From contig NZ_CP066203.1 in assembly GCF_017310545.1 (NCBI RefSeq), forward strand, positions 124,001 to 188,000: a stretch of 64,000 nt of DNA. The letters are read 5' to 3'. The translations under genes were made by a program, and so were the position numbers. The number at the start of each line of letters is the position of its first letter. Positions within the stretch are counted from its first letter, which is position 1. This DNA is from Methylacidimicrobium sp. B4 (GTDB lineage Bacteria; Verrucomicrobiota; Verrucomicrobiia; Methylacidiphilales; Methylacidiphilaceae). Of this stretch, positions 1-64,000 are shown piece after piece. The notes under the pieces are model-generated. The model saw nothing but the letters and a program-made list of their open reading frames with translations, made no database searches and had not been told where the DNA came from.

Positions 1-188
1 CCGGACTGGAACTCGGTGCCCGGTTGGGTATCGCCGCGCGATACCCGGCGGCCATCGCCACTCAGCTCAGGCTGTTGCAGCATCCCTCCGGCGGATTCAG
101 CTACCGACACAAGGCGCTGCCGACTCTCTGGGATACCTGGTACGGCATAAAGGCCGCGTGCCTGCTCGACGGCGGACCGCCGGATTGA
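1..188 (+). CDS. C-terminal end of an unrecognised protein (cut by window edge)
   Basis: An open frame enters from the left edge (codons in phase with base 3) and stops at TGA 186-188, giving about 61 residues. The tail contains GGFSY followed by LPTLWDTWYGIKA, a pattern reminiscent of prenyltransferase/squalene-oxidase type alpha-barrel repeats (GGF...P.LW.T.Y...A). This is only a resemblance, because most of the gene lies outside the window. It runs in the same direction as the HAD fragment that starts 32 bases downstream, so the two were probably co-transcribed before the region was disrupted. Confidence 0.4.
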   Translation, partial: GLELGARLGIAARYPAAIATQLRLLQHPSGGFSYRHKALPTLWDTWYGIKAACLLDGGPPD

Positions 189-220
189 GGCCGCGCGCAA
201 CCGGCGAAGGAGCTTGCCAC

Positions 221-454
221 ATGATCGACATCGACATTCCCGGCCACGGCGAACTGCACCTCGCGCATCTGGTGTGCGACTACAAAGGAACCGTGGCCGC
301 AGGCGGCCATCTCTTGCCCGGCGTGGAAGAGCGGCTGCGGACACTCGCCGACCGTTTCGACGTTCATGACGTCACCGCAAACACTTTCGGCGAGGCGGGC
401 AGCGCCTTGGCCGGACTACCGCTGCGCTTAGAATTCCGTGAACAGTATACCTAG
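221..454 (+). pseudogene. Truncated HAD-type (soluble P-type ATPase-like) phosphatase
   Basis: ATG 221 is preceded by a clear GAAGGAG ribosome site. The first ~70 residues match the N-terminus of small soluble P-type-ATPase-like HAD proteins: IDIPGHGELHLAHLVCDY, then KGT, then LLPGVEERL and VTANTFG. In intact HAD proteins the DYxGT segment carries the nucleophilic Asp; here it is DYKGT. The homologous part ends around base 430 (after LPLRLE) and the frame runs into unrelated sequence to a stop at 452-454. The catalytic Lys/Asp of the later HAD motifs are missing, so this is a broken gene. The break lies next to an IS5-like remnant and an IS256 element. Confidence 0.6.
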
Positions 455-569
455 TCCTCCCTGAAAAATTCACAATCTCCCAAGAGCAGCCCAACTTGCA
501 GACGCTGAGGTTTTTGAGCGGCTCTGCAGTGCCCCGCTGGTGTTCAGCTGGGTGCCGTACCACTTGGAG

Positions 570-802
570 AGTGCCGTCCAAAGGCGCAAAAAACGCCCCA
601 AGAAGAGCACACCCTTCTTGGCGATCATGTGCAGCAGCCACATGATGTTGTTGCCGGCTGCGCACGGCGCCGGGTGGTCGATGATGGGGTGGGTCGCCTG
701 GCGCCGTTTGAGCAGCTTTCTCTCCTGCTGTGTGATCCGCTTGGCCTTGCCCCGGTGCGCGATGCACACATCGGGGTTGTCCGCATCCGTGCCGCGGTAG
801 CT
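570..802 (-). pseudogene. Remnant of an IS5-family transposase
   Basis: On the minus strand the frame reads YRGTDADNP, then IAHRGKAKRITQQERKLLKR RQ in pieces, then THPIID, then AAGNNIMWLLHMIAKKG. These correspond to the C-terminal catalytic part of IS5-group transposases, in which KRR..EP.IGHLK..H is normally followed by about 25 residues before AAGYN...LL. That intervening block is deleted, and a stop occurs upstream at 803-805, so only a decayed internal fragment remains. No terminal inverted repeats could be assigned to it. It lies between the broken HAD gene and the intact IS256 element and marks an older insertion. Confidence 0.55.
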
Positions 803-861
803 TCAGGGGTGACTAATTCAGCCAAGCCTCACGCGAAAAGCAAACAGACAGCAAAGCAGAT

Positions 862-2178
862 GGTGCAACTCCTTTTCTGTAAATTTCCGCGCAGCAGATC
901 ATGATGCCTGGGTTACGGGTTGGGGTTGAGATAGACCTTGCCGGTCATCCACTCGTCGTCGAGTTCGGCCAGCAGGGCGGAAATGAGCCGCAGGCACGAT
1001 TCGGGATTGGGGAAGATGCTTGCCACCCGGGTGCGGCGTCTGAGTTCCCGGTTGATGCGCTCCAGGCCGTTGGTGGTGCGCAGCCGCACGCGGTGCTCGA
1101 CAGGGAAGTCGAAGACGGTCAGGCTTTCTGGTATGGCTTCCTCAGCCCACTCCCCGAGCTTGGGATGCTCCGTGCGCCATTGCGCAAGCGCCTCCCGTAA
1201 CAGCCGCTGGGCCTCGCTTCGATCCGGCGCATTGAAGATCGTGCGCAGCTGCCGGGCAACGGTCTTCTTCGCTTCTTGGCGCGTGACAAACTGACCGGCG
1301 TTTTGCTGCAGGTGGAACTGGCAGCGCTGCCAGGGCACGGAAGGCAACACTGCACGGCGCGCGGCCTTCAGTCCCGCGTGGTCGTCGGCAACGATGAGCT
1401 TGACCCCCTTCAATCCACGGGCAAGGAGGCTTTCCAGGAAGCGGCACCAGTTGATCTCCGCTTCCGATGTAGCCACCTCGCAGCCCAGCACCCGGCGCTT
1501 GCCCGGTGCCTCGATACCCACTGCAATCAGTACCGCGCAATCGACGATCCGTCCTTCCAGGCGCACCTTCTCATAGCGGGCGTCCAGAAAGAGATAAGGC
1601 ACCTCGCCCAACGGGCGTTCCCGCCAGGCCTTGAGCCCTTCATCGAGTCTGGCGGCAGCGCGACTGACCTGGGCTGAAGAAAGCTTGATCTCCGGCCCCA
1701 AGAGCCGCTGCAACACGTCGATCACCCGCCGGGTGGAGACGCCCTGGACGTACATCTCGGCCAAGGCCAGATTCACCGCCTGATCGGTGCGGGTGCCTTT
1801 CTCGAGCGCAGAAGGATAGAAGTCGCCAGAACGCACTTGCGGTACCTCGAAGGTGAGCTCGCCCAGCTTGGTCAGCACCGTCTTGGGCTTATAACCGTTG
1901 GCCCAGTCGCGCCGGGCTGCGGTGCGCTCGTAGGGCCTGGCGCCGAGAAACTCGACCCGTTCAATTTTGGCCGCTTCATTCACCAAAATGCGCAAGGCTT
2001 CGCCTGCGCCATCCAGCCCATGCTCGAGTAGCACCGCATAGGCTGCTTCCAAAGGGTTTGTTTCGACTCGCATTACCATGATCGTTACGCTCCTTTGTCA
2101 AAGTCATGGCATCATGATTGCGCTGGGCAAACCAGCCAGCCAGCGGCTGGAAGAGAATTTACAGAAAGGACGATACAC
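862..2178 (-). mobile_element. IS256-family insertion sequence (about 1.3 kb)
   Basis: The element holds a single transposase gene flanked by imperfect terminal inverted repeats. The left end (about 862-885) reads GGTGCAACTCCTTTTCTGTA. The right end, reverse-complemented from about 2178, reads TGTATCGTCCTTTCTGTAAA. The shared core is CCTTT(T)CTGTAAATT. Size and single-gene layout fit the IS256 family. Exact ends differ by a base or two because of a one-base length difference in the T run, and I could not confirm the target-site duplication. Confidence 0.7.
913..2079 (-). CDS. IS256-family (mutator-type) transposase
   Basis: This 388-residue protein is full length for the family. The DDE catalytic triad is visible: Asp166 in LFLDARYEKVR, Asp232 in VADDHAGLKAA, and Glu340 in TTNGLERINRELRRRTR. 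The WQRCQFH block between the second Asp and the Glu is also typical. No frameshift or internal stop is seen, so the enzyme may be active and would cut and rejoin the element's own ends. It is the only gene in the element. Upstream of ATG 2079 lies the right inverted repeat, which usually carries the transposase promoter. Confidence 0.93.
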   Translation of the reverse strand: MVMRVETNPLEAAYAVLLEHGLDGAGEALRILVNEAAKIERVEFLGARPYERTAARRDWANGYKPKTVLTKLGELTFEVPQVRSGDFYPSALEKGTRTDQAVNLALAEMYVQGVSTRRVIDVLQRLLGPEIKLSSAQVSRAAARLDEGLKAWRERPLGEVPYLFLDARYEKVRLEGRIVDCAVLIAVGIEAPGKRRVLGCEVATSEAEINWCRFLESLLARGLKGVKLIVADDHAGLKAARRAVLPSVPWQRCQFHLQQNAGQFVTRQEAKKTVARQLRTIFNAPDRSEAQRLLREALAQWRTEHPKLGEWAEEAIPESLTVFDFPVEHRVRLRTTNGLERINRELRRRTRVASIFPNPESCLRLISALLAELDDEWMTGKVYLNPNP

Positions 2179-2182
2179 AACT

Positions 2183-2382
2183 GGCGCGGACTAAGTATCG
2201 GCGGTGCTCATGTGCCTTGCTGTAGTCACATTGTGACTATCTCGCAAGGCCCAAGATTCACGCCGACAACATCCGGGGGCTGCTGGTGATGACGGCCCTG
2301 TACAGCCAACGCGGCATCTCGATCTCCACTGAGTCGATCGGCCCAGAACTAGGGCGTTGCATCTATTCTTGGACGGATGGAT
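2183..2382. other. Spacer right of the IS element with a short protein-like frame
   Basis: Between the IS right end and the first spacer repeat is about 200 bases. A plus-strand frame from about 2253 reads KIHADNIRGLLVMTALYSQR and continues GISISTESIGPELG to a stop at 2383-2385. It looks like decayed coding sequence but I do not recognise the family. No promoter or RNA was identified. Confidence 0.25.
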
Positions 2383-2600
2383 AGTTCCTCGGCCACTCGG
2401 ATCAAGAGCTGCTGGGAATCGCAGGGGCTCTCCCGTTGAGCAGCGCCTCGACAAAGCAATCGCGTGCTGGACCCCAAGGAGACCGTGCCGCCCAGCACAT
2501 CGGTGAACCGGCATGGGGAAGATTGCCCTGCGCGGATCTGGAGCGGAACCGGTGCTCAACGGTGAGCCCTGAGTAGGTTAAAAACCCCTTGAGAGGTTTG
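2383..2600 (+). repeat. Spacer repeat copy A (5'-truncated) upstream of SLR gene 1
   Basis: This stretch aligns, with few indels, to 3308-3524 (copy B) and to the equivalent part of 5301-5634 (copy C). Shared landmarks in order are CTCGGCCACTCGGATCAAG, GCTGGGAAT, CAGCGCCTCG, CAAGGAGACCGTGCCGCCC, GAACCGGCAT, GGAAGATTGCCCTG and a final CCCCTTG(G/A)GAGGT before the start codon. Copy A lacks the first ~118 bases present in B and C. It ends at an ATG (2601) that begins a signal-peptide-like frame, as copy B does. Confidence 0.8.
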
Positions 2601-2646
2601 ATGAAAAAGTCGTATCTTCGCGCCGCAACGATTGCACGGCAGATAC

Positions 2647-3183
2647 ATGAGCAACACTCCGGTTGAGTTCACCAGCTTTGCGGAATTGGAGCAAGCCGCC
2701 AAGAATGGGGATGCTAAGGCGCAATTCATGCTAGGTAAGGCCTACTACGAAGGCCAACACGTACCGCAGAAGACTGCGGAAGCTTTCTCCTGGTGGAAAA
2801 GGGCTGCCGAGCAGGGCTTGGCCGAGGCGAAATTGGCCCTCGGCGTTGCCTACTACTACGGCTTGGGAGTGCGGCAGAATTGTGACCTGGCGGCGCATTG
2901 GTTGCAGGAAGCGGCCGGGCAGGGGATTGCCGAGGCGCAATGCAACCTGGGCATCGTCTATTCCAGAGGTCACGGACTTCCGCAGGATGACACTCAGGCG
3001 ATGCTTTGGTTTCGCAAAGCGGCCGAGCAAGGGTTTCCCCAGGCGCAACGCATCCTGGGTGATGCCTATCGAGACGGTAGAAGCGTCCCGCAGGATTTTA
3101 CCCAGGCGGAGTCTTGGTATCGGATAGCGGCCGAGCAGGGGGATGCCGATGCGAAGGAAAGCCTTGCTGCCCTCAAAGGTTGA
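2647..3183 (+). CDS. Sel1-like repeat (SLR) protein 1, signal peptide lost
   Basis: The 178-residue product consists of about five 36-residue Sel1-type alpha-solenoid repeats (AEQG....A...LG..Y..G.GV.QD...A..W). Such repeats are protein-protein interaction scaffolds. The duplicated spacer upstream ends in ATG 2601 with a start of signal peptide (MKKSYLRAATIA), but that frame is out of phase with the SLR body and stops after about 20 codons. I therefore chose ATG 2647 (MSNTPVEF). The protein probably once was exported like its neighbour and has lost export through a frameshift, unless ribosomal slippage rescues it. Divergence from SLR gene 2 suggests an older duplicate. Confidence 0.65.
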   Translation: MSNTPVEFTSFAELEQAAKNGDAKAQFMLGKAYYEGQHVPQKTAEAFSWWKRAAEQGLAEAKLALGVAYYYGLGVRQNCDLAAHWLQEAAGQGIAEAQCNLGIVYSRGHGLPQDDTQAMLWFRKAAEQGFPQAQRILGDAYRDGRSVPQDFTQAESWYRIAAEQGDADAKESLAALKG

Positions 3184-3189
3184 TGAAAA

Positions 3190-3524
3190 TAGACCGAATA
3201 GGGCGGTTTTTGCTCAAGTACAACACCCGCAAGCAACTCTCCGAAGTTGGTATGCCATGAGGCCGGTGGGCATCCGGAACCCCAAGCATTTCCTTCGCTC
3301 CATAAGCAGTTCCTCGGCCACTCGGATCAAGCGCTGCTGGGAATACGTGGGCCCTCTTCATGGGCAGCGCCTCGGCAAAACAGCGGTATGGCCCGATCCC
3401 AAGGAGACCGTGCCGCCCCAGCGCATCGTGAACCGGCATGAGGAAGATTGCCCTGTGCCAGCTCGGAGCTAAACTAAGATTTGAGGGTTAGCTCTCAGGA
3501 GATGAGAACCCCTTGGGAGGTCTT
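3190..3524 (+). repeat. Spacer repeat copy B between SLR genes 1 and 2
   Basis: About 335 bases that align almost without gaps to copy C at 5301-5634 (offset ~2110) and, over the last ~217 bases, to copy A. It opens with TAGACCGAATAGGGCGGTTTTTG, that is a short ACCG/CGGT hairpin with a T run that may end transcription of the preceding SLR gene. It closes with a GGGAGG ribosome site for the next SLR gene. The duplicated unit is thus a gene plus its own terminator and leader. A minus-strand frame of 88 codons (3439 to 3173) is open here and in copy C. Confidence 0.85.
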
Positions 3525-5303
3525 GTGAAAAAGCCATCTCTTCTTGCCGCAGCCATCTTGTGCTTAACTTTAGCCAGCCTGCCAGCAGAGGCCAGCAGCT
3601 TGGCGGAATTGGTGCAAGCGGCCAAGAAGGGGGATGCCGAGGCGCAGTGCAAGCTGGGCCTTGCCTATTACCAAGGCCAAGGAGTTTCCCGGGATTATGC
3701 ACAGGCGGTCTATTGGTATCGAAAATCGGCAGAGCAGGGGAATGCCCTGGCGGAATTCAGCCTGGCTGTTGCCTATGAGCGGGGTCGAGGCGTTCCGCAG
3801 GATTACGCTCAGGCGGTGTATTGGTATCGGAGAGCCGCCGAGCAGGGGGATGCCGATGCACAATTCAACCTAGGTGTTGCCTATGAGCGGGGTCGAGGCG
3901 TTCCGCAGGATTCCACGCAGGCGGTGAATTGGTTTCGGAAAGCAGCCGAGCAGGGGGATGCCAAGGCGCAATGCAATCTGGGCGTTGCCTACCACAAAGG
4001 GGAAGGCGTTCCGCAGGATTACGCTCAGGCGGTGTATTGGTCCCGGAAAGCCGCTGAGCAGGGGGATGCCGATGCACAATTCAACCTAGGTGTTGCCTAT
4101 GAGCGGGGTCGAGGCGTTCCGCAGGATTCCACGCAGGCGGTGAATTGGTTTCGGAAAGCAGCCGAGCAGGGGGATGCCAAGGCGCAATGCAATCTGGGCG
4201 TTGCCTACCACAAAGGGGAAGGCGTTCCGCAGGATTACGCTCAGGCGGTGTATTGGTATCGGAGAGCCGCCGAGCAGGGGGATGCCCAGGCGCAATTCAG
4301 CCTGGGTGCTGCTTACCGCGAAGGGGAAGGCGTTCCGCAGGATTCTACCCAGGCGGTGAGTTGGTTTCGGAAGGCGGCCGAACAGGGGGACGCCGCCGCG
4401 CAATTCAGCCTGGGTGCTGCCTACCACGAAGGGAAGGGCGTTCCGCAGGATTATGCTCAGGCGGTGAATTGGTATCGGAAGGCGGCCGAACAGGGGCTTG
4501 CTCAGGCGCAACGCATCCTGGGCGTTGCCTACGACGAAGGGGAAGGCGTTCCGCAGGATTCCACCCAGGCGGTCAGTTGGTTTTACATGGCCGCCGAGCA
4601 GGGGGATGCCCAGGCGCAATTTAGCCTGGGCGCTGCTTATGACCGGGGCCGGGGTGTACCGCAGGATTATGCTCAGGCGGTGTATTGGTATCGGAGGGCC
4701 GCCGAGCAGGGGGATGCCCAGGCGCAATGCAACCTGGGCGTTGCCTGTGACCAGGGCCGGGGTGTGCCGCAGGATTCTACCCAGGCGGTCAATTGGTTTC
4801 GTAAAGCAGCCGAGCAGGGGCTTGCCCAAGCACAATTCAACCTAGCCTTTGCCTACCACAAAGGCCGAGGTGTGCTGCAGGATTCCACGCAGGCAGTGAA
4901 TTGGTATCGGAAGGCGGCCGAGCAGGGGCTTGCCCAGGCGCAATGCAAGCTGGGCTTTGCCTATTTGCTTGGCCAAGGCGTTCCGCAGGATTCTACCCAG
5001 GCGGTCAATTGGTTTTACAAGGCTGCCGAGCAGGGGGATGCCCAGGCGCAATTTAGCCTGGGCGCTGCTTATGACCGGGGCCGGGGTGTACCGCAGGATT
5101 ATGCTCAGGCGGTGTATTGGTATCGGAGAGCCGCCGAGCAGGGGGATGCTGGGGCACAAACCTCGCTGGGCTTTGCCTACGAGCTTGGCCAAGGCGTTCC
5201 GCAGGATTATGCTCAGGCGGTGTATTGGTATCAGAAAGCCGCCGAGCAGGGGGAAGCCGAGGCGAAGAAGCGTCTGGCCGTCCTCGAAGGCGGAGGAAAA
5301 TAG
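3525..5303 (+). CDS. Secreted Sel1-like repeat protein 2 with 15 SLR units
   Basis: GTG 3525 is preceded by GGGAGG at 3515-3520. The product of 592 residues starts with a signal peptide (VKKPSLLAAAILCLTLASLP, cleavage near AEASS) and is otherwise a continuous array of about fifteen 36-residue Sel1 repeats, each with GVPQD(Y/S)(A/T)QAV.W(Y/F)..AAEQG. Such solenoids act as periplasmic or cell-surface adaptor proteins. Adjacent units alternate between YAQAVYWY and STQAVNWF types. Near-identical DNA blocks recur 216 bp apart (3861 and 4077 regions) and 432 bp apart (4601 and 5033 regions), exact multiples of the 108-bp unit, so the array has expanded recently by whole repeats. The partner is unknown. 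Confidence 0.88.
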   Translation: MKKPSLLAAAILCLTLASLPAEASSLAELVQAAKKGDAEAQCKLGLAYYQGQGVSRDYAQAVYWYRKSAEQGNALAEFSLAVAYERGRGVPQDYAQAVYWYRRAAEQGDADAQFNLGVAYERGRGVPQDSTQAVNWFRKAAEQGDAKAQCNLGVAYHKGEGVPQDYAQAVYWSRKAAEQGDADAQFNLGVAYERGRGVPQDSTQAVNWFRKAAEQGDAKAQCNLGVAYHKGEGVPQDYAQAVYWYRRAAEQGDAQAQFSLGAAYREGEGVPQDSTQAVSWFRKAAEQGDAAAQFSLGAAYHEGKGVPQDYAQAVNWYRKAAEQGLAQAQRILGVAYDEGEGVPQDSTQAVSWFYMAAEQGDAQAQFSLGAAYDRGRGVPQDYAQAVYWYRRAAEQGDAQAQCNLGVACDQGRGVPQDSTQAVNWFRKAAEQGLAQAQFNLAFAYHKGRGVLQDSTQAVNWYRKAAEQGLAQAQCKLGFAYLLGQGVPQDSTQAVNWFYKAAEQGDAQAQFSLGAAYDRGRGVPQDYAQAVYWYRRAAEQGDAGAQTSLGFAYELGQGVPQDYAQAVYWYQKAAEQGEAEAKKRLAVLEGGGK

Positions 5304-5634
5304 ACCGAATAGGGCGGTTTTTGCTGAAATGCAACGCCCCGAGCCAACTCTCCGAAGCTGGTATGCCATGACGCCGGTGGGCATCCGGAACCCCAAGCAC
5401 TTCCTTAGCCCCATAAGCAGTTTTTCGGCCACTCGGATCAAGGGCTACTGGGAATGCGTGGGCTCTCCTCATCGGCAGCGCCTCGGCAAAACAGCGATAT
5501 GGCCCGATCCCAAGGAGACCGTGCCGCCCAGCACATCGGTGAACCGGCATGGGGAAGATTGCCCTGTGCGGATCTGGAGCGGAACCGGTGCTTGAGGGTC
5601 GAGCCTCACGAGAAAAAAAGCACCTGGGAGATCT
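5301..5634 (+). repeat. Spacer repeat copy C downstream of SLR gene 2
   Basis: Full-length third copy of the SLR spacer, nearly collinear with copy B. It begins at the stop codon of SLR gene 2 with the same ACCGAATAGGGCGGTTTTTG hairpin and T run, and ends at TTGTAAAAAAGCC, where the start codon equivalent to GTG 3525 has become GTA. In its last part it is more similar to copy A than to B (for example CATCGGTGAACCGGCATGGGG and GGAGCGGAACCGGTGC). Confidence 0.85.
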
Positions 5635-5831
5635 TGTAAAAAAGCCGCATCTTCTCGTCGGAGCGGCTCCACTCTGACCATAGCGAGCACTCCGGTTGGG
5701 GCCGCCGGCTCGGCGCGATGGGAGCCATTCGCCCAACGGGAAATGCCCAGGCTCAAGGCAACCTGGGCCTTGCCTGCTCCGAAGGCTCGAAGCGTTCGGC
5801 AGGCTTATGCTCAAGCGGTGGATTGGTTCTG
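5635..5831 (+). pseudogene. Remnant of a third SLR gene
   Basis: After spacer copy C the sequence still resembles the start of an SLR gene: AAAAAGCCGCATCTTCTCGTC corresponds to the signal-peptide codons, GAGCACTCCGGTTG matches SLR gene 1, and NAQAQGNLGLACSEG is one Sel1 helix pair. A frame change then separates this from QAYAQAVDWF, which ends with TGA at 5829-5831. The start codon is GTA and most repeats are gone. Its last bases double as the end of the convergent hydrolase gene. Confidence 0.75.
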
Positions 5832-6623
5832 ATCGAGCCAACGTTCCAGGATGCCCGCGACGCGCTCCGGCTGCTCGAAGGGGGCAAAGTGCCCCGCATC
5901 GGGAATCTCGGTATACTCCACGGTTCCCCCGCCCTGGCGAATCTCCGTCGCCAAACGGCGCATGTCGGTGGGTGGGCTGGAGATGTCTTCCCCGCCCGCT
6001 AAGACGCAGCAGGGGACGCCGATCGTGCGGGCTGTGGCGACCGAGTCGGGTCGGGCCGCCAGCCCTTCCTGGACGGCGATGAGGGCCTCGGGGGGGACGC
6101 TTCGCATCATCTCCCGAGCCGCTTCGACGAGTTGGGGGGACCGCTGGCGGGCCGTGGGGCCGATGAGCGCGTTCAATTGCGCCTCGATGAAGGCCGCCCT
6201 CTCCCCCGCCTGGATCTTGGCGATGGTCTCCCGTCGTCGGGAGAGGACCGCGTCGTCATCCGCCTGCGGACGGGAGCAGCAGAAGGCGAGCCCGCGGACG
6301 CGACTGGGGATTTGCCGCCAGATCTCAAAAAGAGTGTAGCCGCCGATCGAGCATCCCCCGAAGAAGGCGTTGCCAATGCCCAGGTGGTCCAAGAGTGCGG
6401 CGGCATCCTCGGCGAGCCTTTCGACCGTGATCGGCCCAGCACCTGCTTCCGACCGGCCATGGCCGCGCAGATCGGGGAGGATCACGCGGCAACGGGAGGA
6501 GAGGATCTGGGCGACCGGCAGCCAGAAGCGGTGGTCGACCGGGGTGGGGTGGAGCAGCATCAGCGCCGGTCCTTCGCCAATGGCGGTGAAAAAGAGTGCC
6601 GAACCCTGCGAATGGAAGGTCAT
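5811..6623 (-). CDS. Alpha/beta-fold hydrolase
   Basis: This 270-residue protein has the canonical fold: the oxyanion-hole strand ends LMLLHPTPVDHRFW, the nucleophile elbow is GCSIG (Ser92), and the late motifs GGEDISSP (acid) and DAGHFAPFEQP (His near residue 245) complete the triad. Relatives are serine hydrolases such as esterases or 3-oxoadipate enol-lactonase-like enzymes; the substrate cannot be inferred. The final codons (QNQSTA) and stop are read from the antisense strand of the decayed SLR remnant, so the original C-terminus may have been altered by the SLR duplication. It is a single gene, convergent with the SLR locus and divergent from the large AsmA-like gene. Confidence 0.85.
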   Translation of the reverse strand: MTFHSQGSALFFTAIGEGPALMLLHPTPVDHRFWLPVAQILSSRCRVILPDLRGHGRSEAGAGPITVERLAEDAAALLDHLGIGNAFFGGCSIGGYTLFEIWRQIPSRVRGLAFCCSRPQADDDAVLSRRRETIAKIQAGERAAFIEAQLNALIGPTARQRSPQLVEAAREMMRSVPPEALIAVQEGLAARPDSVATARTIGVPCCVLAGGEDISSPPTDMRRLATEIRQGGGTVEYTEIPDAGHFAPFEQPERVAGILERWLDQNQSTA

Positions 6624-6727
6624 CGATGAAGGTCAGGAGCGATTGCTCATGCGTAGTTGGGGTGCTGGCCGATGGTCAATCCGATTCGTCTTCTTTACAG
6701 AGAGGTATCCAAACACAATCTTAACAC

Positions 6728-9700
6728 ATGAGATCGTGGCCAATGCGATTCCATGCCCTTGCCCGGTACCGTCTCCCCCTGCTGGTCCTGATCGCGGGGA
6801 TGATCGCGGCACCTCTCCTTCTGGTCTCCGTTCTCTCCCACTTCATTAGCAGCGAAACCCTCCGCGCGTACTTGGAACGGCAGATGAACAGCCGGCTCAA
6901 GGAGTACACGGTCCGCGTCGGCCGGGCCTATCTGCATCCTTTTTCCTTTTCTCTCGATGTGGACGAGCTGCTCCTGATGCAGAATAGCCATCCGTATCCC
7001 CCAGTCGCCCATCTCCGGCGGATCCATGCGAGCGTCCACTGGTATGAGCTCTGGAGAGGGAAGCTCGTGGCGAATTTCCGTTTCGAGCATCCGGCCATCC
7101 ACATCGATGTGAACAACATCGAGGAGGAGAGGCGCAGCAAGGTCCCTTTCGGAAAGAAGGGGTGGCAGGATGCGATCCAGTCGATCTATCCCCTCAAGAT
7201 CAACTTGCTCACGATCCGGGAGGGCGAGATCACCTACGTGAACGTCAAGCCTTACCCGCCACTGCACGCCTATGGGATCAACCTCTCGGCCAGCAACATC
7301 CGGAACCTTGAGGATGCGGCCCAGCTCTATCCCTCTCCGGTGCATGGCGAAGGCCTCATCTTCGATCATGGAAAATTCTCCGTGGATGGCCGGGTCAATT
7401 TCCTGCAGCAGCCCTTTGCCGGCTTTCAAGGCCGCTTCGCGCTCACGAACATCGACCTGGTCTATTTCAACCCCTTGCTGATCGACCAGAATCTCGTGGT
7501 TCGGAAGAACGGCTTCCTCTATGCCAAGGGAACCTGGGAGAACGCGCCCCGGAAGACGAACCTCGACATCGAGGAGCTTCTGCTCCAGCGGATCGGGATC
7601 GACTATCTCAACCTGCCCGAAAGGGTCGTCGTGGAGCGGGAGAGGGTCAAACGGGCGATGAGCACGGCTGCCCGATTGCGGAACAAGGCGGAAACCCAGA
7701 TCCGGGTGCGCAAGGTCGAAATCGAGGATGCTGCCTTCGGATACGAGGACAAGGCCTTCCAGCCGACTGTCCGTCTCTACGTCGAGCATGCGCGCCTCTT
7801 GCTCCGCAACCTCAGCAATCAGTATGGAGATCCCCCCGGCTCCTTCGTCTTCGATGGCAAGTTCATGGGTCAGGCCGGGATCTCCGTTCACGGCGACTAC
7901 GGGTTGGAAAGCAACCGGCTGAAGGGGGAGATCGACCTCCAGAGGGTCTCCTTGTCCCACTTCCTCCCCTACCTGGCAAAGGAGCGGAATCTCCGGATTC
8001 ACGGAGGAGTTGTCTCCCTTGCCGGGAATCTCGATTCTGCGCCGCGCTCTTCCCTTTTCGACGTCAAGCAGGCAGAGATCGACGACCTCAATGTCGAATA
8101 TCTCCACCTTCCGGAGACGGCCCAACGGGAGAAGGAGGAGGTCGACCGGGTGCGGCAGAGCTCCAGGAACCTCACCAACAACTCGAAGAAGAAGATCAGG
8201 ATCGAATCGGCGAATATCCGGGGTGCCCGCTTTGCCTATGAGGACAGGGTAGCCAAGCCGGGCTTCCGCTTCTTCATCGATCAGGCGAATCTTTCCTTGA
8301 AAAACGTCAGCAACCAGTTCGCAGACGGTCCCGGCTCCTTCGGGCTCGACGGGAAGCTCATGGGCGAGGCGGGGATCGCGATCCACGGGGACTACTGGAT
8401 GGAAACGAGCCGTGTGACGGGCGGAATCCGCCTGGAGGGCGTCTCGCTTTCCTATTTCACGCCTTTTTTGGAAAAGGAGCAGAACTTCCAGGTGCGCAGC
8501 GGGGTCGTCTCCCTGGCCGGGAAGCTGGACTACTCCCCGCGCTTTTCCGATCTCGACATCCAGCAGGCCGAGATCGCCGGGCTTAAGATCGACTATGTCC
8601 ACCGGCGGGAAACCGCGAAGGAGGAAAGGGAGAAGGCGGAGAAGGCGCTGAAAAGCTCCAAAAGCCTGGTCAATCATCCCGCGAAGAAGGTGAAGATCGA
8701 ATCTGCGGAGATCAAGGACGCCTGCTTTGGCTACGAAGACAAGGAGGCGCGTCCGAGCTTCCGGCTCTCCCTTGACCATGCGAGCCTTTCCCTCCGGAAC
8801 ATCAGCAACCAGTTCGCGGACGGCCCCGGTGCCGTCCGGCTGGACGGAACGTTCCTGGGCACCGGAAAGATCAATCTCGAAGGATCGTACCGGCTGGAAA
8901 AGAGCCTGCTGCGGTCGAAGTTCGCGCTCGAGGAGATTTCGCTAATCCCCCTGACCCCGCTCCTCGCGCGCGATCCGAATCTCCAGGTGCGGAAAGGGAT
9001 CGTTTCGGCCAGAGGCAGCCTCGACTGCTCCGCTCGCAAGAGCGACCTGGTGGTCCATCTCGCGGAAATCCAGGGTCTGCGCGTCGACTATGTGCACGCC
9101 CCCTCCACGGCCATAAAGGAGAAGGAGAAGTTCCGCAAGGCCGTCCGATCGGCGCAGCGGGAGAGCAACCGCTCGGACCAGAAGCTCAAGATCGATCTCC
9201 TGAAGCTGGACGATTGCGTCTTCGCTTACACCAACCGGACGACCGATCCTCCCTACGAGCTCTTCCTTTCCGGCGCGCACGGGGCGCTCGTCAATCTCAG
9301 CAACCAGCGGGCCGATGGATTCTCCCACCTCGATCTCCAGGGGCAGTTCATGGGCACTGGAGAAACCGACATCCACGGCACCTTCCTCTCGGAGACGCAC
9401 CGCCCCGATCTCGATCTGCGGATCGCCATCGAGCGGACGCAGATGGCGGCGATGAGCGATCTTTTCAAGAGCTACGGGAAGTTCGACGTGAAATCGGGCC
9501 TCTTCTCCTTCTACTCAGAGCTGAAGATCCGGGGCACGGAAATGGAAGGATATGCCAAGCCATTCTTGAAGGATATGGAGGTTTACGAAAAGGACCCGGC
9601 GAAGCGGCGTGATCTCGGCCACTGGATTTACATCCAGGCGGTGAGCGGCGTCAGCAAGGTGTTGAAAAACAGGCACAGGGAGGTAGCCACCAGAACGCGC

Positions 9701-9841
9701 ATCTCTGGATCCTTGTCGAATCCAGAGGTCGATCTCATGGAGGTGATCGGAAACCTGATCCGAAATGCGCTGATCGAAGCGATCGCCCCGGGATTCGAGG
9801 GGAGGGAAGGGGGGAGCCGGGTGGCTTCTTCCGGCAGGTAA
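6728..9841 (+). CDS. Giant AsmA/DUF748-like envelope protein with four internal repeats
   Basis: The 1037-residue product has one N-terminal membrane helix (residues ~12-32) and then a long beta-rich body typical of AsmA/DUF748/TamB-like proteins, which sit in the inner membrane and span the periplasm, in known cases assisting lipid or outer-membrane transport. Residues ~278-935 consist of four tandem modules of about 165 residues starting near 278, 443, 608 and 774. Each has (L/F)D....AEI..L.(I/V)(D/E)Y(L/V) , a charged coiled segment, then FAYED, then LSNQ.(A/G)D..GS...DG.FMG...I..HG. The C-terminal ~100 residues carry the family-like segment YAKPFLKDMEVYEKDPAKRR. ATG 6743 is an alternative start. 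It appears monocistronic. Confidence 0.82.
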   Translation: MRSWPMRFHALARYRLPLLVLIAGMIAAPLLLVSVLSHFISSETLRAYLERQMNSRLKEYTVRVGRAYLHPFSFSLDVDELLLMQNSHPYPPVAHLRRIHASVHWYELWRGKLVANFRFEHPAIHIDVNNIEEERRSKVPFGKKGWQDAIQSIYPLKINLLTIREGEITYVNVKPYPPLHAYGINLSASNIRNLEDAAQLYPSPVHGEGLIFDHGKFSVDGRVNFLQQPFAGFQGRFALTNIDLVYFNPLLIDQNLVVRKNGFLYAKGTWENAPRKTNLDIEELLLQRIGIDYLNLPERVVVERERVKRAMSTAARLRNKAETQIRVRKVEIEDAAFGYEDKAFQPTVRLYVEHARLLLRNLSNQYGDPPGSFVFDGKFMGQAGISVHGDYGLESNRLKGEIDLQRVSLSHFLPYLAKERNLRIHGGVVSLAGNLDSAPRSSLFDVKQAEIDDLNVEYLHLPETAQREKEEVDRVRQSSRNLTNNSKKKIRIESANIRGARFAYEDRVAKPGFRFFIDQANLSLKNVSNQFADGPGSFGLDGKLMGEAGIAIHGDYWMETSRVTGGIRLEGVSLSYFTPFLEKEQNFQVRSGVVSLAGKLDYSPRFSDLDIQQAEIAGLKIDYVHRRETAKEEREKAEKALKSSKSLVNHPAKKVKIESAEIKDACFGYEDKEARPSFRLSLDHASLSLRNISNQFADGPGAVRLDGTFLGTGKINLEGSYRLEKSLLRSKFALEEISLIPLTPLLARDPNLQVRKGIVSARGSLDCSARKSDLVVHLAEIQGLRVDYVHAPSTAIKEKEKFRKAVRSAQRESNRSDQKLKIDLLKLDDCVFAYTNRTTDPPYELFLSGAHGALVNLSNQRADGFSHLDLQGQFMGTGETDIHGTFLSETHRPDLDLRIAIERTQMAAMSDLFKSYGKFDVKSGLFSFYSELKIRGTEMEGYAKPFLKDMEVYEKDPAKRRDLGHWIYIQAVSGVSKVLKNRHREVATRTRISGSLSNPEVDLMEVIGNLIRNALIEAIAPGFEGREGGSRVASSGR

Positions 9842-9859
9842 GGCTCCCTCGCTCGTCAA

Positions 9860-9887
9860 GGGCGGGCGCGGTTGCCAGAGCCCGCCC
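9860..9887 (+). terminator. GC-rich inverted repeat after the AsmA-like gene
   Basis: GGGCGGGC (9860-9867) pairs perfectly with GCCCGCCC (9880-9887) around a 12-base loop, 19 bases after the stop codon. There is no T run behind it, so it is at most a weak or Rho-assisted terminator or an mRNA 3'-end stabiliser. Confidence 0.45.
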
Positions 9888-9985
9888 GAGCATTCTCCCG
9901 ACGATCGAATGGGATCACTTCGCGGCCGTGATCCTGTGGATTCCGAGCTTGACCTCCAACGGCTTTCTCTTTTCCATAAGCCAGG

Positions 9986-10375
9986 ATGCAACCCAGGCTC
10001 GGCCATGCGATTGCGATCGCGGTGATCTGGCTCTCCCTCTCCGCGTCCGCATGGGCTTCCAAAGCCTACTGGTACGAGATCCGCGTGACCCAGGCTCAGA
10101 ACAAGGGTCCGGTCGTCAAGCGGATCGGCCCCGAGTACGACGAGGAGGCCGGCATCCCGATCTACCTGCGAGGCACGCCCGCTCGCTACCATATCCTGGG
10201 AGCCATCTACATCGACGAGACCCGGCTCATTGATTCGACCTGGCGTCCCGTCGAAAGAGTGGCCGTCAAGCATGGGGCCCGCGGGGTGATTCTCTTCACC
10301 AAGCAAGAGAAGAAGCGCTATTCCCGCGTATCGGGAGACCTCTCCGACCAACTCTGGGTCTGGTGCTATCGATAA
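9986..10375 (+). CDS. Small secreted protein of unknown function
   Basis: The 129-residue product has a classical signal peptide (MQPRLGHAIAIAVIWLSLSA, cleavage near SAWA-SKAYW). The mature part has a compact alpha/beta look: ARYHILGAIYIDET, then VERVAVKHGARGVILF, ending in QLWVWCYR. A similar arrangement, G(R/T)P..(V/H)I(I/L)G.I followed by AV..(A/K).HGA.(G/A)(V/I)(I)L, occurs in the secreted protein at 50728-51108, so the two are probably distant members of one family resembling small periplasmic proteins that sense or display a GADA(V/I)(I/L) strand. No enzyme motif is visible. Confidence 0.7.
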   Translation: MQPRLGHAIAIAVIWLSLSASAWASKAYWYEIRVTQAQNKGPVVKRIGPEYDEEAGIPIYLRGTPARYHILGAIYIDETRLIDSTWRPVERVAVKHGARGVILFTKQEKKRYSRVSGDLSDQLWVWCYR

Positions 10376-10967
10376 GGCCCGGCCTTCCCATATTCCCAAC
10401 AGGAAGGCGATCCGCACCGTGCAGGCTCCTTTTGCAGCTATGCGGGTCCAATTCCTTTTGGCCTTCTTTCCTCCATTCCATAACGGGTGCGCGGGAAACG
10501 ACCCGGCTTTCCATCGGAGCGGCATGAGGAGATTCGGCGAGGAGCCAAAAGCGAGCGAGCGCGAGGCAGCAAGGTCGATGGAGAACGCAGCAGGAGAAAG
10601 CCTTCGACAAATGACAGCTCGGAAGAATGAGGGTATCATTCCATTCTGAGTGCAACGACTGCTCCGAATGCTAACGCTTCTCTCACTTTCTGCACGCCCG
10701 CAGATGCGTATCTTGTGAGTTATCGAAAATAGCATCTGTCTCTGTATCACGTACTTGTAGTGTAGCTCCCGCAACGAACGTTCCCGGAGCGGCAAAACTT
10801 TCCCGTTGTTCGCTCGCTGCTCGGCCGTTACGGTTACTGTCGAAAACCCGATCGGCGAATGCCGGACGGTCTTTCAGCCGACATCCCGGCAGGATGACGG
10901 CTTTGTATGAGAATTCAGGCATGTGAGGAATGAGAACGTGCAGTGAGATGAGGGAGGAATCACCGAT
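10376..10967. other. 592-bp intergenic region upstream of pmoC
   Basis: No convincing gene or RNA is seen. The composition becomes less GC-rich between about 10640 and 10800, as expected for a promoter region of the downstream pmoC, but no -35/-10 pair is good enough to call. The right end carries the pmoC ribosome site (GAGGGAGGAAT at about 10950-10960). Confidence 0.5.
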
Positions 10968-11807
10968 ATGGAAGAAACTCAAGTAACGACCGCGGCGGTC
11001 GCGCGCCCGCCCGCCTCCGCCTTTTCCTGGAAACGTGCGGGGATCGCCATCGGGGCGCTGATCGCCTTTGATCTGTTGATCAATGTCTATGAAAGGCTCT
11101 ACGCCTTCTCGAAGGGTCTGGATTACTCCTCTCCGGAATATGGCTCCTACTGGATGGCCATGCTCCTCGCGGAGCTGGTCCTCGAGATGATCACCGCGGG
11201 GGCGCTCTGGGGCTGGCTCTGGAAGAGCCGGGACCGCGCGCTCGACCGGCTCACCCCGGCAGAGGAGCTCAAGAGGTATTGGGCATTGGGGCTCTTCTTG
11301 CTGACCTATGCCTGCGCGGCCTATGCGGGCGGGAGCTACTTCACCGAGCAGGGCGCTGCCTGGCACCAGACGGTGATCCGGGATACCGACTTCACGCCGA
11401 CGAACATCGTCGCGTTCTACCTCAGCTATCCGATCTACATCCTCTTCGGAGTCGGCTCGCTGATCTACGCCATGACCCGGTTGCCTCAGTTTGCCACGGC
11501 AATGTCCTTGCCCTTGACAGTGCTGGTGGGGAGCCCGCTCATGAACTTCCCGAACGTGGCCATGAATGAGTTCGGCCATACCCGCTGGTTCGTGGAGGAG
11601 CTCTTCGTGGCCCCGCAGCATTGGGGATTTGTCGTCTTCGGCTGGGGCACGCTGGCGATCCTCGGGACCTGGCTGCAGATCTGCCCGCGGCTCATGGCGC
11701 TGATCCAGCATCTCTACTCTGGAAAGCCGCTTCCGAGCGCGGCCGAGACGATGAAGGACCCACAAGGCTCCGTCCATCCCATTGCGCGGGCGGCTCGAAC
11801 GATCTGA
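10968..11807 (+). CDS. pmoC: Orphan particulate methane monooxygenase subunit C, CuC site altered
   Basis: This 279-residue membrane protein aligns without gaps in its core to PmoC of pMMO (e.g. SYFTEQ, WHQTVIRDTDFTP, FYLSYPIYI, EELFVAP, GFVVFGW). About six membrane helices are visible. In Methylococcus capsulatus numbering the CuD ligands Asn227, His231 and His245 are kept as Asn200, His204 and His218 (NEFGH and PQHWG). The CuC ligands Asp156, His160 and His173 become Gly129, His133 and Asn146 (EQGAAWH and PTN), so two of three are missing. No pmoA or pmoB lies nearby. Good ribosome site GAGGGAGGA before ATG 10968. It may be a paralogue used in an alternative or partly inactive complex; AmoC is less likely because the sequence is closest to PmoC. 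Confidence 0.93.
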   Translation: MEETQVTTAAVARPPASAFSWKRAGIAIGALIAFDLLINVYERLYAFSKGLDYSSPEYGSYWMAMLLAELVLEMITAGALWGWLWKSRDRALDRLTPAEELKRYWALGLFLLTYACAAYAGGSYFTEQGAAWHQTVIRDTDFTPTNIVAFYLSYPIYILFGVGSLIYAMTRLPQFATAMSLPLTVLVGSPLMNFPNVAMNEFGHTRWFVEELFVAPQHWGFVVFGWGTLAILGTWLQICPRLMALIQHLYSGKPLPSAAETMKDPQGSVHPIARAARTI

Positions 11808-11832
11808 TCCGAAAAAGGAGAGAGCGCCACGG

Positions 11833-12870
11833 TCAAGCGGGGCGAGAAGCCTCTCGTCCCCGCTTCCGCGTCTCCTGCCGCAATGCGGCGAGGGAAAGCT
11901 CGACCTGCGCCAAGAGCGGCTCCAGCCCGGGGATTCTCTGGAGCACCTCGGCGAGCAGTCGCAAGGCCACGGGAATGTAGCGGAGAAACTTCTCCTTTTT
12001 CTTGACCAGTCCAAGATAGCCATAGGCCCCCAGGGCCTGCATCAGCCGCTGGAGGGCTGCCCAATCGAATGCCTCTCCGAGATCTTCTGGGGGAGTCAGG
12101 GAGGCCTCCCGCCACAGAGACCCATAATAGCTCCGGAGCTCCTCTCTCTGCTCCGCGTGGAGAGCGACATAGGGGTCGTAGAGGAGGGAAGCCAAATCGT
12201 AGGAAGCCAGCCCGAGGCGCATTCCCTGGAAATCGATGAGATAGGCTTGCCCAGCCCGGATCAAAACGTTCTGCGACTGGAAATCGCGATGGATCAGATG
12301 GCGAGGGAACGCAGCGAGGCGCTCGGCGATCCAGGTGAGCCGCGGAAGGGCTGAGAGGCGAGCCAGCGGACTGGCCTCCAGGTGGAGGAAGCGCCCCAGG
12401 CAGTTCGCAAAGAAGTAGCCCTGTTCCCAAGCGTAGAGATCCCGGGTGAATGGGGGCTCCGTCCGGAGCCCTCCGAGGCCCCCGTCGCCCCGGGCGTGGA
12501 GCGCAAAGATCTCCCGCAAGGCCGAGCGATAAAGGGGGCCCAGCTCCTGCCAAGGCGCGTTGCGATAGCTCCAGAGATCCGCGTCCCCCAGATCCTCGAT
12601 CCAGAGAAGACCGCGAAGCGGATCCTGCCCGTAAATCCGGGGAGAGCGAACTCCGAGGGAGTGGAGAAAATTCCCCAGGGGACCGTACCGGGCGTTTTCG
12701 GGTCGGCTCTCTCCATAGCGGACGAGAATGAGCGACCAGTCCGGCTCCATCCGAATCCGGTAAAAGCTCCGATCCGACCCCCCCTTTTCGAGCTTCGTGA
12801 TCGAGGTTTGGCCCAGCTCGTACTGCGGAAAGCGGCGGGCGGTTTCCGCCAGAAGCTGATCGAGAAGCAT
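11833..12870 (-). CDS. Aminoglycoside-phosphotransferase-fold sugar kinase (AmgK-like)
   Basis: The 345-residue protein has the APH/choline-kinase fold: Brenner motif LIHRDFQSQNVLI (catalytic Asp, residues ~195) followed by YLIDFQGMRLGLASYDLASLLYD (metal-binding DF.). This D-F-Q-G...YDL.SLL arrangement is that of AmgK, the anomeric kinase that phosphorylates N-acetylmuramate/N-acetylglucosamine in cell-wall recycling. It follows the nucleotidyltransferase gene with a 3-base gap, mirroring the AmgK-MurU pair, which turns recycled MurNAc into UDP-MurNAc. The substrate assignment rests on this pairing and is an inference; other sugars are possible. Confidence 0.75.
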   Translation of the reverse strand: MLLDQLLAETARRFPQYELGQTSITKLEKGGSDRSFYRIRMEPDWSLILVRYGESRPENARYGPLGNFLHSLGVRSPRIYGQDPLRGLLWIEDLGDADLWSYRNAPWQELGPLYRSALREIFALHARGDGGLGGLRTEPPFTRDLYAWEQGYFFANCLGRFLHLEASPLARLSALPRLTWIAERLAAFPRHLIHRDFQSQNVLIRAGQAYLIDFQGMRLGLASYDLASLLYDPYVALHAEQREELRSYYGSLWREASLTPPEDLGEAFDWAALQRLMQALGAYGYLGLVKKKEKFLRYIPVALRLLAEVLQRIPGLEPLLAQVELSLAALRQETRKRGREASRPA

Positions 12871-12873
12871 GGG

Positions 12874-13827
12874 CTAAAGATCTGCGTCCGCCAGGTTCCC
12901 CTTGGCAAGACGGGAGTTGCGGATGACGCAGCGTTCGAGCACGCTGCCCGGAGCGACCTCCGCGTCTTCCCAAAGAATTGAGTCGCGCAGGAGCGCCCCG
13001 CTCCCGATGCGGCATCGCGGTCCGATCGCCGTCGCTCCTTCGAGGACCGCATCGGGCGCCACCCGAGCTGTCGGGTCGATCCAGCAGAGGGGCTTCCACC
13101 CTCCCGGGTTCCGGTGCAATTCACCGTGAGCCGAGAGATAGGCCTCGCGCGTTCCGAGGTCGAACCAGCGCCCTTGGTCGAGGAGGATTCCTCCGATCCT
13201 GCCGGATTGGCGAATCACCTCGAGGAGAACGGGAATCAGCGAGACCGGGCCGCCTCGAGGAATCCAGGGGAGAAAGGAGGGGGAGAGGACCGCGATCCCC
13301 GTGTAAAGGCAAAGGGGCACATCCTCCCTGCCGCATCGCCCGTGGATGTCGACCACCTTCCGTTTCACTGGATCGTAGCCGACGTGCAGGGCGGGACCGG
13401 CGGAACGGAGGACGAGCGTGGCCAGGTCGTCGCCCGCCAGATGCTGCTCGACCGCCTTCTCGATCGGCAGGTCGGTGAGAACGTCTCCGTTATGGATCAG
13501 GAAGGGCCGATCGCCAAAGAGCTCGCCTACGTTCCGGACCCCCCCGCCCGTGTCGAGCAAGATGGGCTCATGGCTCCATCGGATGCGTCGTCCCCGGTAG
13601 GCTCCCTCGGGGAAGGCCTTCGCGTAGCTCTCGGGCCGGTGATGGGTGTTGACGACGAATCCCCCGATCCCCACCTCGATCAGACGATCGAAGGCGAAGG
13701 TGAGCAGCGGCTTGTTTGCGATCGGGATCAGCGGCTTGGGGCGCTCGTCGCTGAGAGGTCGCAGCCGCGTGCCGAGCCCGGCCCCCAGCACGAAGGCATC
13801 GGCCGCAAGACGAGGAAACGAGGACAT
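12874..13827 (-). CDS. Sugar-1-phosphate nucleotidyltransferase (MurU-like)
   Basis: The 317-residue protein starts with the nucleotidyltransferase signature LGAGLGTRLRPLSDERPKPLIP (in parts GAGLGTRLRPL and RPKPLIPI), has the metal-binding HNGDVLTD, and ends with a left-handed beta-helix-like tail (VLEGATAIGPRCRIGSGALL). It transfers a nucleotide from NTP to a sugar-1-phosphate. MurU and ManC/GlmU-type N-terminal domains share these motifs; the C-terminal helix is more like mannose-1-phosphate guanylyltransferases. Co-transcription with the AmgK-like kinase favours a salvage role for cell-wall sugars. It is the first gene of the pair, transcribed away from the tRNA-Arg gene. Confidence 0.78.
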   Translation of the reverse strand: MSSFPRLAADAFVLGAGLGTRLRPLSDERPKPLIPIANKPLLTFAFDRLIEVGIGGFVVNTHHRPESYAKAFPEGAYRGRRIRWSHEPILLDTGGGVRNVGELFGDRPFLIHNGDVLTDLPIEKAVEQHLAGDDLATLVLRSAGPALHVGYDPVKRKVVDIHGRCGREDVPLCLYTGIAVLSPSFLPWIPRGGPVSLIPVLLEVIRQSGRIGGILLDQGRWFDLGTREAYLSAHGELHRNPGGWKPLCWIDPTARVAPDAVLEGATAIGPRCRIGSGALLRDSILWEDAEVAPGSVLERCVIRNSRLAKGNLADADL

Positions 13828-14044
13828 GACAGAGCGCTCACCGGCCCCTTTGGGGGCAGGGCGATCTTCCCGAGATCGCTTGCGGGCAAACCCTACCCGA
13901 CTGGCCGCGGAGCCTCAATCCGAATCGCCCGGGATCCTATCCCGCACTTGCCATTGCGGCTGCGCGTTCGCGGGAAGGTTCTTGGAGCATGAGCTCCCCG
14001 CACTCGGGTGGGGAAGGAAAGTCGCGGCCGGGGCAGCCGGTGAT

Positions 14045-14117
14045 CGCACCCGGCAGGATTCGAACCTGCGACCAACGGATTAGAAATCCGCTGCTCTATC
14101 CCCTGAGCTACGGGTGC
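14045..14117 (-). tRNA. tRNA-Arg (anticodon TCT)
   Basis: Reading the minus strand gives a complete 73-nt cloverleaf: acceptor GCACCCG/CGGGTGC with discriminator G, D-arm GCTC...GAGC, anticodon stem GCGGA/TCCGT with loop TTTCTAA, and T-arm GCAGG-TTCGAAT-CCTGC. Anticodon TCT reads AGA (and AGG by wobble). The 3' CCA is not encoded. Confidence 0.96.
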
Positions 14118-14281
14118 CGGTGGAGGGGGCCGCTGGCACGGACCTCCGCGCAAGAAGAGAAGGGATTTTTTCGGTCTTGGCAAGAACGGCCACGTTTTTT
14201 GTAAAGAAGGAGCAAAAAAGCATCGGGCCGAAGCGGCGGGTTGGCTATGCTTCCCAACGGAAGGCAATCCGACGGAGCCGT

Positions 14282-15619
14282 ATGGGCATCTCCCAAGAGC
14301 GCTGGTTGCGATGGCTCCGGATCACGGGCCTGGTTCTCCTTGCCGCTCTCCTGGCTGGGGCGGGGGCGGGTGTTTTCTGGGCAAACCGGTTCGTACGGGG
14401 CAGGGGATTCGCCGATTATGCGGCCAAGCTCATGGAGAGGGCGACCGGCTGCCAGGGAACCTTCGAGCCTTTTTCCTTCTCCGGCTTCGGGCTCACGACC
14501 AAGGGGTACGAAGGAAAGGGCGGGCCGGGTTCCCGCTTCGCCTCGATCGAGGCCAAGAGCATCGGGATCGGGATCGACCCCTTTTCTCTGCTGCACCTTT
14601 CCTTGGAAGTGCGCCGAGTTTCGATCGTGAGGCTCAAGGTGATGGTGCAGAAGGCCTCGAGCCAGGGTGCGGCGACGACGGCCAGCTTGCCGATTCCGGG
14701 TGGAGGGGAGGGACGGAGCCCGCTGCCCCGCCGGTTTCGGATTTCCCTGCTCAGCGTTGGATGGTCGGTGGAGCTCGGGGGCGGCGGAATCGTGGAGGGG
14801 ATTGATCTCCGTGGAGAGGAGAGCGAGGAAGGCTGGGGCCTCCGGGCCCGGGGCGGGCGCGTTCGGGTGTCGGGGCTTCCGGACCTGGCACTTTCGGAAG
14901 CGCACGGACTTCTGGAGGGAAAGACGCTTCGCCTGGAAGCGGCGGAGTTGCACCCCAAGAATGCGCCCGCCGCGCTGGTCGCGGGGACGGGAAAGGTGGG
15001 GCTCTCCCCTTCGGAGCCGACCGATCTATCCTGGCAGGTCCGGGCTCTGCCCACCCAGATCGTTCTTCCCAGCCCGTGGAAGCAGCGGGTGGGTGGGGAG
15101 ATTCGCGGCTTTGGCAAGGTCCTGGCCAAAGACGGAGAGGCGTATGAGGTGAAAGGGGATCTCTTCCTCGATCCGGGTTCCCTTCACGACATTCCCTTTC
15201 TCTTGGCGCTCGACGCCGTCTTGCGGGTGCGGACGCTGCGGGATTTGCCCTTGAACCGCGCGCAGTGCCATGTCGAGGGGAAGGGCGATTGGATGCGCAT
15301 TTCCGACATCGACATTCAATCAGGGGATACGATGACAATGAACGGCTGGGCCGAGGTTGAGGGGAAGCGGGTGTCTGGTGCGTTGAACGTAGGGCTCCGC
15401 TCCGATCTGGCTCGACTGATTCCCCAGGTCAATGCCGGGCTCTTTCAACTGGGCGCGGGGGGCTATTTCTGGACGACGGTGCGGCTGTCGGGGACCACCG
15501 ACCACATCCAGGAGGATCTGACGCCCAGGATCGATTGGGCTCTCAGGAAGAGCTTGCCGATGCAGATCGAGCGAAAGGGGCAGCAGCTCCTCCGGGGCGT
15601 GGTGCCCAGGGTTCCTTAA
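14282..15619 (+). CDS. AsmA-like inner-membrane-anchored protein
   Basis: ATG 14282 (preceded by ACGGAG) begins MGISQERWLRWLRITGLVLL, an N-terminal membrane helix, giving 445 residues. The rest is a beta-rich periplasmic body with GFGLTTKGYEG, then LLHLSLEVRRVSIVRLKVMV, as in AsmA/TamB-type proteins that support outer-membrane assembly or lipid traffic. The C-terminus (GTTDHIQEDLTPRIDWALRK) resembles the end of AsmA_2-type domains in Planctomycetes-Verrucomicrobia. The open frame extends upstream into the tRNA flank, but no better start is seen. It is not paralogous in detail to the four-module protein at 6.7 kb. Confidence 0.7.
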   Translation: MGISQERWLRWLRITGLVLLAALLAGAGAGVFWANRFVRGRGFADYAAKLMERATGCQGTFEPFSFSGFGLTTKGYEGKGGPGSRFASIEAKSIGIGIDPFSLLHLSLEVRRVSIVRLKVMVQKASSQGAATTASLPIPGGGEGRSPLPRRFRISLLSVGWSVELGGGGIVEGIDLRGEESEEGWGLRARGGRVRVSGLPDLALSEAHGLLEGKTLRLEAAELHPKNAPAALVAGTGKVGLSPSEPTDLSWQVRALPTQIVLPSPWKQRVGGEIRGFGKVLAKDGEAYEVKGDLFLDPGSLHDIPFLLALDAVLRVRTLRDLPLNRAQCHVEGKGDWMRISDIDIQSGDTMTMNGWAEVEGKRVSGALNVGLRSDLARLIPQVNAGLFQLGAGGYFWTTVRLSGTTDHIQEDLTPRIDWALRKSLPMQIERKGQQLLRGVVPRVP

Positions 15620-15720
15620 GCGGAAGCATCCGGCGCGGCACGCGCCGCTCCAGAGCTTTCGGTCGGCTTCCTTTGCGGCAGGGGAAGGGAAGAAGAGGAA
15701 GATCGAACAATCCCGGCGGC

Positions 15721-16452
15721 CTATGCCTTCTTGCGCCAGAGGGTGGCCTCGGGGAGGCACCACTGGAACTTTCGGGGATGCTCGCGGAGGACGAGCGGCA
15801 GATCCCATCGGCGCAAGAGGGTAAAATAGGGTTCGAGAAGAGCGGCGACCCGTTCGGAGCCCGGAAGGAGCCAATGCGGGCGCGGCGTGTATTCCGGGAG
15901 CCAGGTGAAGGGAGAGGTGAGGAGGAATTGTCCGCCGGGACGGACGAGGGAAGAGCACCGTCGGAGGAGGGCCGCGGGATCGGGAACCCGATCGAGGAGG
16001 TTGGCGGCCAGGAGGAGATCGACGGGATCGCCACAAGGGGCCGAAAGGGCGTCGCCGACCTCAAAGGCGATGCGCTCCGGGCGGACCCCGGGCGGACGGG
16101 AGAAGAGCCATTCTTCGGTCCGGTCGCCTTCGAGGGGAACCGCAGAGCGGAGGAAGCCGTCCGTTTGCAGGAGGCGGGCGGCTTGGATGAAGGCTTCGGA
16201 GCGGTCGAGCCCGACGACGCGGCGGCAGCGCCGGGAGAGCTCGAAGCAGGACCGCCCGACGGAGCAGCCGAGCTCCAGCGCATGGGGATCGGGGGGAAGT
16301 TCTTCCCACCGGAAGCCTTCCCGGACGCAACGGACGGGGAAGTCGGCCAGCACCTGGAAGGCCTCGCTTGGCAACTGCCAGCCCGGCGGGCCGTAGTGGA
16401 GGACCAGGTACTGGGCCAGGGCCGGCCCCGTCTCGTAGAAGGCCACGCTCAT
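15721..16452 (-). CDS. Stand-alone OvoA C-terminal-type methyltransferase (4-mercaptohistidine N1-methyltransferase-like)
   Basis: This 243-residue SAM-dependent methyltransferase matches the C-terminal domain of the ovothiol enzyme OvoA: FYETGPALAQYLVLHYG, FPVRCVREGF, motif I ALELGCSVGRSCFELSR, VGLDRSEAFIQAARLL, LLAANLLDRVPDP, LVRPGGQFLLTSPFTWLPEY TPR, and REHPRKFQWCLPEATLWR. In OvoA this domain adds the N-pi methyl group to 5-thiohistidine. No sulfoxide synthase domain is present here or nearby, so the substrate is uncertain. The ATG overlaps the stop of the upstream M29-like gene (ATGA), indicating translational coupling. Confidence 0.82.
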   Translation of the reverse strand: MSVAFYETGPALAQYLVLHYGPPGWQLPSEAFQVLADFPVRCVREGFRWEELPPDPHALELGCSVGRSCFELSRRCRRVVGLDRSEAFIQAARLLQTDGFLRSAVPLEGDRTEEWLFSRPPGVRPERIAFEVGDALSAPCGDPVDLLLAANLLDRVPDPAALLRRCSSLVRPGGQFLLTSPFTWLPEYTPRPHWLLPGSERVAALLEPYFTLLRRWDLPLVLREHPRKFQWCLPEATLWRKKA

Positions 16453-17639
16453 CCCGTGCGGCCCAGCAGCTCGCGGAAGTAGGGGCCCAGCCGGTACTCC
16501 TCGAGGAGGATCTGGGTCTCTCCGTCTCGTTCCATCCGCACCTGGGGAACTTCAATGTCTGGAGTCCTGAAGGGAGCGAAGAGGATGTCGTCGTGGGTCG
16601 CATTCCGGGGATGGCGGAAGCCCGAGGGTCCCAACGGGCCCCCGAGGTGGTCGGAGCGTCCGGTTGCGATGTGAAAGGTGCCGAGGATCTTCTCGTCCTG
16701 GATGTCGGGTCCCGCGGGCGGAAGCTCCTGGGTGCCGAAGCCGAGCTCCCCCACCTCTCCCGTAGCGGGGTCCTCGGCTAGGCGACGGTTGTAGAGGTCG
16801 ACCCGGATGGGATCGCCGCGGAGGAGTTGCGCCTCCCGGGCTCGTCCGCCACTGACTTGGACGATCGCCGTGGTCCCATCCTCCCAGCGATGGGGGAACG
16901 CACCTTCGGCGCCGGTAGGGACAAAGTAGACCTCCCCCGCCGGCAGGTTGACGATATCGGGCTTCTCCCCACGGCAGAGCCCGTGGCTCTTCTGTGCCTC
17001 GACCCCGCGGGTTTCCAGGGCTAGCGAGAGGGGAGCGCCCTCGATCCGGAAGTCGATGCGGATCCGATCGGCGCCCGAGAGACCGGAACGGAGGATCTCC
17101 GCCTGTCGGCTCACCTCCTCGTAGTCGACCGAAAGGCCGCTGGCCACAATCGTCCGGTTGAGCCCGTGCAGGGTCGCCCCGCGGAAGCCGAATGCCTTCG
17201 CCTTGGCGGTGAGCGGGGCGGTTGCCGAGAAGCGGGAGAAGCAGAGGAAGAGGTCGAAGCGGGGATAGAGGTCTCGGTCGAAGAGGAGCCGATTCCCGAA
17301 GGGATCGAAGGCTTCGGAGGGGAGATCCAGGTTGCTTCCGCCAGTCTCCCCATAGGCGAAGAGGTCCCCTCCGACCAGCCCGAGCTCGTCCCGGACGCCC
17401 CTCTGGAGCCCTTCGAAAAAGACCTCGTAGGCGAGCCGTTGCACCGAAGCGCTCGGGTCGTTCCGGAAGGCGTAGCCCCGAACCCTGCGAGGGTCCGGAA
17501 GGTCGATGAGAAGGGCGATCCGCTCCCCCCGGCGTGGGGCAAAGACGGTCCGAAGGAGGCGCGAGAGGTCGAAGGGGGGGAAAGGCGGCAGATCCGAGTG
17601 CATGGCTCCAGTAAAGGACAGCAGCGGGTCTCCCGGCAA
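16449..17639 (-). CDS. M29-type aminopeptidase-like protein coupled to the methyltransferase
   Basis: The 396-residue protein carries, in order, the residues expected of M29 (aminopeptidase T/AmpS) metal ligands: Glu in NLPAGEVYFVP, Glu in GELGFGTQ, His in ILGTFHIATGRSDHLGG, and His-Asp in THDDILFAP. M29 enzymes are two-metal cytosolic aminopeptidases; here the N-terminal half is atypical and the C-terminus is short, so peptidase activity is not assured. It overlaps the OvoA-type methyltransferase gene by 4 bases, and the pair may act on a histidine-derived thiol or small peptide. ATG 17603 (MHSDLPPF) is an alternative start. Confidence 0.65.
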   Translation of the reverse strand: MPGDPLLSFTGAMHSDLPPFPPFDLSRLLRTVFAPRRGERIALLIDLPDPRRVRGYAFRNDPSASVQRLAYEVFFEGLQRGVRDELGLVGGDLFAYGETGGSNLDLPSEAFDPFGNRLLFDRDLYPRFDLFLCFSRFSATAPLTAKAKAFGFRGATLHGLNRTIVASGLSVDYEEVSRQAEILRSGLSGADRIRIDFRIEGAPLSLALETRGVEAQKSHGLCRGEKPDIVNLPAGEVYFVPTGAEGAFPHRWEDGTTAIVQVSGGRAREAQLLRGDPIRVDLYNRRLAEDPATGEVGELGFGTQELPPAGPDIQDEKILGTFHIATGRSDHLGGPLGPSGFRHPRNATHDDILFAPFRTPDIEVPQVRMERDGETQILLEEYRLGPYFRELLGRTG

Positions 17640-17729
17640 GAAGAGGTTTCTCCAGGGAAGAAGGGAGCGGAAGGGAGCGAGAAGCTGGAAGAAGCCGGGC
17701 GGAGTGTTAAGATGGGGAGGAGCAGGCCA

Positions 17730-18800
17730 ATGAAAGCGCAGGTGTTTCTTCTGATCCCCTTCGACATGGGGCTCGAGCTCGACTTCCGGGAGCCGGAGAC
17801 CAAGGGTCTCATGAAGCAGTTCGCCCGGCCGCGGACCGAGCCCGTCTCCTTTCGGGGGACGCCTCTGGCCGAAGGCGATGCGGTGGCCCGGATCTACAAC
17901 TTCGGGGTGGGCATCCTCCAGCTCTCCTTCTTTGTCCAGGGTGACTTGAATTTCTACGCGAGCCTGGCTTCCCGGATCGACCTGCTCCGGCTCGGGGCGG
18001 CTCCGATCGCCGATTGGGCGCGAACGACCGTGGGCGAGGTGCTCGCGGAGGCGAAGCAGTTTGCCACCTACCAGTATGAGTTCCGCCTGGACGAGATCCA
18101 GGTGTTCCCGGTCCTCTCCCTGGAGCCGGGAGTGGTCGGCGATGCGGAAGCCTTTCTCCGGGAGAACCTCAAGACCTTGTACGGGATGGTTTCGGGGGAG
18201 CCGAGCTATGACATCCTCTCCTCGTTCGTTCTCGACCAGGAGAAGCTGGTCAACTTCGGCTACTACGAGAACGAGCTCATCCTCATCAAGCGGTTTGGAG
18301 CCGTTGTCTCTTCCCTGGAGGCGGGAACGATCCTCGATATGATCCGGCTCGCCTATGCGCTCTACTGGAACCTCCGATCATACAACTCCCTCCTCGACCG
18401 GGAGATCGGGCGCGCCCGGGCGCTGGTCGCCCATCTCCCCCCTTGGCACAAGTTCTGGGTGATGCCCCGCTGGTATGAGCGCTTCTCGAGCGAGGCGATG
18501 GACTTCGTTCGCGACAAGCTGGCGATCGTCGAGTCGATCTATCAGGTGTTCGGCAATGTCCTGCGGATCGACTCGGATTGGCATCTGCGGACGATCCACC
18601 GCTATGTGGAGCAGGTCTTCGACATCGGCGATCTTTCGAAGGCGGTCAATGCGAAGCTCGACCGGATCGAGCAGTGCTACAGCTCGGCGCAGGATTTCAT
18701 CTCCACCAACTTCTTCATCGCCGTGGAGATCCTCCTCATGCTCTCGTTCGCCTGGATGGTTCTCGACACGGCCTTGCTCTTCGTGATCGCTCACAAGTGA
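17730..18800 (+). CDS. RMD1/DUF155-like membrane-anchored protein
   Basis: ATG 17730 with GGGAGGAG gives 356 residues. The architecture is a soluble N-terminal domain, a helical middle, and a single C-terminal membrane helix (EILLMLSFAWMVLDTALLFV). The C-terminal region IYQVFGNVLRIDSDWHL...YVEQVFDIGDL...LNAKLDRIEQ-like spacing resembles the DUF155 family (yeast Rmd1/Sif2-type proteins and bacterial homologues), where a helical bundle precedes a tail anchor. The assignment is by pattern only and the function is unknown. It is divergent from the M29-like gene and convergent with the TPM genes. Confidence 0.6.
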   Translation: MKAQVFLLIPFDMGLELDFREPETKGLMKQFARPRTEPVSFRGTPLAEGDAVARIYNFGVGILQLSFFVQGDLNFYASLASRIDLLRLGAAPIADWARTTVGEVLAEAKQFATYQYEFRLDEIQVFPVLSLEPGVVGDAEAFLRENLKTLYGMVSGEPSYDILSSFVLDQEKLVNFGYYENELILIKRFGAVVSSLEAGTILDMIRLAYALYWNLRSYNSLLDREIGRARALVAHLPPWHKFWVMPRWYERFSSEAMDFVRDKLAIVESIYQVFGNVLRIDSDWHLRTIHRYVEQVFDIGDLSKAVNAKLDRIEQCYSSAQDFISTNFFIAVEILLMLSFAWMVLDTALLFVIAHK

Positions 18801-18825
18801 GCGAGGCGGTGCCGGAGATCCCGCG

Positions 18826-19374
18826 TCAGCTTCCCCCTTCACCCTCAGAAACGGGATTGCCCCGGTCGAGGACGGTTGGCGAATCCGGAAGCTCGCTCCT
18901 CTTTCCTTCTCGGGCGGGAAAGTGGCGGCTCAGGTGGTTCCCTACCAGCTGAATGGCCTCGAGGCTTCCTTCGAGGAAGCGGCCCTTCCCGAACTCCGCT
19001 TGCATGCGGGAGCAGATCGTCTTCCACTCTGCCTCTCCGACGGCCTGGTGGATCGCCCGATCGGCTACGATCTCAATGCTCCGGTCAGGCACCAGGACGT
19101 AGAGGAGAACCCCATTGTTCCGTTCCGTGTCCCAGACGCCGAGCTGCGCGAAGAGCTCGCAGGCCCGCTCGCGGGCGGTCATCCCACGGAGAAGCCGGCG
19201 CCAATCGAGCGCATGCTCGATCACGAAGCAGATCTCGCCATCATAGCGCCGTTCCGCTTGGGCGATGGCCGCCTCGATGCGCTCAAGCGTCCCCGGGGGG
19301 AAAGGCCGGGCGGCAAAGCGTGAGCCCGCGCGCCAGTGGCGGAAGAAACGGCGGGCGGCTTCGGATCCGTTCAT
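18826..19374 (-). CDS. TPM-domain protein (cytosolic type)
   Basis: The 182-residue product is a single TPM domain: RIEAAIAQAERRYDGEICFVIEH, then RERACELFAQLGVWDTERNNGVLLYVLVPDRSIEIVADRAIH, then W..IC..M...F..G.F.EG....I. It has no signal peptide or membrane helix. TPM proteins usually accompany LemA and a second, membrane-bound TPM protein, as here; they are linked to envelope stress or photosystem/metal-cofactor assembly in other organisms, but the bacterial role is unclear. The start codon abuts the stop of the upstream TPM gene, so the three genes form an operon lemA-TPM-TPM. Confidence 0.88.
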   Translation of the reverse strand: MNGSEAARRFFRHWRAGSRFAARPFPPGTLERIEAAIAQAERRYDGEICFVIEHALDWRRLLRGMTARERACELFAQLGVWDTERNNGVLLYVLVPDRSIEIVADRAIHQAVGEAEWKTICSRMQAEFGKGRFLEGSLEAIQLVGNHLSRHFPAREGKRSELPDSPTVLDRGNPVSEGEGGS

Positions 19375-20295
19375 CTACCACCTCCCGGAGGCGCCACCGC
19401 CTCCGAATTGCCCGCCCTGGCCTCCACGGAAGCCGCCCGAATCACCGCCGAATCCTCCCCAACCACCCCAGCCCGAGAAATTCCGACCCTCGCGCCAGGC
19501 GACCGGGCCGCCGCGGCCGGAAAGGAATCCGGCAAGGAAGAGCGCAGCTCCGGCGGCGAGCAGTCCGACGAGGAGTCCGATCCAGAACCCTCCCAGGAGC
19601 GCCCATCCCGTCAGGAGCCCGAGGCCGCCCGCAAGTGCAGCACCGAGGAAGGGGCCGAAGAGGCTGCTGACGACCATCACGAGCACAAAGAGCCCGCCGA
19701 GAATGGGGCCGCGATCGGCGCCCTCGGCCGATTTGGGTGCTGCCTTGGGAATCGCCTTGAGCGGCGGAAGGGGCTCTCCTGAGATCTTGGCGAGGACGGC
19801 GTCAAGCCCGACCGAGATCCCGGAAAAGAAGAGGCCTTTCTTGAAGAAGGGCAGGATCCGGTCCTCGATGATCCGTTTGGCTGCCGCATCGGGGATCACT
19901 CCTTCCAATCCATAGCCGACTTCCAGGCGGACCACCCGCTCCTCGGTCACGATCAGGAGGAGAACCCCATCGTCGATTCCCTTGCGGCCGAGCTTCCACT
20001 GTTCCACGACCCGGATGCCGTAGCTCTCGGCCGATTCGGGCCGGGTCGTCGGGACGATAAGCACGGCCACCTGGCTCCCCTTCTGCTGAGCGAAAAGGCG
20101 CAGCTTCCGGTCGAGGGAGGCTCGCTCCCGGCCGGAGAGGAGGCGGGCCTGGTCGACGACGTAGCTCTGGAACGGGGGAATCGCCGCCGCTTCGGGCTCC
20201 TCGGTTTCCACCTGGGCCCACAGCAGGCTGCCGCCCAACCAGAGAAGGGCAAACAGCGGCCAGCGAATCGACCCGAAGGGAAACGCTCTCATCAC
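19375..20295 (-). CDS. TPM-domain membrane protein (YgcG-like)
   Basis: The 306-residue protein has an N-terminal signal peptide (PLFALLWLGGSLLWA), a TPM domain (FQSYVVDQARLLSGRERASL, VLIVPTTRPESAESYGIRVVEQWKLGRKGIDDGVLLLI, YGLEGVIPDAAAKRII), two to three membrane helices (residues ~205-265) and a Gly-rich tail ending FGGGGASGRW. This is the classical YgcG architecture. It overlaps lemA by four bases (ATGA) and the second TPM gene follows directly. The domain is periplasmic; in this family it binds divalent metals in some structures. Confidence 0.9.
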   Translation of the reverse strand: MMRAFPFGSIRWPLFALLWLGGSLLWAQVETEEPEAAAIPPFQSYVVDQARLLSGRERASLDRKLRLFAQQKGSQVAVLIVPTTRPESAESYGIRVVEQWKLGRKGIDDGVLLLIVTEERVVRLEVGYGLEGVIPDAAAKRIIEDRILPFFKKGLFFSGISVGLDAVLAKISGEPLPPLKAIPKAAPKSAEGADRGPILGGLFVLVMVVSSLFGPFLGAALAGGLGLLTGWALLGGFWIGLLVGLLAAGAALFLAGFLSGRGGPVAWREGRNFSGWGGWGGFGGDSGGFRGGQGGQFGGGGASGRW

Positions 20296-20921
20296 GGAGA
20301 GGAAGCGCCCGGAGAGGGCCCCGGGAAATGGATGGGAGGGGGTTCGGAGATCTGCGCTTCGTTTTCGACCGAGAAGGTCGGCTTGACGGGATAGTGGAAG
20401 AGCAGAGCGGTCAGGCTCGTGGGAAAGGTGCGGATCAGCGTGTTATAGGCTTGGACCGCCTGGATGTAGCGGCGGCGCGCCACGGCAATCCGGTTCTCGG
20501 TGCCTTCGAGCTGGGCCTGCAGGTCGCGGAAGAGGGTATCGGCCTTCAGCTGCGGATAGTTTTCGGCCACCGCCAGGAGGCGGCCCAAAGCCGAGCCGAG
20601 CTCGCCTTGCGCGGCGGCAAAGTGCTGCATCGCCTCCTCGTTTTGCAAGAGCTCCGGCGTTACCGCAAGCGAGCCCACGCGGGAACGAGCCTCGGTGACC
20701 CGAGTGAGCACCTCCTTTTCGTGGACGGCGTATCCCTCGACGACCGAAACCAGGTTGGGAACGAGGTCAGCCCTCCGCTTGTACTGGTTGACGACTTCCG
20801 CCCAAGCCGCCTTGACCTTCTCGTCCTCCGACTGAACCTGGTTGTATCCGCAGCCGGTCAGGAGGAGGGGAAGGGCAAGAAGAAGCCAGGCGAGCTGGCG
20901 AGTCCCGAACGTCGCCCTCAT
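20292..20921 (-). CDS. lemA: LemA family lipoprotein
   Basis: From ATG 20921 the product is about 209 residues with a lipoprotein signal (MRATFGTRQLAWLLLALPLL then LLTGCGYNQ, lipobox Cys). The LemA core follows: VQSEDEKVKAAWAEVVNQY, then RRADLVPNLVSVVEGYAVHEKEVL, and the helical stretch to LLFHYPVKPTFSVEN. LemA is a long helical hairpin anchored at the membrane and exposed to the periplasm. An in-frame ATG at 20972 would add 17 residues; the shorter start gives the better signal peptide, though neither has a strong ribosome site. First gene of the lemA-TPM-TPM operon, divergent from fbp. Confidence 0.88.
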   Translation of the reverse strand: MRATFGTRQLAWLLLALPLLLTGCGYNQVQSEDEKVKAAWAEVVNQYKRRADLVPNLVSVVEGYAVHEKEVLTRVTEARSRVGSLAVTPELLQNEEAMQHFAAAQGELGSALGRLLAVAENYPQLKADTLFRDLQAQLEGTENRIAVARRRYIQAVQAYNTLIRTFPTSLTALLFHYPVKPTFSVENEAQISEPPPIHFPGPSPGASSP

Positions 20922-21193
20922 CAAGGAGGCCGCCGCACCGAGCGGAAGCGAAAGCCATTGCCCGAAGTTCATGATGCCGCTAGTCGTAATCCGAGCGGGG
21001 GGGGAGAAGCAAGCCATCCGGACGCGCCGCCAGGGGTTGGAGTGGGGTCTCGAGAGCGTCTCGCCCCCGGGCGAGAAAGGCGCTTGTCCAGAGAAGCAAA
21101 AGCCTGCTTACTCAGCGCAGAGCGTTTTCTCGGAAAGTGAAGGTAGTAAAGCTTGCGTCTGTGGGGAGAATGCGATTTACGATGGAAACGATT

Positions 21194-21212
21194 GCCGCCC
21201 ATCGGGGGCGGC
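21194..21212 (+). promoter_or_regulatory. Perfect stem-loop directly upstream of the fbp ribosome site
   Basis: GCCGCCC (21194-21200) and GGGCGGC (21206-21212) form a 7-bp GC stem with loop ATCGG. The fbp ribosome site GGAAGGAAGGAG starts three bases later. The structure would sit at the edge of the ribosome-binding region of the fbp-prkB transcript, where it could protect the 5' end or modulate initiation. Observation from sequence; role inferred. Confidence 0.5.
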
Positions 21213-21231
21213 ACGGAAGGAAGGAGAAGCG

Positions 21232-22299
21232 ATGCCCTATCATCGGGCCACATTGAGTACGTTCTTAATCGACGAGCGGCGAAGAACACCGAGCTTCGAT
21301 CCGGAGCTCGCGGGGTTGATCAAGGATGTGGAGGTCGCCTGCAAATATATTGCCTCGGCGGTCTCGCGCGGCAGGCTGGTTGAGGAGAAGGCCAGCACGA
21401 AGGTCAATATCCAGGGCGAGGAGCAGAAGCCCCTCGACGTGATCGCCAACGAGATGGTCCTCCAGACCTGCGACTCGACCGAGCAGCTCCTGGGCGTGGT
21501 CTCCGAGGAGATGGAGAACCCTTACCCGATCCAAAGGGGCCGCAACGGACGCTATCTGCTGGTCTACGACCCTTTGGACGGCTCGTCCAATCTCGATTTG
21601 AATGTGACCGTCGGCTCGATCTTCTCAGTCTTGCGCGCTCCGGAAGGAGCCCAGGAGCTCAAGCCCGAGCATTTCCTGCAACCGGGGATCTCCCAGGTTG
21701 CGGCGGGCTTCACTCTCTACGGTCCGAGCGTCATGCTGGTCCTGACCCTGGGACGGGGTGTTCATGGATTTACGCTCGATCGAGAGGTTGGAACCTTCAT
21801 CCTGACGCATCCCGACATGCGGATTCCGGAGGAGACGCGGGAGTTTGCGATCAATGCCTCCAACGAGCGCTTCTGGGAAGCTCCGGTCCGCCATTACGTG
21901 GAGGAGTGCAAGCAAGGCAAGAGCGGACCGCGCGGCGTGGATTTTAACATGCGCTGGATCGCTTCCATGGTGGCCGAGGTCTACCGGATCCTGATTCGTG
22001 GCGGGCTCTTCATGTATCCCCGCGACACCAAGGATCCAAGCAAGGGGGGCCGGCTGCGGCTCTTGTACGAGGCCAATCCGATGAGCCTGATCGTCGAGCA
22101 GGCCGGAGGGGCTTCGTGGACGGGGCGGGAGAGGATCCTCGAGGTCAAGCCGACCGCGCTCCACCAGCGGATCCCGGTGATTCTGGGATCGCGCAGCGAA
22201 GTGGAACGCCTCGTGAGCTACCACCATGCCTACGACCAGGGCGAGGAGCTCTCGTTCAAGTCCCCGCTCTTTGCCAATCGGTCGATCTTTCACAGCTAA
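21232..22299 (+). CDS. fbp: Fructose-1,6-bisphosphatase, class I
   Basis: ATG 21232 (with GGAAGGAAGGAG upstream) gives 355 residues, normal for class I FBPase. The signature DPLDGSSN is at residues 113-120, with upstream GVVSEEME and downstream NMRWIASMVAEVYRILIRGG and EQAGGASW motifs of the active site. It hydrolyses fructose-1,6-bisphosphate to fructose-6-phosphate in gluconeogenesis and the Calvin cycle. It lies 15 bases before phosphoribulokinase, so here the Calvin-cycle role (regeneration of ribulose bisphosphate) is most likely. Cytosolic. The long open frame upstream of this ATG is not coding. Confidence 0.97.
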   Translation: MPYHRATLSTFLIDERRRTPSFDPELAGLIKDVEVACKYIASAVSRGRLVEEKASTKVNIQGEEQKPLDVIANEMVLQTCDSTEQLLGVVSEEMENPYPIQRGRNGRYLLVYDPLDGSSNLDLNVTVGSIFSVLRAPEGAQELKPEHFLQPGISQVAAGFTLYGPSVMLVLTLGRGVHGFTLDREVGTFILTHPDMRIPEETREFAINASNERFWEAPVRHYVEECKQGKSGPRGVDFNMRWIASMVAEVYRILIRGGLFMYPRDTKDPSKGGRLRLLYEANPMSLIVEQAGGASWTGRERILEVKPTALHQRIPVILGSRSEVERLVSYHHAYDQGEELSFKSPLFANRSIFHS

Positions 22300-22314
22300 C
22301 CGAGGATTCATCGC

Positions 22315-23190
22315 ATGTCCGCAAAGCATCCTGTCGTCGCCGTCACGGGTTCGTCGGGGGCCGGCACCACGACCGTCAAGACCGCCTTTCAGCACATCTT
22401 CCGCCGGGAAGGGATCAACGCCTGGGTGGTCGAGGGGGACGCCTTTCATCGCTACAACCGTGTCGAGATGAAGGCCCGGATGGAGGAGATGGAGAAGAAG
22501 GGCAACCGCCATTTCAGCCATTTCGGACCGGAGGCCAACCTCTTCGAAGAGCTGGAAAAGCTCTTTCAGAGCTACGGGGAGACCGGCAGCGGCAAGGTGC
22601 GCAGGTACCTGCACAACGAGGAGGAAGCCGCCCCCTACCACCTCGAGCCGGGCACCTTTACGCCGTGGGAGGAGATTCCGGAAGGGACGGATCTCCTCTT
22701 TTACGAGGGGCTTCATGGCGCCGTCGTCACCGACAAGGTCGACGTGGCGCGGTATGCCGACCTCCTGATTGGCGTCGTGCCGATCATCAACCTCGAATGG
22801 ATCCAGAAAATTCACCGGGACAAGAAGGAGAGGGGCTACTCTCAGGAAGCGATCGTCCATACGATCCTTCGGCGCATGCCAGATTACGTCCACTACATCT
22901 GCCCGCAGTTCTCTCACACCCATGTCAACTTCCAGCGGGTGCCGACGGTGGATACCTCGAACCCGTTCATTGCGCGGGATATCCCTTCTCCCGATGAGAG
23001 CATTCTGGTGATCCGCTTCCGGAATCCGAAGGAGATCGACTTCTCCTATCTCCTTTCGATGCTCCACGGCTCGTTCATGTCCCGACCGAACACGATCGCC
23101 TGCCCCGGGGGGAAGATGCCCTTGGCGATGCAGTTGATCTTTACCCCGATGATCTGGAAGCTGATGCACCGCAAGAAGCAGACGCACTAA
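22315..23190 (+). CDS. prkB: Phosphoribulokinase (proteobacterial-type, PrkB)
   Basis: The 291-residue protein has P-loop GSSGAGTT (residues 12-19), EGDAFHRYNR with the catalytic Asp/His region, YEGLHGAVV and the C-terminal LPLAMQLI-like end (GGKMPLAMQLIFTP). This short form is the bacterial class I PRK rather than the redox-regulated plant type. It phosphorylates ribulose-5-phosphate to the Rubisco substrate. It is co-transcribed with fbp. Rubisco and other cbb genes are not in this window. Known verrucomicrobial methanotrophs fix CO2 by this cycle. Confidence 0.97.
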   Translation: MSAKHPVVAVTGSSGAGTTTVKTAFQHIFRREGINAWVVEGDAFHRYNRVEMKARMEEMEKKGNRHFSHFGPEANLFEELEKLFQSYGETGSGKVRRYLHNEEEAAPYHLEPGTFTPWEEIPEGTDLLFYEGLHGAVVTDKVDVARYADLLIGVVPIINLEWIQKIHRDKKERGYSQEAIVHTILRRMPDYVHYICPQFSHTHVNFQRVPTVDTSNPFIARDIPSPDESILVIRFRNPKEIDFSYLLSMLHGSFMSRPNTIACPGGKMPLAMQLIFTPMIWKLMHRKKQTH

Positions 23191-23193
23191 AGG

Positions 23194-23211
23194 CGTTCCC
23201 GGGGAGGAACG
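23194..23211. terminator. Inverted repeat between prkB and the convergent phosphoesterase gene
   Basis: CGTTCC (23194-23199) pairs with GGAACG (23206-23211) around loop CGGGGA, four bases after the prkB stop. An AAAA stretch follows and no T run is present, so it may be a bidirectional or factor-dependent terminator. Confidence 0.4.
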
Positions 23212-23257
23212 GGCGGAAAACTCGATCCGTCCGGTTGCCGCTGCGGAGCGCGTCGGG

Positions 23258-24721
23258 CTACCTCTTCGTCCAGTCGAGCGCTTCGGCCAGGTTGGCCGCC
23301 GCCGCGTCCCGATCGGAGAGCGGCTTGAGCTGGAAGCGCCATTCGAGCAGGCGAAGGAACGAGAGCGTTTCGTAGGTCTGGTGGTCGACCGCCCCTTTCC
23401 GTGCGTAGGGGGAGATCAGGATCGCCGGTACCCGGGGCCCCGGACCCCACCGGTCTCCCGCCGGTGGGGCGACATGGTCCCAGAAGCCGCCATATTCGTC
23501 GTAGGTCAGGAGAATCACGCACCGGGACCAGTAGCGGGAGTCCTGGATCGCCCGAATGAGTGAAAGCACGTGGCGCTCTCCCTCTTCCACATTGGAATAC
23601 CCCGGGTGCTCGTTCTCTTTCCCCAGGGGCTTTACGAAGCAGACCGAGGGAAGGGTGCCCTTTTTTAAATCACCGAGCAGATCGGCTTCGTCCTTGAGAT
23701 GAAGCTTCCCCTCCGGGCTCTCCGGGCTGTATCGGGCGAAATAGGCGAAAGGCTGATGGTGGAAGCGAAAGGAGGGTGCGGGGTGTCCTGCGACCGCGTC
23801 CCGCCACCCCCCCGAATACCAGGCCCAGGAGACACCGGCTTCGGTGAGCCTCTCTCCGATGGTCGGTGCGGTGAGGGGTGGGAGAAGATGGTCCTGGGGG
23901 GTCTTGACGCTATGAGGCGCTTGGGCTCCTTGGACCGACCCCACGATATAGCCATCGGGTGTCAGCTTGCCGTCCTTGTGTAGCTCCACCAGGCGGCCCG
24001 ATCCGTCCAAGACCGGATCGGCGACCCATTCACTGGGAGGGTTGCCGGGCCAGCGGGGCGTCTGGCAGGAGACCAGCCAGATGTGATTGAGAAAGGAGGA
24101 GCCGAAGGCGCTCTGGAAGAAATGGTCGAGCACCGTGTACTCCCGGGCGAGGGGAAAGAGGGGGAGCCGGCGGGTCTCATAATAGCCCATGGGAAGCGCT
24201 CCGGTGGCTCCCCAGGCGACATACTGGTTGCTTGCTCCTCCCGCGATCTGGAGCTGGCAGGGATAGAACGAATGGGTCGGGTCCGGGGTGAGCTCGCGCA
24301 GCGAAACGTAGGAGAGGAGCGGGAAGGGGCGGTTGGGAAGGTTCTGCGGGAATCGCGGGTCGGGATGCTTCTCCTTGTCGTCGCGGACCGGAGGGAGCTG
24401 CTTGTAGGGGACCCCCGACCGATCGAGCTGGACCGCCGCCTCCCCAGCCTGGGTGATGCCATCAGCACCGGGAAACCCTCCCAGGAGGTTGTCGAAGCTA
24501 TGGTTTTCCTGAAAGATGAGGAGGATGTGATCGATCGGTGCCTTGGAGGGAGGCGGCAGGGCGGCCCCGGCGGCCATGCCGTGGAGAAGCGGAAGGGCCA
24601 TGCCCAGGGCGAGAAGGCCGCGGGAGAAGAAGCGCACACCGAGCTTTGGGGAGATCACGGGTCTATTTCGCTCCTTGCTAGGAATTTCGGCTGCTTTAGA
24701 AGCTTGCCCCGATGCTTCCAT
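23258..24721 (-). CDS. Secreted phosphoesterase (phospholipase C/acid phosphatase family)
   Basis: The 487-residue protein has a signal peptide-like segment ([20 protein letters not shown]) and the PF04185 phosphoesterase pattern: [23 protein letters not shown] (metal-binding ENHSFD), [33 protein letters not shown], and the late [19 protein letters not shown] with [11 protein letters not shown]. Family members cleave phosphodiesters or phosphomonoesters of phospholipids and other organic phosphates in the periplasm. Its start overlaps the end of the TonB-receptor gene by 26 bases and it shares that gene's promoter region with Pho-box-like repeats, supporting a role in phosphate acquisition. 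An internal start nearer the signal peptide is possible. Confidence 0.87.
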
Positions 24722-27407
24722 AGATCGTGAAGGGAGCTCCGGGATAGCCGAGCAGGTAGCCCGCTTGATAGGCGGTGGGGACGTTGGGGTTGCCCGCCGT
24801 CCCGTAATAGCCGCCGCTGGTGATATATTCGTAGCCGTTGTAGCGGAGGTCGGTGATGTTCAGGAGGGTGAGGTTGAAGTTGAGCACCCGTTCCCGCTCG
24901 AAGAGGCGCATCGGAACGGCCGCGTTGATCGAGGCGTTGAGGGTGTAGTATTGGGGCATCGTCTGGTTGCTGGGCGCCCCTGTGTTGTTATTGAAGACAT
25001 ACTGCTCCCCGTTGAAGATGAACCAGAGGCTTGTGCGGATCGCGACCTTGCCGACCTGCTGGGTCTGGTAGATTCCGCCCGAGAGCATGACGCTCGGCAC
25101 GTAGGGGACGTGGCGGCCGTCATAGGAAACCTGCTGCGGGGTCCCGGGGCTGACAACGTAGCTTTCATAGACCGCGTTTTCTACGGCACCGTTCACAAAG
25201 AGGTGAAAGGTGTCGATCGGGTTATCGTCCAGGAAGAAGTCTGCCCCCTGGTAGATGGAGGTGCCCAGGCCGGTGATCGAATTGCCGACGAAGTTGACCG
25301 TGTTGATCGCCTGCTCGGCGAAGCGTAGCCAGAAGTAGTTGGCGCCGAAAAGGAGGTTGTTGAGCCCGGGCAGCTTTTCGAAGTGGGTCTTCGCTCCTGC
25401 GATGCCATACTGGGCGAGCGAAAGGCCGTAATAGGAGGCCGGAATCGCCTGAAAGAGTCCCCCTCCGCCTCCGACGGTATCGGTTTCGTAGGTTTCTGAG
25501 TAGCTGCCGTAAAGGGCGAGCCAGCGGGTGACCTCCAGGTTGAGCAGGATGGAGGGCTCGATGCCGCCAAGGTTCCGCGTGGCGTTTGGCAACTTGCCCT
25601 GATTTTGTCCCGGGTTGAATTGATACGCCAAGGGGAACTGCTCCTGGGCGTTCATCGAGTAGGCGGTGTGGAAGACGTCGTAGCGGATGCTCGGGACGAT
25701 CTGGAGCGCCTTGATCGGCTCAATCGTGTCCTGGAGATAGACCGCGATATCGGTCTGATCCCAGTAGTCGTTCCGGTATTTGCTGTTCGGAGTGAGCTCT
25801 CCGCCTGGAATCGACGTCCCGGGCAGGAAGTAGTTCGGATTGTAGAACGCGTTGCGGCTGTTGTAGGTGGACGAGATGTAGTAGCCGCCGACATCGACCG
25901 TGTTGTAGGGAAGGATCTTGGTCAATCCGATCTGGTCGCCAAAGTCCCCTTCGGACGGATTATTGTATTCGTAGGCATTGTTGACATTCTCAAAGAAGTT
26001 GTAATAACGACTATGAATACGCTGAGAGGCATTATAGAATAACATGTTGTGGAGCGTGGTCTTCTTGTCGTCGTCGAGATAGATGTTCTGCTTGGCATAC
26101 GCGATCTGCGTCGACTGGCTGTCGTTTTTGCGCCAGGTATCGTAACCGAGGTTGCTGTAGTAGCCGCTGGTCGCCTGGCTGTAGGGGGTGCCGGGGATCG
26201 GCACGCCCGTGGCACTCTGTCCGTTGAGCGTCACGTAGGGGTTGGCGTTAACCGGGAGAATGGTGGGTCGGTAGCCGCCCGCGTCGGCATACCAGGCTCC
26301 GAAGCTGATGTCGCCGTGGTCGAAGTTCTTGATGGTCTTTCCGTAGACGGCATACTGGTAGCTGGGGCTGCGGAATCCATCGGGCGACATCCGGAAGTTG
26401 TTTCCGTCGCCCACCCCGCCCGAGATCACCGTCGACCAGCCATGGATGTCTCCGGTCCGGTAGTCGGCGGTGAGGAGCTTCTGGTTGAAGCTTCCGTAGG
26501 TCATGTTGATATCGGCCCCCGCATGCTCGGTCGGCTGGATCGGCGTGAATTCGACCTGTCCGCCGACGTTGTCATACCAGCGGCCGGCCGCCGTTCCCGG
26601 GCCGTAGGTGACCGCGGTGCTCGAGATCATCGCCATGATCGGGACCGACGGCGACTGCCAGAGGCCCGTGGAGACGTTGTTCATCGGCACCCCGTCGAGG
26701 GTCATCATGATCGAGGCCCCACCCGTGTACCCCCCGAAGCCGCCCCAGCCGTTCCCGATGCCGTTGATCGAGACGGTGTACTTGGTGGCACCCGTGTTTC
26801 CGTAGCCATTGACGTTGACACCCGGAGAGAACTGGAGCACCTGAGCCGCGCCCGCGACCGGCCCGGCGGCGGCGGCCATGTTCTTGTCGATCACCCGGGT
26901 CGTCGTCCCTGAGCGGAAGATCTCCTCCTGGGTCGGAGCCTGAGTGGCTCCCGGAACCAGGTCGGTAGGAGGAGAGAGGAGGGGGTTGTCGGGATCGGCC
27001 ATCACGTTGGTCGTCGGCATCTGGATGGCCCCGTCCTTGCTGCTTGGGATCGTTGCTGCGGGGTCATCCCCGGCGTTGGCGCTCGCCCTAGGCGAGTTGG
27101 AGGCGAGGAGGGGTTGGACATCGGCAAGATCGGATCCGGAAGCGCGAGAGCCGTATACGGACGAGGGCCCGGAGGCGGGCTCTTCGGACGAGGCTGCATC
27201 CCAGGACGAGGGTCCTCCGGCCAAGGCGCTCGATCCGGAAGCCCCGTCCGCCAGGGGGTCGGCCACTGGTGGGATTTCGGATGCGCAAACCCCGATCTGC
27301 GGCAGGCTGACCAGTACGCTAAATAGCAGAAGGCGAGAAATGAGGGAAGAAAGCCGATGTCGAAAACCGACCGGCCGAATCAGTAAGCAACGGCTAAGAT
27401 ATGACAT
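24696..27407 (-). CDS. TonB-dependent outer-membrane receptor (with phosphoesterase operon)
   Basis: The 903-residue protein has an N-terminal signal segment ([17 protein letters not shown]), a ~120-residue Ser/Ala/Pro-rich low-complexity stretch, a plug domain ([20 protein letters not shown]...[39 protein letters not shown]) and a 22-strand-type barrel ending in a C-terminal aromatic residue (IYGSIGASF). Such receptors import scarce solutes across the outer membrane using TonB energy. The downstream phosphoesterase and upstream Pho-box-like array suggest the cargo is a phosphate-containing compound, but siderophore-type cargo cannot be excluded. The long spacer before the plug is unusual. 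Confidence 0.9.
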
Positions 27408-27525
27408 GCTTCTCTCCTCTGCATAGATCTCTACACGGTCCTATCAACCCCGAGCCTCATCGTGGAAATGACTAAAGTGGCCGCGACGATAGCTAGCGAA
27501 GTGGATGCGGCCAACAAAAAACTAT

Positions 27526-27646
27526 GTTACAATTAGGTGACAATCATGTGCCAACTAGATGGCAGGTATATTACGCTTGTGCGACAACTATGCGTCATTT
27601 GTGTGGCGATTGTGTGTACGAGCTGTTACAGAATTGTGACATGACC
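27526..27646 (-). promoter_or_regulatory. Array of eleven 11-bp direct repeats resembling PhoB (Pho) boxes
   Basis: From 27526 the plus strand can be cut into consecutive 11-mers: GTTACAATTAG, GTGACAATCAT, GTGCCAACTAG, ATGGCAGGTAT, ATTACGCTTGT, GCGACAACTAT, GCGTCATTTGT, GTGGCGATTGT, GTGTACGAGCT, GTTACAGAATT, GTGACATGACC. Consensus GTGACAA(C/T)TAT; on the minus strand ATA(G/A)TTGTCAC, i.e. TGTCA repeated every 11 bp. This is the arrangement of PhoB-type binding sites (TGTCA-N6-TGTCA). The array lies ~120 bases upstream of the TonB-receptor ATG and reads in its direction. Identification as Pho boxes is inference; the 11-bp periodicity is directly visible. Confidence 0.72.
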
Positions 27647-28230
27647 TGCCAGAGGTCGTGTGATCACTCGGCACAAGAATGCGGCGACGCCGGAGATCGG
27701 CGCAGCGATCCTGGTGGCCTTCGGAAGGCGACCGTCGCTTCCTTCACGCGCTAGCGAAGCCGGCGGTCGTGAAGCTTCCCTCCATCCCCGCTCCGGACGG
27801 CGAGGAGCTCACCGATCGCCTCTTTTGCCAAGAAGCGGAGGGTGCTCGATTCGCCCGGCGAAGCATCGATTCCCGTCCGTATCTCTTTGCGAATTGAGCG
27901 GGAAAGCGGAGAGATCGGACCTGTCGGACCTGGAATGCTCAAATCCCGGTTCGAGCATGGCGAACGTGCTGGATGGCGTCCCTCACTGCCAGCCAGGACG
28001 CTGCACGCTCTGGTTGAAGCCAGCTTCCGACGGGGGAAGAGGCGATTGCGCCGCAAAAGCCAATCGGAAGTCTTGCCAACAGGAAGGGGAATGCGCACGA
28101 GGCTCGCCAGGATCGGTCTTGCGCTTGCTTCCGAAAGCGGGGAGGATACTGTCATAACAAGCGGGTCGCGGGGCCGATGGCCCCTCTGGTGAAGTGGGGA
28201 TCGGCGTGGACCAACACAAGGAGCGATGGG
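27647..28230. other. Gene-poor stretch between the repeat array and the DUF302 gene
   Basis: About 580 bases with no recognisable gene. Several short frames are open on both strands but none has a family signature or a convincing ribosome site. Just before the next gene there is CTGTCATAACAAG (about 28150), a single Pho-box-like half site. The AAGGAG ribosome site of the DUF302 gene is at 28218-28223. Confidence 0.5.
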
Positions 28231-28623
28231 ATGAAGAACAGTTATGGCTTCGGCAAGGAAGTGTCTAGCACGTTTGAAGAGACGGTGCCCAAGGTCGTGG
28301 AGGCGCTGAGCCGGGAGGGCTTCGGAATCCTGAGCGACATCGATGTGGCCGCCACGTTGAAGAAACGCCTCGGAAAGGAGATGCCGCCCTACCGGATTCT
28401 GGGAGCCTGTAATCCCGCCCTGGCGCACCAAGTGCTCGAGATGGAGCCGACCGTGGGGCTGCTCATGCCATGCAATGCGGTCGTCCGGCAAGATAGCGCG
28501 GGCAAGGTCCATGTCGAGTTGATGGATCCCGAAGTCATGTCGATGATGTTGCCTCAGCCGGAAGTCAAGCCTCTGGCTGCGGATGCCAAGGCGCGGCTGC
28601 AGCGGGTGCTCGACTCCCTCTAG
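28231..28623 (+). CDS. DUF302 family protein
   Basis: ATG 28231 follows AAGGAG with a normal spacing and gives 130 residues. The DUF302 pattern is clear: YGFGKEVSSTFEETVPKVVEAL..EGFGILSDIDV..TLK..LG.E..PYRILGACNP.LA...LE.EP..GLLMPCN(A/V)VV, ending with a M(D/M)PE-type segment. These small cytosolic or periplasmic alpha/beta proteins have no proven biochemical function; they are common near sulfur or envelope genes. No signal peptide is visible. The gene is isolated. Confidence 0.93.
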   Translation: MKNSYGFGKEVSSTFEETVPKVVEALSREGFGILSDIDVAATLKKRLGKEMPPYRILGACNPALAHQVLEMEPTVGLLMPCNAVVRQDSAGKVHVELMDPEVMSMMLPQPEVKPLAADAKARLQRVLDSL

Positions 28624-29086
28624 CCTGCGCATTTCCCGCAAAGTTCGCATCGCAGACGGAAGCTTGGAGAACTGCAGGACGGCCTGCGCTTGGAGGCGGG
28701 GAGCTTCAGGTAGTTCCAGGCCCGGAGTCGGCGGATCGGGGAAGGCGTCGGCTTTTTGCCCTCGGGAAACCGCTCCTCCTCCGCTGCGGGAATGGGGAGG
28801 CTGCTCTGCCGTAACCCTGCGCTCGCAGCGGATTTCCACGCCATTTCGATAAACTTTTGGGAAAGCCTTGACATCGCCCCAGGAGTATCGCTATGTGCGT
28901 TCCGCCGGGCGATGGGGCTCGCCCAGATAAGACCGCTCGCAGACCCGAGCTGATAGCTCCTACGTTTGGTTCCAGAAGGCGATAGCCTTTTTGGAGAGGG
29001 AACGGGAGCATGGCGGGAAACGATGCGCGGTCGGTAGAGGGGCGGTCGCTCCAACAGGTGGGGCGGGGGAGCCGCGGAGGCTTCCC
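28624..29086 (+). promoter_or_regulatory. Intergenic region with sigma70-like promoter for the exporter operon
   Basis: No gene is seen in these 463 bases. A sigma70-type promoter candidate is TTGACA at 28868-28873 and TATGTG at 28892-28897, with an 18-bp spacer, about 190 bases upstream of the MFS start. The region closes with GCGGAGG before GTG 29087. The intervening long leader has no structure that I recognise. Confidence 0.45.
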
Positions 29087-30688
29087 GTGAGCCCCGCCGA
29101 TGGCTCCCCGTTCGGGAATCCGCCCGGGCGATTCGGCCGGCTTCACCTCGTGCTCGTCGGTGCCAGCCTCTTTTCCCTGCTCAACACCGGGGCCTTCACC
29201 GGGATCATTCCCTATTGCGTGGCCGAGCTGGGCCAGCACCAGAGCCATGGGGCCTGGATGAACGGGGAGTTCTTCGCGGCCCAGGCGCTCGGGATGCTGC
29301 TGGCAAATCCGTTGGCGCAGCGGATTGGCACCCTCCGGCTCTTCCTCTGGGCGGGCTGGGCCGCGGCGATGGGGGCCTTTCTCTGCGCTGCAGCACCCGG
29401 CTTCGTCCTCTTCCTGCTGGCCAGGATCGTGCTCGGGGCGGGAGGAGGAGTGCTGATCCTTCTCGCTCAGGTGCTCCTCCTGGAAGAGTACCGACCCAGC
29501 CTTCGGCCTCTCGCCCCGGTGCTCTGGGCCGTAGTTGCCATCGTCCCCTTTGTGCTCGGCCCGCTCCTCGGTGGCTGGCTCGAGGAGGGTTGGGGGAGGG
29601 AAGGGGTCGGCTGGCGTCTCTGGTTCCTGCTCGACGGACTGGTCCTCCTGCTCTGCCCCTTAGGGGCCCGGAAGCTGCTGGCTCCCCGGCCGCCCGATCG
29701 CTTGGGAAGCCCGTTCGACTGGGTCGGCTTCGGCCTGCTGGCGATCGCGCTCTTCGCATTTCAGACCGCCATCGACATGGGCGACGACTACGACTGGTAC
29801 AACTCATCCCTCCTGGATGGCCTGATGGGGCTCGCATTCTTGAGCTTGCTTGCGTTTCTCGGCTGGGAGCTCCATGTCCGGGAGCCGCTGGTGCGCATCA
29901 CCCTCTTCCTGCGGCCGGCGTTCGCCGTGGGCATGATCTGCCTCTGCGGAGGCTTCCTGCTCTTTTACGGGCTCTGGAGCCTGCTTCTGGTGCGCCTCCA
30001 ATCGGTGTGGGGGTATAGCGCATGGCTCGGCGGCCTGGTCATGCTCTCTCTTGCGGTGGGGGCCCTCCCGTTCTCGCTCCTGAGCGCCCGCGTCGTTGCC
30101 TGGGGCCGGAATCGGCTGCTGCTCTTCGGAAGCCTCTTGCTCTTTGCGGGGTTTGCGCTCTGGACGAGCTACTATGAGATCCACCGCAAACGGAACCTCT
30201 GGCTCGAATTCGTGGGGCCGCAACTGATCGAGGGGATCGGCCTGGGGCTTTTCCTGGCGCCGGCGACGAATTTTCTCTGTCGCGGCCTTTCTCCCAAAAA
30301 CCAGGCGATGGCGATCGAGCTCGCGGGGAGCTTCCGCGTCGCGGCCCAGGGGTGGGCGAGCCTGCTCCTGGGAACGATCCTCTACCGCCAAGCCGCCTTT
30401 CACAAGAGGCGGCTGGTCGAGTGGATGCCCTCCTCGCATCCGCTCCTCGACCAACTGCGCGTTCGCCTGCGGGACGAGGGGATCGGGTGGGATCTCGGCC
30501 TGCGGCTTCTCGACCGGGAAGCCTTGGCGCACGCTCAGGTCCTCGCGTTCGAGGATCTCTTCCGGGTCGCCGCTTGGGGGTTCTTCATTCTGGCGGTCCT
30601 GGCTCTCCTCTGCCCGAGCCCTCCCTCTGCCCAGGGAGCTGGTCTCGGTCCGGATGAGCGCCCGAGGGGTGGGAGGGAAGGCCCGTGA
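29087..30688 (+). CDS. MFS drug transporter, DHA2/EmrB type
   Basis: GTG 29087 (GGAGG seven bases upstream) gives a 533-residue protein with about 12-14 membrane helices. The EmrB/QacA features include GAWMNGEFFAAQALGM, LFLWAGWAAAMGAFLCA, and GAGGGVLILLAQVLLLEEY in the motif C/antiporter region. It would export hydrophobic compounds with proton exchange at the inner membrane. It overlaps the HlyD-type gene by four bases (GTGA) and the outer-membrane channel gene is downstream, giving a full EmrAB-TolC-like exporter. A longer N-terminal extension is open but starts less convincingly. Confidence 0.9.
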   Translation: MSPADGSPFGNPPGRFGRLHLVLVGASLFSLLNTGAFTGIIPYCVAELGQHQSHGAWMNGEFFAAQALGMLLANPLAQRIGTLRLFLWAGWAAAMGAFLCAAAPGFVLFLLARIVLGAGGGVLILLAQVLLLEEYRPSLRPLAPVLWAVVAIVPFVLGPLLGGWLEEGWGREGVGWRLWFLLDGLVLLLCPLGARKLLAPRPPDRLGSPFDWVGFGLLAIALFAFQTAIDMGDDYDWYNSSLLDGLMGLAFLSLLAFLGWELHVREPLVRITLFLRPAFAVGMICLCGGFLLFYGLWSLLLVRLQSVWGYSAWLGGLVMLSLAVGALPFSLLSARVVAWGRNRLLLFGSLLLFAGFALWTSYYEIHRKRNLWLEFVGPQLIEGIGLGLFLAPATNFLCRGLSPKNQAMAIELAGSFRVAAQGWASLLLGTILYRQAAFHKRRLVEWMPSSHPLLDQLRVRLRDEGIGWDLGLRLLDREALAHAQVLAFEDLFRVAAWGFFILAVLALLCPSPPSAQGAGLGPDERPRGGREGP

Positions 30689-32052
30689 GAAACGAGGAGT
30701 GGGAAGGGCGGGTTCCTGAGCCCGAAGCGGATTACAGAGATGGTTCCTCGGAGCCCCGGGATCTGCGCGCCCGGGCTCCGCGGGCGCTGCGGCTGGGGCG
30801 GAAAATCTGGGGGCGCCTGGTCCGTTCGCTCGGGGGCGGGAGCAGGGCGGAAGGGGGAGCGCCCTCCTGGAGAGGAGTGGGCCGACGTTTCGCCTTTGGG
30901 CTGATTCTCTTCGCCCTGCTCTTCTGGGTGGTTTTCCTCCGGGGCTGGGTCGTGACCAACGACGCCTACGTGACCGGGAACGTGGCCCCCGTGAAGTCCC
31001 AGGTTTCCGGCACGGTGGTCGAGGTCTGCGTCGAGAGCACGGAACGGGTGGAAAAAGGGCAGACGCTGGTCCGGCTCGACGGCCTCAAGGCCTGGGTGGC
31101 CCTGCGCAAGGCGGAGGCCGACCTCGCGGCTGCGGTGCGCCGGGTCGAGAACCTCTTTAGCCAGGTCAGCCGGTTGCGGCACCGGATCGAGGAGGAGAAG
31201 GCGGCGCTGGGTCGCAACCGCTACGACTTGGGTCTCTACCGGGGCGGAACCGCCTCCGGTGTGATCGCCGAGCAGCAGTCGGTCGACGCGCAGTGGAAGG
31301 TGCGGGAGTCGGAGCAGACGATCGCGGCGCTCGAAGCGGAGCTGCGCGGGAGCGAGGCGCTCGTCCAGGGGACGACCGTGGAGACTAACCCGATCGTCCT
31401 CCAGGCGGCGCAGGCTGTCCGTGACGCCTGGCTCGACTGGTACCGCCGCAATATTCCCTCTCCGGTCGCCGGATACGTGGCGCGGCGGACCGTCCAGCCG
31501 GGCGACCAGATCACTCCCGAAAAGCTGCTCATGACCGTCGTGCCGCTCGACTACTTCTGGGTGGTCGCCAACTTCCGGGAAAGGGAGCTCGGGCGGATGC
31601 GTCCCGGCCAGCCGGTCGTGCTCAAGTCCGATCTCTACGGGTGGGGCGTGCGGTATCATGGAGTCGTCGAGGGGCTCGAGCCGGGATCGGGCAGCGTCTT
31701 TTCCCTGCTCCCGCCCGACAACGCGACCGGCAACTATGTCCATATCGTCGAGCGCGTTCCTGTCCGCATTCGGCTCGATCCGAAGGAGCTCGAGCGCCAT
31801 CCACTGGTTCTCGGTCTCTCCATGGTGACCTATGTCCGTCTCACCAGCGAAGACCGGTCGATCCGGTCGCCGATCACCCAGATCCCCGTGAAGGCCTGGG
31901 AGGCCGACTATCGCTCGCGGATCTATCTTCGGGAGCTCGCCGCGATTCAAGGGAGGATCCGGAAGATCGTTGAGGAAAACCGGAACCGGAGCGGAGACGC
32001 TCCGGAGGCTCTGCGGAGCCCGCCCTCGGCCGGAAGGAGGGGTTCGCCGTGA
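30685..32052 (+). CDS. HlyD/EmrA-type membrane-fusion protein
   Basis: The 455-residue protein has a long basic cytosolic N-terminus (~70 residues), one membrane helix (FAFGLILFALLFWVVFLRGW), then the adaptor domains: VTNDAYVTGNVAPVKSQVSG (lipoyl half), an alpha hairpin, NIPSPVAGYVARRTVQPGDQI (second lipoyl half), and a beta-barrel YFWVVANFRERELGRMRPGQ. This is the EmrA/HlyD periplasmic adaptor linking the MFS pump to the outer-membrane channel. It starts with GTG overlapping the MFS stop. The unusually long pre-membrane segment is Arg/Gly rich. Confidence 0.92.
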   Translation: MRNEEWEGRVPEPEADYRDGSSEPRDLRARAPRALRLGRKIWGRLVRSLGGGSRAEGGAPSWRGVGRRFAFGLILFALLFWVVFLRGWVVTNDAYVTGNVAPVKSQVSGTVVEVCVESTERVEKGQTLVRLDGLKAWVALRKAEADLAAAVRRVENLFSQVSRLRHRIEEEKAALGRNRYDLGLYRGGTASGVIAEQQSVDAQWKVRESEQTIAALEAELRGSEALVQGTTVETNPIVLQAAQAVRDAWLDWYRRNIPSPVAGYVARRTVQPGDQITPEKLLMTVVPLDYFWVVANFRERELGRMRPGQPVVLKSDLYGWGVRYHGVVEGLEPGSGSVFSLLPPDNATGNYVHIVERVPVRIRLDPKELERHPLVLGLSMVTYVRLTSEDRSIRSPITQIPVKAWEADYRSRIYLRELAAIQGRIRKIVEENRNRSGDAPEALRSPPSAGRRGSP

Positions 32053-32130
32053 GAAGCGCGGAGGGAGAACGACTGGATTCGGGCTTGTGGAGGCTTCGGT
32101 TTCCTCTAGGATGGAAGAGGAGGGGAGCGG

Positions 32131-32550
32131 ATGCCGGGGTTTCAGAAGATCCTCGTCGGTTTCGATGGCTCGAAGGGGGCGGAAGCGGCCTTCGAGCTGG
32201 CCCTCGAGATCGCTGGGCGCTTCGGCGCGTCCCTGGAGGTGTTGGCGATCCTTCCCTCGCCGATGACCGATTGGGATCCCGCCTCCCCGGAGGAGCGGGA
32301 GCTCCTTCGGGCTCCGCTGGAGCGGTGCGCGGCCCGCGCCCGGGAGAAGAAGGTGCCGTTCACCGAGCGGATCCAGACCGGCGACGCGGCTCGGCGGCTT
32401 CTCGAAGCGGCGCGCCACGGGCAATACGATTTGCTGGTGATCGGGCGGCGGAGGCTTGCCCGTGCGGCCTATTGGATCCTCGGTTCGGTCTCGGAGCAGG
32501 TGATCCGCCATTCGCCCTGTCCGGTCCTCGTAGTCGAGCCCTCGCCATAG
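32131..32550 (+). CDS. Universal stress protein (UspA family), within exporter operon
   Basis: 139 residues with the UspA fold: ILVGFDGSKGAEAAFELALEIA at the N-terminus and the ATP-binding motif DLLVIGRRRLARAAYWILGSVS followed by HSPCPVLVVE. The canonical G-2x-G-9x-G(S/T) nucleotide motif is altered (GRRRLARAAYWILGS), lacking the second Gly, so ATP binding is uncertain. It lies between the HlyD-type and outer-membrane channel genes, and its TAG stop overlaps the apparent start of the channel gene, suggesting coupling. ATG 32131 follows GAGGGGAGCGG. Confidence 0.9.
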   Translation: MPGFQKILVGFDGSKGAEAAFELALEIAGRFGASLEVLAILPSPMTDWDPASPEERELLRAPLERCAARAREKKVPFTERIQTGDAARRLLEAARHGQYDLLVIGRRRLARAAYWILGSVSEQVIRHSPCPVLVVEPSP

Positions 32551-34109
32551 CGGCAAAGCTCTGGTCCCTCCGCTGGCTTCTGGCGGTCTTGCTGCCCTTG
32601 CTCTCCGGCTGCCTCACCCCCACCTTCGAGCGGCCCCAAGTGCCGACCGCGCAGCACTACAAGTGGGCTCCGCCGGCCAAGCCCGTGCATGCTCCGCCTG
32701 GGCCCACGTGGAAGGTGGCCGAGCCCAGGGAAAACCTGCTCGGGAAGGGGGACTGGTGGAGGATCTACCGGGATGCGGAGCTCGACCAGCTCGAGGCGGC
32801 AGCGCTGGCCGCCAACCCGACGCTGGCGGAAGCCTTTGCCCGGATGATGCAGGCGCGCGCCGAGGTCCTGGGAGTGAAGGCGATGTTCTACCCGACGCTC
32901 GATTTCACCCCGTGGCTCAAGTCGGTCTCCAATGCGGCGCAAGGCCAGTGGCCGGTCCCGCCCTTCCCCCGTCAGCTCGATCCCTGGGCCGCGGTGGGCG
33001 ATACGAGCTACGAGTTTTCGCTCTGGCGCCAGCTTCCCCAGCTCCGGGCCGCCAAGGAGCAGGCGAAGGCGGTCCAGGCGGCCTTCGAGGCGATCCGACT
33101 CTCGCTGACCTCGGAAGTCGCCCAAAACTACTACCTCTTGCGGCAGATCGACCTGGAGCTTTCGATCCTCGACCACATCATCGCGGTCTTCGAGACCGAT
33201 CTCCATCTCACGCAGGAACGGACCAGGCTCGGCATCGGCCAGCAGCTCGACGTGCAGCGGGCCCGAAGCCAGCTCGAGCAGGTCCAGGGCGAACGGGAGG
33301 GGATCCGGTGGAGCCGGGCCAAGGTCGAGAACGGCTTGGCCGCGCTCACCGGCAGGTCGGCGTCGACCTTCCATCTCCGCCCGCGTCCCCTCGCGGGCGA
33401 GCCGCCGGCGGTGCCCGCAGGAGTCCCCTCGGAGCTGCTGGAGAGGAGGCCGGATGTCGCGCGGGCCGAGCGGCTCATGGCGGCCGCCAACGAGCAGGTC
33501 GGGGTCGCCCGCGCCGCGTTTTACCCTTCCTTCTATCTCGCCGGATTCGGCGGCTTCCAGAGCCTCTTCTTCAACACCTTGCTGACCCTGCACAATGCAT
33601 ACTGGGCCGCAGGCCCGCTGCTCGACGTGCCGATCTTCGAGGGGGGACGCCTCATCGCCGGCTTGAATGCGGCCAAGGCGAGCTACTGGGTGACGGTCCA
33701 GGAGTACCGGAAGGAGGTCCTCGCCGCCTTCCAGGAGGTCGAGGACTATCTCTCCGGGATCCGGATCCTGGCGGAGCAGCAGCGACGCTTCGGCGGCGCG
33801 GTGGCGGCCTCGAGCCGGCAAGTCGATATGACGATGGACCGCTATCGGCGGGGGCTGGCCAACTACTTTGAGATCGTCCAGGCCAACAAGGAGTGGCTCA
33901 CCAGCCAGCGGGACGATGCGCAGACCTTGGGCAAGCGCTTTGTGCTGACCGCGTTGCTCGTCAAGGGGCTCGGAGGCGGATGGGAGGATTCTTCCTTCCG
34001 CCCCGCTTCTCCCCAGGCACCGGCGCTCGGCGCTGCGGCCGCCCCGGCCGGCCGTGCGCCGAATCCGACTCCGGCGCCCCCGGCCGGCAACCCCTCGGCC
34101 GGGCCCTGA
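32547..34109 (+). CDS. Outer-membrane efflux lipoprotein (NodT/OprM family)
   Basis: About 520 residues: a lipoprotein signal (KLWSLRWLLAVLLPLLSGC), then two outer-membrane-efflux (OEP) repeats typical of the TolC/NodT family (NPTLAEAFARMMQARAEVLG, LTSEVAQNYYLLRQIDLEL, and in the second half LLERRPDVARAERLMAAANEQ VGVARAAFYPS). It would be the trimeric outer-membrane channel for the MFS-HlyD pump. The start is problematic: the only start-like codon between the UspA stop and the signal peptide is ATA 32547, overlapping TAG. TTG 32472 inside the UspA gene is the alternative. The tail is Pro/Ala rich. Confidence 0.88.
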   Translation: MAAKLWSLRWLLAVLLPLLSGCLTPTFERPQVPTAQHYKWAPPAKPVHAPPGPTWKVAEPRENLLGKGDWWRIYRDAELDQLEAAALAANPTLAEAFARMMQARAEVLGVKAMFYPTLDFTPWLKSVSNAAQGQWPVPPFPRQLDPWAAVGDTSYEFSLWRQLPQLRAAKEQAKAVQAAFEAIRLSLTSEVAQNYYLLRQIDLELSILDHIIAVFETDLHLTQERTRLGIGQQLDVQRARSQLEQVQGEREGIRWSRAKVENGLAALTGRSASTFHLRPRPLAGEPPAVPAGVPSELLERRPDVARAERLMAAANEQVGVARAAFYPSFYLAGFGGFQSLFFNTLLTLHNAYWAAGPLLDVPIFEGGRLIAGLNAAKASYWVTVQEYRKEVLAAFQEVEDYLSGIRILAEQQRRFGGAVAASSRQVDMTMDRYRRGLANYFEIVQANKEWLTSQRDDAQTLGKRFVLTALLVKGLGGGWEDSSFRPASPQAPALGAAAAPAGRAPNPTPAPPAGNPSAGP

Positions 34110-34278
34110 GAGGAAGATGAGCCCGGCTGCCGGGCGCTTGTGCGCCCATGGAGGAGCTTCTCCCATTGACAGCCATCGACTCGTTTCCCCATTATGGTCC
34201 ATCCCAAGGGGATGGAGTTCCCCAAAACCGCCGCCTCGGCTGATAACTCCTACCGACGAGCATCTGAAAGGAGGAGGC

Positions 34279-34371
34279 ATGGCTTTGCGGGGGTGGGTGG
34301 TTTCTTTCACATCGGGCGTAGGGCGAGTGGCGCCAAGGCGGCCTTCCCTTGCTGGGCGAGGTCGGCCGTGA
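34279..34371 (+). CDS. Possible 30-codon leader ORF coupled to the antiporter gene
   Basis: ATG 34279 has an almost perfect ribosome site (AAAGGAGGAGG, spacing about 1-5) and encodes MALRGWVVSFTSGVGRVAPR plus ten more residues, ending at TGA 34369-34371. That stop overlaps GTG 34368, the likely antiporter start (GTGA). No family is recognised. It may be a regulatory leader peptide whose translation delivers ribosomes to the antiporter gene. Alternatively the antiporter frame starts upstream at ATG 34203/34212 and this small frame is incidental. Confidence 0.4.
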   Translation: MALRGWVVSFTSGVGRVAPRRPSLAGRGRP

Positions 34372-35588
34372 CCCAGGTTTGGGCGCTTGCATCTCTCTGG
34401 TTTGGCCTGGCTCTGGTTGCGAGCCTTGCCTCGAATTGGCTCCGCATTTCGACGGCACTCTCCGAAATCATCGTCGGGATGATCGCCTCTACGGTCTTCG
34501 CGGCCACGATCGGCCCCGATCTGCTCGGGACGAACGAGCCGTGGGTCAAGGTCTTCGCCGGAGTCGGCGCCATCCTGCTCACTTTTCTTGCGGGGGCAGA
34601 GCTCGACCCTCAGGTATTCCGACGGAAATGGAAAGAGGCCGTGGCGGTGGGCGCGGCGAGCTTCCTGCTCCCTTCGCTCGGCTGCGCGGCAGCCGCTCAC
34701 TATCTTCTCGGCTGGAAGGTCATGCCGAGCATCCTGGCCGGCATCGCCCTCGCGGCGACTTCGGTCGCGGTCGTCTATACGGTGATGATGGAGTTTGGGT
34801 TCAATCGCACCGAGTTTGGGAAGACGATCCTGGCCGCTTGCTTCGTCACCGATCTCGGTACGGTCGTCACGCTCGGCCTGGTGTTTGCCCCCTTCACCGG
34901 GAAGACCCTGATCTTTGCGGTTGCCCTGGTGGCGGTCTTCGTCGGGCTGCCCTGGCTCACCCGGCAGCTCTTCCGGCGATATGGGGAGCGCCCGTCCGAG
35001 CTCGAAACGAAGTTCTTGCTTCTCTGCCTGCTCGGAATGGGGGCGCTTGCCACGTGGGCCGGTAGCGAAGCGGTCTTGCCGGCCTATTTGATCGGGATGA
35101 CGCTCGCCGGAAGCGTTGGACGAGATCATTCCCTCATCCGGCGCCTGCGTACCGTCACGATCGGGCTCCTGACGCCATTTTACTTTACACGGGCGGGCTA
35201 TCTCGTCTCGATCCCCGCCGTGATTGCCGCGCCAATGGGCGTGCTTTTCTTCTTCCTCGCGGAAACCTTCACCAAGATCGTCAGTGTCTACCCGGTCGCA
35301 AAATCGTACGGATCGACTCATAAGGAAGCGATGTACACCACTCTGTTGATGTCCTCGGGCCTCACCTTCGGGACGATCGCCTCGCTCTTCGGCCTCTCGC
35401 ACGGGATTATCGACAAGAGCCAATATTCAACCCTGGTGGCGGCGATCATCGGGACCGCCATCATTCCCACGGTGATCGCCAATGCCTTCTTCCTTCCGCG
35501 CCATCTGCTGCCGAAGGCGGACCCACCGGCTTCGGCCGGCGGGAAGGGGGGAGAGCGGGTGTCGGCCCCGCGCGAGCAACCGGATTAG
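34368..35588 (+). CDS. CPA2-type cation/proton antiporter (Kef/NapA-like)
   Basis: From GTG 34368 the protein is 406 residues with about 11-12 membrane helices. CPA2 features: IIVGMIASTVFAATIGPDLLG, AGVGAILLTFLAGAELDPQVF, FLLPSLGCAAAAHYLLGW, LAATSVAVVYTVMMEFG, and ACFVTDLGTVVTLGL containing the family's Thr-Asp pair. Membrane location; exchange of Na+ or K+ for protons, useful in an acidophile. No C-terminal TrkA-N regulatory domain is present. The following UspA gene (15 bases downstream) is probably co-transcribed. The upstream in-frame extension to ATG 34194-34212 lacks sequence that looks like a membrane protein. Confidence 0.85.
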   Translation: MTQVWALASLWFGLALVASLASNWLRISTALSEIIVGMIASTVFAATIGPDLLGTNEPWVKVFAGVGAILLTFLAGAELDPQVFRRKWKEAVAVGAASFLLPSLGCAAAAHYLLGWKVMPSILAGIALAATSVAVVYTVMMEFGFNRTEFGKTILAACFVTDLGTVVTLGLVFAPFTGKTLIFAVALVAVFVGLPWLTRQLFRRYGERPSELETKFLLLCLLGMGALATWAGSEAVLPAYLIGMTLAGSVGRDHSLIRRLRTVTIGLLTPFYFTRAGYLVSIPAVIAAPMGVLFFFLAETFTKIVSVYPVAKSYGSTHKEAMYTTLLMSSGLTFGTIASLFGLSHGIIDKSQYSTLVAAIIGTAIIPTVIANAFFLPRHLLPKADPPASAGGKGGERVSAPREQPD

Positions 35589-35603
35589 CCTTTGGAGGTG
35601 CTG

Positions 35604-36023
35604 ATGTTCGAGAAGATCCTGGTAGCCAATGACGGATCGGACCCCGCCTTCCGTGCGCTTTCCGCGGCGCTCGCCCTCGCCCGGCAGAACCACTCCGAGC
35701 TTCACATGGTCTGCGTGGAGGAGGTTCCCTATCTGCCCGAACTGCTCGAGGAGGTGCGCGAGGCGGCCGGAACCGAGGCGCGCCGCTTGCACCATGTTGT
35801 GGAGCGCTCGAAAGCGATGGCTGCGGCAGAGGCAATCCCGCTCGCAACCCACCTGATCCCGGGCCACCCGGTGCGCGACATCGTGAAGCTCGCTGCGGAC
35901 CTTGGCGCCTCCTTGCTCGTCATTGGGGCGCGAGGCCACTCGGCCTTCTACGAGCGCATGATCGGCAGCCGCGCGGACCGGATCGTGCAGCTCGCACCCT
36001 GTCCGGTGCTGATCCTGAAGTAG
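35604..36023 (+). CDS. Universal stress protein (UspA family), after antiporter
   Basis: ATG 35604, with GGAGGTG upstream, gives 139 residues. Full UspA signature: ILVANDGSDPAFRALSAALALA and the nucleotide-binding LLVIGARGHSAFYERMIGSRADRIVQLAPCPVLIL, i.e. GxxGx9GS is intact, unlike in the UspA protein at 32.1 kb. UspA proteins often regulate transporters; fusion or co-transcription with cation antiporters is common, so this one may tune the antiporter in response to ATP/AMP. Confidence 0.93.
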   Translation: MFEKILVANDGSDPAFRALSAALALARQNHSELHMVCVEEVPYLPELLEEVREAAGTEARRLHHVVERSKAMAAAEAIPLATHLIPGHPVRDIVKLAADLGASLLVIGARGHSAFYERMIGSRADRIVQLAPCPVLILK

Positions 36024-36205
36024 AGCGCGCCACGACGCCTTCTGTGGCCTGCGCTCGCCGCTGCCGTATCCGCGCGGGCCTGGCTTTTCGGGAATCTCCC
36101 GGCGGCACCGGCTCTGGGCGCCATATTTCGAAGCCCGCACAACCGGATCGGACCGTTCATGAAAAATCGGCTGGCCTTGGGGAGCGGGTGGGCTATGCTA
36201 GGTGC

Positions 36206-36403
36206 ATGACCATCAAGAAGCTTGCCCTCTGTTGTCTCTTGTTCGCTGCCGGCCTCTCCTATTCGCTGCCCGCCGGGGCCGCGCCCGCCTGCTCGGGCCA
36301 GAAGTGCTCGGAGCTCTCGGGCAAAGGCAAGTGTGGCAAGAAGAAGGGCTCCTGCGAGAAGGGGAGCTCGAGCGAGAAGGGGAGCAGCGATCACTCTTCC
36401 TAG
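36206..36403 (+). CDS. Small secreted Cys/Lys/Ser-rich protein
   Basis: ATG 36206 encodes a 65-residue product: signal peptide (MTIKKLALCCLLFAAGLSYS, cleavage near PAGAAPA) and a ~35-residue mature part ACSGQKCSELSGKGKCGKKK then GSCEKGSSSEKGSSDHSS. The mature peptide has four Cys with a Lys/Gly/Ser background, similar in style to low-complexity hypothetical periplasmic peptides. It could bind metal through its Cys or be a disulfide-linked peptide. No partner is apparent. There is no obvious ribosome site, so expression is uncertain. Confidence 0.5.
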   Translation: MTIKKLALCCLLFAAGLSYSLPAGAAPACSGQKCSELSGKGKCGKKKGSCEKGSSSEKGSSDHSS

Positions 36404-36527
36404 CCTTCCCTAGGGAGGATCCGCCTTTCTGTCCTCTCCGACGGCTACCGTCCGGAGATGGCTCGCTTTTTGCACGGCTCATCGTCGCGATTCCCGGCAT
36501 GCGGGCGAGGGCGGGAACGGGGATGTC

Positions 36528-37001
36528 ATGAAGGTGAACCTCGCGGAAGTTCCTTGGGAGGAGCGCCGATCGCCCAAGGGGCGCTATCATCTCTTTCAAA
36601 AAGCGATCAGCTTCGCCCTGGGAGGCAAGAAGGATATCGGGACCTGGGCCGGAGGACATCCCTTCGACGCTACCCTGGTTCGAATTCCGGCGGGCGCAGT
36701 CGATTGGCCGCTCCATGCTCATGCCGCCCAATGGGAGCTCTACGGGGTCGAAGAAGGCAACGGGTGGGTTCGGATGGGCGAGCGGCGGATCGATGTCGGG
36801 CCGGGGGACTGGTTCCTGGCAAAGCCGCAGGAGGCTCACCAGATCGAAAATCCGGGTCCAGGCGATCTTGTGCTGCTCGTGATCGCCAACAACCCCGAGG
36901 CGGACGTGGTTTCCTACGCCCAGTCGGGCAAGTTTTTCATCAAACCCGAGCGAAAGATCGTTAGCGAGAGCCCGCTCTCCTACTACGACGGGGAGGAGTA
37001 G
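36528..37001 (+). CDS. Cupin-domain protein
   Basis: 157 residues forming one cupin barrel: VRIPAGAVDWPLHAHAAQWELYGVEEGNGWVRMG is the first motif (PLHAHAAQWE provides the His-His-Glu metal ligands) and WFLAKPQEAHQIENPG the second (His). Such proteins are metal-dependent dioxygenases, isomerases or binding proteins. The C-terminal extension (SGKFFIKPERKIVSESPLSY) is not typical for known enzymes. No signal peptide. Its last 19 bases overlap the end of the convergent PfkB gene. Confidence 0.85.
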   Translation: MKVNLAEVPWEERRSPKGRYHLFQKAISFALGGKKDIGTWAGGHPFDATLVRIPAGAVDWPLHAHAAQWELYGVEEGNGWVRMGERRIDVGPGDWFLAKPQEAHQIENPGPGDLVLLVIANNPEADVVSYAQSGKFFIKPERKIVSESPLSYYDGEE

Positions 37002-37915
37002 CCGGAGGAGAGTGCTTGGGGGTGCCGGGCCGCTCGCCCGAGGAGCTCGGCAACCTCGTCGGCCGAGGGCAACCCTTGCCTCGCCCCGAGGCGAGTGCAG
37101 GCAAGGGCGCCTGCGGCGGAAGCAAAGCGGAGGAGATCCTCCCAATCCATCCGGCGTGCCACGCCGAGTGCGAAGGCTCCGTGAAAGGCATCGCCCGCTC
37201 CGGTGGAATCGACGCAAGGGACGGGATAGGCGGCAAGCCTGCCCCGCTTCCCCTTCGAGGACCAGATGAGCCCCCGTTCTCCGAGTGTCACGACGACGCA
37301 GGGGTGGGGCGCAGCAAGCCGACTCAAGGCTTCCTCCGGGTCGGTCGAGCCCGTGGCTTGTGCGGCGAAGCGTTCCGAAGCGACCAGGTAGTCGACAACC
37401 TCGGCGAGCGTCCGGGTTCCCTCGTGGAAGGAGCCAGCGTCCAGGACGGTCGGGACGCCACGGCGCCGGGCTTCGTCCGCTATGGGCGGGGAAAGCTGCG
37501 GCTCGTGGCCGTCGAAGAGGATGGCCCGCGCCGCAGGCCAGGGCCAATCGGGGAGGGCCGCTTCCAGCTTCGGGGTTGCGGAACTGTGGTTGACCACGGT
37601 GCGCGAGCCATCCGGCTTCACCAGGCTGAGCGCGAGGGGGGTGGGGGCATGGCCGCGGACCAGGAGCGAAGTCTCGACGCCCTCTTCCGCCAGCTCCTGA
37701 GCGTGGCGCTCGCCAAAAGGGTCGCTGCCGAGATAGCCGAGGAAGGCAGCCGATCCTCCGAGCCGGCGGATCGCGACGGCAGCATTCGCGGCGGGGCCGC
37801 CGCCAGCGAGGGCGAGTCGTTCGGAAAAGAGCTTTTCATCGGGACCGGGATGGTGCGAAACGCAGAAGGCGAGGTCATAGCACGCATGGCCCACGCAGAG
37901 CACGTCTACTTCCAT
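36983..37915 (-). CDS. PfkB-family sugar kinase (ribokinase-like)
   Basis: 310 residues with the PfkB fold: N-terminal GHACYDLAFCV, GGGPAANAAVAIRRLGG (substrate-binding motif), and the C-terminal catalytic signature DSTGAGDAFHGAFALGVA with base Asp in GAGD. Substrate is probably a sugar, nucleoside or sugar-phosphate; the gene has no neighbour that would specify it. Soluble cytosolic enzyme. Start ATG 37915 is the only good candidate. Confidence 0.92.
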   Translation of the reverse strand: MEVDVLCVGHACYDLAFCVSHHPGPDEKLFSERLALAGGGPAANAAVAIRRLGGSAAFLGYLGSDPFGERHAQELAEEGVETSLLVRGHAPTPLALSLVKPDGSRTVVNHSSATPKLEAALPDWPWPAARAILFDGHEPQLSPPIADEARRRGVPTVLDAGSFHEGTRTLAEVVDYLVASERFAAQATGSTDPEEALSRLAAPHPCVVVTLGERGLIWSSKGKRGRLAAYPVPCVDSTGAGDAFHGAFALGVARRMDWEDLLRFASAAGALACTRLGARQGLPSADEVAELLGRAARHPQALSSGYSSPS

Positions 37916-39124
37916 CCCCGTCTCTTTTACCGCAGCGGAGGACGGAGGTCGATGGTCGGCCGCAGGCCCGGATCGTGCCTTCGGCCCGTGGCGGGAGCGC
38001 CTCGCTCCTCGCCTCCGTTCCCTGCCGCGCCTTCTGTCTCATGGGAGACCAGAGAAAGGGAACGGCCAGGCCACGGAAGACCGCCCGCTCACAAGGAGGA
38101 AGGTCGTCTGTGCCCGGCGCTCCCAGGACGAAACGATGCTTCCGGCTGGCTGATCTTGCGTGTCGGAGCATGGTTTCCTCGACCGCTGCCAGGAGACGCC
38201 CCGGATTTACGGATTCGCTGGGAACCGGAACGAGCCGGTCCTCTCCACGAGCTTCGACAAGGTCGTGCGCACTCCGCTCCTGCGCGGCTTCGCCCGGGAT
38301 CTGCCCAGGATTGGTCGGGCATGGGCGATGGGAAGGGAAAAGGCGAGACCGGCCGCAATCGGCGTCGGGCGCGTCTCCGTCGAGATCAGCGGCCCTCGGG
38401 CTGGATCTCCAGTTGTCTCTCCACGACCGCCCAAGACGTTGTCGCGGAGCGCAGCCTCTCGGGCGTCACTGGCGATGTCCTCTCCCATCCAACGGGCAGG
38501 GTGGAAATGGGCGAGGATTGGGCAGTTTCGCGCATTGCCTGGGCCAGAATGGACGATCTCTTGAACGCGCATCCGACGTCAACTCGGCCAATCGTGCAGG
38601 AAGCCTCAAGCGCAAGATCCAACCCCCTGACCCGCCTGGCATCCATCGGGAACACGTTGTGCGAGGCCTTGGCCAGAATCCCGTCGATCTCGCCGTTCTC
38701 CCCCTCGGATAGAGTCTCGGCGAGCTTTCCAACGTATCCCTTGGGATTGAATGCCATCTGCGTCTCGAGCAATTTGCCTTTGACCGCAGCGATCTGGTTG
38801 TCGTTCCACAGGGGCCGAGAAGCAGGCCTCTTCCCTCCAGGTCTTGGCCGTTGCAGCAAAGGGGAGGGAGGCGAGCAGCCTCTTTGCGGTGGGAGCCGCT
38901 TGGAGCAGGCCTGGCAAGCTTCCGGCTTCCCACAAGATGCGAATCGGGTGAGGCGAACTTTTCATAGGGCGAGCTTGCGCCTTGCGGACGCATTCCCCTG
39001 GCGCTGGCCCGAGGACCGTCAGCGAGGTGCTTGCGAGAGCTACTTTCCGGATTGATCCCGTAGGAAATCGGGAGTTTCCTTGGGACCGAGCGCGATTAGA
39101 GGACCAACGGAGAGAAGGACCCGC
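37916..39124. other. 1.2-kb region without a recognisable gene
   Basis: Two overlapping minus-strand frames look partly coding. One (38859 to 38386) contains NDNQIAAVKGKLLETQMAFN, NPKGYVGKLAETLSEGENGE and IDGILAKASHNVFPMDARR. The other, in another frame (38572 to 38207), contains HSGPGNARNCPILAHFHPAR. Together they suggest a single decayed gene with a frameshift near 38560. I recognise no family. No RNA gene or repeat was found in the rest. The ribosome site of the next gene (AGAAGGA) is at about 39112. Confidence 0.35.
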
Positions 39125-39589
39125 ATGGCGATGGTTCCGAGACTGCAGCACTACTTGGAGGAGAACCGGGTTCCCTACCAGACGAGCCACCACCCGGCGG
39201 CTTTCACCTCCCAGGAGGTGGCGGAGGTGAGCCACACCCCAGGGAGACACTTGGCCAAGGTCGTCATGGTGAAGAGTCGTGATGGGCTGGTGATGGCAGT
39301 GGTTCCCTCCACCCGCCATGTCAACCTCCGCAAGCTGGAGGTGCTGATGCACCTTCCGGACCTCGCGCTCGCCAAGGAGGAGGAATTTGCCCCGCGTGTC
39401 GCCGACTGCCGCCCGGGCACGATGCCGCCCTTTGGTAACCTTTATGGCCTCAAGGTCTACGTGGATAACGAGATCGCCCGGCAGCCCGAGCTGGTCTTTC
39501 AGGCCGGGACCCACGAGGATATCGCGAGCCTGGCCTACCTCCACTTTGCGCGGCTGGTGCGGCCGGTAGTGGGAGAGATTTCCGACTAG
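39125..39589 (+). CDS. YbaK/EbsC-type aminoacyl-tRNA deacylase-like protein
   Basis: ATG 39125 (AGAAGGA upstream) gives 154 residues. The YbaK/ProX fold is seen in LQHYLEENRVPYQTSHHPAAFTSQEVAEVSHTPG, then KVVMVKSRDGLVMAVVPSTRHVNLRKLE, and PPFGNLYGLKVYVDNEI (the GxxxP/FGN substrate-pocket region). Family members hydrolyse mischarged tRNAs, e.g. Cys-tRNA-Pro. Many members of this branch (T-S-H-P start with H.....S..E) are uncharacterised. It stands alone. Confidence 0.88.
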   Translation: MAMVPRLQHYLEENRVPYQTSHHPAAFTSQEVAEVSHTPGRHLAKVVMVKSRDGLVMAVVPSTRHVNLRKLEVLMHLPDLALAKEEEFAPRVADCRPGTMPPFGNLYGLKVYVDNEIARQPELVFQAGTHEDIASLAYLHFARLVRPVVGEISD

Positions 39590-39784
39590 CGCGGCGGCGG
39601 TTTCGGGGGCCTCCGTCTTTGGCGAGGGGATCTCTTCGAAAAAGGGGATGCGGTGGGCTTGGGCCGAGTGGGGATGCGGTCTGGAGCCGCTGCCGACACG
39701 AAGGAGCCTTGACTCGCCGCTGGAGATCGGTTTTGTTAAGCCAATATTACGGGCCGCCGGCTCGTCATATCAGGGTAATTGTTT

Positions 39785-40051
39785 ATGTCCATCATGCCTA
39801 TATCCGGGGGAAATTCTCACTCTGCGAAGACCTCGCCGGTGCCCGACGCCCCTCGGAAGAGAGCCATTTTGAAGAAGACCGAGGCGGAATCGACGGCAAC
39901 AGAAGCGGGGCCAAGCTTTTGGACGACCCACCTTTCCACGAAGGGGCAGGTCGTGATTCCGGAGCAGATCCGGAAGGACTTCGGCTTACGGCCGGGAGAT
40001 GAGTTCGTGGTGGTTGCGCTAAACGACTTGGTCTTCTTGAAACGAGTCTAA
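39785..40051 (+). CDS. AbrB/MazE-type DNA-binding protein
   Basis: The 88-residue product ends in a SpoVT-AbrB swapped-hairpin domain: THLSTKGQVVIPEQIRKDFG and LRPGDEFVVVALNDLVFLKRV. An N-terminal ~40-residue unstructured segment (SGGNSHSAKTSPVPDAPRKRA) precedes it. AbrB-fold proteins are transition-state regulators or antitoxins that bind AT-rich operators as dimers. No toxin gene (PIN or MazF type) is adjacent. It points toward a second AbrB-type gene on the opposite strand 135 bases away. The upstream DNA (39730-39784) is locally AT-rich. Confidence 0.85.
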   Translation: MSIMPISGGNSHSAKTSPVPDAPRKRAILKKTEAESTATEAGPSFWTTHLSTKGQVVIPEQIRKDFGLRPGDEFVVVALNDLVFLKRV

Positions 40052-40186
40052 ACGGGCCGACCGTTCGGATCGTTCCGGCGCAGCGGCGCGATCTCCGCGC
40101 TGCTGCGCGGGGGGTGCGATCATTCCCTTTTCCGCCGAACCACGGAACCTCTGCCAGGGAGTTTTTTGGCGTTGGGCCAAGCAAGG

Positions 40187-40501
40187 TCAGCCGGCTGCGG
40201 CCGTCTGTTGGGTTCCCGCTGCCAGCAGGTTCGCTAGCTCCCGGAGCTGGGACCACTCACGGCTCGAGGGCGGATGGAGCAGACGGAGGCAAATCGTGTC
40301 CTTGTCGGCGAGGACGAGAAATTGATCCCCTCGCTTGAGACCGACCCGTTGGCAAACGGCCTCGGGAATCACAACCTGCCCCTTGATGCTCAAGCGCGTG
40401 GTGCCGGAAGTCCGTTGGCGTCGCTTCGTCGAGGGCATCCGCCTCTCCGCTTCTGTGCCGGACCTGACCTTCGCGGGCTTGTTGTGCAACATGGCGGTCA
40501 T
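40187..40501 (-). CDS. AbrB/MazE-type DNA-binding protein (convergent paralogue)
   Basis: About 104 residues from ATG 40501. The central AbrB domain reads GTTRLSIKGQVVIPEAVCQRVG then LKRGDQFLVLADKDTICLRLL, closely matching its convergent neighbour in fold but divergent in sequence. A C-terminal ~30 residues (SREWSQLRELANLLAAGTQQ) forms a short helix and an N-terminal basic stretch (STKRRQRTSG) may contact DNA. No toxin gene is present. ATG 40492 is an alternative start. Confidence 0.84.
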   Translation of the reverse strand: MTAMLHNKPAKVRSGTEAERRMPSTKRRQRTSGTTRLSIKGQVVIPEAVCQRVGLKRGDQFLVLADKDTICLRLLHPPSSREWSQLRELANLLAAGTQQTAAAG

Positions 40502-40542
40502 TTCGAGCAACTACTATGCCGACATTGCTTCGTCAATGTCTT

Positions 40543-40562
40543 TGTCACGCAATTGTAACCAA
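40543..40562 (+). promoter_or_regulatory. Two-unit Pho-box-like site upstream of the TMEM175-like gene
   Basis: TGTCACGCAAT (from 40543) followed by TGTAACCAAAC (from 40554) gives two TGT(C/A)A units spaced by exactly 11 bp, read on the plus strand, in the gap between the AbrB gene (minus) and the channel gene (plus, start 40788). The same TTGTCAC/TTGTAAC words occur in the array upstream of the 24.7-kb TonB receptor. Weaker evidence than the large array because only two units are clear. Confidence 0.4.
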
Positions 40563-40787
40563 ACCGGGAGCAGGCAAGGTTGCAGAAGCAGTTGTTGCCC
40601 GCAAGCTTCGAGGACGGAAACTCCTTCCTCTGGTGCGTGCGGTGCGGGCGGGGCGGGGGAGAACGGGCCAGGAGCGAGCAAATTCTCTCCCTGGATGGGC
40701 GCGGAGTCTGGGCGCACCGCACAAGCAGCCCGGGCGACATTGACGAAAGCTCTCACGACCCCTAGCATCCCGAGCGGCAACATTCCC

Positions 40788-41366
40788 ATGGAAAAGGGCC
40801 GGCTCGAAGCCTTCAGCGACGGCGTCTTCGCCATCCTCATCACGATCACCGTGCTCGAGCTGAAGGCCCCAGATGGGGTGAGCCTCGCCGCGCTTGCTTC
40901 GGTTCTTCCGCTCTTTTTGAACTATCTGCTCAGCTACGTCTACCTCGGGATCTACTGGAACAATCACCACCATCTGCTCAAGGCTTGTGGAAGGATCAAC
41001 GGAGCGATCATGTGGGCCAATCTCCATCTGCTATTCTGGCTTTCGCTCTTCCCCTTCGTCACCAGCTGGGCCGGAGACCACCATTCGGCGACGCTACCGA
41101 CGGCCGTCTACGGGGTCATCCTGCTCGCGGCCGCGATCGCCTATTTCGTCCTCCAGCATCTGATCATCCACGAGCAGGGCTGCGATTCGCGGCTGGCCGC
41201 CGCGATCGGCCGGGATCAGAAGGGCAGGCTTTCGGTGATCCTCTATGCGTCGGCGATCGGCCTCTCGTTTCTTCAGGCGTCGATCGCGCAAGCGATCTAC
41301 GCGCTGGTCGCCATGCTCTGGCTCGTTCCCGACCGCCGGCTGGCGCGCGCGCTGGAGCAGGGGTAA
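40788..41366 (+). CDS. TMEM175/DUF1211-type membrane channel
   Basis: 192 residues with the TMEM175 signature near the N-terminus (RLEAFSDGVFAILITITVLEL, the FSD motif) and six membrane helices including YVYLGIYWNNHHHLLKA. Bacterial TMEM175 homologues form potassium-selective channels. Start ATG 40788 was chosen because the FSD helix normally lies within the first ten residues; the upstream open frame is long but not family-like. Followed closely by a methyltransferase gene (13 bases). Confidence 0.9.
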   Translation: MEKGRLEAFSDGVFAILITITVLELKAPDGVSLAALASVLPLFLNYLLSYVYLGIYWNNHHHLLKACGRINGAIMWANLHLLFWLSLFPFVTSWAGDHHSATLPTAVYGVILLAAAIAYFVLQHLIIHEQGCDSRLAAAIGRDQKGRLSVILYASAIGLSFLQASIAQAIYALVAMLWLVPDRRLARALEQG

Positions 41367-41379
41367 GCTGCCCCTCGCT

Positions 41380-42177
41380 ATGACTCAATTGAATCTGGAT
41401 ACCCGGGAGCTGGCAGAGAGCTACGACCGGTTGAGCGATTCGCAATTCCTCTTTGGGAAGCTCTTGATCGAGCGGATGGGGGTGCGAGCGGGAGAACGGG
41501 TCCTGGATGTCGGCTGCGGCACGGGCCGTCTTGCGGAATACATCTCCCAGGTCGTCGGGCCCACCGGCACAGTCTTGGGCATCGATCCCCTGCCGCACCG
41601 GATCGAGATCGCCCTGCGCCGGGCCAAGCCGGGCCTCGCCTTTGCGCCGGGGGGAAGCGACGACCTCGGCCGCTTCGGGGATGGTGCTTGGGACCAGGTC
41701 TGTCTCAATAGCGTCTTCCACTGGATCGAAAGGAAGGCGGTAGCCTTGGAGGAGATCCACCGGATTCTCCGGCCGGGCGGAAAGCTCGGAATCGGCACGG
41801 GCGAAAAGGACCAGCCCAACCCTTTTCGGAAGATCGTCGAGGGAGCCATCATTTCGGTGATGGGCACGGTTCCGGAGGGGACTCGGCTCTCCCCCTTTCT
41901 GCTTTCGGCGGAAGAATGGCGCAATCTCGTTACGGCGGCAGGGTTTTCGGTGCGCCTTGTGGAGAGCCAGCTGTACACCGACTTTGTCGAGAAGGCCGAG
42001 GATCTGATCGATTTTCTGCGCTCGAGCAGCTTCGGCAATTTTCTCGCCGGGGTTCCCGAGGAGCATCAACCGGCAATCCTGGAGCAGATTCGAGAGGGGT
42101 TGGAGCGGCTGCGGACCGTCCGCGGGATCGAGCGGAAGTTCCAACGCCTGCTCGTCGTCGCCGAGCGGAAGGCGTGA
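41380..42177 (+). CDS. SAM-dependent methyltransferase
   Basis: 265 residues with class I methyltransferase motifs: motif I ERVLDVGCGTGRLAEYISQ, acidic loop GTVLGIDPLPHRIEIA, motif IV DQVCLNSVFHWIERK and RILRPGGKLGIG. The C-terminal 100 residues (EEWRNLVTAAGFSVRLVESQ) resemble UbiE/ArsM-like methyltransferases. A paralogue with the same organisation and C-terminal segment (SSSFGNFLAGVPEEHQ versus ASSAGRFLSGVSPGQRQ) is at 45484-46479. The substrate is unknown. It may be co-transcribed with the downstream dienelactone hydrolase-like gene (48-base gap). Confidence 0.9.
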   Translation: MTQLNLDTRELAESYDRLSDSQFLFGKLLIERMGVRAGERVLDVGCGTGRLAEYISQVVGPTGTVLGIDPLPHRIEIALRRAKPGLAFAPGGSDDLGRFGDGAWDQVCLNSVFHWIERKAVALEEIHRILRPGGKLGIGTGEKDQPNPFRKIVEGAIISVMGTVPEGTRLSPFLLSAEEWRNLVTAAGFSVRLVESQLYTDFVEKAEDLIDFLRSSSFGNFLAGVPEEHQPAILEQIREGLERLRTVRGIERKFQRLLVVAERKA

Positions 42178-42224
42178 GCGCCGCCTCCGGAGCCTACATT
42201 TTCGCTCAGAGCGAGGAGAAATCA

Positions 42225-42941
42225 ATGCAAAGAGAGGTGCGTTCGCAGTGGATCGATCTGGAATCCGCCGCCGGAAGCCGGTTCTCGGGCTTCCTGGCCC
42301 AGCCCTCCGCTCCCGGATCCTATCCGGGAATCCTCGTCTTCATGGAGGCGTTCGGGGTCAACCGACATATTCGGAACGTCGCCGAGCGGCTCGCCCAGCA
42401 AGGCTATCGGGCACTCGCCCCGGATCTCTACCACCGGAGCGCCTCTCGCTGGGAGGGGAGCTATGAGGATTTCACGCAGGCGCTCACCCATCTTCGGCAG
42501 GTCACGATCGAGGGACTTTCGGCCGACGTGCAAGGCGGCTACCGGTGGCTGAGTACGGGCGGCTGCGGGGCGGCCGTGGGGGCGATTGGCTTCTGCTTCG
42601 GGGGCCGGGTGGCCTTCCTCGGCAGTACTGTGGCTCCGCTTCGCGCGGCCGCTTCCTTTTACGGCGGGGGGATCGCACCGGATCTCCTGGATCGAGCGAA
42701 GGAGGTGAAGGCCCCGCTTTTGCTCTTCTGGGGAGGACGCGACCAGCACGTGCCGCCGGAAAAGGCGCGGGCGACCGCCGACGCCCTTCGAGCTGCGGGC
42801 AAGGCGTTCATCGAGGTGAGCTTTTCGGAGGCGGGCCACGGCTTCTTTTGCGAGGAGCGGGGCAGCTATGACCCCGAAGCGGCGCGGATCTCCTGGCTGC
42901 TCGTCCAAGACTTTTTCGGCCACCACCTTCGGCCGAGCTAA
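42225..42941 (+). CDS. Dienelactone hydrolase family protein
   Basis: 238 residues from ATG 42225 (GCGAGGAGAA upstream). The alpha/beta hydrolase has Cys as nucleophile: AIGFCFGGRVA (Cys124), with Asp in FWGGRDQHVP and His in EAGHGFFCEERGSYD, the canonical Cys-Asp-His triad of dienelactone hydrolases. They hydrolyse lactones or other esters; the physiological substrate here is unclear. Convergent with the TonB receptor, overlapping its stop by four bases. Confidence 0.93.
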   Translation: MQREVRSQWIDLESAAGSRFSGFLAQPSAPGSYPGILVFMEAFGVNRHIRNVAERLAQQGYRALAPDLYHRSASRWEGSYEDFTQALTHLRQVTIEGLSADVQGGYRWLSTGGCGAAVGAIGFCFGGRVAFLGSTVAPLRAAASFYGGGIAPDLLDRAKEVKAPLLLFWGGRDQHVPPEKARATADALRAAGKAFIEVSFSEAGHGFFCEERGSYDPEAARISWLLVQDFFGHHLRPS

Positions 42942-45487
42942 AACGAAACCTGGATCATCGCCTGCATCCAGAAGGGCATCTGGAGGGCGGCATATTCGAG
43001 GTTGGCGGTGCGCGCGGGGGTAAAGCCGGGCGCTCCCGCAATCCAGTAGCGGTTGTCGGTGAAGTTGTAGAACCAGATCCGCGCCTCCCAGTGCCTGGCG
43101 GCGTAAAAGAGGCTCGCGTTCAAGGTATACCAGGCCGGCGCCCGGACGGCGTAGTCATAGGAGAGGAATTGGCCGCCCTGCTCGATCGCCCAAAAGGAGG
43201 CGCCGAAGCCCGAGTCGGTCTTGTAGGTGAGCATCAGGTTGCCATACTCCTTGGGAAAGCCGATGAAGGGATAGATGCCCGGGGCGAGGGAGACGATCTG
43301 GCTGACGGGCAGGCCGTACTGGGCGGCGACGTTTGCGGGGTAGGGGGTAAAGGTGGTCGGGCCGACGCCGTCGGTGTTCGTCCAGTTCTCATACCCTTGC
43401 ATGTAGTTGAATCCGAAGTTCGCCCAAAAATGGCGGTCCGGCCGGTAGCTCCCCTGGAGTTGCACCCCTTGGACATCGGCGGAAACGGTCGGGGTTGTGC
43501 CCCCCGGAAGGACGAAGGCGGGAATGAATCCAGACTGGGCGTAGGCGGAAAGCCCGAGAAAGAGCGTATCGCGGAGGAGAGAGAGCTTGAGGCCCGTCTC
43601 GTAGAGGGTCTGGGTCTGGTGGTAGTAGGTGCTGGTGAACTCCGGGGCGAAGGAGCCGAAGATCGATTGGGCGGTCGTCTGCCCGAAGTAGTAGGTCGCA
43701 TACCAGGAAAGCCAAGGGAAGATCCGGTAGGTGGGGCTGGCGGTGACCTGCGGCAGAAGGGCGCTTGTCGAGGTCGCGTCGTAGCTCGGGCCGATGAGCT
43801 GTGCCGGGGTGCCGGAGGGCGGTTGGGCGTTCACGAAGTAGGCATCGACACGGGCGCCGAGGAAGAGGCTCGCCTTTTCTCCGAAGTGGAGGATGTCCTG
43901 GACGAAGGGGGAGATCTCCCAGAAGTTGCATTGGGTCGAGGCGAAGTTGTCGACGTTGTAATACTCTCCCGGATAGCCCGGAATCGGAATGTCCGTAAGA
44001 AACGGATTGGCATAGGCGGGGCTGGTCGCGAGCGCATAGGGGACGATCGTGGAGGCGGAGGCGGGCGTAATCGGCTTGCTCATATCGGCCTGGTTGCTCG
44101 TCGGATGCCAGCTCCCCGAATACTCCTCGTCGCTCAGGAAGCGGAAGGCGAGGCCGCTATCGATGCTCTGCCAAAAGCTTTTGCTCTGCTTCTCCGGCTC
44201 CCAGCGGATTTCGAGCCGATCGGCGACATCGACCCCGTAGGGCAGGACGACCCAGGTCGGATCCGGGATCGGCTGGGCGGCATTCGCCTGGAAATACTCG
44301 AAGAGCGTGTTGTTGACGAGGGTGAGCTCGTCGCTCAGTCGGATCGTGGCGATCGCCTGGCTCACCGCGTAGAGCTGATGCGAGGAGTCGAGCGGGGTAT
44401 TGAAGAGGTTGGCCCGGCCACTGATCGGGACTTGGGGTCCCCAGTCGATCGCATATCCGGAGCCCGGCGGCGGCGTCCCTTGACCCGGATGGAACTGGCC
44501 GAAGGGCTGTGCCGCGGTAGCCGGCGGGGTGTAATACCCGATCCAGGAGCCGCTCTGGTAGAGTCCGGAGTCGATGAGGGACTGAGTCGGTCGGGTGACG
44601 CCGGCGTACGGCAGAAAGGAGTTCTGATTGAACTCCCCATTCCAGTCGACGCGAACCTCCTCCGTGGGCTTCCAAGAAAGGGCGAGATAGGCGCACTCCC
44701 GATTCAGGTAGGAGCCATCATAGTAGTTGTAGGGCGCGTAGCCCTCCTGCCCGAAGTAGTCGAGCCGGTAGGCGAGCTTCTTTTCCTTGCCGATCGGGCC
44801 GCCGATGTCGATGTTCCACAGGTTGGTGTCATACATGCCCAAGGTGTAGTAGGCGTTCCCCCGGAAGCGGTCGAAGAAGGGCTGCTTGGTTACCTCGTCG
44901 ACATATCCCCCAGCGAACTCCTGAGGCCCATAGACGATGCTCACCGGCCCCGTGAGGACATCGAGCGAATCGTCCGCGTTGAAGTTGAGCAGGGGGCCCC
45001 AGTTTCCGCCGCTGGAGAAGCCGACGAGCATCCCGTTCCGGAAGGCGGTCGCGGGAAGCCCGCGGACGACGGGCTCGCTCACGACGTTCCCGGTCGCTTG
45101 GGTCGGATTGACCGAGGGGCTGAAGGCGACCAGGTCGTTGACCTGCTGGGCCATCACCGTATCGAGCTCTTCCCGGGAGACGGGCAGGACATCGCGGGGG
45201 GTATCCAGGACCGACAAGTCGGGTCCGTAGACCGAGGTGACTTCCTGGGCGGGAGGAGTCGGCCGCTCCTCTTCGGCGGTCACAACGATCTCGGGAAGCT
45301 GAGGGGAAGCAGCGGCCGCCGGAGGTGCGCTCGGCTCCGCCTTGACGCTTGCAAGAGGGTCCGGCGGATCGGTCCTTTGGGATTCCTGGGCCCTCACAGA
45401 GGCCAGGAGGGCGAGGCAAGCGAAACAGGCGGCGGAGTACTTTCTAGCCCTCATTCCCGATCGACATGCCTGGGAAGGGTAGCTCAC
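42938..45487 (-). CDS. TonB-dependent outer-membrane receptor (coupled to a methyltransferase)
   Basis: 849 residues: signal peptide (YSAACFACLALLASVRAQES), an extended Pro/Ser/Ala linker, plug domain with a TonB-box-like LPEIVVTAEEE, DLSVLDTPRDVLPVSREELD, VVRGLPATAFRNGMLVG and GPVSIVYGPQEFAGGYVDEVTK, and a beta-barrel ending in MIQVSF. It starts within the stop of an upstream methyltransferase (ATGA), so the two are coupled. Cargo is unknown. The sequence is not close to the receptor at 24.7 kb beyond the shared fold. Confidence 0.92.
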   Translation of the reverse strand: MSYPSQACRSGMRARKYSAACFACLALLASVRAQESQRTDPPDPLASVKAEPSAPPAAAASPQLPEIVVTAEEERPTPPAQEVTSVYGPDLSVLDTPRDVLPVSREELDTVMAQQVNDLVAFSPSVNPTQATGNVVSEPVVRGLPATAFRNGMLVGFSSGGNWGPLLNFNADDSLDVLTGPVSIVYGPQEFAGGYVDEVTKQPFFDRFRGNAYYTLGMYDTNLWNIDIGGPIGKEKKLAYRLDYFGQEGYAPYNYYDGSYLNRECAYLALSWKPTEEVRVDWNGEFNQNSFLPYAGVTRPTQSLIDSGLYQSGSWIGYYTPPATAAQPFGQFHPGQGTPPPGSGYAIDWGPQVPISGRANLFNTPLDSSHQLYAVSQAIATIRLSDELTLVNNTLFEYFQANAAQPIPDPTWVVLPYGVDVADRLEIRWEPEKQSKSFWQSIDSGLAFRFLSDEEYSGSWHPTSNQADMSKPITPASASTIVPYALATSPAYANPFLTDIPIPGYPGEYYNVDNFASTQCNFWEISPFVQDILHFGEKASLFLGARVDAYFVNAQPPSGTPAQLIGPSYDATSTSALLPQVTASPTYRIFPWLSWYATYYFGQTTAQSIFGSFAPEFTSTYYHQTQTLYETGLKLSLLRDTLFLGLSAYAQSGFIPAFVLPGGTTPTVSADVQGVQLQGSYRPDRHFWANFGFNYMQGYENWTNTDGVGPTTFTPYPANVAAQYGLPVSQIVSLAPGIYPFIGFPKEYGNLMLTYKTDSGFGASFWAIEQGGQFLSYDYAVRAPAWYTLNASLFYAARHWEARIWFYNFTDNRYWIAGAPGFTPARTANLEYAALQMPFWMQAMIQVSF

Positions 45488-46479
45488 TGGCCCGCTTGGC
45501 CGCTAACGGGGGCTTGCCAATTTTTAGCGGGCGCTTGCCTTCTTTTCAGGTGATGGGAAGGGCCGCTTGTTGGTCGGCTCGCTTCCCGCTCCGCCACGAG
45601 CAGAAGGGTTTCGCCCGAAATCCGGATGTCGGAACCGGAGCGCGCCACCAGCCGTTCGATGATGCGGCGCTCGATCCGTTGCCGCTGCCCCGGCGAGACG
45701 CCCGAGAGAAACCTCCCCGCGCTGCTGGCCCGCCAAAAGTCGAGCAGCTCCGCGGGCGTCTTGGCTCGATCCTCCGACTCGACGACCTTCACCTTGAGAA
45801 CCCGGAATCCATTCTGCCGGAGCATTTCCTTGAGCTGCGCGAGGCCGAGGGGTGCTGTGGCGAGGAAGAGCGCGGGGGGAAGCGTTCCCAGAACCTCCTT
45901 TGCCGATCGCTCGATGATCTCGTCGATCTCCGAAGGTCGGCTGGTATCCTCGAAGCTGATCCCAAGCTTGCCCCCGGGCTTGAGGATCCGGCGGATCTCT
46001 CGGAGGGCTTGCCGCCGGTCATCGATCCAGTGGAGGACGTAATTGAGATAAACGACATCGAATGAGCCGGAAGGGAAAGCGGGAAGATCGCGAGAGCCGG
46101 CAACGGCAAAGGCGAGTCCCCTCCTCGCCCTCCGCTCGGCAAGCGCGATTCGGTAGGGGGAGGGATCGATCCCCAGGACCTTTCCTTTGGGTCCAGCGAT
46201 TCGGGAGGCCCAGGAGGCGATCTGTCCCGTACCGCATCCCAGGTCGAGGACCGAGCTTCCCGGGGAGATGCCGAGAAGGGAGAGGAGCTCCCTGCCGATC
46301 TCGTACTGAGCGGCGCTCTTCCGGTCGTACTCCTCGGCGAGGCGGGGGGAGTCGAAGAGCGCCGGCCTGCCGAACCCGATAGCGGTCGCGAGCAGGAGAA
46401 GGGAGAGGGAAATGGCTGGAGGAGAGTGGCACCATCGAAAGAGGAGATTCTCCGGATCGATCTTCCCCTGCGCACGCAT
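45484..46479 (-). CDS. SAM-dependent methyltransferase with N-terminal hydrophobic segment
   Basis: 331 residues. Motif I VLDLGCGTGQIASWASR and LGIDPSPYRIALAERRAR are those of the 41.4-kb methyltransferase. Ahead of the catalytic domain is a hydrophobic helix PPAISLSLLLLATAIGFGRP at residues ~20-40, which would anchor the enzyme to the inner membrane; SAM is cytosolic, so an inside-facing anchor is expected. The C-terminal region differs (basic tail PSHHLKRRQAPAKNW). The ATG/TGA overlap with the TonB-receptor gene implies they work on the same small molecule, perhaps a methylated metallophore or volatile metal(loid), but this is speculative. Confidence 0.88.
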   Translation of the reverse strand: MRAQGKIDPENLLFRWCHSPPAISLSLLLLATAIGFGRPALFDSPRLAEEYDRKSAAQYEIGRELLSLLGISPGSSVLDLGCGTGQIASWASRIAGPKGKVLGIDPSPYRIALAERRARRGLAFAVAGSRDLPAFPSGSFDVVYLNYVLHWIDDRRQALREIRRILKPGGKLGISFEDTSRPSEIDEIIERSAKEVLGTLPPALFLATAPLGLAQLKEMLRQNGFRVLKVKVVESEDRAKTPAELLDFWRASSAGRFLSGVSPGQRQRIERRIIERLVARSGSDIRISGETLLLVAEREASRPTSGPSHHLKRRQAPAKNWQAPVSGQAGQ

Positions 46480-46493
46480 CGATTCGCGATCAA

Positions 46494-46644
46494 GTCTCCT
46501 CTTGGGAACTTGCGCAAGAAGATCTTTGGGCTAGCTGGGAGACGTGCCGGAAAAGGCGGCAACTACCCTTCGATCTCCCAGGAGACGAAAACGGCCTTCC
46601 TCGCCGGGGAAGCGGAGGTACCGAAGGCCGCTTCTCTCTTTTTT
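46494..46644 (+). promoter_or_regulatory. Structured leader with alternative terminator hairpins upstream of PDZ gene
   Basis: Several perfect complementary pairs are nested here: GTCTCCT 46494-46500 with AGGAGAC 46580-46586; CTGGGAGA 46535-46542 with TCTCCCAG 46574-46581; CGGCCTTC 46592-46599 with GAAGGCCG 46623-46630; and GAAGCGG 46609-46615 with CCGCTTC 46628-46634, the last followed by TCTCTTTTTT (to 46644). The last two cannot form together because they share 46628-46630, as in an antiterminator/terminator switch. GGCGGCAAC and CTCCCAGG within it recall riboswitch cores but match no class I can name. The gene it would control starts at 46723. Confidence 0.45.
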
Positions 46645-46722
46645 CGCAACAAATCGCGGTTGCGGAAGTTTACTCTCAGGGTGAGAAGTGTCGCTCGGGC
46701 AGGAGGATCTTCCTTTCGAGGA

Positions 46723-47709
46723 ATGGGTCTCCGCGGAGAAGGCGAGCGTCCTTCTGCGGCCCCCGATCCCCCGGGGTCAGCCGATCCTCCGCATCGCTCT
46801 GGATGGGCCTGGGCCGGCTGGAGAGTTGTCATTGCTGCTCTTCTGTCCGTCGTCTGTGCTCTCCCCCTGTATGGGCAGGAGGCAAAGCCGCTGGCCACGA
46901 CCCCGCCAATCGCGGAAGCCTTTCCGCTGGTCCAGCAAGGTACGGAGGTCCATGCCGGCTGTCCCCTGGCGCTCAACGAATACGTGATTCTTTCGCCCCG
47001 GGAGGTTCTCCGCTGCTTTTACGTGAAAGCCCAGCGCCCAGCGGCAAGCGCGGAGAAAGGGGAATCCTCGGAGGGAGGCGCCCCTTCGGGCAGGCACCAT
47101 GGAGGAGGGATGGGTGGCATGGGCGGGATGGGAGGAGGCGGGATGGGCATGGGGGGAGGCGGCATGAGGGGCAGGCATGGCGGAATGAGCGGCGGGGGAG
47201 GCGGAACTGAGGGAAGGGGTGGCCAAGAGGCGAACCGGAAGGCTCTTTGGACTTCGGTCGATGCATTTCGGGAGGCGCTCGCGGGCCTGGACGGATCCGA
47301 CGTGCGGCTGGTCTTTGCCCCGCCTCCCGCGGCCCCCTCCGCCCAGACAGCCAAACCGGACGGGGCCGAACACCCCAAGACGGACTCCGCGCACGGACGA
47401 GTCCGAGACGAGCCCCTGGTTCTGCCATTGGGCCTGCTGCTGGGCGAGCTGGAAGCGGGACCGACCGTGCTCGCGGTCGAAGCCAGGAGCGCGGGAGCCG
47501 AAGCGGGTCTTCGCTCGGGGGACCGGATCGTCTCCCTCGACGGCCGGTCCTGCGCCAAGCGTCTGTCCGCCTTGTTGGATCTCTATCGCGAGGCAAAATC
47601 GCGGGGAGGTTCGTCGGTCTCCGTCGAGGCGGAGCGGGGAGAGGCGCGGCTTACGCTTGTCGTGCCTCTGCCGCCCCGGCTCGGGGGAAGCATCCTCGAC
47701 GCACCCTAG
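46723..47709 (+). CDS. Secreted PDZ-domain protein with Met/Gly/His-rich loop
   Basis: From ATG 46723 the product has 328 residues: signal segment (RVVIAALLSVVCALPLYGQE), a conserved N-domain (TTPPIAEAFPLVQQGTEVHA), a low-complexity loop at residues ~123-160 rich in Gly with seven Met and three His (RHHGGGMGGMGGMGGGG, then MGMGGGGMRGRHGGM), then FREALAGLDGSDVRLVF, and a C-terminal PDZ domain (GLRSGDRIVSLDGRSC). The Met/His pattern is like Cu(I)-binding segments of copper-handling proteins, plausible in a methanotroph but not proven. A paralogue without this loop follows at 47885. GTG 46681 is an alternative start. Confidence 0.72.
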   Translation: MGLRGEGERPSAAPDPPGSADPPHRSGWAWAGWRVVIAALLSVVCALPLYGQEAKPLATTPPIAEAFPLVQQGTEVHAGCPLALNEYVILSPREVLRCFYVKAQRPAASAEKGESSEGGAPSGRHHGGGMGGMGGMGGGGMGMGGGGMRGRHGGMSGGGGGTEGRGGQEANRKALWTSVDAFREALAGLDGSDVRLVFAPPPAAPSAQTAKPDGAEHPKTDSAHGRVRDEPLVLPLGLLLGELEAGPTVLAVEARSAGAEAGLRSGDRIVSLDGRSCAKRLSALLDLYREAKSRGGSSVSVEAERGEARLTLVVPLPPRLGGSILDAP

Positions 47710-47776
47710 CGCCTATGGGCGTCCGGGCGTCTGCGCGCGGGGCCGGGAGAAACGGGGGAGCCCCGCTTGCTCTTCA

Positions 47777-47803
47777 AATTCGCAGCGAATCGAATTATTT
47801 TTT
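47777..47803 (+). terminator. Rho-independent terminator after the first PDZ gene
   Basis: AATTCG (47777-47782) pairs with CGAATT (47791-47796) around loop CAGCGAAT and is followed by ATTTTTT. A short A/T-rich stem for a GC-rich genome, but the T run and position 70 bases after the stop fit a transcription terminator. Confidence 0.6.
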
Positions 47804-47884
47804 GGTTGTCGGGGAATTTCGGGGGCGGCAACGGTCGCACGACTCGGGACGGGAGCGGTGCTTCGCGGAGCGTATCCCTGAAGA

Positions 47885-48871
47885 GTGGGAGTGGGCGGTG
47901 TGAGGACTCTTGCGCAAAGAGGAGCGGATCGCACGGATCTGCGGAGAGAGCGGGCGAGGGCGGTGTCTCGCAGAGGCGGGTTGTTCCGACTCTGCTCCAG
48001 CCTGCTGCTCTTTTCTCTTGGCGCTCTCGCCACGGGCTCCCTTTCCGCCGAGGAGGCGGATGGGCTCAGGACCACCCCGCCGCTCTCCGTCGCCTTTCCG
48101 CTCGTGCAACAGGGAAGAGAGGTTCGCCTGACGTATCCCATAGCGATCAACGAACGGACGGTCGTTCGTCCAGACGCCCGGCTCCATTGCCTTTATGCGA
48201 AGCCGAAGATAGGGAGGGCTTCGGGTGAAGAAGGGGAGCTGGAAAGGGCTTTGCGCAGAAGGGTCATGCCGCTCGACGGCTTGGGGCTCGGTAGCATGCG
48301 CATCGGCACGACCGTTGAGACGCTGCCGGGAACGAACCCGAATGGGAGCCAGGACGGCAATCTGCGCCATGGGGTCGATGGTACCACGGTCTGGACCTCC
48401 ACGGACGCGTTTCGAAAGGCCCTGTCCGGCCTGGGCGGCTCCGATCTGCAACTGGTCTTTTCCCTGCCCGCGCCGATCGTCCAAGAGGTGGAACCGGCGG
48501 GGGAGGGGGAGGAGAAACCCGGCGCAAAGCCGCATTGGCGGCCAAGGCGGGTCTGGGATGAACCCTTGGTCCTTCCCCTCGGCCTGCTGCTGGCGCAGCG
48601 CAAAGGGGCCCCGACCGTGCTCGCGATCGAGGAAGGGAGCGAGGCCGAGCGAGCGGGCCTGCGCGTGAAGGACCGAATCGTCTCTCTGGACGGGAGGCGC
48701 TTTCCCAAGAGCCTCTCGGGCTTTCTCGCGCTCTATCGCCAGGAGAAAAGCCGTGGGCTCAAGGCGCTGCGGTTGGTCGTCGAGCGCGCCGGGCATCTCT
48801 CCCCGGTCTCCCTGACCGTGCCCCTTCCGCCCCGATCGGATGGGAGCATCGTTGACGCGCCGGGGGGGTAG
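47885..48871 (+). CDS. Secreted PDZ-domain protein (paralogue without Met-rich loop)
   Basis: 328 residues from a GTG at 47885; internal GTG/ATG starts are possible. Signal segment FRLCSSLLLFSLGALATGSL, then the shared N-domain (TTPPLSVAFPLVQQGREVRL), TSTDAFRKALSGLGGSDLQLVF, PLVLPLGLLL and the PDZ-like C-terminus (AGLRVKDRIVSLDGRRFPKS, LTVPLPPRSDGSIVDAP). It aligns across its length with the protein at 46723-47709 except for the central loop, which is replaced by a GTTVETLPGTNPNGSQ segment. Tandem duplication with a later gain or loss of the Met-rich loop is likely. Function unknown. Confidence 0.75.
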   Translation: MGVGGVRTLAQRGADRTDLRRERARAVSRRGGLFRLCSSLLLFSLGALATGSLSAEEADGLRTTPPLSVAFPLVQQGREVRLTYPIAINERTVVRPDARLHCLYAKPKIGRASGEEGELERALRRRVMPLDGLGLGSMRIGTTVETLPGTNPNGSQDGNLRHGVDGTTVWTSTDAFRKALSGLGGSDLQLVFSLPAPIVQEVEPAGEGEEKPGAKPHWRPRRVWDEPLVLPLGLLLAQRKGAPTVLAIEEGSEAERAGLRVKDRIVSLDGRRFPKSLSGFLALYRQEKSRGLKALRLVVERAGHLSPVSLTVPLPPRSDGSIVDAPGG

Positions 48872-48914
48872 GGCAAGGAGGGCATGATCGGGCCGCCAGA
48901 CTGAATGGGAATCC

Positions 48915-49337
48915 TCAGCCGGAGCGGTTGGGGGTGCCGAGGAGATGAGTGCGCGGGGGAAGCATGAGGTCGTCGAAGCGTTGCGTAAACATCGCCGCCG
49001 CAAAAAAAGCGACCGCCCGTAAGGTGCTTTGCCCCGTATTGGCCAGGTCGTGGCGCACGTCGGTCGGGATGACGAATACGCTGCCGGGGCCAAGGGGATA
49101 GACGCCCGACTCCATGCGCAGCTCCCCGGAGCCCGAGAGGATGTATTGGGTCTCTTCGGTAGCATCCGTATGCCAGCCCAGCCGTCCCCCGGGCTCGATC
49201 TCGTACACGATCGTCGAGGACTGGGTGGCGCCGCGGCCGCCGCACGATGCGAACGCGCCGGCCCAACGCACAGAGGCATCGTTCTCGCCGCGAACGGCGA
49301 TGCGTTCCAACTCCGCACTCTCGACGACAGGGTTCAT
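48915..49337 (-). CDS. Cupin-domain protein
   Basis: 140 residues from ATG 49337 (AAGGAGAGTTCC upstream). Single cupin barrel: VYEIEPGGRLGWHTDATEETQYILSGSGELRM is motif 1 (His, Glu) and FVIPTDVRHDLANTG motif 2 (His). It resembles small cupins that protect or sense organic ligands. No transporter or enzyme partner is adjacent. The open frame continues upstream to 49463 without a better start. Convergent with the PDZ gene pair. Confidence 0.85.
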   Translation of the reverse strand: MNPVVESAELERIAVRGENDASVRWAGAFASCGGRGATQSSTIVYEIEPGGRLGWHTDATEETQYILSGSGELRMESGVYPLGPGSVFVIPTDVRHDLANTGQSTLRAVAFFAAAMFTQRFDDLMLPPRTHLLGTPNRSG

Positions 49338-49621
49338 GGAACTCTCCTTGGTTTCCCGGCAGGCCGGATTGGATCCGACACTAGCGGTTTCGCATGGCCG
49401 GAACAAGGGACCTACGTGTTTTTTTTGTTGCGTACGAACGCATTCGGGTCTAGCCGGCCTCATCGGGACCAGGCTCTCCCTCCTCGCAGCCTGTCTCCCC
49501 GCAGCTTCCCGGGGGAAACCGGCGCCCCTCCGCGCATCCTTGCCTGGGTAGAGGGCAACTGCCCGAAAAATGAATGCGTTCCTAGCGAAATCTTGCTAAG
49601 ACCATTGCCCTGCAGGCTTGG

Positions 49622-50701
49622 ATGGACAGCGCGAGAAGAGGTTCCAGCGATGGGCGCAGAGCTGGCGCCTCCCTGGGGTTGAGCGAGCGGGTGCGAGCGG
49701 CTTCTCTGGCTTGGCTTCTTTCCGCGCTCCTGAGCTGGGCGATCCTTTCCGGCACCTGTGCCTACGGGGCCAAGAGCGTCGTCCTGCCGTTCGCTGACCT
49801 TCACCGCAAGGTTGCAGCACTTGGCACCCGACCGCGCAATCTTTGGACCTACGGCGAATTTACCGCCTGGGGCCCCGTTCGAGAGGGGGTGTTTGCTGCG
49901 GGCTTTCCTCGGCTCGTGAGTTACACGGTTCTGCAAAAGCTCGCTCCGTTCTCGGTTTTACCGACCGAACCCATTGTCCAAATCGCGATTTGCGAAACCA
50001 AGTTTCCCATTGCAGGGCTGCGGGAAGGAAGGCGGTTCGAAATCTCTAGGGAAGCACCGGCCGAGGTGCTGGAGATGTTGCAAGGGAACGGCTTTTATGC
50101 GCGGATCCGGCTTTTGGGGGTTCCCAGGCCGCTCTGGAAGAGCGACAGCAAAGAGGCTCGAGCGGCCTCCACCGCAAAAAACCGGGGCGAGGTTTCGCCC
50201 GCCGAGGAGGCAGACCGGGAGAGGAGGGGGGAAAGCCATCGAGGAAAAGCGGAAGCCGTTTCCGCAGGTCCCCCGATGCTTCTCCATTTCGCCGACATCG
50301 CCCGCGTATGGACGCAACGGGGGACCCGTCCAGCCCGGACATGGGTTTATGGACGGTTCTTCGTCGATACCGACGCGCAAAACGGCCTCTTTATCGCGCA
50401 TGAAGCGGGCTTGCCGACACGCAGGGTGGTCGAAGGATTGCTCGCGAGTGCGGCGATCTTTCCTTTCGGCGAGCGGTTCGATACCGCCATCTTCTCGTCG
50501 CATCTCCCGGGATTTCGGCCAAAACGGAAGGCCGTGATCGAAATCGAGAAGGAGCATCCGGCTCTCGTGAGGGAGATCGTTCCGGCCGGAGGGTTGCTGG
50601 TGCGGCTCGATCTGGAGGAGGAGCCGGAGGTCGAAAGTTCCGGGGGGGGCCACGGCGCCAGAGATTTCTTTTCTCCCGTGGTACGGCTCTTTTCCCCGTA
50701 A
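49622..50701 (+). CDS. Secreted protein with duplicated domain, unknown function
   Basis: 359 residues. Hydrophobic signal (AASLAWLLSALLSWAILSGT) then two copies of one domain: VVLPFADLHRKVAALGTRPRNLWTYGEF (residues ~53-80) and MLLHFADIARVWTQRGTRPARTWVYGRF (~218-245), each followed by a segment (GVFAAGFPRL / GLFIAHEAGLPT) and by an acidic/basic linker between the copies. The shared pattern is LxFAD......GTRP...W.YG.F. It has no recognised family. Tail of the second copy is Glu and Gly rich. Secretion suggests an envelope role. Confidence 0.6.
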   Translation: MDSARRGSSDGRRAGASLGLSERVRAASLAWLLSALLSWAILSGTCAYGAKSVVLPFADLHRKVAALGTRPRNLWTYGEFTAWGPVREGVFAAGFPRLVSYTVLQKLAPFSVLPTEPIVQIAICETKFPIAGLREGRRFEISREAPAEVLEMLQGNGFYARIRLLGVPRPLWKSDSKEARAASTAKNRGEVSPAEEADRERRGESHRGKAEAVSAGPPMLLHFADIARVWTQRGTRPARTWVYGRFFVDTDAQNGLFIAHEAGLPTRRVVEGLLASAAIFPFGERFDTAIFSSHLPGFRPKRKAVIEIEKEHPALVREIVPAGGLLVRLDLEEEPEVESSGGGHGARDFFSPVVRLFSP

Positions 50702-50727
50702 GTTAACCTTTCCCCCGCTGGCGTCGG

Positions 50728-51108
50728 TTATCGGGGCGGGGTGGTCCACCGGATTGCGAGATAGTCGCAATGGGACAAAAGGCCGATCAGCCCAATCGAG
50801 TTGGCTTCGGCATGGGTCTCCGCCTGGGTCCAGAGGATCGCATCGGCTCCGTGCTCCCGGGCGACCTCGACCGCCCGGGTGCGCGGAGAGCCCCAGAGCC
50901 CTCCAGTGGCACGGATGCTGCCGATGATGACGTAAGGCCGGCCGGGGGGAGTGGCGTAGCGGCGCATGTTCCAGACCATCGAATACTCTCCCGTTCCGAG
51001 CGGGCCATGTGAGTAGGGTGGGTTTGCGGGAACCCACTGGGTCAGGATCGCATGCGAGGGGATCGCGGAGAGGATCAGCAGGAAGAGGGCAAATGGGATT
51101 CGGTTCAT
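50728..51108 (-). CDS. Small secreted protein of unknown function
   Basis: 126 residues from ATG 51108, signal peptide MNRIPFALFLLILSAIPSHA. The mature part has GRPYVIIGSIRATGG then RAVEVAREHGADAILWTQAE, an alpha/beta arrangement comparable to the secreted protein at 9986-10375. The GADAI/LW strand and preceding helix are the common feature. It also has a Cys in a C-terminal segment (LSHCDYLAI). Convergent with the duplicated-domain protein; otherwise isolated. Confidence 0.7.
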   Translation of the reverse strand: MNRIPFALFLLILSAIPSHAILTQWVPANPPYSHGPLGTGEYSMVWNMRRYATPPGRPYVIIGSIRATGGLWGSPRTRAVEVAREHGADAILWTQAETHAEANSIGLIGLLSHCDYLAIRWTTPPR

Positions 51109-51226
51109 CCGAGCCAGCTCCCCATAGAATATGGCTCCAAGGATAGGGGTCAACGCTCAAGCGCAACCGCGGCATCCCGCATCAGCGGTGGAGCGGGCGG
51201 CTGGAGCGTCTTGCTCGACGGCCCGG

Positions 51227-51679
51227 TCACTCGAGTCCTCCGCGTGTCACTCCCGGAGGCAGTTGCCAGCGATCCGCGGCTCGATCACGGCCGCGCTGCG
51301 ACATTTCCCATTGATGTCCTTCATGGTCCAACACGCGGTAGATTCGACCGCCCCAAAATCCATCTTCGGGTTCAGAGACGATGCGCGCGCCTTCTGCCTT
51401 CGCGTGCGCAAAATGCTGGTCGACGTCTGCGACATACACCTTCACCACCAAACCCGGAGTTTCTGGTGTTTGGCGCCAGGCGATGTCCGGAGTCGCAATG
51501 GCGAAGAGGCTCTTCCCCACCTCGAACCAGCTCATACCCCCGCCCAGCCAATTCAGGCGGGCCTCGGTACGCTCGCGAAAACCGAAGACCCGTTGCAGCC
51601 ATTCGATGGCGCGAGGTAGGTCGGAATAAGTGATCGTAGGAACGATGTCGGGCGCATCCCACATCTGCCTTGTTGCCAT
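51227..51679 (-). CDS. VOC-superfamily protein (glyoxalase/dioxygenase fold)
   Basis: 150 residues forming one VOC module pair: IVPTITYSDLPRAIEWLQRVFGFRERTE at the N-terminus and VYVADVDQHFAHAKAEGARIVSEPEDGFWGGRIYRVLDHEGHQWEMSQ at the C-terminus, the latter like the bleomycin-resistance/glyoxalase family. A metal-binding Glu/His pair is visible (HEGHQWEMSQ). Function not predictable. It stands between two unrelated genes, same strand as the flavoprotein downstream on the map but not coupled. Confidence 0.92.
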   Translation of the reverse strand: MATRQMWDAPDIVPTITYSDLPRAIEWLQRVFGFRERTEARLNWLGGGMSWFEVGKSLFAIATPDIAWRQTPETPGLVVKVYVADVDQHFAHAKAEGARIVSEPEDGFWGGRIYRVLDHEGHQWEMSQRGRDRAADRWQLPPGVTRGGLE

Positions 51680-51788
51680 TTGTGTCTCCCCTGCTTAGCG
51701 TGGCCCCCCAGCAGCAAAAGCAATGCTCGGGACCATGCCCGACGGAAACCCCGTGGCAAGGCTTTGATGCGCTCTCCAGAGGGTCCCG

Positions 51789-53177
51789 TCAAAGACCGAC
51801 GGCACGGGCGGCGTGGTTGATCCCTTCGCTGATCATCGGGTGCGGGAAGGCCATGTAGCTGAGGGTCCCTGCGGTCGTGCCCGCGCGGACGGCGAGGGCC
51901 AAGGGGGCGATCAGCTGCGCGGCTTCGATCCCGGCGATCTGCGCACCAATCAGACGTCCGGTCTTCTTTTCGAAGACCAGCTCGATCAAGCCGTCCTCGT
52001 CAAAGATCTGGGCCCGCGAGTCCGTTCGGTACGAGTAGGTCGATGCGACGGTCGGCACATTCTCTTGGGCGGCCTCGGCCTCGGTCTGCCCCACCCAGGC
52101 GACCTCGGGCTCGGTGAAGACGGTGAAGGGGACCGACTGGAAGTCCACCGTCTTGTTGCCCCGCCCTTCGCTCAGGATGTCGTCGGCGACAACGAGGCTC
52201 TGGTAGACCGCGGAGTGAAAGAGCATGCTCCGTCCGTTGATATCGCCGGGAGCATAGATCTGTGGCTGCATCGTGCGCAGCCGGTCATCCACCGCAATCG
52301 TTCCCTTGGGCGGAAAGCCGAGCATCGGGAGTCCTTCGGGAAGGACGGGTTCGCGTCCCGTTGCCATCAGGACGCAGTCGGCCTCGATCGACTTTGCCTC
52401 TCCCGCCTGCTCGTAATGGACGAGCCGATCGCCCGCCACTCCCCGCTCGATCGCCGTCACCCTCGCATCGAGGAGGATGCGGAGTCGCGGGGCGAGAGCC
52501 GAGTGGAGGAAGCGGGCGATTTTGGGATCGACCCCGGGGAGGATCTGCCCTGTGACCTCGAGTACCGTAGCTTCGGCGCCGAGATTCTGGAGCATCGACG
52601 CCGTTTCGAGGCCGATGTAGCCCCCTCCGATCGCCACCAGCCGGCGAGGGAAGGGGAGATCGGCGCCGAGCCGGAAAAAGTCGTGGGAGGTGTGCGCGAG
52701 CTCGGCACCCGGGATCGGCAGGATACGGGGCCGAGAGCCCGTCGCAACGATCAGGTGCTTGGCATGGTAGCGGTAGAGTTCCCCGCCCTCGGTAGTCACC
52801 TCGACCGTCCGCTCGTCGACGATGCGTCCCCTTCCCTTGTGGAAAACGACCGAAGACTCCTCGATCTGCGCGCGGTGTTGGGCGTAACGGAGCGCTTGAA
52901 CCCGGTCCTTGTGGGCGAGAACGGCGCGCCAGTCGACATCCGGCTTCGTTCCTCGCAGGCCGAAGAGGGGATACTTGTCCGGCCAGGTGCGGGCGAGGGA
53001 GGCTTCCCGAACGGCCTTGGAGGGGACGCAGCCCTCCGCCAGGCAGTCGCCGCCGAGATTCCCGATCGGGTCGGCCATGACCACGGATTTGCCGTTTCGG
53101 GCGAGACGAAAGGCGGCCGGATATCCGCCTCCCCCAGCCCCGAGAATCATCACGTCGATGTTGGATTCGGTCACCAT
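51789..53177 (-). CDS. Dihydrolipoamide dehydrogenase-like flavoprotein disulfide reductase
   Basis: 462 residues. FAD-binding DVMILGAGGGGYPAAFRLAR, active-site disulfide GGDCLAEGCVPSK (Cys45 and Cys50), NAD(P)-binding LVAIGGGYIGLETASMLQ, second FAD motif IYAPGDINGRSMLFHSA, and the dimerisation-interface His-Glu pair AFPHPMISEGINHAA. All residues needed for lipoamide dehydrogenase-type catalysis are present. The substrate could be lipoyl protein, mercuric ion or another disulfide; no 2-oxoacid dehydrogenase genes are nearby. Confidence 0.9.
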   Translation of the reverse strand: MVTESNIDVMILGAGGGGYPAAFRLARNGKSVVMADPIGNLGGDCLAEGCVPSKAVREASLARTWPDKYPLFGLRGTKPDVDWRAVLAHKDRVQALRYAQHRAQIEESSVVFHKGRGRIVDERTVEVTTEGGELYRYHAKHLIVATGSRPRILPIPGAELAHTSHDFFRLGADLPFPRRLVAIGGGYIGLETASMLQNLGAEATVLEVTGQILPGVDPKIARFLHSALAPRLRILLDARVTAIERGVAGDRLVHYEQAGEAKSIEADCVLMATGREPVLPEGLPMLGFPPKGTIAVDDRLRTMQPQIYAPGDINGRSMLFHSAVYQSLVVADDILSEGRGNKTVDFQSVPFTVFTEPEVAWVGQTEAEAAQENVPTVASTYSYRTDSRAQIFDEDGLIELVFEKKTGRLIGAQIAGIEAAQLIAPLALAVRAGTTAGTLSYMAFPHPMISEGINHAARAVGL

Positions 53178-53543
53178 GTCACAGCCGCCTGCGCCGTCGC
53201 TGTCCGCAGTGTTGCAAGATCATCCGGCACACACACATAGAATTACAAGCAGGAAAGAAGGAGAGTCGCTTGTCCCAGGCTCTCCGTCTGTTTTCTCCAG
53301 TCGAATTGGTCTTGGTTGAGTGGTGCAAAATGGGCGACTCTTCGGACAACGGCCTCGTCCGCGCGATCTTTGCGCCGGCCAGGTGTTACAGGCAGATCTT
53401 GGGTCGCGGCTCCAGCCCCATCGTGCATGGATGGCGAAAGATCGCCTTTATCCGGGGGGGTACATTTCGACGGTGGATCAAGACCCGCCTCACGGACTGT
53501 CACGAGGGTGGGTTCCGTGCGTTCTATCGAGCGATCACAAAAG
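53178..53543. other. Intergenic region between flavoprotein gene and initiator tRNA
   Basis: 366 bases. No convincing gene; short plus-strand frames run into the tRNA and are not coding. The strand composition is A/T richer near 53230-53260, probably the promoter side of the flavoprotein gene (minus strand). Confidence 0.5.
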
Positions 53544-53620
<77 letters not shown>

Positions 53621-53685
53621 ATCTTGAGTGCAAAATAGTTTGTGCAAGGAATGGGCTCCCGGCAAGCGGAAAAAGTCGGCGTCCG

Positions 53686-54012
53686 CTACTGGGACTGCTG
53701 AATCTTCGCAAGGATATGGCTCTTCGAAGCCGCACCCACTTGGCGGCCTTTGACCTCGCCGTCCTTGACGATCAGGAGGGTCGGAATCGACTGGATCGAG
53801 AAGCGGTAGGCGAGCTCTTGCTCCTGGTCGACGTTGACCTTGCCGAACTTCACTTTTCCCGCAAGCTCGCCGGCGAGCTCGTCGATGACCGGTGCGACCA
53901 TGCGACAAGGCCCGCACCATTCCGCCCAGAAGTCGAGTACCACCGGGATGGGGGATTGGGTCACTTCCTGATCAAAATTGGCGTTGGTGATTTCGTGGAC
54001 GGGACCAGCCAT
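53686..54012 (-). CDS. trxA: Thioredoxin
   Basis: ATG 54012 follows CAGGAGG. 108 residues with the full thioredoxin fold and active site EWCGPC (Cys33, Cys36); cis-Pro in [14 protein letters not shown]. It reduces cytosolic disulfides using thioredoxin reductase. The initiator tRNA lies 65 bases downstream, both on the minus strand. An upstream in-frame extension is open but has no start of family type. Confidence 0.96.
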
Positions 54013-54061
54013 GAAAACCTCCTGAATCGGGTTCGCTGCCGCTCGCGGTGGCAAGCTGCTC

Positions 54062-55213
54062 TTAAAACACCTCGAAGTAGACCAGAGCAAGATAAATTGC
54101 GGTGAGCGTGCTGACCAGAGCGGCGGTCAAGGCGAGCGCTACGACACCGGATCGCCCTGTCGAGTCGCTGCTGGAATCTTCACGAGCCTTCGGCTTTGTC
54201 GCGGGCTTGGTAGCCTCTCGAGCCTTGCCCGATCGCTCCCCCGTTCGAGCCGGCGGACGCACCGCGTAGGGAGGTGGCTGCTGTTCCGAACCCTTTGCCG
54301 ATGTCCCGGGGTGCCGCGACGCCGTCCGCGTTCCGTTGAAATGGGTCGCGGGTGGCTCCTGCGTGGGAGCGGAGCAAGAATCTTGTGGAGCAGCGCCGGG
54401 CGCCTGGTGGGCGTGCTGGGGAGGCGGCTGCGGGGTCCAAGCCGGGTGGTTTTGGGCCGGCGCTGGGGCCGGAGCCGGGGCAGGACGGTAGCTCTGCGGG
54501 GGGGGAGCCGGAGCCTGCCGGGGGGGCTGCGGAGTGGAGCGTTGGGGAGCTGGAGGAGGGTTGTAGGCGCCAGGCTGAGGAGTCCCGTTCGCAGAATGCG
54601 CGGGGGCCGGTGGAGAAGCGGGCTGCGGGGTCCAAGCCGGGTGGTTTTGGGCCGGCGCTGGGGCCGGAGCCGGGGCAGGACGGTAGCTCTGCGGGGGGGG
54701 AGCCGGAGCCTGCCGGGGGGGCTGCGGAGTGGAGCGTTGGGGAGCTGGAGGAGGGTTGTAGGCGCCAGGCTGAGGAGTCCCGTTCGCAGAATGCGCGGGG
54801 GCCGGTGGAGAAGCGGGCTGCGGGGTCCAAGCCGGGTGCCGCCAGGATTGGGCGGGTCCTTGCGCTGGAGGAATGGGAGGCGTCCATGGGGCCGGACCGC
54901 CATTGCCCGGGGATTGGGGCGGAGAGGACGTGTTGCCCGGAGCGGCGGGATGCTGCGGATAGAAGAAGGAGCCGTATCCGCCCTGCGGAGGGGGAGCCGA
55001 CTGCGGATGGGCTGCTTCGGGAGCCGCAGCATTCGGTTGGGGAAAGAACGGCGGAGGCCAATGCGCACCGTGCGGCGTTGCCGATGGGGGAGGAGGCTGG
55101 GGTTGGGCCTCCTCGTGCGGAAGCTCTTCAGCCTCCATGGCAGGCCACGCCTGCAGGTTTTCGTCGGAAGGGGGGAAATGTCCAGCGTCGTGCCCTGGAG
55201 GAAGGGAGCTCAT
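54062..55213 (-). CDS. Proline-rich protein with C-terminal membrane helix and tandem 65-residue repeat
   Basis: 383 residues from ATG 55213 (MSSLPPGHD). It is dominated by Pro, Ala, Gln and contains two identical 65-residue repeats (each HPAWTPQPASPPAPAHSANG ... PAPAPAQN) encoded by a 195-bp tandem repeat, plus the start of a third. After a basic/Ser-rich segment (KPATKPKAREDSSSDSTGRS) is one C-terminal membrane helix (GVVALALTAALVSTLTAIYLAL). A cytosolic Pro-rich domain on a tail anchor could be an SH3-like or coiled scaffold, but no known partner motif is evident. Located between thioredoxin and ftsH, same strand. Confidence 0.6.
   Translation of the reverse strand: MSSLPPGHDAGHFPPSDENLQAWPAMEAEELPHEEAQPQPPPPSATPHGAHWPPPFFPQPNAAAPEAAHPQSAPPPQGGYGSFFYPQHPAAPGNTSSPPQSPGNGGPAPWTPPIPPAQGPAQSWRHPAWTPQPASPPAPAHSANGTPQPGAYNPPPAPQRSTPQPPRQAPAPPPQSYRPAPAPAPAPAQNHPAWTPQPASPPAPAHSANGTPQPGAYNPPPAPQRSTPQPPRQAPAPPPQSYRPAPAPAPAPAQNHPAWTPQPPPQHAHQAPGAAPQDSCSAPTQEPPATHFNGTRTASRHPGTSAKGSEQQPPPYAVRPPARTGERSGKAREATKPATKPKAREDSSSDSTGRSGVVALALTAALVSTLTAIYLALVYFEVF
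54427..54816. repeat. 195-bp perfect tandem repeat (two copies)
   Basis: Copies at 54427-54621 and 54622-54816 appear identical in every position I compared, including the G-rich runs; about 20 bases of a third copy follow (from 54817). As the unit is 65 codons, changes in copy number keep the reading frame of the proline-rich protein. Perfect identity suggests recent duplication or active copy-number variation. Confidence 0.85.
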
Positions 55214-55279
55214 CTGGGGGAAGAAAATAAGGTTAGGGGCGCAAGCGGTCAATCGGAAATAAAAATGCTTATTAAGCTG

Positions 55280-57211
55280 CTATGGCGGAGTAGCTAACGG
55301 TTTCTTTATGGAGTCGGGAAGGAGGGCGAAGAACTGCTCGGCGCCCAGCGTTTCCTTCTTGAGGAGCTCGGCGGTGACCTCCTCCAGCGTCTTGCGCTCG
55401 TCTTGGAGGATGGTCTTGGCTTCCCGGTATGCGGTCTCGAGGAGGCGCTGCACTTCCTGGTCGACCAGCCGCGCGGTCTCTCCGCTGTATTCGACATGGC
55501 CGTTGACCCCGGGAACCTCGGCCATTCCGGGTCGGCTCGAAACAAGGTGTGCCAAGCCGACCGACTCGCTCATGCCGTAGAGGCAGACCATCTGCCGGGC
55601 GAGGGTGGTCGCCACCTCCAGATCGTTTTCGGCCCCGGTGCTCACCTCGCGGAAGACCACCTCCTCGGCGGCCCTTCCCCCCATTGCGCACCGGATCTTG
55701 GCGAGCAGCTGGGTGCGCGTGAGCAGGTATTGCTGGGCCGGAGGGAGCTGGAGCGTGTAGCCCAAGGCCGCTCGGCCGCGAGGAATGATGCTGATCTTTC
55801 GGACCGGATCTGCGCCGGGAGTGACCGCGGCGATCAGCGCATGGCCTACCTCATGGTAGGCGACCCGGTGCTTTTCTTCCTCGGCGAGCTGCAGGCTGCG
55901 GCGCTCGGGCCCGGCGATCACCTTCTCCAAGGCCTCGAGGAGATCGGCCTGCTCGATCTGATGCGCCTGCCGGCGCGCGGCCAGGAGAGCCGCCTCGTTC
56001 ATCAGGTTGGCGAGATCGGCACCGGAAAAGCCGGAGGTGGCCTGGGCAATCTCCTGGAGATTGGTCGCGGGCGCCAAGGGCTTCCCGCGACTGTGGACTG
56101 CAAGGATCGACTCGCGGCCTTGGGCATCCGGGAGGTCGACGACGACGTGCCGATCGAAGCGTCCCGGGCGAAGCAGCGCCCGGTCGAGGATGTCGGGTCG
56201 GTTGGTTGCCGCGAGGAGGATGATCCCCTCGTTGGGGTCGAAGCCGTCCATCTCTACGAGCAACTGGTTGAGGGTCTGCTCCTGTTCGTCGTGCCCCATC
56301 GCGATCCTTACCCCCCGCTGACGTCCGATGGCATCGAGCTCATCGATGAAGATGATGCAGGGGGCACGGCCCTTCGCCTGCACAAAGAGGTCGCGTACAC
56401 GCGAGGCGCCGACCCCGACGAACATCTCGACGAACTCGCTTCCGCTCAGGGAGAAGAAGGCGACATGGGCTTCTCCCGCGACCGCGCGGGCCAAAAGCGT
56501 CTTCCCCGTGCCCGGAGGGCCGATCAAGAGAACCCCCTTCGGGATCTTGGCTCCGAGCGCCCGGTACCGGCCGGGGCTCTTGAGAAAATCGACGACCTCC
56601 TGCAGCTCGATCTTCGCTTCCTGGCAGCCCGCGACATCCTCGAAGCTGACTCCGGTGCCCTCCTCGGCGACGAGGCGGGCTCGGCTCTTTCCTACATTGA
56701 GCAGGGAGTAACCCGCTCCACGCGTCATCCAGCGGCTCAGCCCAACCCAGATGAGAAAAAAGATTCCAATGGGAAGGATCCACGAAAAGATGAGCTGAGA
56801 GAGAAGGCTCGGCCGCACACTGGCGTAGGAGGCGTGCGCGCTCTGGAGCTCGGCGACGAGGTTGGGATCCTCGACCCGGACGGTCCGAAAGAGGGCGGCC
56901 TTGGGCTCCGGCTTGCCTTCCCCTTCCTTCTTCGTCGGAGGGGGGGCTGCCATCTTCCCCAGGATCTCGTCGGGCGTGATCGTGCACTCGAGGATCTCTT
57001 TCTTGGCGAGCTTGTCGAGAAAGGTACTGTAGGGAATCGTCGTGACCGTTGCGCGTTGCACGCTCTCCTGCCAGAGCCAGACGAGCAAAAGAGCGACCAG
57101 GACCTGGAGGAGGAGCTGCCAAGGAGCGTCGAAAAAGCCGCCCGGCCGTTTCTTGTCCTGCCCACTCTTTTGCGGAGAGAACGGGTTTCCCGCCGGGGGA
57201 GGAGTCCTCAT
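55280..57211 (-). CDS. ftsH: ATP-dependent zinc metalloprotease FtsH
   Basis: 643 residues: first membrane helix ([16 protein letters not shown]), periplasmic segment, second helix ([18 protein letters not shown]), AAA+ module with Walker A GPPGTGKT (231-238), Walker [10 protein letters not shown], second region of homology [19 protein letters not shown], and the protease HEVGH (453-457) with distal Asp in AENDLEV. The usual HEAGH is HEVGH here, still HExxH. It degrades membrane and unstable cytosolic proteins as a hexamer in the inner membrane. Confidence 0.96.
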
Positions 57212-57305
57212 GGAAAGAAGCTTTTCGCGCCAGGCGCTGATTGTCGAAGAAAAAGATGCGCGGATTGCCGCGCGGCGTCGACCTGGGAGGGCTTTTCGCG
57301 GGGGG

Positions 57306-58199
57306 TCAGGGTTGGCTCTTGGCCAGGAAGAAGCCGCGCTGGCGAGCGCTGATCGGGAGATGGAGCCGCTCCATCACCAGAAGCAGATCCTCCCAGACCT
57401 GTCGTTTCAGCTTCAGGCTGGGATTGTGGAGCAGGTAGCTCGGATGGAATGTCGGAAGCAGCGGAATCCCCTGAAAATTGAGAAAGCTTCCCCGCAGGGT
57501 GCTGATGCCCTTGCGCAGCCCCGTCAATCCTTCCAGGGCGGTCGCTCCCAAGGCGACGATCGCTTCGGGCTCGATGATGGTGATCTGCTCCCGCAGATAG
57601 GGCAGGCAGGTCCCCATCTCTTCTGGAGTGGGCTTCCGATTACCCGGGGTGCCGGGTGGTAAATCGGGCCGGCACTTGAGGACGTTGGCGATATAGACAT
57701 CCTCTCTTTCGAGCCCCATCGCCTGGATCATGCGCGTCAACAGCTTCCCCGCGGGCCCGACGAAGGGTTCGCCCAGCCGGTCCTCCTCCGCCCCCGGGGC
57801 TTCGCCGGCAAAGAGAAGCCGGGCATGGGGGTTTCCTATGCCGAAGACCACCTGGGAGCGGAAGGAAGCCAGATGCGGGCAGCGGCGGCACCCGGATGTC
57901 TTTTCCCGGAGCTCTCGGAGCCGCGCAGCCCTCTCTTCGCCGTCGGCCGCTCCTTCGGCCTGGGTCGGCGGAGTCGGCGAAGGGGAAGCGATGGGCTGCC
58001 GGGATGGCAAGCTTGCCAGAGCCGAAGGAGGAGGAGCTACGGGAGGCATCTGGGAAGCGGCTTCTGGCAGGAAAGGGGAATCCGGGCGCAGCCCCTGTTG
58101 CCAACCGGGTGCCAGGCGGATCGAGCGGCGGCCCGTACGCCGCAGTACCTCGACATAGGCGAGCAGAGCTGTGCGCAATGGTTCAGGATCGGTCTGCAT
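57306..58199 (-). CDS. Uracil-DNA glycosylase, family 4
   Basis: 297 residues. Family-4 motifs: LLFAGEAPGAEEDRLGEPFVGPAGKLLTRM (motif I, water-activating GEAPG), NVLKCRP with downstream GNRKPTPEE, and the C-terminal LPTFHPSYLL. Four Cys for the iron-sulfur cluster appear as SGCRRCPHLA, KCRPDLP and TCLPYLR. An N-terminal Pro/Ser-rich extension of ~90 residues is not part of the enzyme. It removes uracil from DNA. Overlaps the end of the RluD-type gene by 17 bases. Confidence 0.93.
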   Translation of the reverse strand: MQTDPEPLRTALLAYVEVLRRTGRRSIRLAPGWQQGLRPDSPFLPEAASQMPPVAPPPSALASLPSRQPIASPSPTPPTQAEGAADGEERAARLRELREKTSGCRRCPHLASFRSQVVFGIGNPHARLLFAGEAPGAEEDRLGEPFVGPAGKLLTRMIQAMGLEREDVYIANVLKCRPDLPPGTPGNRKPTPEEMGTCLPYLREQITIIEPEAIVALGATALEGLTGLRKGISTLRGSFLNFQGIPLLPTFHPSYLLHNPSLKLKRQVWEDLLLVMERLHLPISARQRGFFLAKSQP

Positions 58200-59229
58200 C
58201 GTTCCTTGTCAACCAGGTGAGAAATTCTTTGGGAAGCGGGCTCTCGAAGCAGACCCGTGCGCCCGAGCCGGGATGGACAAAGCTCAGGCCGCGCGCATGG
58301 AGGAGAAGGCGCGGGCTCTCGGATCGTCGCGCCCCGCCATAGAGCGGATCGCCGACGATCGGATGGCCGAGTGAGGAGAGATGAACTCTCAGCTGGTGCA
58401 TCCGTCCGGTCCGCGGGCGACATTCGATCCGAGCAGCCCCGCGGTGCTGGTCGATCAGGCGAAATTCGGTAAGTGCCGTTCGTCCACCCGCGCGGAGAAC
58501 CGTCATCCTCCGGCGGTTTCGCGGATCGCGACCGACATTCTCGGCGCAGCAGACCGGACCCCGGGGAAAGGTGCCCCAAACGACCGCCTCGTACCGTTTG
58601 TCGACTGTCCGAGAGGCGAACTGGTCGAGCAAGCTCCTGCGCGCCGCTTCGGTCTTCGCTACGACCAGCAGGCCGCTCGTCTCCCGGTCGAGCCGATGGA
58701 CGATGCCTGGCCGGATCGTCTCGGCTCCCGGCAGCCTGGGCAGGCGGTCGAGGAGCGCATTCACGAGCGTTCCCGCCTGGTGGCCGCAGGCAGGGTGGAC
58801 GACGAGCCCCCAGGGCTTGTCGATCAGGAGAAGATCGTCGTCCTCGTAGACCACCTCCAGCGGGATCGGCTCCGCCGCAGGAAGAGGGGTTTCGAGGGCG
58901 GGCATCCGAGCGGAAAGATCGATTTCGATCTCTTCGCCTCCCCGAAGACGATAGGAAGCGGATGGGAGCGTGGAAGCCCCCTTGATGCGGACGGCCGCCG
59001 ATCGGAGCCGCTGCTGCACGGTCGTGCGCGATATGCCCAGGGAGGCAGCGAGGTAGCGGTCGAGCCGCTCGCCAGGTTGGCTCGGACGGAGAATCCTCCG
59101 CTCCTCCGGAGAACGCGGAGCGTCTGGGAGGACTTCCTGCGGGTCCCTTGGGCTTCGGGTTTCTCCCATGGAAGCGATGCAACGGCCGCAGCCAGCCGGA
59201 ATCGGTCGACTCTGGCGCCGTCCGGTCAA
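58183..59229 (-). CDS. RluD-family pseudouridine synthase
   Basis: 348 residues: an S4-like RNA-binding start (RLDRYLAASLGISRTTVQQRL) followed by the catalytic domain with VVYEDDDLLLIDKPWGLVVHP, the catalytic Asp in HRLDRETSGLLVVAKT, and TGRMHQLRVHLSSLGHPIVGD. RluD-type enzymes convert uridines in 23S rRNA to pseudouridine. ATG 59169 (MGETRSPRD) is an alternative start. The end overlaps the UDG gene. Confidence 0.93.
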   Translation of the reverse strand: MTGRRQSRPIPAGCGRCIASMGETRSPRDPQEVLPDAPRSPEERRILRPSQPGERLDRYLAASLGISRTTVQQRLRSAAVRIKGASTLPSASYRLRGGEEIEIDLSARMPALETPLPAAEPIPLEVVYEDDDLLLIDKPWGLVVHPACGHQAGTLVNALLDRLPRLPGAETIRPGIVHRLDRETSGLLVVAKTEAARRSLLDQFASRTVDKRYEAVVWGTFPRGPVCCAENVGRDPRNRRRMTVLRAGGRTALTEFRLIDQHRGAARIECRPRTGRMHQLRVHLSSLGHPIVGDPLYGGARRSESPRLLLHARGLSFVHPGSGARVCFESPLPKEFLTWLTRNDADRS

Positions 59230-59254
59230 ACGTCGGGAGCGGTGCGGAGAATCG

Positions 59255-59530
59255 TCAGCCTTGGGAGGCTTCGACCGCCTGCGCCGCTACCTCGGCGGGC
59301 ACTGCATCATCCCCGATCGCTTCCACGGGGCAGCCCTCCTTGGCCTCGCGGCACTGCTCTTCTTCCTCCGGGGTCTCGGGCTGCTTGTAGACATACGAAT
59401 GGCCGCCGTCGTCATTCCGCTTGAAGTTCGAAGGGGCGGTCTCCCGGCATAGGTCGCAGTCGATGCACTGGGAGTCTACGTAGTACTTTCCGGCAACATT
59501 GTCGGGATATCGATTGGTGAGATCAGCCAT
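59255..59530 (-). CDS. Single-cluster 4Fe-4S ferredoxin
   Basis: 91 residues with CIDCDLCRE (Cys22, 25, 28) and the closing Cys in GCPVEAI (Cys67), the ligands of one [4Fe-4S] cluster; Cys60 is extra. The Asp-rich surface and short length are typical of electron carriers in the (ferredoxin) Fer4-type family found next to anaerobic or hydrogenase genes, but no redox partner is nearby. Divergent from bioD. Confidence 0.92.
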   Translation of the reverse strand: MADLTNRYPDNVAGKYYVDSQCIDCDLCRETAPSNFKRNDDGGHSYVYKQPETPEEEEQCREAKEGCPVEAIGDDAVPAEVAAQAVEASQG

Positions 59531-59619
59531 ATTTGCTTGCGTTTCGGTTTGCTTTCCAGAAGGATCCCATTCCGCAGCCTTCCGGAGGGATCGAGTAAGC
59601 TTACGGAGCGCCTCGACAT

Positions 59620-60324
59620 TTGCAACCGGAAAAACGACACCACCTTTTTATCACCGGCACCGACACCCACGTCGGCAAGACCTATTGTAGCGCGGCGCTA
59701 CTTTCCCTTTGGCGTCGCCTGGGGCTGCGGCCCGTCGGCCTCAAGCCCATTGCGACTGGCTCCCGGGATGACGCTCTCTGCCTGCAGGAAGCGGCGGGTA
59801 CCAGGATTCCCCTCTCGGAAATCACTCCCTTCTTCTTTCGCTCTCCAGCGGCGCCCGCGATCGCTGCTGAGGCGGAGGGTCAGAAGCTGACTCTGCCGGA
59901 AGTCGAAGCCCGCGTGCGACCGCTCTTGGCGCGATTTTCTTATGCAGTCGTCGAAGGGGTGGGGGGGTGGAAGACACCGTTGACCTCGACCGAGACGGTC
60001 TGTGACCTTGCCGTTCGCTTGCAGCTGCCGGTGGTCATCGTCGCCCTTTGCCGGCTCGGGGTCTTGAATCATACGCTGCTCACGGTGGAAAGCATCCGGG
60101 CCGCCGGCCTGCCCTCCGTCGGAATTCTTCTCAACGGATTTTCCGAGCCGTCGGAGAAGACGCTTGCGGAGACGGCCGCCTCTCTGCTCCGCCATGCGGA
60201 GCTGCCGGTGGTGAGCTTGCGCGAGGCAAGCGGGCTCGTTTCGCGTCCGCCGGACTGGCTCTTGCGAGCCGTCCTCCCTCCCGACGGAGGAGGAAACGGG
60301 GCAAGCGGGCGTCTTTCATCCTGA
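59620..60324 (+). CDS. bioD: Dethiobiotin synthase
   Basis: 234 residues with P-loop GTDTHVGKT (13-21), VGLKPIATGSRDDALCL, GVGGWKTPLT (carbamate/ATP binding) and LPVVIVALCRLGVLNHTLLTVE. It carboxylates 7,8-diaminopelargonate to dethiobiotin in biotin synthesis. TTG 59620 is used as start because the P-loop lies close behind it; the upstream frame has no better start. The rest of the biotin operon is not in this window. Confidence 0.92.
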   Translation: MQPEKRHHLFITGTDTHVGKTYCSAALLSLWRRLGLRPVGLKPIATGSRDDALCLQEAAGTRIPLSEITPFFFRSPAAPAIAAEAEGQKLTLPEVEARVRPLLARFSYAVVEGVGGWKTPLTSTETVCDLAVRLQLPVVIVALCRLGVLNHTLLTVESIRAAGLPSVGILLNGFSEPSEKTLAETAASLLRHAELPVVSLREASGLVSRPPDWLLRAVLPPDGGGNGASGRLSS

Positions 60325-60338
60325 AAGAGGGGGGATCT

Positions 60339-61406
60339 CTATCTCTCTTCGCCGCAACCCGTGGGTCCTGCTCCCGATTGGACCGGACGGGGAGTCGGCC
60401 TCCCCGGGGAGGAGGCGACCGGCGGCACTTCCATGGCAGCGGCCGATCTTTCCGCAGCCTTGGCCGGCTGCGGGGCGCCCGATCGGGGAAGATCGAGCGG
60501 GCGGGCAACCAGGATGCCTGCCGCCTTGGGGTGGGCGAAGAGGTAGTCGCTGAGCCTGGGTCCGATCACGACGCGGCGCTCGGCTTGGATCGAGGTGGCA
60601 TGGAGGAAGTGGAGCACGCCCTTGGGATCGCGGTAGGCCAGGCCGACGTGGGAGGTAAAGGTCTCGGGCCAGGAGCTGGCGATGCAGATCACATCCCCGT
60701 TCTGGAGGCGGGCCTCAATCGCAGGCACATGCCCCTTGGGGATGTAGTAGACGGGTTGGGAGGAGATCCGTTTTTCCAGCTCCTGAAAGCGCGGGATGAG
60801 ATCGGGATTGTGGCGGAGATAGCGGAACTCCTGCCAGTGCTCGCCCATGTAGTGGAGGGAATGGCCGGTCATGGGAATCCCGCCGAGTGATCGCGTCAGA
60901 TCGAGCACCAAGCCGCGACGGGCATTGTCGCGAATCCAATCCTCCAGGTGGTGGAGGCGGGAGTAGTAGGTTCCGTCGCAATGCCCGGCCCGGTAGCGAT
61001 CGAGCTCGATCATCCGGAGGAGGTCCTCGGGTTCGTAGCCCGCTGGCTTTTCCCGCAGCATGCGGGCAAACCCGAGGGAGATCTCAAAGAAGGTCCAGCA
61101 ATCCATCTCGTCGAGGTCGACCGAAGGGGCCTCGATATGGTCGTCGATCTCGAGCGTCCAGTTCTTGTAGGGCGTCCCCACCAGGGCCAGGCCGACACGA
61201 ACCGTGCGCTGCCCGATCGGGAGCGCCCGCCAGTCTTCCCGTTCCGCTTCGGACACCAGGCGCGTAAAAATCCCTTCTCCGCGGAAAACGACCGAGCGAG
61301 GCAGCGGGCTCGAGCCGGTGGGTCGGGGGTCGTTCCGGGCGGGGTCGGCGGAAGAGGAGAAAGCCGCTGAGAGGAGGAAGAGGAGAAGGGCGGATCGTCT
61401 CGCCAT
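60339..61406 (-). CDS. DUF1460 (NlpC/P60-like amidase) secreted protein
   Basis: 355 residues with a signal peptide (MARRSALLLFLLSAAFSSSA). The DUF1460 domain holds the catalytic Cys in DLDEMDCWTFFEISLGF and the His in TSHVGLAYRD, as in N-acetylmuramoyl-L-alanine amidase-like NlpC/P60 proteins. It likely trims peptidoglycan in the envelope. The C-terminus is a Pro/Ala-rich tail without structure. Convergent with bioD. Confidence 0.9.
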   Translation of the reverse strand: MARRSALLLFLLSAAFSSSADPARNDPRPTGSSPLPRSVVFRGEGIFTRLVSEAEREDWRALPIGQRTVRVGLALVGTPYKNWTLEIDDHIEAPSVDLDEMDCWTFFEISLGFARMLREKPAGYEPEDLLRMIELDRYRAGHCDGTYYSRLHHLEDWIRDNARRGLVLDLTRSLGGIPMTGHSLHYMGEHWQEFRYLRHNPDLIPRFQELEKRISSQPVYYIPKGHVPAIEARLQNGDVICIASSWPETFTSHVGLAYRDPKGVLHFLHATSIQAERRVVIGPRLSDYLFAHPKAAGILVARPLDLPRSGAPQPAKAAERSAAAMEVPPVASSPGRPTPRPVQSGAGPTGCGEER

Positions 61407-61472
61407 GCCAAGCGAGAATAGGTTATCGCCGGACGAGAGAAAAGAGGATAACGCTCCCCCGTCGCTTTTCCG

Positions 61473-62933
61473 TCAGGAGACGACCGCCGGCCGCTCTCCC
61501 GGCGCGACCGGGTCCCCCGCAGCCGGTGCAGCCTCGCTATAGCCAAAGAACCGCTTTTCCCGAATCAACTGGGCCGCCCGAACCGGGACGTAGCTCTCCC
61601 AACTGGGGTCGCCCGAGCGAATGAGGGCGCCGACTTGCCTCGGGGAGAAGCTCACGTCGGGTGGGATGCGGGGCGAGAGGGCCTCGATCCTCCCCGTTTC
61701 CTTCAAGTAGGCATAGAGATGGCCGAGCGGCCCTTCCAAGGCGAGTTGCTCGACCGTCCGAAGCTCTCCGTCCGAAACCTTCCGGGTGGGGTAGACGTAG
61801 AGCTTGACGTTCTTCTTGAAGAGGCGGCCCATGGCTTCCAGGATTCCTCCTTCCACATAGGAGTAGTAGCGCTCGCTGAAGATCTGCTCCAAGAGGGGGA
61901 TGCCGAGCACGATCCCGACCAGCCCTTCCGCATAGCGGGCCAGATAGGCGCTGATCTCGTAGAATTCAGCATAGTTGGAGATCAGGACATGGTGACCGAT
62001 CGCGCAGAGCAGATCGACGCGCTCGAGGAAATCGCGCGAGTCGACCTTGCCGTCGGGCAAGAGAAGGTTCTTGGTGGTAATCTCCAGGAGCTCGATCTTG
62101 GCGAAGCGCTCGATCGCCGGATCCTGGAGAAACTTCTCGCGGGCGAGCTGGAGCATGTCCAGATGCATTCGCGTGACCGGAGCAAATTCTCCGCGTTCGA
62201 TCAGCACCGATTTGCGATGAAGGAGCTCGCCCGGATGACGCGGATGGCCTGTCGGATCGAAGAGGATGACCCGTGCCAAGCCGAGCACGATCAAGTGCAG
62301 ATTGAGGAGTCGATGATCGCAATCGACGAACGCGGGGCCACGTGCCAGAACCAGATCGATCTCCAGCCGCTCGGAGTCGAGATTATCCAATAGGGATTCG
62401 AGAAGCCGATAAGGTTCGGCCCATAAATAGCAAATGCTATAAAGTAAATTTACACCGACGACTCCTAAGGCCTCCTGCTGGCGAACCCGCTCGCGATCCC
62501 GGAGGCGGATATGAAGGATGACCTCGCTCGGCTTGGCCGAGAGCTCATGCTGAAAGCGCACCCCAAGCCATCCGTGGCATTCACTCCGGGGCTGAAAGCC
62601 CCGGATGGCGACGGTGTCGGCAAAGACGAAGAAACGGGTTTCTTCTCCCCTTTTTTGACTGAGCCGCTCCTGAAGAAGGTCGTATTCATGGTCGAGCATC
62701 GCCAGAAGCCGCTCACGCGAGACATAGCGTTGGGTCGGACCATAGATGGCGTCACTGAAGGTCATGTCATAGGCCGACATCGATTTGGCCACGGTCCCCG
62801 CGGCCCCTCCCACCGTGAAGAACCAGCGAGCGACCTCCTGCCCGCCACCGATCTCCGCGATCGTGCCGTAGATCTTTTGATCTAGGTTGATCTCCAACGC
62901 CTTCTCATGGGAAGTTAGAATGCGGCGACTCAT
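61473..62933 (-). CDS. Unrecognised cytosolic protein, 486 residues
   Basis: No signal peptide or membrane helix is seen. The N-terminus reads SHEKALEINLDQKIYGTIAEIGGGQEVARWFF, followed by SAYDMTFSDAIYGPTQRYVSRE. The middle has VVGVNLLYSICYLWAEPYRLLESLLDNL, FVDCDHRLLNLHLIVLGLARVILFDP and HPGELLHRKSVLIERGEFAP. The C-terminal part reads PRQVGALIRSGDPSWESYVPV. The Y-G-T-(I/F)-(A/V)-E-I-G-(G/A)-G start is shared by an abundant but poorly annotated bacterial family sometimes called nicotinamide-related. No catalytic residues stand out. A single gene, far from its neighbours. Confidence 0.85.
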   Translation of the reverse strand: MSRRILTSHEKALEINLDQKIYGTIAEIGGGQEVARWFFTVGGAAGTVAKSMSAYDMTFSDAIYGPTQRYVSRERLLAMLDHEYDLLQERLSQKRGEETRFFVFADTVAIRGFQPRSECHGWLGVRFQHELSAKPSEVILHIRLRDRERVRQQEALGVVGVNLLYSICYLWAEPYRLLESLLDNLDSERLEIDLVLARGPAFVDCDHRLLNLHLIVLGLARVILFDPTGHPRHPGELLHRKSVLIERGEFAPVTRMHLDMLQLAREKFLQDPAIERFAKIELLEITTKNLLLPDGKVDSRDFLERVDLLCAIGHHVLISNYAEFYEISAYLARYAEGLVGIVLGIPLLEQIFSERYYSYVEGGILEAMGRLFKKNVKLYVYPTRKVSDGELRTVEQLALEGPLGHLYAYLKETGRIEALSPRIPPDVSFSPRQVGALIRSGDPSWESYVPVRAAQLIREKRFFGYSEAAPAAGDPVAPGERPAVVS

Positions 62934-63049
62934 GAAGGTAGTAAATCAGCCTGTCATTCGACCCACAACCCTTTCTTGCTAACCTGGGGATCGTCGGCTA
63001 GGCTCGGTCGCCTTTGGCATTCAAGCAGCAGGAGCAGGCGGAAGTGGCG

Positions 63050-63694
63050 ATGATCTATCTCGAGGGATCCGGAAAGGATTTTGCCGGGCCACCGCTTGCG
63101 CGCGAAGATCTGAGCAGCGACCCGCTGAGGCAGTTTGTTTCCTGGTATCAGGAGGCGCTGCGGGTAGAGGCCGGCGATCCCTCGGCAGCCGCACTAGCCA
63201 CTTCCTCCCGGGAGGGGAGGGTGCGTAGCCGGATGGTGCTGCTCAAGGCGATCGACGAGAGGGGCTTTCTCTTCTTTACCAATTACCGGAGCCGCAAGGG
63301 AAGAGACCTCGAGGAAAATCCGCAGGGAGCCTTTTCCTGCTTTTGGCCGGCTTCCCTCCGGCAAGTCTGTGCCCGCGGAGGCGTGGAAAAGGTCTCCCCA
63401 GAGGAGTCCCTTCGCTATTTTCAAAGTCGACCGCTGCTGAGCCGTCTCTCCGCCTGGGCATCCCCGCAAAGCGAGCCGATTCCGATCGAGCGCGCTTTTC
63501 TGGAAGGCCGCCTGCGGGAGATGCGGGAACGGTTTGCCTCGGGCGAGGTTCCTCTGCCTCCCCATTGGGGCGGATACCGCCTGGTGCCCGATGAGATCGA
63601 GTTTTGGCAGGGCCGGAGCAGCCGCCTCCACGATCGCTTCCTCTATGAGCGCACGTCTGAAGGGGGATGGAGGGTGGAGCGGCTGGCGCCGTAG
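63050..63694 (+). CDS. pdxH: Pyridoxamine 5'-phosphate oxidase
   Basis: 214 residues from ATG 63050, the normal PdxH length. FMN- and PLP-binding motifs: RSRMVLLKAIDERGFLFFTNYRSRKGRDLEENPQG, and the C-terminal PLPPHWGGYRLVPDEIEFWQGRSSRLHDRFLYER. It oxidises pyridoxine/pyridoxamine phosphate to pyridoxal phosphate. A start further upstream (63014) is possible but the N-terminus of the family is short. Confidence 0.95.
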   Translation: MIYLEGSGKDFAGPPLAREDLSSDPLRQFVSWYQEALRVEAGDPSAAALATSSREGRVRSRMVLLKAIDERGFLFFTNYRSRKGRDLEENPQGAFSCFWPASLRQVCARGGVEKVSPEESLRYFQSRPLLSRLSAWASPQSEPIPIERAFLEGRLREMRERFASGEVPLPPHWGGYRLVPDEIEFWQGRSSRLHDRFLYERTSEGGWRVERLAP

Positions 63695-63790
63695 AATCCG
63701 GGAAGGGGAGACGCGGGAGCGGCGGAAAGAAGACCAATGCCGCTTTAGGATTGACAAAAGGCGTAAGGAACCGATCTTGAGTGGGTTACG

Positions 63791-64000
63791 ATGAAGACAT
63801 CCTTGCGCGACTGGATCGGTTCTCGTTCCCCATTTCTTTCTCGTGAAGCAGCCCGCAGCCACCGCTGGGCGGTAATCGTGGGCGGAGCGATCTGGCTGGC
63901 CCCGCTGGCGGCATTTTCCCTGGATCTGAAACAGGGCGAGCAGCTCTACACGATGAACTGCGCCGCCTGCCATCAGCCAACCGGCACCGGGATTCCGGCG
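63791..64000 (+). CDS. Cytochrome c, start of gene (runs off the window)
   Basis: ATG 63791 encodes an N-terminus with a long signal/anchor segment (WAVIVGGAIWLAPLAAFSLD), then LKQGEQLYTMNCAACHQPTG: a CxxCH haem-c site (CAACH) near residue 59 at the window edge. Only the first ~70 residues are visible. It is probably a c-type cytochrome or a larger enzyme with an N-terminal cytochrome domain. It starts a new unit after pdxH. Confidence 0.75.
   Translation, partial: MKTSLRDWIGSRSPFLSREAARSHRWAVIVGGAIWLAPLAAFSLDLKQGEQLYTMNCAACHQPTGTGIPA

Follow-up and report, generated by a model that had tools for sequence, protein, structure and literature searches.

What is a PmoC protein for when its gene stands apart from pmoA and pmoB and its product has lost two of the three ligands of one copper site while keeping those of the other? 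The question is raised by a gene at positions 10968–11807 (forward strand) of the window, a stretch of 64,000 nucleotides from Methylacidimicrobium sp. B4 (contig NZ_CP066203.1). The open reading frame begins with ATG, contains no internal stops and encodes a full-length PmoC of 279 residues. This orphan protein matches the AmoC/PmoC family profile PF04896 strongly (E = 5.6e-88; 294.9 bits against a cut-off of 26.7) and TIGR03078 only just (281.8 against 280.6 bits), and it falls short of the threshold of the AmoC_BACT profile NF041641 (299.4 against 319 bits). An AlphaFold2 (AF2) model built from 62 sequences reached a pTM of 0.74 (0.58 in an earlier run with 24 sequences), and its best Foldseek matches were all PmoC/AmoC chains, with TM-scores up to 0.77 on query length; the copper-pocket region was uncertain in both runs and is of low confidence in the model (pLDDT < 50). 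By profile and predicted fold the orphan belongs with PmoC. The label of a standard catalytic PmoC is nevertheless withheld, because neither its CuC motif nor its operon context is that of such a protein.

In the solved enzyme CuC is bound by Asp156, His160 and His173, and CuD by Asn227, His231 and His245 (PMC12576850). Alignment to Methylococcus PmoC (phmmer; 1yew_C, 289-residue numbering) gives a core offset of 27, such that orphan residues 129, 133 and 146 correspond to 156, 160 and 173, and residues 200, 204 and 218 to 227, 231 and 245. The preliminary description had taken the alignment to be gap-free at this constant offset, which is correct through the core but not at the N-terminus, where there is a two-residue gap (offset 29 before approximately residue 28) that leaves the copper-site assignments untouched. 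The residues it had named can be read directly from the translation. At CuC, the Asp156 position is Gly129 (codon GGC, 11352–11354) and the His173 position is Asn146 (AAC, 11403–11405), these being Asp and His in all other PmoC examined, and only His160 is kept, as His133 (CAC, 11364–11366). At CuD, all three ligands are retained as Asn200 (AAT, 11565–11567), His204 (CAT, 11577–11579) and His218 (CAT, 11619–11621), all on the forward strand. Two of the three CuC ligands are therefore gone and all three CuD ligands remain.

Among 13 sampled genomes of the family, orthologues of the orphan were found in strain LP2A (G002; a Methylacidimicrobium according to PMC8498564; 96% identity to the copy in the window genome, G000) and in the metagenome-assembled genome STC_89 (G003; 87%). 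Both carry the same Gly and Asn, and where other PmoC have DxxxH(x12)H all three orphans read GxxxH(x12)N. Codon 129 is GGC, GGC and GGA in the three genes, the glycine being constant despite the change of codon. The six ligands are intact in the family's other full-length PmoC (32 of 32), in 80 of 80 from viral contigs and in all 7 plasmid-borne copies, which come from alpha-, beta- and gammaproteobacteria and actinobacteria, with plasmid copies, viral copies and solved structures serving as stand-ins for the proteobacteria. The worry that the EQD and SH residues might commonly be absent from functional PmoC is thus removed, since every other PmoC examined has them. When 288 Verrucomicrobiota genomes were searched with Pfam, AmoC turned up in this family only; with PmoC so restricted and the other family copies normal, a phylum-wide loss of CuC ligands was rejected. 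A viral origin was also rejected, as viral contigs held no orphan-like PmoC and annotated phages gave no match; the motifs of an initial viral scan are absent from the orphans themselves, and that scan therefore covered normal-type PmoC only.

The ligand losses form part of a wider alteration of the pocket. Across 59 other PmoC there are 47 invariant columns, and exactly five of these are altered in all orphans, namely D156G, S172T, H173N, G225A and L244Q/T (Methylococcus numbers), and each is a copper ligand or lies within two residues of one (p = 5.7e-4 within the family, by a post hoc hypergeometric count). Every orphan retains 40 of the 47. Two of the family-invariant residues that have changed are beside CuD ligands, with G225A adjoining Asn227 and L244Q/T adjoining His245. 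Further changes at conserved positions, I220N and M236V, are confined to the orphans, and the C-terminal cysteines of operonic PmoC (274 and 277) are replaced. Ser172 is also missing (Asn instead) from a plasmid pxm-type PmoC of Methylomagnum that is outside the set of 59. Equivalents of Phe177 and Phe248 are retained in all three orphans and that of Phe240 in two; the STC_89 copy has the additional changes Y53C and F213S (the latter F240S in Methylococcus numbers). The derived pocket residues are identical across the three proteins except at position 217 (Q/T), and the equivalent of HmoC residue 151, which is reported to track substrate class, is Asp, the methane-oxidiser state that would be expected if the substrate class were unchanged. 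Judged from these alignments, the orphan is a paralogue that has been conserved and whose copper pocket has been remodelled.

It had been proposed that such a subunit is a natural test of which copper site matters. The pattern of lost CuC and retained CuD ligands is real, but the test is not a clean one because residues beside the CuD ligands (G225A and L244Q/T) and the conserved I220 have changed too. Moreover, in the solved enzyme Asp156 and His173 double as second-shell residues of CuD, within its water network (PMC12576850), and their loss therefore disturbs CuD as well.

The three orphans form a single clade (support 100/100) nested inside the operon copies of Methylacidimicrobium, on a stem (0.23) that is long compared with operon branches. 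Ratios of dN/dS among them are close to those of operon copies (0.12–0.16 by NG86; 0.07–0.09 by YN00), with a deficit of nonsynonymous change at p = 3e-10 to 2e-17, and the new residue state is, on this evidence, held by purifying selection. A pseudogene is disfavoured by these ratios and by the intact frames. From a dS of 0.54–0.98 between the window genome and STC_89, simple arithmetic puts the chance that all three CuD codons would have stayed unchanged if unconstrained at about 0.0004–0.01; the retained CuD ligands look to be under constraint.

The gene occupies the same place in all three genomes, with a small ORF on one side and an AmgK-like gene on the other. It is surrounded in the window by a DUF748 gene, a 129-residue ORF, an AmgK-like kinase gene and a nucleotidyltransferase gene, and the orphans of LP2A and STC_89 have these neighbours too; the absence of adjacent pmoA and pmoB noted in the preliminary description is borne out, all neighbours being unrelated. 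A segment at about 10378–11860 (forward strand; ends approximate) is restricted to the orphan-bearing genomes, and two relatives that lack the gene, G005 and G006, have its flanking genes joined to each other; nor was the orphan found in the drafts G001 and G004. A tree of the flanking genes pairs STC_89 with G006 (100%) and the window genome with LP2A. The simplest reading of this distribution is an older insertion that was later lost in some lineages, and with two relatives lacking it the orphan is dispensable; its gain by horizontal transfer is a conceivable alternative. A dispersed intergenic repeat of approximately 115 bp (window 10503–10620) lies inside the segment; G006 has several copies of it and G005 a single one. 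In another genome of the genus, a divergent pmoCA pair is found beside a LysR-type gene and near the same DUF748 gene (L035 449–9307, G001:C258), and pmoB was not found next to it. Elsewhere in the window, a 108-bp tandem repeat in 15 copies (3616–5264) encodes Sel1 repeats.

The closed 2.37-Mb window genome also carries a pmoC at 801.8 kb and another at 805.2 kb, each encoding a normal PmoC within one of two tandem pmoCAB operons. The pmoC of the window is therefore an extra copy, as the idea of a paralogue had implied, and like AmoC3 it is monocistronic and additional to the operon copies. The first 120 residues of PmoA are identical between the two tandem operons and their PmoC differ by about 5% (L042 4925–5689, 8323–9087 and 7058–9415), a hint of gene conversion. 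The PmoB encoded there lacks equivalents of His33, His48, His72, His137 and His139, the ligands of CuA and CuB, and PmoC consequently holds the only recognised copper sites in this organism.

The orphan retains upstream sequence of the pmo operon type. The 128 nt before it share homology with the leader that precedes pmoC in the operons, a conserved structured element of about 128 nt common to the pmoCAB operons, here at 10838–10967 on the forward strand (cmsearch 92.3 bits, E = 5.6e-22). The covariance model finds three full matches in the genome, each directly before a pmoC, the other two being on the reverse strand (G000:C1 802647–802774 and 806032–806160); a fourth match (16 bits) is noise. 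Aligned before 13 Methylacidimicrobium pmoC genes, the leader shows covariation at 11 of 21 pairs, more than in any of 500 shuffles or any slid control. It has no match in Rfam and was not detected before Methylacidiphilum pmoC; it is possibly a pmo regulatory RNA. Just upstream is a −10-like TACGGT whose TACG core is invariant before all 13 aligned genes, and alignment of these regions suggests a tentative promoter (TTGTTC, 17 bp, TACGGT; 10806–10834, forward strand), at which a sigma-70 consensus scan called none. The retained leader and the −10-like hexamer support, but do not prove, expression of the orphan in the manner of the pmo operons.

How might these observations be combined? We favour, at somewhat short of an even chance, an alternative C subunit that would not carry out normal methane oxidation and would instead serve the assembly, stability or holding of pMMO. 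Three genomes of the genus share a pmoC of the operon type, upstream region included, that has lost Asp156 and His173, has kept the CuD ligands and has been held in this state by purifying selection; we take it for a neofunctionalised extra copy of the pMMO C subunit. Transcribed from the retained pmo promoter and leader, the protein would fold as a normal PmoC and, having no partner genes of its own and being conserved overall, would presumably dock onto the operon-encoded PmoA and PmoB. The resulting trimer would hold copper at CuD at most, in a more polar pocket, and our best guess is that it would not sustain the normal rate of methane oxidation. Under certain conditions it may serve to assemble pMMO, to stabilise it or to hold it, by analogy with the extra monocistronic AmoC copies of ammonia oxidisers, which are credited with aiding AMO stability under stress (PMC11561398). 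Consistent with this proposal are the Gly/Asn state in three genomes, the single clade, the purifying selection and the retained leader and predicted fold, together with the position of the altered invariant columns, all at or near ligands. We also count in its favour that mutations in the CuC ligands of the homologous hydrocarbon monooxygenase (HMO) are reported to abolish activity (PMC6572826), and that PmoC carries the only recognised copper sites in this organism. Against it, a purely structural subunit would not be expected to need its CuD ligands.

The chief rival is an active C subunit working with PmoA and PmoB, in which oxygenation would occur at CuD and CuC would never be used, with an altered rate, affinity or substrate; we regard this as possible rather than probable. 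CuD is the currently favoured active site, and CuC and CuD have never been observed occupied together (PMC12576850; PMC11194816). The orphans keep the CuD ligands and phenylalanines described above, their pocket is nearly uniform, and the HmoC151 site still has the Asp of methane oxidisers. However, the second-shell water of CuD is held by Asp156, His173 and Arg165 (PMC12576850), the HMO mutants in CuC ligands are inactive (PMC6572826), and I220N and L244Q/T would place polar side chains near a phenylalanine-lined pocket that in STC_89 has also suffered F240S. The bolder form of the proposal, a CuD-only copper membrane monooxygenase subunit from which selection removed CuC, so that pMMO would gain another catalytic mode or substrate, is doubtful.

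It is unlikely that the orphan works outside pMMO altogether, for instance by binding or sensing copper in the membrane or by regulating pmo expression. The lack of neighbouring pmoA and pmoB, the kept CuD ligands and the replaced Cys 274 and 277 would suit such a role, but a protein freed from the complex would be expected to drift, whereas 40 of the 47 invariant residues persist in every orphan under an upstream control region of the pmo operon type. Quite improbable is a decaying duplicate that has shed its catalytic residues and is on its way to being lost: the absences from G005, G006 and the two drafts, the long stem and the extra Y53C and F213S of STC_89 point that way, but strong purifying selection after the ligand loss, a frame intact in three lineages, a conserved leader and shared losses restricted to the copper pocket argue against it. 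A sequencing or assembly error behind the CuC losses, which the preliminary description had allowed for, can practically be discarded, because the separately assembled genomes of LP2A and STC_89 carry the same changes, with a synonymous difference at codon 129.

An alternative C subunit for pMMO remains the account that we prefer. Whatever its exact role, the orphan is an exception that selection has maintained: CuC has been removed and the CuD ligands kept, in a host whose PmoB is already without CuA and CuB. Set against the operonic PmoC with which it shares a cell, it could help to tell apart what the two PmoC sites do, with no need for engineered mutants, though the changes near CuD are a caveat; in these acid-loving, methane-eating bacteria, nature may itself have tested which copper site matters.

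The closest known proteins are the operonic PmoC of Methylacidimicrobium (pmoCAB1/2-type), which are 64–79% identical to the orphan, of similar length and mostly preceded by the same leader. Unlike the orphan they are encoded with pmoA and keep D156/H160/H173, G225, L244, I220 and the C-terminal cysteines. In Methylacidiphilum (Kam1 and relatives), the orphan pmoC5 is likewise an extra pmoC with no pmoAB of its own following, but it sits beside a pmo cluster, adjoins pmoD and has an intact DxxxH(x12)H (PMC6688271). AmoC3 and other monocistronic amoC products of Nitrosomonas resemble the orphan as divergent single C subunits besides operon copies, and a stability or stress role is reported for them in PMC11561398, citing Berube and Stahl. 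They belong to another phylum and act on another substrate; the single Nitrosomonas plasmid amoC examined (L168), beside which neither amoA nor amoB is listed, has all six ligands. The likeness to AmoC3 is therefore functional only, since the extra C subunits of other groups and the Methylacidiphilum orphan keep the CuC ligands. Large freshwater phages also carry pmoC without pmoAB, but Asp156, His160 and His173 are reported to be kept there (PMC7674155), in agreement with all 80 viral-contig copies. The C subunit of Methylacidiphilum PMO3, an acetone monooxygenase, is similarly a divergent verrucomicrobial paralogue with a proposed new substrate (PMC8630023), but it has a complete operon, all six ligands and Glu rather than Asp at the HmoC151 site. 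The AP8 paper describes two operons, the passages found there mentioning no orphan pmoC, and no description of a PmoC without CuC ligands was found in the literature searched. Single extra xmoC genes have been described before (PMC6215863).

Follow-up and report, generated by a model that had tools for sequence, protein, structure and literature searches.

An unusually long array of predicted Pho-box half-sites precedes a TonB receptor–acid phosphatase operon in Methylacidimicrobium

Methylacidimicrobium is related to acidophilic methanotrophs. In the stretch of the Methylacidimicrobium sp. B4 genome analyzed here (64,000 nucleotides, hereafter the window), a gene for a 903-aa TonB-dependent receptor (24696–27407, minus strand; PF07715, PF00593) is followed by one for a PF04185 phosphoesterase (23258–24721, minus strand), whose reading frame begins before the receptor gene has ended. 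This is the gene order described in an earlier, sequence-only reading of the region. The phosphoesterase passes the cut-off of the NCBIfam acid phosphatase TIGR03397 (413.7 versus 362.75 bits), and its nearest solved structure is acid phosphatase 2d1g. The receptor shares 94% identity with its counterpart in Verrucomicrobia strain LP2A and, over the best segment, 89% with the one in Methylacidimicrobium tartarophylax; NCBIfam and PDB searches gave no hint of its substrate. Upstream lies an array of 11-bp repeats, which ends 112 bp from the receptor start. A consensus promoter scan found no strong promoter. From leader comparison, we infer a promoter core for the operon downstream of the last repeat, at 27486–27514 (minus strand), consisting of TTGGCC (27514–27509), a 17-bp spacer and TATCGT (27491–27486). 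In the leaders of relatives, TTG and TATCGT-like elements occur at similar distances.

As the sequence-only reading had proposed, positions 27526–27646 split into eleven consecutive 11-mers, with zero indels: GTTACAATTAG GTGACAATCAT GTGCCAACTAG ATGGCAGGTAT ATTACGCTTGT GCGACAACTAT (units 1–6) and GCGTCATTTGT GTGGCGATTGT GTGTACGAGCT GTTACAGAATT GTGACATGACC (units 7–11). Self-match is 0.54, 0.46 and 0.47 at lags of 11, 22 and 33, versus ∼0.25 for most other lags. Shuffled sequence has a column statistic of 24.7 ± 6.2 bits, whereas the array reaches 90.6 bits (z = 10.6), and none of 5000 shuffles scored as high. This is the top period-11 stretch of the whole window. Tandem Repeats Finder left it undetected even at a score of 30, because the copies are degenerate. 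Read on the coding (minus) strand, the unit is GT(C/A)AC-N6, in a register running from 27640 down to 27520; the plus-strand reading (27526–27646) and the coding-strand register (27520–27646) describe one array. Four of the eleven units carry a perfect GT(C/A)AC and eight have at most one mismatch. Across 64 units from five arrays, including those of relatives described below, the consensus is G-T-(C/A)-A-C-A, preceded mostly by T or C. The array has a core like TGTCA(T/C) repeated directly at 11-bp spacing, and we read its units as eleven predicted Pho-box half-sites. Exact TGTCA-N6-TGTCA has zero matches genome-wide, a pattern that is too strict because TGTAAC alternates with TGTCAC. The window also contains two longer repeats: a tandem repeat with 2.1 identical copies of a 195-bp unit (54426–54838) and ∼15 copies of a 108-bp repeat, 76% alike (3616–5264).

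The genome is a single contig of 2.37 Mb, which we covered by pattern searches and by analysis of selected stretches. The two-unit pattern TGTMAC-N5-TGTMAC (query GTKACA-N5-GTKACA) gave 12 perfect matches, versus none in a reversed control, and 22 versus 3 when one mismatch was allowed. Apart from one near a TMEM175 gene, all perfect matches precede TonB receptors or exbB-exbD-tonB; allowing one mismatch added a beta-barrel gene (353 aa). In all, boxes precede 4 of the genome's 11 TonB receptors. Those at the three other receptors, exbB-exbD-tonB, the beta-barrel gene and the TMEM175 gene are shorter, with two to four units. The last of these, GTCACGCAATT GTAACCAAACC (40542–40565, plus strand), is a lone two-unit box of uncertain role: it lies ∼220 bp before the TMEM175-type gene (40788–41366, plus strand) and ∼30 bp before a MazE/AbrB-like ORF on the opposite strand. 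We considered equating the 353-aa barrel with the major outer-membrane protein of M. fumariolicum (298 aa; PMC10542722), and dropped this for want of a sequence for comparison. In Methylacidiphilum-like genomes (genus g2, to which we assign this name by inference), GTAAC-type sites precede the barrel orthologue and a 455-aa gene. Elsewhere in the B4 genome, a 200-bp promoter unit that includes a four-unit Pho box stands in two and three tandem copies before two TonB-receptor genes (L037, 6155–6570 and 9695–10243; G000:C1:2127.2k and 2130.7k). Another genome, G006, has four-unit boxes, adjoining a PQQ alcohol dehydrogenase gene (L126, 3283–3330) and before unnamed genes of ∼450–510 aa (L125, around 3486). 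Several box-bearing neighbors (in L119, L125, L126 and L130) could not be named by Pfam.

If the box answers phosphate, it might be expected at the genome's own phosphate genes, and the sequence-only reading had offered this as a test. The outcome in this genome bears on that test: no box lies at the pst genes or phoU in Methylacidimicrobium or Methylacidiphilum, and TonB uptake genes carry it instead. Nor did position-weight-matrix scans of the pst locus and the six OmpR-type regulator loci of the genome find a second array, and its PhoB-like gene has no box. Sister families differ. With up to two mismatches allowed (reversed control, 2 matches over 150 kb), 16 of the 28 genomes have a box at the pst locus that lies no more than 250 bp ahead of an ORF, against an expectation of ∼0.2. 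The genes behind these boxes were identified for examples, in which the box precedes pstS (L201), a pst permease (L140, L222), a porin followed by pstS (L206), or phoB-phoR followed by a second box and pstS (L226). In G023, also of a sister family, it precedes a phosphate-selective porin (Porin_O_P). In G008, which represents a third genus of the family of Methylacidimicrobium, boxes stand before pstS and before an MGDG-synthase-like gene. The box at pst and phoBR of sister families is the same as the one found here, and therefore TGTMAC-N5-TGTMAC is most simply read as the Pho box of the order. As for phoU itself, it stands alone and distant from pst in the family of Methylacidimicrobium (G000:C1:1318572–1319177, L244) and near pst in several sister families.

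OmpR/PhoB-family regulators typically use 11-bp repeats arranged head to tail (PMC4415409). Among the six OmpR-type regulators of the genome, one (G000:C1:1302012–1302677) has PhoB as its best family. It scores 235 bits against the PhoB equivalog TIGR02154, below the curated cut-off of 296, and we therefore call it PhoB-like. It shares 54% identity with the PhoB of G023, versus 36–38% for three other OmpR-type regulators of the genome, and its recognition helix, DTRTVDTHVRRLR, is identical to that of G023 PhoB. (The E. coli PhoB sequence used in two alignments was an approximate version.) The adjoining kinase is PhoR-like, with PnpS and PhoR as best matches, both below their cut-offs. A PhoB-type recognition helix and a neighboring kinase of this type thus occur together. 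Might another OmpR/PhoB-family regulator bind the array, with the TonB regulon answering a metal or other nutrient rather than phosphate? Nearly all clear targets are indeed TonB uptake or outer-membrane genes, the genome's own pst genes lack the box, and a candidate exists in a metal-type pair at G000:C1:1359k, whose CopR/CusR-like regulator adjoins a tonB-like gene and a receptor gene. Yet that receptor carries no box (L042), the recognition helix of the CopR/CusR-like protein is unlike that of PhoB whereas that of the PhoB-like protein matches, and in sister families this box is found at pst and phoBR. We therefore consider control by a metal or other nutrient improbable. The sequence-only identification of the array as a PhoB box survives in part: the shared box in sister families, the PhoB-like regulator and its kinase, and the acid phosphatase speak for it, and the lack of a box at the genome's own pst and phoU speaks against it.

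These data make it probable that the array works as one extended Pho-box operator, through which the PhoB-like regulator would switch on the receptor/acid-phosphatase operon when phosphate is scarce. At low phosphate, the PhoR/PnpS-like kinase would phosphorylate the neighboring regulator, which would line up on the GT(C/A)AC half-sites in head-to-tail order, with a winged-helix domain on each 11-bp unit, and recruit RNA polymerase to the operon's promoter. The acid phosphatase could then release phosphate from organic phosphate compounds. The receptor, energized by ExbB-ExbD-TonB, a complex under the same control, could import ligands that contain phosphorus (or a nutrient that is co-limiting) across the outer membrane. 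Having eleven or more sites may carry a benefit of its own, and may make the response steep. Alternatively, PhoB could bind and repress or buffer, with the long array serving as a sink or repression platform and no induction at low phosphate. PhoB can repress or activate depending on site position (PMC10294691), and the array spans more than 110 bp. However, it stops upstream of the promoter-like segment common to relatives, as at activated promoters, and the gene content suits phosphate gain. Repression is, to our mind, a distinctly unlikely outcome, somewhat more so than control by another nutrient.

Pho-box operators usually have a few copies, and the sequence-only reading had called eleven half-sites exceptional. 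The genomes of the phylum bear this out. Five near-perfect consecutive units were found in 4 of 387, a lower bound because the strict pattern misses even the window's own degenerate array. One of the four belongs to the same genus (with matches at this receptor and at another), one has a five-unit site in another family, and two are apparently unrelated. Matches in G238 (an inverted array beside other genes) and G075 (a simple repeat) were set aside. G238, of another family, has inverted 11-bp GTTACA/GTAAC arrays of five to six units (L228, L235), adjoining a ComM-like ORF and a REP-transposase-like ORF. We conclude that this is probably an unusually long Pho-box array. Its length is shared by relatives, five of which hold an array before the orthologous receptor gene, with 11 (L111), 15 (L112), 13 (L113), 14 (L128) and 12 (G005, L230) units, compared to 11 in the window. 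Among five arrays compared, between-array identity is 64–95% for boxes and 33–76% for spacers, and in a first alignment L113 was shorter by exactly 22 bp, or two units. Greater conservation of boxes than of spacers, together with the two-unit indel, suggests that the box and its register are under selection. That the periodicity is an unselected leftover of tandem duplication, as degenerate copies, unit numbers that differ between species and the promoter unit duplicated elsewhere in the genome might suggest, is hardly credible given these two features and the short copies that precede functionally related genes.

How does this operator compare with known ones? The E. coli pho box, where PhoB binds head to tail with a winged-helix domain on each half-site, likewise consists of 11-nt direct-repeat half-sites, with a CTGTCAT core in place of the (T)TGT(C/A)AC seen here (PMC4415409). 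It is defined as two half-sites rather than one run of 11–15, and the array type described here serves TonB genes instead of pst. Streptomyces PhoP operators, simple or complex, also comprise 11-nt units variable in number and quality, though their unit is GTTCACC rather than GT(C/A)AC (PMC4415409). In the Synechocystis PhoB regulon, tandem repeats for a PhoB-type regulator similarly precede outer-membrane porin genes, but the sites have three repeats and a TTAA core (PMC11126600). Closest are the Pho boxes of the sister families (at porin-pstS, phoB-phoR and pstS), with the same TGTMAC-N5-TGTMAC sequence and spacing; these have two to three units and lie at pst and phoBR, whereas the box is absent from pst in Methylacidimicrobium.

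Within one genus, then, there is a natural graded set of predicted Pho operators, with 2, 3, 4, 8 and 11–15 half-sites, well suited to testing how site number shapes two-component induction. The Pho regulon of this lineage has apparently shifted away from pst and toward TonB-dependent uptake across the outer membrane. A wider proposal, which we advance only tentatively, is that the verrucomicrobial methanotrophs have rewired their Pho regulon from Pst to TonB uptake and that array length (2–15), kept over species, also tunes the order or threshold at which targets are induced, the receptor/acid-phosphatase operon lying at the far end of the scale. The findings suggest that the regulator kept its site while pst, the usual core target, left the regulon, and they hint that, in acidophilic methanotrophs, TonB receptors provide a route through the outer membrane that is regulated by phosphate.

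Follow-up and report, generated by a model that had tools for sequence, protein, structure and literature searches.

The tandem gene pair P0001 (46723..47709, + strand) and P0002 (47885..48871, + strand) encodes two putatively exported PDZ proteins, the first of which carries a loop composed largely of glycine, methionine and histidine. This Gly/Met loop protein is a real, lineage-specific feature of the window (the whole stretch of DNA analysed, 64,000 nt). The best single explanation of the loop is that it forms a Cu(I)-binding arm on an exported PDZ scaffold, a reading to which we give a probability of roughly 40%.

Both reading frames are open at these coordinates and encode 328 residues apiece, the products are 46% identical across query residues 48-326, and a PDZ domain is present in each, so that the tandem 328-residue paralogues described in the first-pass annotation are borne out; for P0001, whose orthologues were found in three further genomes of the genus, the length depends on the start codon chosen. 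That start is uncertain, because conservation does not extend to the ATG at 46723 (ATC in the orthologue of strain LP2A) and because the TTG that lies right before the hydrophobic core in three of the four P0001 orthologues is TGG here. Secretion was judged by eye from the signal-peptide-like N-termini of the two proteins, which are therefore predicted to be exported; the likely signal peptide of P0001 has a hydrophobic core, WRVVIAALLSVVCALPLYG (46819..46875, + strand), that is aligned in all orthologues.

The PDZ domain of P0001 (47416..47673, + strand) matches PF17820 and PF13180 above the cut-off, and that of P0002 (48566..48829, + strand) matches PF17820. The PDZ_6 scores of 39.4 bits (E=5e-10) and 29.6 bits (E=6e-7), respectively, both pass the cut-off of 27 bits, and profile comparison identified the PDZ domain of RseP as the closest solved relative. 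In their C-terminal parts the two proteins thus resemble established PDZ proteins (Pfam PDZ_6 / PDZ_2), from which they differ in lacking a protease domain and in having an N-terminal domain that matches no named family and was found in the order only. Searches for the protease domains of HtrA/Deg, Ctp/S41 and RseP in P0001 and P0002 yielded matches to the PDZ regions alone, far under the family cut-offs, and domain searches for a chaperone domain yielded none. The N-terminal domain, delimited in the P0001 alignment, consists of one block (46897..47028, + strand) that includes Cys80, a residue conserved among the P0001 orthologues and matched by Tyr in P0002, and a second block (47245..47316, + strand) with the pattern WTS..AFREAL..L.GSDVRLVF. 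No Pfam or NCBIfam family matched this domain, and a profile of the N-terminal region found matches in 7 of 240 genomes of the phylum, every one in Methylacidiphilales. A signal peptide, the N-domain with its two blocks split by a variable linker, and a PDZ domain make up the architecture of the family; the alignment reveals the same two blocks, intervening linker and PDZ domain in P0001 and P0002, which both belong to this unnamed Methylacidiphilales family. AlphaFold2 models of five sequences had a mean pLDDT of 33. Phylogenetic analysis resolved the P0001 and P0002 sequences as two sister clades inside Methylacidimicrobium, and the pair probably arose by duplication in this lineage. A third paralogue in the same genome (G000:C1:946899-947675) has no Met loop whatever, and loopless relatives are found in Methylacidiphilum and in other families across the order; copper is therefore not the role of the family as a whole.

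The loop itself, delimited by composition and tandem-repeat detection, comprises residues 123-161 of P0001 (47089..47205, + strand) and contains units such as GGGATGGGC. Its 39 residues include 25 Gly, 7 Met, 3 His and 3 Arg, which confirms the seven Met and three His reported earlier for a stretch of about 38 residues. The remaining 289 residues contain a single Met, the start, and thus all internal Met of the protein reside in the loop. A search at the DNA level for the core motif GMGGMG gave two occurrences in the window and none in 100 shuffles. A tandem repeat was detected at the DNA level, so that the loop is a coding minisatellite, and the alignment places it where loopless relatives of the wider family have a hypervariable linker. 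Among the four P0001 orthologues the distance from PSGR to (L/V/I)WTS is 52, 75, 64 and 56 residues, with 7, 14, 12 and 9 Met, respectively, and in LP2A a longer unit is repeated in near-perfect form. The repeat, its length variation and its site would be expected of a neutral coding minisatellite in a length-tolerant linker, in which Met is a by-product of slippage that copies a unit of the GGGATGGGC type. It also lends partial force to the objection, raised together with the original copper proposal, that the loop might be a variable Gly-rich linker, inasmuch as it does lie at a variable linker and does vary in length by tandem repetition. Nevertheless, neutrality appears unlikely in view of the codons used. 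The four loops contain 42 ATG codons and no codon for Ile, Leu or Val, that is, none of the replacements ATA, ATC, ATT, CTG, TTG or GTG, and in no orthologue has an ATG decayed to a neighbouring hydrophobic codon. The Gly codons, in contrast, are a mixture of GGA, GGC, GGG and GGT in which species differ synonymously at as many as 12 of 21 sites, and therefore the repeat copies cannot all be fresh. The absence of Ile, Leu and Val codons while the third positions of Gly vary argues for retention of Met in the P0001 loop, as opposed to its production purely by slippage, although this test is weakened by repeat copying. Clustered Met with MxM/MxxM spacing, a sequence trait of Met-rich Cu(I) binders, is also kept in the orthologues. 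A lack of Met enrichment in homologues had been named as grounds against the copper proposal; in the P0001 group the enrichment is present, with 7-14 Met per loop and no drift to Ile, Leu or Val.

The situation differs for P0002, in which alignment and residue counts identified a short counterpart of the loop, RRRVMPLDGLGLGSMRIG (48254..48307, + strand), with Leu or Ile where relatives have Met. In this genome the whole protein has two Met only, but in three relatives the P0002 orthologue does have a Gly-rich loop, which contains 4-6 Met; the notion that only the first paralogue bears the loop is therefore correct within the window and fails for these relatives. Across the P0002 loops, Met, Leu, Ile and Val interchange at matching residues, which counts against copper and fits a merely hydrophobic role. 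Such a role is the essence of an alternative in which metal is irrelevant and P0001 is a periplasmic chaperone-like adaptor: a flexible, mildly hydrophobic and polyproline-II-like Gly-Met arm, similar to the GGM tail of GroEL, would touch unfolded or membrane-associated clients, and the PDZ domain would bind client C-termini. Periplasmic protein quality control often involves PDZ domains, which favours this idea, as does the relationship to the PDZ domain of RseP. The Gly/Met-only tails of GroEL have been described as polyproline-II helices that bind clients (PMC12571646), and the P0001 loop shares with them the Gly-Met repeats and probably the conformation, but it is internal and part of an export-type protein without a chaperonin fold. 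Against the chaperone-like adaptor it can be held that the P0001 loops use Met only and never Leu, Ile or Val, that P0001 has neither a protease nor a chaperone domain, that the host GroEL is devoid of a GGM tail, and that the GGM arrays of this genome include those of a PmoD homologue and of a His/Met-rich protein (see below). A loop borrowed from the tail of the host GroEL was rejected, as that protein ends in ...APPAPGMGEEY. Both copper and a chaperone-like arm are plausible, because published work exists on Met-Cu(I) chemistry as well as on the GroEL tails; we regard the chaperone-like arm as somewhat unlikely.

Cu(I) binding by the loop is plausible on chemical grounds. It has been reported that Cu(I) binding is driven by Met abundance (PMC11840665) and that motifs with Met as the only ligand are those that retain Cu(I) at pH 3.5 (PMC9117721), and the growth range of Methylacidimicrobium is pH 0.5-5.5 (PMC8498564). 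In the proposed mechanism, the linker that joins the two parts of the N-domain would have turned into a Gly-Met minisatellite in P0001, and the resulting chain would probably be disordered or polyproline-II-like. Met residues at MxM, MxxM and MxxxxM spacing could then wrap Cu(I), or Ag(I), via two to three thioethers, and this mode of holding Cu(I) would persist in a periplasm acidic enough to protonate His. Such a loop would buffer Cu(I) with low affinity and variable capacity, and the PDZ domain might dock it onto a partner protein. A parallel is offered by the periplasmic Met/His-rich metal binders of the SilE/PcoE type: like P0001, these are exported chains rich in Met and His, with Met-x-x-Met spacing. 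P0001 differs from them in that its loop has 3 His only and forms one segment of a scaffold protein. To our knowledge, SilE/PcoE-type proteins are not PDZ proteins. In SilE, Ag(I) is bound by HxxM sites (PMC10080550). A literature search retrieved no paper linking PDZ domains to Met-rich copper proteins, or to copper in methanotrophs.

GGM arrays are rare, and a pattern search found them in four proteins of this genome: P0001, a Gly/His/Phe-rich protein, a small secreted His/Met-rich protein and a PmoD homologue. The latter (L126:5526-6194; G000:C1:794525-795193) is encoded near pmoCAB, about 6 kb from pmoA, matches PDB entry 6cpd (E=8e-7) and has its array between its two conserved cysteines; it is adjoined by a second PmoD-like gene (L126:4516-5163, - strand) and by a gene for a likely multicopper oxidase (L126:6233-7966). 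In characterised PmoD, a CuA-forming protein of methanotrophs, the corresponding N-terminal region provides the copper ligands (PMC6189053). P0001 shares the GGM array with the PmoD homologue of this genome, but it is encoded far from pmo and belongs to a different family, and a P0001/P0002 profile run against the PDB, which holds PmoD (6cpd), retrieved PDZ chains only and no similarity to PmoD. The small His/Met-rich protein (G000:C1:1649153-1649590; L084, L129), which carries (MGG)n, is present in 12 of 13 genomes of the family and has no Pfam family; its Methylacidiphilum copies have HGMM and CC motifs (e.g. HEGHKMGGMDHGMMGGMGHGMMGG and HEGHKMGGMDHGMMGGMGHGMMGGKGGMACCG), and it is a stronger candidate for copper binding than P0001. 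In relatives the GGM pattern also occurs in a Met-rich predicted outer-membrane protein (L133:1778-3229 and L130:2339-3160, both - strand; MMHHGMGGMG, with Met abundant in the barrel-like part), one copy of which had no match in a Pfam search, and in Slp-family-type lipoproteins with C-terminal Gly-Met-Pro repeat tails (MYGPMGG; L132:1506-2549, - strand, and L134:1635-2324). The Slp-type lipoprotein and the Gly/His/Phe-rich protein have no known link to copper; GGM arrays are thus common to known or likely copper proteins, yet not exclusive to them. The arrays of the PmoD homologue and the His/Met-rich protein lend circumstantial support to Cu(I) rather than a plain linker, the more so at pH 1-5, a range in which Met still binds Cu(I).

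The host is a methanotroph, as had been presumed: its genome (2.37 Mb, single contig) has two copies of pmoA, and its closest named relative found, LP2A, is a verrucomicrobial methanotroph that has been placed in Methylacidimicrobium (PMC8498564). A contig scan for relatives found LP2A and the isolate STB_62 only. If the loop supplied copper to pMMO, P0001 should be present wherever the genus has pmo, but it occurs in four of the seven genomes of the genus and P0002 in six (this genome included), in contrast to pmoA in all seven. P0001 is lacking in G032 (single contig) and in G048, which has neither paralogue, although both genomes are near-complete and contain pmoA; in G042 (230 contigs) it was not detected and a contig reaches the methyltransferase gene without it, although assembly breaks may account for this case. 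Together with the distance of about 630 kb between the gene pair and pmoA, the absences led to the rejection of a direct pMMO link. Spread by plasmids was also rejected, as no plasmid match was found.

The surrounding gene block is wholly or partly conserved in the genus and has the order TonB receptor, methyltransferase, (P0001), P0002, cupin, P0003. The TonB-dependent receptor (42938..45487, - strand) has its best NCBIfam matches among siderophore receptors, the nearest being FoxA/FhuA, well below the cut-off; it (L034:4547-7060, - strand) is 96% identical to that of LP2A, a value that exceeds those of most neighbours. The class I SAM methyltransferase (45484..46479, - strand; Methyltransf_11, E=1e-25) is also present in G039, G045, G042 and G032. 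The cupin protein is encoded at 48915..49463 (- strand; Cupin_2, E=1e-14), and P0003 (49622..50701, + strand) is an export-type protein with two internal repeats that fell into no known family in a domain search. No copper genes were found in this conserved neighbourhood, which is thus unlike a copper-homeostasis operon; this and the absence of P0001 from G032 and G048 count against copper. The idea that a PDZ protein with a copper loop is a new periplasmic copper handler therefore emerges in weakened form: it gains from the retention of Met and from the GGM arrays of the PmoD and His/Met-rich proteins, and it loses from the neighbourhood, the distance to pmoA and the patchy presence.

The GGM array common to P0001 and the PmoD homologue makes the copper idea testable. 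If the loop binds Cu(I), P0001 would be a PDZ-docked, pH-insensitive copper buffer with a capacity tunable by repeat slippage. A wider generalization, which we consider quite unlikely, is that Gly-Met minisatellites serve the genus as tunable, acid-proof arms that hold Cu(I) on unrelated exported proteins (the PDZ scaffold, PmoD and the His/Met-rich protein), with the repeat number setting the capacity. A Cu(I)-binding arm would bear on copper handling for pMMO in verrucomicrobial methanotrophs at pH 1-5.
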